Shown here: one piece after another, positions 1 to 10,789 of the stretch
Layout: each line of letters begins with the position of its first letter
Numbering within the stretch: position 1 is the first letter of the stretch
Source of the DNA: Bacillota bacterium
GTDB lineage: Bacteria; Bacillota; Clostridia; Tissierellales; Peptoniphilaceae
Direction of reading: 5' to 3'
DNA length: 10,789 nucleotides
NCBI GenBank assembly: GCA_023394215.1
Contig: JAEXBH010000088.1
Coordinates: 1 to 10,789, forward strand
Made by a program: the position numbers and the translations under genes
Notes under the pieces: model-generated
Database searches by the model: none
What the model was told of the DNA's origin: nothing
The model's input: only the letters and a program-made list of their open reading frames with translations

Positions 1-284
1 GTTTTATCCTTGCTCCTTATAAGAGCTTCGATTGAAGGGTCAAGTGCAGGTAAATCCAAGGCTGAAACCTTGGCTCCCGTAGATTTCACATCTATACCAT
101 GCTCTTTAAGCATATCCTCCTGTTCCCTCAACCTGAAATATGTATTTATGATATCAAGGTCTACAAGGACAACTTCTTTCCCTTCTTTTTTGAAATTCAT
201 AGCCAAATTTATAGATAATTCCGTCTTACCGCTCCCGAAGTGGCCGGTAACTACTATAATATTGTGATTAAATTTCCAGTTCAT
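1..284 (-). CDS. P-loop nucleotide-binding protein (MinD/ParA/CobQ-like), partial
   Basis: The reading frame opens at the ATG on 284-282, 5 bases after a GGAGG ribosome binding site, and stays open to the window edge, giving 94 complete codons; the C-terminal part lies outside. Residues 14-22 read GHFGSGKTE, a Walker A P-loop, and residues 38-51 contain VVLVDLDIINTYFR, the strand-Asp-x-Asp pattern of the SIMIBI class (MinD, ParA, CobQ/CobB). The protein therefore very probably binds and hydrolyses ATP in the cytoplasm. The visible part does not show its partner or role. It is separated from the minus-strand operon upstream by about 470 non-coding bases with a terminator, so it is probably its own transcription unit or the first gene of one continuing leftward. 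The P-loop assignment is secure, the specific function unknown. Confidence 0.82.
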   Translation of the reverse strand, partial: MNWKFNHNIIVVTGHFGSGKTELSINLAMNFKKEGKEVVLVDLDIINTYFRLREQEDMLKEHGIDVKSTGAKVSALDLPALDPSIEALIRSKDK

Positions 285-704
285 ATTGCCCTCCATATTT
301 GACACTCGATTTCACTTATAATATATCACACTAATAAGATGGGATAAACAAACTGTTTTTAAAATTAGTTAGCTATTCTTAACCATATACATAGTCAGGC
401 CATAAAAAAGGCTCATATATACTATATTCTTGAATTACTTTATAATGTTGAAATCAACAATTTTGTTGAAAATTATAATTAATAAATTTTAATATTTTAA
501 AGTTGTTTCCTCTATTTTATGAGATTGTTATTATACAAAGTCCTTTTATGAAATAAATTATATCAACATTATGTTTAAGAAATTTATATAAATCGAGGTC
601 ATAATTTGCATAATAATATTTAAATCAATACTTAGATTGCAACCAAAAGTTTTCTAAAATATCAGCTGTAGATAAACCCTCGGACAGTTGACATAGAACA
701 TAAA
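285..704. other. AT-rich intergenic region
   Basis: No credible gene is visible on either strand in this very AT-rich stretch. It must carry the promoter of the minus-strand P-loop gene; a weak -10-like TATATT lies on the minus strand about 40 bases before its start, without a convincing -35. A cluster of short inverted repeats sits at 447-468: GTTG, then CAAC 4 bases later, overlapping CAACAA-TT-TTGTTG. No tRNA, rRNA or recognisable riboswitch was seen. Confidence 0.6.
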
Positions 705-737
705 AAGCGGAAAAATTCAAAAAGAATTCTTCCGCTT
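705..737 (-). terminator. intrinsic terminator of the SCIFF/DUF1275 operon
   Basis: The arms 705-718 and 724-737 form a 14-base-pair stem with a single A-C mismatch (713/729) around an AAAAA loop. On the minus strand the hairpin begins 15 bases after the DUF1275 stop and is followed directly by TTTTT, the layout of a Rho-independent terminator. On the plus strand it is followed by TTTT a few bases on, but no plus-strand gene approaches it. It marks the 3' end of the long minus-strand run. Confidence 0.85.
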
Positions 738-752
738 AAGTTTTATATTAAA

Positions 753-1424
753 TTAAAAGAAAATAAAAAAGCTGAAAGCCAAAAACAGGCATGACCCCCA
801 TATAGCATATATACCGAATTTTACGGTTAAAATTCCACCGAGAGCTGCTCCGAGTGTAAATATAACTATTATGGAAAAGTAATGCACAGCCTTTTTTAAA
901 TAGGCCTTCTCCCCATTTTTACTGTAGTGGGCAAGGGCTTCCATACCGCTTCTAAGATTTCCCAAACACATGGTTGACGCATAGTCGTAACCCCTTATTT
1001 TTCTGAAGGCTTCAACCTGCAAGGCACAAACAAAGGAAACAAGCATTGTTGCCAGCCTGTTTAATTCAGGCGGTATAAAGCCTACTAAAAATAAAATCAG
1101 TATTTCTATACCGATTATAGCTTGCCTCCAATAAAGAAATCTTATTTTGATCCTGTCCTTTATAAATTCGGTCAAAAATATGCCTACAGCAAAGGCTAAT
1201 ATAGGTATAAGATACCTAAGGGCAATATTAAAATCTCCACTTAAAATGTTATAGCCCATTATCACCATATTGCCGGTCTGCCCGTTGGAAAAAACCTTAT
1301 CTCTGCCAAAATAAGTGTAAGCATCCATATAGCCGCCCGACAGCGATAGAAAAACGCTGGTTATCAGGGCTTCTGACACTAAATCCTTGTCTTTAAGACT
1401 TCTTATTTTTTTATCCTTAAGCAT
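753..1424 (-). CDS. DUF1275 / YoaK-family integral membrane protein
   Basis: A 223-residue, strongly hydrophobic protein with about six predicted membrane segments (roughly residues 18-40, 70-88, 100-118, 122-140, 180-200 and 203-222). The family signatures are clear: SGGYMDAYTYF at 29-39, SNGQTGNMV at 46-54 and a second, related TMCLGNLRSG at 151-160. DUF1275 (YoaK) proteins are widespread bacterial inner-membrane proteins of undefined biochemical function; transport has been suggested but not established. The ATG lies 4 bases after the maturase stop, and its AGAAGAG ribosome binding site is inside the end of the maturase gene, so translation is probably coupled. It is the last gene before the terminator at 705-737. 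Whether it has anything to do with the peptide is unknown; position alone would allow a role in export or in the membrane environment. Confidence 0.9.
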   Translation of the reverse strand: MLKDKKIRSLKDKDLVSEALITSVFLSLSGGYMDAYTYFGRDKVFSNGQTGNMVIMGYNILSGDFNIALRYLIPILAFAVGIFLTEFIKDRIKIRFLYWRQAIIGIEILILFLVGFIPPELNRLATMLVSFVCALQVEAFRKIRGYDYASTMCLGNLRSGMEALAHYSKNGEKAYLKKAVHYFSIIVIFTLGAALGGILTVKFGIYAIWGSCLFLAFSFFIFF

Positions 1425-1428
1425 AGAA

Positions 1429-2796
1429 CTACTCTTCTGATCTTGCTACATTCATCATTATGGCACATTCCATCCTCTTTCTGAACAACTTGCAGCCATA
1501 TTCATAAACTTTTGATATATCCCCTCTGGCATGATACGCATTTGCAGGACATCCTCCTGCACAATAAAGCTTGGCCCAACAATCTTGACATTCATCCCTC
1601 GTATATATGTTGCATGCTCCGAACTCATTTCTAAGGTCGTTTCTTGTGATTCCGTCAAAAACATTGCCCAAACATTTTTCCTTATCATTTACAAACTGAT
1701 GGCAGGGGAAAAGATCTCCCGTCGGAGTCACTGCCATATATTCGGTTCCCGAACCGCATCCGGCAATCCTCTTGTAAATACAAGGGCCCGATTGCAGATT
1801 TATAGTGTAATGATAAAAGTTGAAAGGCCTTCCCTCTTCCTCTCTTCTAAGCATTTCTTTAGCCAAAATTTCATATTGGTCAAATAAGAAAGGTAAATCT
1901 TCATCTGTCAGAGCTGCCGGCGAATCTCCGGCGGCTACTACGGGCTCCATACTCAATTCCCTAAAACCAAGGTCTGCCATATGAAAGACATCTTCGGTAA
2001 AATCCCTATTGTAATGGGTATAGGTTCCTCTTATGTAATAACTCTTATCCCCTCTGGACTCTACGAGCTTTTTAAAGTTCGGTACTATTCTGTCGTAACT
2101 TCCCCGTCCGTTTATATCAACCCTGAACCTGTCGTTGCTTTCCTTTCTGCCGTCTAAGGATAAGACTACATTATGCATCTCCCTATTGGCAAATTCTATG
2201 ACTTCGTCATCAAGCAAGACTCCGTTGGTAGTAAGGGTAAATCTGAAATTTTTATTATGGTCTTTTTCTATGCTTCTTGCATAAGCAACTACGTCTTTTA
2301 CTACCTTCCAATTTATTAAGGGTTCCCCGCCAAAAAAGTCCACTTCAAGATTTCTTCTGTTACCGCTGTTTTCTATAAGAAAATCTATCGCTCTTTTAGC
2401 CACTTCAAAAGACATAATGGCATTTTCTCCATGATAGGTGCCTTGCTTTGCAAAACAATACTCACAGGAAAGATTGCAGGTATGAGCCACATGAAGACAT
2501 AAGGCCTTTATTTCAGGATTTTCCTTCATTTTAAGCTTTAGTCCCTTGTAAGTGTCTCTACTGAAAAGTTGTCCGCTTTCTTCCAAATACGCCACATCCT
2601 CAAGGCAACTTACTATATCTTCCTCGGATATATCCAAGTAAGCATACTTTTCCATGATGCTGCTTATGATTTCCTCCTTACTGTAAGACTCATACATAGA
2701 GATAATATCATAGGCAACCTCATCAACGGCATGAATAGCTCCGCTATAAACGTCAAGAACAATATTATAGCCGTTTAATTTATACTGGTGTATCAT
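1429..2796 (-). CDS. scfB: SCIFF peptide maturase, radical SAM/SPASM thioether-forming enzyme
   Basis: This 455-residue enzyme should use S-adenosylmethionine and an iron-sulfur cluster to make a radical on its substrate peptide and join a Cys sulfur to another residue (thioether). Residues 1-85 resemble the PqqD-like RiPP recognition element that binds the leader (HQYKLNGYNIVLDVYSG near the start). The radical SAM barrel carries C107-x3-C111-x2-C114 and the SAM-binding GGEP at 156-159. The SPASM region carries the auxiliary-cluster cysteines C347, C365, C395, C403, C406, C412, C416 and C435, including DECQDCWAKLYCAGGCP. Length and motifs match characterised SCIFF maturases such as CteB of Clostridium thermocellum and Tte1186, and no key cysteine appears missing. 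The ATG begins one base after the precursor stop, so the two are almost certainly translationally coupled. The identification is firm; what is uncertain is which residues it cross-links, because the adjacent substrate is unusual. Confidence 0.95.
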   Translation of the reverse strand: MIHQYKLNGYNIVLDVYSGAIHAVDEVAYDIISMYESYSKEEIISSIMEKYAYLDISEEDIVSCLEDVAYLEESGQLFSRDTYKGLKLKMKENPEIKALCLHVAHTCNLSCEYCFAKQGTYHGENAIMSFEVAKRAIDFLIENSGNRRNLEVDFFGGEPLINWKVVKDVVAYARSIEKDHNKNFRFTLTTNGVLLDDEVIEFANREMHNVVLSLDGRKESNDRFRVDINGRGSYDRIVPNFKKLVESRGDKSYYIRGTYTHYNRDFTEDVFHMADLGFRELSMEPVVAAGDSPAALTDEDLPFLFDQYEILAKEMLRREEEGRPFNFYHYTINLQSGPCIYKRIAGCGSGTEYMAVTPTGDLFPCHQFVNDKEKCLGNVFDGITRNDLRNEFGACNIYTRDECQDCWAKLYCAGGCPANAYHARGDISKVYEYGCKLFRKRMECAIMMNVARSEE

Positions 2797-2797
2797 C

Positions 2798-3073
2798 TTA
2801 GAACCTTTCGCAAGGTTGATTTGCTACACCTGATGATGTCTTTGATGCTGATTGGCATGATGTTTGGCATTCTCCACATCCGCCGTCTATCATTGAAGCT
2901 TGTAAACTTCTCGTCTTTATTGTCTTTATCCTTCCGATACTTTCACAAGGTTGATTTGCTACACCTGATGATGTCTTTGATGCTGATTGACATGATGTTT
3001 GGCATTCTCCGCATCCGCCATCTTGAACAGATGCCTGTAAATTTCTTGTATTTAATGTTTTTATTCTTTCCAT
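2798..3073 (-). CDS. scfA: tandem-duplicated SCIFF (ranthipeptide) precursor with serine-substituted cores
   Basis: This 91-residue peptide is two SCIFF precursors fused in frame. Unit 1 is residues 2-46 and unit 2 residues 47-91, 45 residues each. Each has a leader (RIKTLNTRNLQAS at 3-15; RIKTIKTRSLQAS at 48-60) followed by the SCIFF core GGCGECQTSCQSA. SCIFF means six cysteines in forty-five residues, and normal precursors are single units of about 46 residues. Here each unit has four cysteines (21, 24, 28, 43 and 66, 69, 73, 88). The usual fourth and fifth cysteines are Ser32/Ser36 and Ser77/Ser81, and the Thr expected after the fifth is Gly37/Gly82. In characterised homologues the thioether joins the fourth Cys to that Thr, so both partners are gone in both copies. 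The start has a GGGAGG ribosome binding site 7 bases upstream. The maturase follows after one base; the decarboxylase ends 45 bases before. The family call is secure; the modified product is unknown. Confidence 0.93.
   Translation of the reverse strand: MERIKTLNTRNLQASVQDGGCGECQTSCQSASKTSSGVANQPCESIGRIKTIKTRSLQASMIDGGCGECQTSCQSASKTSSGVANQPCERF
2805..2888 (-). repeat. direct repeat, copy 2 (core of SCIFF unit 2)
   Basis: This 84-base segment matches 2940-3023 at a period of exactly 135 bases (45 codons) with four differences, at 2810, 2855, 2876 and 2885. All four are third-codon-position changes that leave the protein unchanged: three are TGT/TGC in cysteine codons and one is GAT/GAC. It encodes the core of the second precursor unit (residues 63-89). 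Confidence 0.95.
2940..3023 (-). repeat. direct repeat, copy 1 (core of SCIFF unit 1)
   Basis: Partner of the repeat at 2805-2888, encoding the first core (residues 18-44). The similarity falls off sharply outside it: over the 17 leader codons just 5' (including the last, Asp, codon at the repeat edge) the two units differ at about 15 of 51 bases. Confidence 0.95.
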
Positions 3074-3118
3074 AAATATTCCTCCCCAATTATAGATATT
3101 TATATTTTATATACATTT

Positions 3119-4534
3119 TCACTTATTTGCAATGATATATATGCTATTTTCATCATGACTACCTGAAAATCTTAAAGTCATATCCGCATCCTTGTATAAA
3201 GATAAAAGCTTTAATTCCTCAACACCCACTAACTGCCCCGGAAGCAAAAAAGGAACTCCCGGCGGGTATATCCAAACATATTCAGCCGACTCTCTTCCCA
3301 AAGCCTCTTCTAAACTTACCAGGATTTTTTTCTCCGATAATGCGGAGCTTATAGACCTTGACCCTTGGCTAATCCTTATATCTTCATAAACTTTCAAGGG
3401 ACCTTCCTGCAAGTTCCTATCTATATCCGCTAAAGCCTTAGCCAGGACCGTCAGTTTATTTATATCAATGCCCATACCCGTATAAGCTATCAAATAGTCC
3501 TTTGAAACCATCTCCGTTTCTATATTATAGCTTTCTCTTAAAACACCGGCTAATTCCTTGGCAGACATATTTGTCCTACCGGTAAAAATTAAAATCTTAG
3601 ATAAATCTCTTTCAAAGCTGCCAACAGTATCATAAGGAATTTTTAAATGTCTGAGATTTTCTGTCATCCTGTAAAACTCTTCCAAATTATCCCGCCATCC
3701 TCCGAGGATTTCTTCGCCTTTGCTCAACAAAAGGTCTATATTTGCATCTATGGATGCCATAAAAAGATAGGAAGGGCTTGATGTTTGAAATATTGATAGG
3801 GCATGTTTAAGCCTTTCCCTATCTATTTCTCCATTTTCAAGAAGTATCGCCGTTTGTGTCAGGGACGCCAAGCTCTTATGAAGGCTTTTCACAACCAAAT
3901 CCGCCCCTTCCTCTATGGCGGATTTAGGAAAATACGGAGATAGTCCCAAATGGGCTCCATGGGCTTCATCTACAAAAAGTCTCACCCCATATTTTTTACA
4001 AAGCTCCGATATGGCTCCTATATCGCTTATTACCCCTTCATATGTGGGACTTGTCAACACAAGAAGTTTAATATCCGGAAATTTTTTAAACTTTTCCTCC
4101 ACATCATCTGCTTCAATACCCAAAGAAATCCCAAAATTTCTATCAATTTTGGGATTAATATATTGAACATCCAAATCCATGAGCTCAAGGCAATGATAAA
4201 CGGACTTATGACAGTTTCTTGCAAGCAAAACCCTGTCCTTCCTCTTCAAAACGGTATATAAGGCAGCAAGATTGCCCCCGCTTGACCCGTTTACCAAATA
4301 ATAAGCCCCTTTAGCCTTCCACAAGCTTGCAGCCCTCTCCATGGATTCTTTTAATATTCCTTCAGGCTGATGCAGGTTATCCAAGCCCTCAACTTCGGTA
4401 ACATCCATATTCGCTCCCAAATCTTTAAGGAAATCCTCCCCGTAAAAATCAAGATTTCTATGGTGCCCCGGCATGTGAAAGGCTATTTTAGTTTTGTCAT
4501 ATTCTTTAAGTATATCAATTAATCTCTTGGTCAT
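3119..4534 (-). CDS. Orn/Lys/Arg decarboxylase-family PLP enzyme
   Basis: A 471-residue fold-type I pyridoxal-phosphate enzyme of the family that decarboxylates basic amino acids to polyamine precursors (agmatine, cadaverine or putrescine). Visible marks are FHMPGHHR at 19-26, the phosphate-binding loop NGSSGG at 82-87, DEAHGAH at 189-195 with Asp189 set to contact the pyridine nitrogen, the Schiff-base lysine K220 in SLHKS, and the C-terminal YPPGVPF motif from 423. The length fits the short Gram-positive form (B. subtilis SpeA/YaaO-like) and not the 700-residue enterobacterial inducible enzymes. The substrate cannot be told from sequence by eye; arginine or lysine is most likely. An AGGAGA ribosome binding site supports the start. 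The gene lies 42 bases after the second permease, with its own promoter candidate in that gap, and 45 bases before the SCIFF precursor. A role in peptide biosynthesis is not supported by any motif. Confidence 0.9.
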   Translation of the reverse strand: MTKRLIDILKEYDKTKIAFHMPGHHRNLDFYGEDFLKDLGANMDVTEVEGLDNLHQPEGILKESMERAASLWKAKGAYYLVNGSSGGNLAALYTVLKRKDRVLLARNCHKSVYHCLELMDLDVQYINPKIDRNFGISLGIEADDVEEKFKKFPDIKLLVLTSPTYEGVISDIGAISELCKKYGVRLFVDEAHGAHLGLSPYFPKSAIEEGADLVVKSLHKSLASLTQTAILLENGEIDRERLKHALSIFQTSSPSYLFMASIDANIDLLLSKGEEILGGWRDNLEEFYRMTENLRHLKIPYDTVGSFERDLSKILIFTGRTNMSAKELAGVLRESYNIETEMVSKDYLIAYTGMGIDINKLTVLAKALADIDRNLQEGPLKVYEDIRISQGSRSISSALSEKKILVSLEEALGRESAEYVWIYPPGVPFLLPGQLVGVEELKLLSLYKDADMTLRFSGSHDENSIYIIANK

Positions 4535-4558
4535 AATATCTCCTAACTTAATAAGAAT

Positions 4559-4587
4559 ATTCTACCATTCAATCAATTATTTGTTAA
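4559..4587 (-). promoter_or_regulatory. internal sigma-A-type promoter before the decarboxylase/SCIFF genes
   Basis: On the minus strand TTAACA (4587-4582) and TAGAAT (4564-4559) are 17 bases apart, each one mismatch from the sigma-A consensus. The -35 overlaps the last codons of the upstream permease. Transcription would begin near 4552, about 18 bases before the decarboxylase ATG. This would let the decarboxylase, SCIFF precursor, maturase and DUF1275 genes be expressed independently of the ABC operon. Confidence 0.55.
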
Positions 4588-5680
4588 CATAAGCTTCCAG
4601 CTTATAACTGCCGGATGTAAATAAAACCGCAGATAAAAGAAGTATTATAAAGGCAGCAGGGAAAATATTCCCCTTATCAAGTATCTGAATTATCCATGTT
4701 ATAGGTGAAATATAGGATAAATTCTTAAGCAAGGATCCGCTCAATATATCTCCTGCAGCACTTAAGCCTATAAGGACTATAGAAATTAACATACCTGTAG
4801 CCATGGCGATTTGCGGTTCCTTAAATATCCTAAACAATACAAGCCCCAAACTTAAGCTGAATATCATAGAAAGAACTATTATCAAGACAGCCCTATAAAT
4901 CATAACCAAACTTGCCTTATAAATAAAAGCCCCTACTGCAAAGATTATAAAATTAGCAAGAAGCATAAAGATTGCATAAGCCGCAAAAAGTGCAAGATTT
5001 ATGGCAATGCTTGAGTTAGGACTTACAACAGCCCTCTTAAGGCTGTTATTTTTCTTAAGACTTACAAGGTCAAAAGAAACTTGAGCTCCTCCCATTATTA
5101 TATAAAAAGAAAGCAACATCGTTATTGTAAACAGGGTGCCGTTTTCAGACTTAAGCTCCTGCTTATTTTCAATCACACTTATCTTATTCACAAAATAATT
5201 ATCTAAACTGTCCGTATTTTCCATAAGCTTGTTAGACATCAAAGTGCTTTTCAAGATAATATTGTGTACAACACTCCTAAATGTAGATTCAAAAGCCACG
5301 GATTTACTCTTCTCATTTCTTGTATAAAGTTCAACTGCAGGTTTTTCTCCCATTTGCAATCTATTGATGTAATCATCGGGTACCCTGTAAACAGATCCCG
5401 CATCTCCCACTCTCAACTTTTCCAAGGAATCTTCCATATCCTCAACAATATTTCTATCAAAATCCTCTTTTTTAAGAGCTTCCGTCAGACTTTCATTACC
5501 CTGTCCCATGACTATCAAAGTTGCCTGACCGCTTGAAGAAGGCGCTGCGTTTCTTCCCATATCTATGAAAATAAACAAGGAGGACATAACAAGGGGCATA
5601 ATAAAGAAAATCCCCAGATAAGCAGGATTTGTAGCCACCCTCTTAATGTGAAATTTTATCATATTAAATAATTTTTTCAT
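4577..5680 (-). CDS. ABC-2 type permease subunit (second)
   Basis: A 367-residue membrane protein with the ABC-2 export layout: a cytoplasmic N-terminus, one membrane helix (about 21-40), a large extracytoplasmic domain (about 41-180) and a C-terminal cluster of about five helices (182-202, 226-254, 259-284, 291-310, 338-356). The SPITWIIQIL stretch at 325-334 is the characteristic motif before the last helix. It would pair with the other permease and the ATPase to form an exporter for lipids, amphiphilic drugs or peptides. Its ATG overlaps the stop of the preceding permease by one base (TAATG), showing translational coupling. In LnrLMN-type systems the two permeases are likewise distinct and adjacent. 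The substrate is not determined. Confidence 0.88.
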   Translation of the reverse strand: MKKLFNMIKFHIKRVATNPAYLGIFFIMPLVMSSLFIFIDMGRNAAPSSSGQATLIVMGQGNESLTEALKKEDFDRNIVEDMEDSLEKLRVGDAGSVYRVPDDYINRLQMGEKPAVELYTRNEKSKSVAFESTFRSVVHNIILKSTLMSNKLMENTDSLDNYFVNKISVIENKQELKSENGTLFTITMLLSFYIIMGGAQVSFDLVSLKKNNSLKRAVVSPNSSIAINLALFAAYAIFMLLANFIIFAVGAFIYKASLVMIYRAVLIIVLSMIFSLSLGLVLFRIFKEPQIAMATGMLISIVLIGLSAAGDILSGSLLKNLSYISPITWIIQILDKGNIFPAAFIILLLSAVLFTSGSYKLEAYVNK

Positions 5681-6840
5681 TATGCTCTCTCCTCTCTCAT
5701 CCCCAATACCTTAAAGTGCATAAGGTTTATTATTACCATTAGCCCCAAAATCAACAAATAGAAAGGCAAAAATTTATCTATGCCTTCTCCTCTCAAAATA
5801 TTAAAGAAGGGGTCCACAAGAACCTTTTTTAAAGGATTTGATGCCAGCCAGGCAAATACCGGATTATCGCTAATCTTATCAAGCGGCAAGACTCCTGAAA
5901 ATATTAAGTAAACAAATGTTATCGAAGATGATACCAAAGCCGCTTTGCTTTCATTTAAAAATATGGATATAAAAGACGCCAAAGATACTACAAAAAGCGT
6001 AAAAACAAGCAGTATAGCAAGGTATAAGATTATATTTCCGCCAAATGTCGAAGCGTCTATAAGCTTCCAACAAACTATATACAAGGCAAGCAAAACCATG
6101 TAAAATAAACTGTCAGTAAAAAGACTGTATAAAATCTTTTGGTAATGCTTGAAAGGTAAAATACTTAACCTCTTTCCCAAGCCTTTAAACTCGGGCTTTG
6201 CACCGACTTGTATAACTGTAGAAAAAATCATAAGCAAAACATAACCAATACTTACTATTGAAAAATATTGCCTGCCGTTTACCGATCTTGAGCCGTCAAC
6301 CAAATTGGACCTAAATGCCACATCCGCCTCAACCTTCACAAGATTTTCCAAAATTCCCGAAAGCTCTGATTTAGATAGCTTTTTATCCCCTGCAAGTTTT
6401 TCTATAATTTTCCCTTCCTGTAACTTTATATTTATTTCTTCAAGCATAAGCTTTAAATAACTTCTCTGACTTAAAGAAGACTTGGCCTTACCCTCAAGCT
6501 TTATTTTATCCTGTCCTTCTTTATCAAGCAGGGACTTACCATAATTTTCATCAACATATATACTGTAATCAGCTTCTTTCTTATCGGTTTTAACTATTAT
6601 ATTTGACGCCGCAAGGCTCTCGAAGTACTTATCCAAAAGCCTTCCGACCTGACTTTGGTCCTTGTTTTCTATATTTACTCTTATCTTGGGAGCTTTAGAC
6701 TCTACGGAAAATGCCGCTCCGCTTGTAATAGATAAGAATACGGATAATATGATAGGAAGCGCCAAATAAGAAAAGATCAACTTGTGTGACTGCTTCATAT
6801 ATATGCTTAAATTAGTTTTCAAATAATTTAAAAATTTCAT
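5680..6840 (-). CDS. ABC-2 type permease subunit (first)
   Basis: A 386-residue ABC-2 permease with the same architecture as its neighbour: a first helix at about 21-41, a large extracytoplasmic segment (about 45-190, rich in Lys, Glu and Ser) and about five further helices (192-212, 240-258, 267-292, 300-318, 358-376). The segment SNPLKKVLVDPF at 334-345 stands where the paralogue has SPITW. It begins 8 bases after the ATPase stop, and its AGGTGA ribosome binding site overlaps that stop codon. The two permeases are clearly related in plan but divergent in sequence, so a heterodimeric channel is likely. Confidence 0.88.
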   Translation of the reverse strand: MKFLNYLKTNLSIYMKQSHKLIFSYLALPIILSVFLSITSGAAFSVESKAPKIRVNIENKDQSQVGRLLDKYFESLAASNIIVKTDKKEADYSIYVDENYGKSLLDKEGQDKIKLEGKAKSSLSQRSYLKLMLEEINIKLQEGKIIEKLAGDKKLSKSELSGILENLVKVEADVAFRSNLVDGSRSVNGRQYFSIVSIGYVLLMIFSTVIQVGAKPEFKGLGKRLSILPFKHYQKILYSLFTDSLFYMVLLALYIVCWKLIDASTFGGNIILYLAILLVFTLFVVSLASFISIFLNESKAALVSSSITFVYLIFSGVLPLDKISDNPVFAWLASNPLKKVLVDPFFNILRGEGIDKFLPFYLLILGLMVIINLMHFKVLGMREERA

Positions 6841-6848
6841 AATATCAC

Positions 6849-7787
6849 CTAATCTCTCAAATTCTTTCCTGTAAGCTGCAAGAAAGTTTCTTCCAAAGAT
6901 AACTCCTCTACTGATAGAGATTTTATAACCGCATCGGTATCTTCTACAGACTTTATCAGCTTCATCATGGAAAATTCTTTTGAATTTACCGTAAGCTTAA
7001 GTTTATTAAAGTCAGTCTCTACATTGCTTATGGAATTGTTGCTCTCTAAAAGTAATTTTTCAAAACCTTTCGGCACAAAATCAACTTCAAGCAGGATATT
7101 ACCGGATTGTCTTGCCAAATTTTTAACTTCTTCCTTGCTTCCGTAAGCAACCTCTCTGCCCAAGTCCAAAACATAAAGCCTATCGCACAAAGCTTCTATT
7201 TCTTCCATATAATGGGAAATATATAAAATAGTTGTTCCCCTCTCATTTAAACCCTTTAAAAAATCAAAGATGTATTTTCTTGATTGGGGATCGACCCCTA
7301 CTGTAGGCTCATCCAATATCAGAAACTCCGGATCATGCAAAAGGGCTGCAGCTATATTTAATCTTCTCTTCATACCTCCGGAATAGGTCTTTACCTTTTT
7401 TTTAGCACTTTCAGTAAGCCCTGTAACCTCTAAAAGCTCTTCAATCTTTGCCTTCAATTTCTTGCCGCTAAGACCGTACATACCCCCGAAATATTCAAGA
7501 TTGGAGTAGGCATTCAAATCCTCTAAAAGAGCTATATCCTGCGGCACCAAACCAAGCTTTTCTCTTATCTTCAAAACATTATTCTTTATGGACATACCGT
7601 CAAGAAAAACCTCTCCTTCGTCAGCCTTTATAAGTCCGGTAATTATATCTATAAGAGTAGTCTTCCCTGCGCCGTTGGGTCCTATAAGCCCAAATCTCTC
7701 CCCTTTGTTAATCTGCATAGAAACATTTGACAAGACATTTTTGCCGTCATAACTTTTATATATATTTTTAACTTCCAAATAAGCCAT
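6849..7787 (-). CDS. ABC transporter ATP-binding protein (CcmA/Lnr-like)
   Basis: A 312-residue ATPase that powers the two following permeases. All motifs are intact: Walker A GPNGAGKT at 36-43, Q-loop Gln83, signature YSGGMKRR at 135-142, Walker B FLILDE at 155-160 with catalytic Glu160, and switch His192. Residues after about 225 form the C-terminal extension common in drug and antibiotic exporters of the CcmA/NatA/DrrA group. A GGGGGAT ribosome binding site supports the ATG. It is the first gene after the palindrome-bearing intergenic region and after the two-component genes, the order of B. subtilis lnrJKLMN, where this ATPase corresponds to LnrL. Resistance to, or export of, an amphiphilic antibiotic is the best inference; export of the SCIFF product is an alternative without direct support. 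Confidence 0.93.
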   Translation of the reverse strand: MAYLEVKNIYKSYDGKNVLSNVSMQINKGERFGLIGPNGAGKTTLIDIITGLIKADEGEVFLDGMSIKNNVLKIREKLGLVPQDIALLEDLNAYSNLEYFGGMYGLSGKKLKAKIEELLEVTGLTESAKKKVKTYSGGMKRRLNIAAALLHDPEFLILDEPTVGVDPQSRKYIFDFLKGLNERGTTILYISHYMEEIEALCDRLYVLDLGREVAYGSKEEVKNLARQSGNILLEVDFVPKGFEKLLLESNNSISNVETDFNKLKLTVNSKEFSMMKLIKSVEDTDAVIKSLSVEELSLEETFLQLTGKNLRD

Positions 7788-7819
7788 TTCTTTATCCCCC
7801 TGTTATTTATTACAAAATA

Positions 7820-7848
7820 AGTATACAGAATCTTTTAGCGGACAGCTA
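7820..7848 (-). promoter_or_regulatory. promoter candidate for the ABC operon
   Basis: On the minus strand a good -10, TATACT (7825-7820), is preceded after 17 bases by TAGCTG (7848-7843), a poor -35. A strong -10 with a weak -35 and a palindrome centred about 65 bases upstream of the expected start (near 7813) is the usual arrangement of an activator-dependent promoter. Confidence 0.5.
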
Positions 7849-7867
7849 TTGCCATAGGTAATTATTT

Positions 7868-7887
7868 AAAGTGACTTTTGTCACTTT
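7868..7887. promoter_or_regulatory. perfect palindromic operator candidate upstream of the ABC operon
   Basis: Two perfect 8-base arms, AAAGTGAC and GTCACTTT, flank a 4-base spacer. The symmetry and half-site size fit a dimeric NarL/LuxR-type regulator, and the gene for such a regulator lies immediately upstream. The site is about 20 bases upstream of the proposed -35. I found no second copy in the window, including upstream of the kinase gene. Binding by the neighbouring regulator is inference. Confidence 0.65.
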
Positions 7888-7983
7888 CTCTCCCAGTCTC
7901 CATTTCATTCATGAAAAACTAAAAAAGCTTAATTCCATCAACTTTCAAACAATAGCTTTCCATAAATCTTTTAAAATAAACAA

Positions 7984-8006
7984 GGCAGGTAAACTGTTCA
8001 CCTGCC
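7984..8006 (-). terminator. intrinsic terminator after the response regulator
   Basis: GGCAGGT (7984-7990) and ACCTGCC (8000-8006) form a perfect 7-base-pair GC-rich stem with a 9-base loop. On the minus strand it starts 7 bases after the regulator stop and is followed by TTGTTTATTTT, an interrupted T-tract. It should end most two-component transcripts before the ABC genes, with some read-through possible. Confidence 0.7.
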
Positions 8007-8012
8007 AAAATA

Positions 8013-8654
8013 TTAGTTATTCAATCCATTTTCTATGGCAAAAATTGCCAACTGGGTCCTATCTCTGAGATCAAGCTTTAAGAGAATTTGACTTATGGAA
8101 TTTTTTATAGTTCCTTCAGATAAAAACATAATTTCAGCTATCTCTCTGTTATTTCTGCCCTTGGAAACATTTTTTATAATCTCACGTTCCTTATCATTAA
8201 GATCAAGATCGGGTAGCTTAGCCTTGCCTAAAGAAGTCCGATTTACCAGCTTCGAAGACACTTCCCTATCCATTACTATTTTCCCGGATAAAACAAGCTT
8301 TATACCCTCATAGATTTCCCTATAATCACTGTCCTTAAGAAGATATCCCGATGCCCCAAGTTTCATGGCCTCAAGTATATACTCGGTATCCTGGAAAGTA
8401 GTGACTATAAGTATATAGGTATCCGGAAAACTTTCTTTTATAAGCTTTGTTCCCTCTATACCTCCGGAAACCGGCATCCTTATATCCATCAAAACAATAT
8501 CGGGTCTATGAGTTCTTACAAGTTCATAAGCCTCCTTACCGTTTGAAGCAAGCCCTACTACCTCTATATCATCAAGACTCTCCAACATTATCTTGAGTCC
8601 CGACCTTATAAGTTGCTCATCATCAGCTATAATCAACCTGATTTTATCCTTCAT
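8013..8654 (-). CDS. NarL/LuxR-family response regulator
   Basis: A 213-residue DNA-binding regulator. The receiver domain (about 4-120) has acidic Asp11/Asp12, phospho-acceptor Asp57 in LMDIRMP, Thr85 and Lys107, all intact. The C-terminal LuxR-type helix-turn-helix (about 151-213) has REIAEIMFLSEGTIKNSIS as its recognition region. I chose the ATG at 8654 and not the TTG at 8669, because the strong GAGGAGGGG ribosome binding site lies between them and would otherwise be translated. With this start it overlaps the kinase stop by 11 bases. It should be phosphorylated by the adjacent kinase and activate the ABC genes downstream, by analogy with LnrK. The GTGAC/GTCAC palindrome at 7868-7887 is its most likely target. 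Confidence 0.93.
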   Translation of the reverse strand: MKDKIRLIIADDEQLIRSGLKIMLESLDDIEVVGLASNGKEAYELVRTHRPDIVLMDIRMPVSGGIEGTKLIKESFPDTYILIVTTFQDTEYILEAMKLGASGYLLKDSDYREIYEGIKLVLSGKIVMDREVSSKLVNRTSLGKAKLPDLDLNDKEREIIKNVSKGRNNREIAEIMFLSEGTIKNSISQILLKLDLRDRTQLAIFAIENGLNN

Positions 8655-9795
8655 ATTGCCCCTCCTCAACTCTTTTTAAAACAAGTCTGATCATAAAACC
8701 TCGACCGGGGCTTGACTCCATACCAAATATTCCATGAAGCTCTTCAACCCTCTCCCTTATTCCTCTTATTCCCTGGCCAGGGTTAATGGATTCCACTCCC
8801 TGTCCATTGTCTTTCATAGTCAAAATAAGTTCATTTTCAGTAAAAATCAAACTTATATTTACCAGGCTTGCCTTTGCATATTTTCTGGTATTTGAGAGAA
8901 ATTCCTGACAAGCCCTGTATATTAGAAGCTCCTGATCCTCGCTCAGCTTCCACGCCTGCCTGTTGGTTCTAAAATTTATATCAAGCCCCTGTTTAAGCCT
9001 TGAAACATTAAACAACTCCTCAAGTGACAATAAAAGATTTCCCGAACTTAACCCGTCAGGCCTCATATCATGAATCAACTTTCTTATATCCTTCAAACCC
9101 TTACCGGCAAAATCCTTGAGGTTACTTGCCATTTTGGAAACTTCTTCATTGTTTTTCTCACTTAATTTTGCAATTGCTCCAAGCTGAACTATTATGGTGG
9201 TAAGACTGTGACCTACCGAGTCATGTAAATCTCTTGAAATCCTGTTTCTTTCCTTCAAAACATAAATATCCTTTATTGTGTTCATACTCTCTTCAATCTT
9301 GTCATACCTGAGCGTTTTGGAAACAAGCTCCTTTTCCATTGCCCTGTTAAGCTTAAAAATCCTTTCAAAATCTCTTATTATAAAATAAAGACTTATTATC
9401 AAAACAAAAAAAACACTGAGTACAGGCAAAAGTTTAAAAGCCTTAAAAACAATTATCTCATAAAGTCCAAAAATAAGAAAAACAAAAACAAAGCTTAAAT
9501 AAACTCCGGGTTTCATATCTATAAAACTTATATTTACAAGTATATAAGTGAAAACACTCAAACTGAAATCCTTAAAGTAATTTGTAAAAATTACAAAAAA
9601 GACCAAGTCAAAAAATGTGCTCAAATAAAAAGTTATTTTTTTCTCTATAAAATTACTCCTTACCTGACTGTTTATTATAATCATAAGAAGCAGACCGAAA
9701 CCTATCCAATCCCCCGAAAAATTATTGAATATTACATAGTCCAACAAGAGTAATATGCCCATTATCGCCTGGACAAGCGCCATATATTTTTTCAT
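8644..9795 (-). CDS. NarL/DesK-type sensor histidine kinase
   Basis: A 383-residue membrane kinase. The N-terminal 140 residues are almost entirely hydrophobic, with about six membrane segments and only short loops, so there is no extracytoplasmic sensor domain. This is typical of kinases that sense within the membrane or through a partner. A charged linker or coiled coil (145-180) leads to the HisKA_3 phospho-acceptor motif SRDLHDSVGH with His191. The ATPase domain shows the N-box QEFLSNTRKYA with Asn302, DNGQG at 329-333 and GIRGIRERV at 342-350. The ATG has an AGGAGAT ribosome binding site. Gene order (kinase, regulator, ATPase, two permeases) matches B. subtilis lnrJKLMN, so this corresponds to LnrJ and may sense a membrane-active compound. 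That functional link is inference from architecture. Confidence 0.93.
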   Translation of the reverse strand: MKKYMALVQAIMGILLLLDYVIFNNFSGDWIGFGLLLMIIINSQVRSNFIEKKITFYLSTFFDLVFFVIFTNYFKDFSLSVFTYILVNISFIDMKPGVYLSFVFVFLIFGLYEIIVFKAFKLLPVLSVFFVLIISLYFIIRDFERIFKLNRAMEKELVSKTLRYDKIEESMNTIKDIYVLKERNRISRDLHDSVGHSLTTIIVQLGAIAKLSEKNNEEVSKMASNLKDFAGKGLKDIRKLIHDMRPDGLSSGNLLLSLEELFNVSRLKQGLDINFRTNRQAWKLSEDQELLIYRACQEFLSNTRKYAKASLVNISLIFTENELILTMKDNGQGVESINPGQGIRGIRERVEELHGIFGMESSPGRGFMIRLVLKRVEEGQYEG

Positions 9796-9816
9796 AAAAT
9801 CTCCTAAATATGTCTA

Positions 9817-9825
9817 ATTATATCA
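9817..9825 (-). promoter_or_regulatory. extended -10 promoter of the two-component genes
   Basis: On the minus strand TGATATAAT is a perfect extended -10 (TGn plus consensus TATAAT). The upstream TTTATT, 18 bases away, is a weak -35, which extended -10 promoters tolerate. Transcription would start near 9810, giving a short leader of about 15 bases before the kinase ATG. Confidence 0.55.
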
Positions 9826-10115
9826 GATATTTAAATAATTAATAAAGTCTTAATGTATCCTTATAAACTGCAAAGCAGACAACTTTTTGTCGAAAAATCG
9901 ACTCAAGAAATGTTTGTTAATATTTTTTAATATTTCTAAATAAAATCTATATTTTATCTATTTATATTTTATTTATTTTTCATAATAAAAATAAGCGTAC
10001 CTCAGAAAAGTTTATATTTTTTTCTTAAAATTTCCCAACCGATAAATTATCCGTCAAAAGGTTAAGGGATAAAAATTAAATTTGAGATTAGGACAAATTT
10101 TTTAGCCTCCATTCC

Positions 10116-10121
10116 TATAAT
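10116..10121 (+). promoter_or_regulatory. -10 element candidate for leucine dehydrogenase
   Basis: A consensus TATAAT lies about 64 bases before the dehydrogenase ATG, so transcription would start near 10128. No good -35 is found at 16-18 bases upstream, so the call rests on the -10 alone. Confidence 0.35.
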
Positions 10122-10184
10122 ATTTTTCAGTTTTATTTTGTGAAAACGATGGTAATATTAAAATAGGAAAACTAAGGAGGTCTT

Positions 10185-10789
10185 ATGGAAATTTTCAAAA
10201 ATTTAGGCAAAAACGATTATGAGCAATTAAGCTTTTTCCACGATAAAGACAGCGGGTTAAAAGCAATAGTTTGTATACATAATTCAACTTTAGGTCCTGC
10301 TCTTGGCGGTTGCAGGTACTGGACATATGAAAGTGAAGAGGCTGCCATAAAGGATGTTCTGAGATTGGCGAGAGGGATGACCTATAAAAACGCTGCTTGC
10401 GGAGCCTTTCTCGGCGGTGCAAAGGCAGTCATTATGAAGGATCCTGACCATCCTCTTGACGAAGAAGCCCTTAGAGCATTCGGAAGATTTGTAGAGGGAT
10501 TGAACGGCAGATATATAACTGCGGAAGATGTGGGAACTACTGAAAAAATCATGGACTATATCTACCAGGAAACTGATTATGTAGTCGGTACAGGCATAAG
10601 GCCGGGCACATCAGGCAATCCGTCACCATCTACCGGCCATGGCGTTTATATGGGTATGAAGGCTGCCGCAAAAAAGGCATTCGGCACAGACTCTTTAAAA
10701 GGAAAAACCGTACTTTTGGAAGGTCCCGGAAATGTAGGTCTAACTGTTGCTAAAAAACTCCTTGATGAAGGTGCAACAGTCATAGCATC
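10185..10789 (+). CDS. leucine dehydrogenase (Glu/Leu/Phe/Val dehydrogenase family), partial
   Basis: The frame opens at an ATG 4 bases after AAGGAGG and runs off the right edge after 201 complete codons of an expected 350-370. It should catalyse NAD-dependent reversible deamination of branched-chain amino acids to 2-oxo acids. Positions coincide with those of the Bacillus sphaericus enzyme: LGPALGG around residue 40, Lys68 in RGMTYKNA, catalytic Lys80 in LGGAKAVI, Asp115 in TAEDVGTT, and the start of the Rossmann domain at [15 protein letters not shown] (171-185). [18 protein letters not shown] follows the catalytic domain as in the family. Phenylalanine or valine preference is possible, because specificity residues near 290 are outside the window. 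It is the only gene confidently placed on the plus strand and is divergent from the kinase operon. Confidence 0.93.

Follow-up and report, generated by a model that had tools for sequence, protein, structure and literature searches.

The window analysed here, a stretch of 10,789 nt from a Bacillota bacterium of the Peptoniphilaceae, encodes a two-unit SCIFF precursor (scfA) whose true anomaly is the loss, in both units, of the thioether donor Cys32 together with Cys36. The interpretation that we favour, tentatively and at somewhat less than even confidence, is that scfA and the neighbouring maturase gene scfB constitute a functional, selected four-Cys SCIFF system of Parvimonas-like Peptoniphilaceae, in which the bridge would have moved to the Cys24-Gln-Thr26-Ser-Cys28 motif. 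Features are listed in Table 1.

In profile searches the scfA product (MERIKTLNTRNLQASVQDGGCGECQTSCQSASKTSSGVANQPCES IGRIKTIKTRSLQASMIDGGCGECQTSCQSASKTSSGVANQPCERF) matches TIGR03973 at 143.7 bits (cut-off 50) and PF13165 at 137.3 bits (cut-off 27), in two stretches each, and the gene is a tandem of two 135-nt units with a mutual identity of 86%, each comprising a leader-like stretch and a core; a start codon is absent at the beginning of unit 2. The Cys residues present are Cys21, Cys24, Cys28 and Cys43 in unit 1 and Cys66, Cys69, Cys73 and Cys88 in unit 2, so that the feature from which SCIFFs take their name, six Cys in ∼45 residues, is replaced by eight Cys in 91 residues, although the profile still assigns the product to the family. 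An initial sequence-only reading had assigned the feature to 2805..3023, where the gene does lie although it is a little longer (2798-3073), and had given the residue numbers correctly for both units (Ser32/36 and Ser77/81, Gly37/82).

Table 1. Features of the SCIFF locus in the window
Feature	Position	Strand	Basis
scfB, SCIFF maturase, radical SAM/SPASM, 455 aa	1429..2796	-	TIGR03974, 740.7 bits (cut-off 425)
scfA, two-unit SCIFF precursor with four Cys per unit, single 91-aa polypeptide	2798..3073	-	ORF, TIGR03973, PF13165, 135-nt direct repeat
Unit 1, residues 1-45: leader MERIKTLNTRNLQASVQD and core	2939..3073	-	ORF and repeat
Unit 2, residues 46-91 and stop: internal leader-like stretch RIKTIKTRSLQASMID and core	2798..2938	-	ORF and repeat
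Ser32 (TCA), where the mapped thioether donor Cys32 is expected	2978..2980	-	Sequence; donor role as reviewed in PMC8326336 and PMC8172795
Ser36 (TCA), replacing Cys36	2966..2968	-	Sequence
Ser77 (TCA), counterpart of Ser32 in unit 2	2843..2845	-	Sequence
Ser81 (TCA), counterpart of Ser36 in unit 2	2831..2833	-	Sequence
Thr34, invariant in the sample (389/389 units); acceptor in one of two published mappings, according to the reviews	2972..2974	-	Sequence
Thr79, counterpart of Thr34 in unit 2	2837..2839	-	Sequence
Cys24-Gln-Thr26-Ser-Cys28 motif of unit 1, intact; proposed cross-link site (putative role)	2990..3004	-	Sequence
Cys69-Gln-Thr71-Ser-Cys73 motif of unit 2, intact (putative role)	2855..2869	-	Sequence
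Orn/Lys/Arg decarboxylase-like PLP gene, upstream of scfA	3119..4534	-	PF01276, 187 bits

According to two reviews, Tte1186a and CteA each form one thioether with Cys32 as the donor (PMC8326336, PMC8172795). The published mappings summarized there agree on this donor and not on the acceptor, which was Thr37 in the first two studies (Bruender, Grove) and the gamma carbon of Thr34 in a later study of CteA in E. coli (Hudson), a discrepancy that the reviews call unresolved (PMC8326336, PMC8172795). The claim of the sequence-only reading that both donor and acceptor are missing stands for the donor, which is Ser32 and Ser77 in the window. Of the two reported acceptors, Thr37 is absent, its place in the reviews' numbering being taken by Gly (Gly82 in unit 2), and Thr34 is present.

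A genome scan with the window maturase, from which the best 80 of 488 matching stretches were kept, gave as the closest maturases those of Tissierellia KA00581 (L001, 77%) and Parvimonas parva (L002, 76%), both of which accompany a precursor of two units whose four-Cys cores differ from those of the window by 11-13 bases and by silent changes only. A four-Cys clade, for which the sequence-only reading had suggested looking, is thus present, and it is joined by the four-Cys protein records P0002, P0003 and the single-unit P0121 among the matches listed in protein searches (best 120 of 680, of 805 and of 1003 matches). A frame or assembly error as the cause of the four-Cys core was rejected, the same core occurring in three assemblies. 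When the genomes of L001 and L002 (G001 and G002) were searched with the scfA profile at E up to 1, one gene with two stretches was found in each and no second SCIFF gene was seen, and the scfB profile at E up to 1e-60 gave one match in each. In L003 (from a Tissierellia MAG) and L044 (from a MAG with the label Filifactor alocis) the precursor is a two-unit form with six Cys and Gly37, and residues 32 and 36 are the sole differences between their cores and that of the window. The protein matches listed also include two-unit five-Cys forms with Ser32 and Cys36 (P0004, P0005, P0007 and P0009), which look like intermediates at the sequence level, and one protein with a five-Cys and a six-Cys unit (P0006). 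Five-Cys two-unit loci were sought with P0004 as the query in 249 genomes from the order and in 11 from the family to which the Filifactor MAG belongs. The only two-unit-like matches lay in the genomes G001, G002, G003 and G004, which had been found before, and the order in which Cys32 and then Cys36 would have been lost therefore derives from protein records only.

Between the window and L001, the 26-codon cores show 11 base differences in unit 1, 13 in unit 2 and none in amino-acid sequence. With replacement sites making up 76% of core sites, the neutral probability of zero replacements is ∼1e-7 for 11 changes and ∼7e-9 for 13, or 7e-5 and 6e-6 if the switch of Ser30 between TCA and AGT is counted as about two replacement steps in each core; the two units are not fully independent in this test. 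Ser32 and Ser36 are encoded by TCA throughout the six units of the three loci, and a Cys codon is two steps away from TCA. Whole-gene pN/pS ratios, which are rough given that silent sites in scfB are near saturation, are 0.27 for scfA, 0.18 for scfB and 0.49 for the neighbouring decarboxylase-like gene. These comparisons support purifying selection on the four-Cys core and, together with the recurrence of that core in two other genomes, favour the earlier proposal of a selected variant rather than decay. The opposite view, that the system is relaxed and heading for loss and that the Cys-to-Ser changes are harmless drift, is considered very unlikely. It can draw on the genus of P. parva, where four of six genomes (G104-G107) have neither an scfB match (E up to 1e-60) nor an scfA match, so that the SCIFF system appears to be dispensable there and to come and go, and on the possibility that unit-to-unit homogenization spread one change, two Cys being gone in both units. 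It is opposed by the zero amino-acid changes against 11-13 base changes, the low scfB ratio, the restriction of differences from the six-Cys cores of L003 and L044 to positions 32 and 36, and a separate loss of Cys32 in another clade with an intact maturase.

The maturase gene begins one base past the scfA stop codon. That its product is intact, as had been stated from the sequence, is confirmed by the TIGR03974 score, by a match of 561 bits to its closest solved relative, PDB 5wgg, which is annotated as a radical SAM domain protein and which we take to be CteB, and by 11 Cys, comprising the radical SAM CX3CX2C motif (Cys107/111/114) and eight more, that are kept in 288 of 288 maturases. Ten scfB positions distinguish the four-Cys clade, and of these Thr120, Val169, Ala413, Pro417 and Asn449 differ in the six-Cys relatives L003 and L044; Ala413 and Pro417 flank the conserved Cys412 and Cys416, and Ala413 is found also in the L295 maturase, not in those of L176 or L293 (see below). 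A signature sought in the maturase alignment gave no substitution that separates all Cys32-less loci.

A quick maximum-likelihood tree of 69 maturases chosen from the 288 unites the window, L001 and L002 with an SH-aLRT value of 99, followed by L003 (93) and L044 (91), and supports a placement of the window system nested among two-unit, six-Cys, Gly37 systems. Rows of the Ser32/Ser37 kind are placed apart (84). Ser32 and the two-unit layout each require at least two changes on this tree, and Cys32 would accordingly have been lost twice. Because there are only two such origins, no weight is carried by a Fisher test relating the loss of Cys32 to the identity of residue 37 (p = 0.0003; 345 units in 336 loci). 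The second origin of two-unit precursors comprises L070, L245, L247 and L303, all of them six-Cys with Gly37.

Across the class Clostridia, scfA was found in 322 of 391 sampled genomes, and 260 of these 322 were read, including those scoring worse than E = 2.1e-22. With additional Peptoniphilaceae and order-level loci, the window and its near loci, the sample came to 389 units in 380 loci, which is weighted toward relatives of the window and, as loci were found via the family profile or the maturase, could miss far-diverged forms; 40 units of 24 loci were left out as exact repeats, L405 and L406 fell below the family cut-off and were also left out, and L025 holds no unit. At residue 37, 227 of the 389 units have Thr, 158 Gly, three Ser and one Ala. 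That the absence of Thr37 is part of the anomaly, as the sequence-only reading had it, is not supported, since Gly37 is ordinary in much of the family, accompanying six Cys in 152 of the 389 units and the published mappings, as reviewed, disagree between Thr37 and Thr34. Ten residues, Cys21, Cys24, Cys28, Gln29, Ser30, Ala31, Lys33, Thr34, Ser35 and Cys43, are identical in all 389 units. Cys32 is retained in all 227 Thr37 units and is replaced by Ser in nine of the 389, namely the six four-Cys units and three units with SASKTSCSV or SASKTSCSI cores (L176, L293 and L295), which keep an adjacent maturase with the shared Cys.

Loss of Cys32 is thus not unique to the window: a separate clade with SASKTSCSV cores has lost it, and both Cys32 and Cys36 are lost in P0109 (one short contig) and P0256 (three contigs), protein records of the Ser32/Ser37 kind. 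A set of 290 listed proteins, picked by similarity to four-Cys queries and hence not a fair sample, was matched with a pattern requiring Cys24 and Gln29-Ser30-Ala31. Many Ser37 or Ala37 proteins in this set have Ser in place of Cys32, and every matched unit has Thr34. Single-unit SCIFFs in which only Cys32 is lost (SASKTSC, then Ser37 or Ala37) include, besides L176, L293 and L295, the proteins P0019, P0029, P0072, P0240 and others. The converse form, with Cys32 kept and Cys36 changed to Ser (SACKTSSGV or SACKTSSGI), is seen in P0015, P0028, P0049, P0146, P0217, P0230, P0236 and P0263. At 38 of 349 listed loci (e.g. L133, L210 and L231) the stretch around scfA lacks a match to the maturase at E up to 1e-30, which may reflect short flanks or contig ends at some loci and true separations at others.

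The data above support the starting point of the mechanism proposed here: Cys32 and Cys36 became Ser, and the rest of the core and the shared Cys of the maturase stayed fixed. ScfB would continue to dock each leader and to perform its radical chemistry on both units, with a bridge that would no longer start from Cys32. Its likeliest site would be Cys24-Gln-Thr26-Ser-Cys28, which has the same spacing as Cys32-Lys-Thr34-Ser-Cys36, and the product would be a non-alpha thioether between Cys24 and Thr26 (or Cys28 and Thr26) in both units. The core contains two copies of a Cys-x-Thr-Ser-Cys motif (24-28 and 32-36), and since four-Cys cores retain the first while the second has become Ser-Lys-Thr-Ser-Ser, a bridge in the first is favoured. 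Thr26 is present in every one of the 162 units that have another residue than Thr at 37, including all nine that lack Cys32, which would also be consistent with an N-terminal bridge. The CteB structure, as described in one review, suggests that Cys21 of the bound peptide, which is no bridge residue, could contact the open iron in an auxiliary cluster (PMC8326336), and a Cys other than Cys32 can therefore reach this iron. Against an N-terminal bridge, the reviewed work on six-Cys SCIFFs found a single bridge, from Cys32, and none at Cys24/Thr26 (PMC8326336, PMC8172795). Thr26 is moreover no universal acceptor, as it is Thr in 163 of 227 Thr37 units and replaced by Asn, Ala or Ser in the other 64, and its invariance elsewhere may stem from lower divergence only, nearly all core positions being fixed in the Gly37 part of the family. 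The lack of a maturase substitution common to Cys32-less loci and of the system in most genomes of the P. parva genus likewise count against it.

Alternatively, though this is thought rather unlikely, ScfB could still target Thr34 and use a distant donor to close a larger ring, either Cys28, which precedes Thr34 by six residues, or Cys43, which follows it by nine. The invariance of Thr34 between the equally invariant Lys33 and Ser35 is in keeping with this, as is the role of Thr34 as acceptor in one published mapping (PMC8326336, PMC8172795), and in five-Cys units Cys36, two residues past Thr34, could serve. Four-Cys cores, however, have no Cys inside five residues of Thr34, and the ring would be larger than any reported for SCIFFs in the reviews (PMC8326336, PMC8172795). 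Unlikely too is a conserved function without a thioether, in which ScfB introduces another modification, for which Thr34 is one possible site, or the four remaining Cys serve as thiols or bind metal, the Cys32 bridge obtained in the laboratory being incidental. The tree shows two losses of the mapped donor, each beside a maturase in which the 11 shared Cys are kept, and the other four Cys and Thr34 are unvarying in the genome sample, all of which this alternative would accommodate, together with the disagreement between acceptor mappings; the SCIFF maturase products described in the reviews are nevertheless thioethers (PMC8326336, PMC8172795). The retention of Cys32 in every Thr37 unit also speaks against it.

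Finally, the Ser32 oxygen might replace Cys32 as the donor and give a Ser-Thr ether, which is judged highly improbable. Residue 32 is Phe in P0125 and Arg in P0228, single protein records that are possibly errors, and we know of no ScfB relative that forms such an ether. Nor would the oxygen of Ser be expected to ligate the open iron site in the manner of a Cys thiolate. The replacement is, on the other side, Ser in nine of nine Cys32-less units of the genome sample, and radical SAM enzymes are reported to form ether or C-O bonds in other RiPPs, darobactin and TQQ (the latter in PMC8326336).

A broader proposal, which we regard as conceivable yet doubtful, is that the physiologically required modification differs throughout the family from the mapped Cys32 thioether and depends solely on Cys21, Cys24, Cys28, Cys43 and Thr34, ScfB giving a new regiochemistry or chemistry in lineages that lack Cys32 and Cys36. 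If this is true, these lineages display the minimal residue set of SCIFF modification. Either the product of the four-Cys lineage is a different one, or the cross-link mapped in the laboratory is dispensable. SCIFF genes abound in Clostridia, and the two reviewed sets of studies disagree over the acceptor in their product. Natural Cys-to-Ser variants show which residues can be lost (Cys32, Cys36 and residue 37) and which do not vary in the sample (four Cys and Thr34), and since selected variants of this kind lie beside an intact maturase, the question of the SCIFF product becomes directly testable.

The window system shares TIGR03973/PF13165, TIGR03974 and the leader-core layout with CteA/CteB (thermocellin, Clostridium thermocellum) and Tte1186a/Tte1186, but has, unlike CteA and Tte1186a, two units per gene, Ser at 32 and 36, and Gly at 37. 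With the six-Cys Gly37 SCIFFs of L003 and L044 it has in common the upstream decarboxylase-like gene, the two-unit layout and the core except for residues 32 and 36; six-Cys Gly37 SCIFFs of Clostridia, these two included, keep Cys32 and Cys36. The five-Cys SCIFFs of L176, L293 and L295 resemble it in the change of Cys32 to Ser and in a neighbouring maturase with the shared Cys, whereas they keep Cys36, have Ser37 and a single unit, and occupy a separate place on the tree. Radical SAM non-alpha thioethers with other spacings between Cys and acceptor are described for freyrasin (PapA/PapB) and NxxcA, which unlike SCIFFs have other precursors and acceptors (Asp, Asn; PMC8326336, PMC8172795). No mention of four-Cys or Cys32-less SCIFFs, or of a characterized six-Cys Gly37 SCIFF, was found in the accessible text of open-licence papers, and a sequence search for a solved SCIFF peptide structure gave a single match, a ferredoxin-like subunit at E 0.19.

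The decarboxylase-like gene lies upstream of scfA also in L001, L002, L003 and L044. Among loci with at least 1 kb of upstream sequence, 57 of the 75 near loci have a relative no more than 600 nt upstream, as do 24 of the 42 other Gly37 loci and the one Ser37 locus, but none of the 112 Thr37 loci. Further along, positions 4577-9795 of the window encode an ABC-2 type membrane protein (PF12698) together with two more ORFs, one membrane-protein-like and one ATPase-like, and beside these a HisKA_3 kinase and a response-regulator-like ORF, the PF12698 protein and the kinase being assigned by profile and the others from their ORFs.
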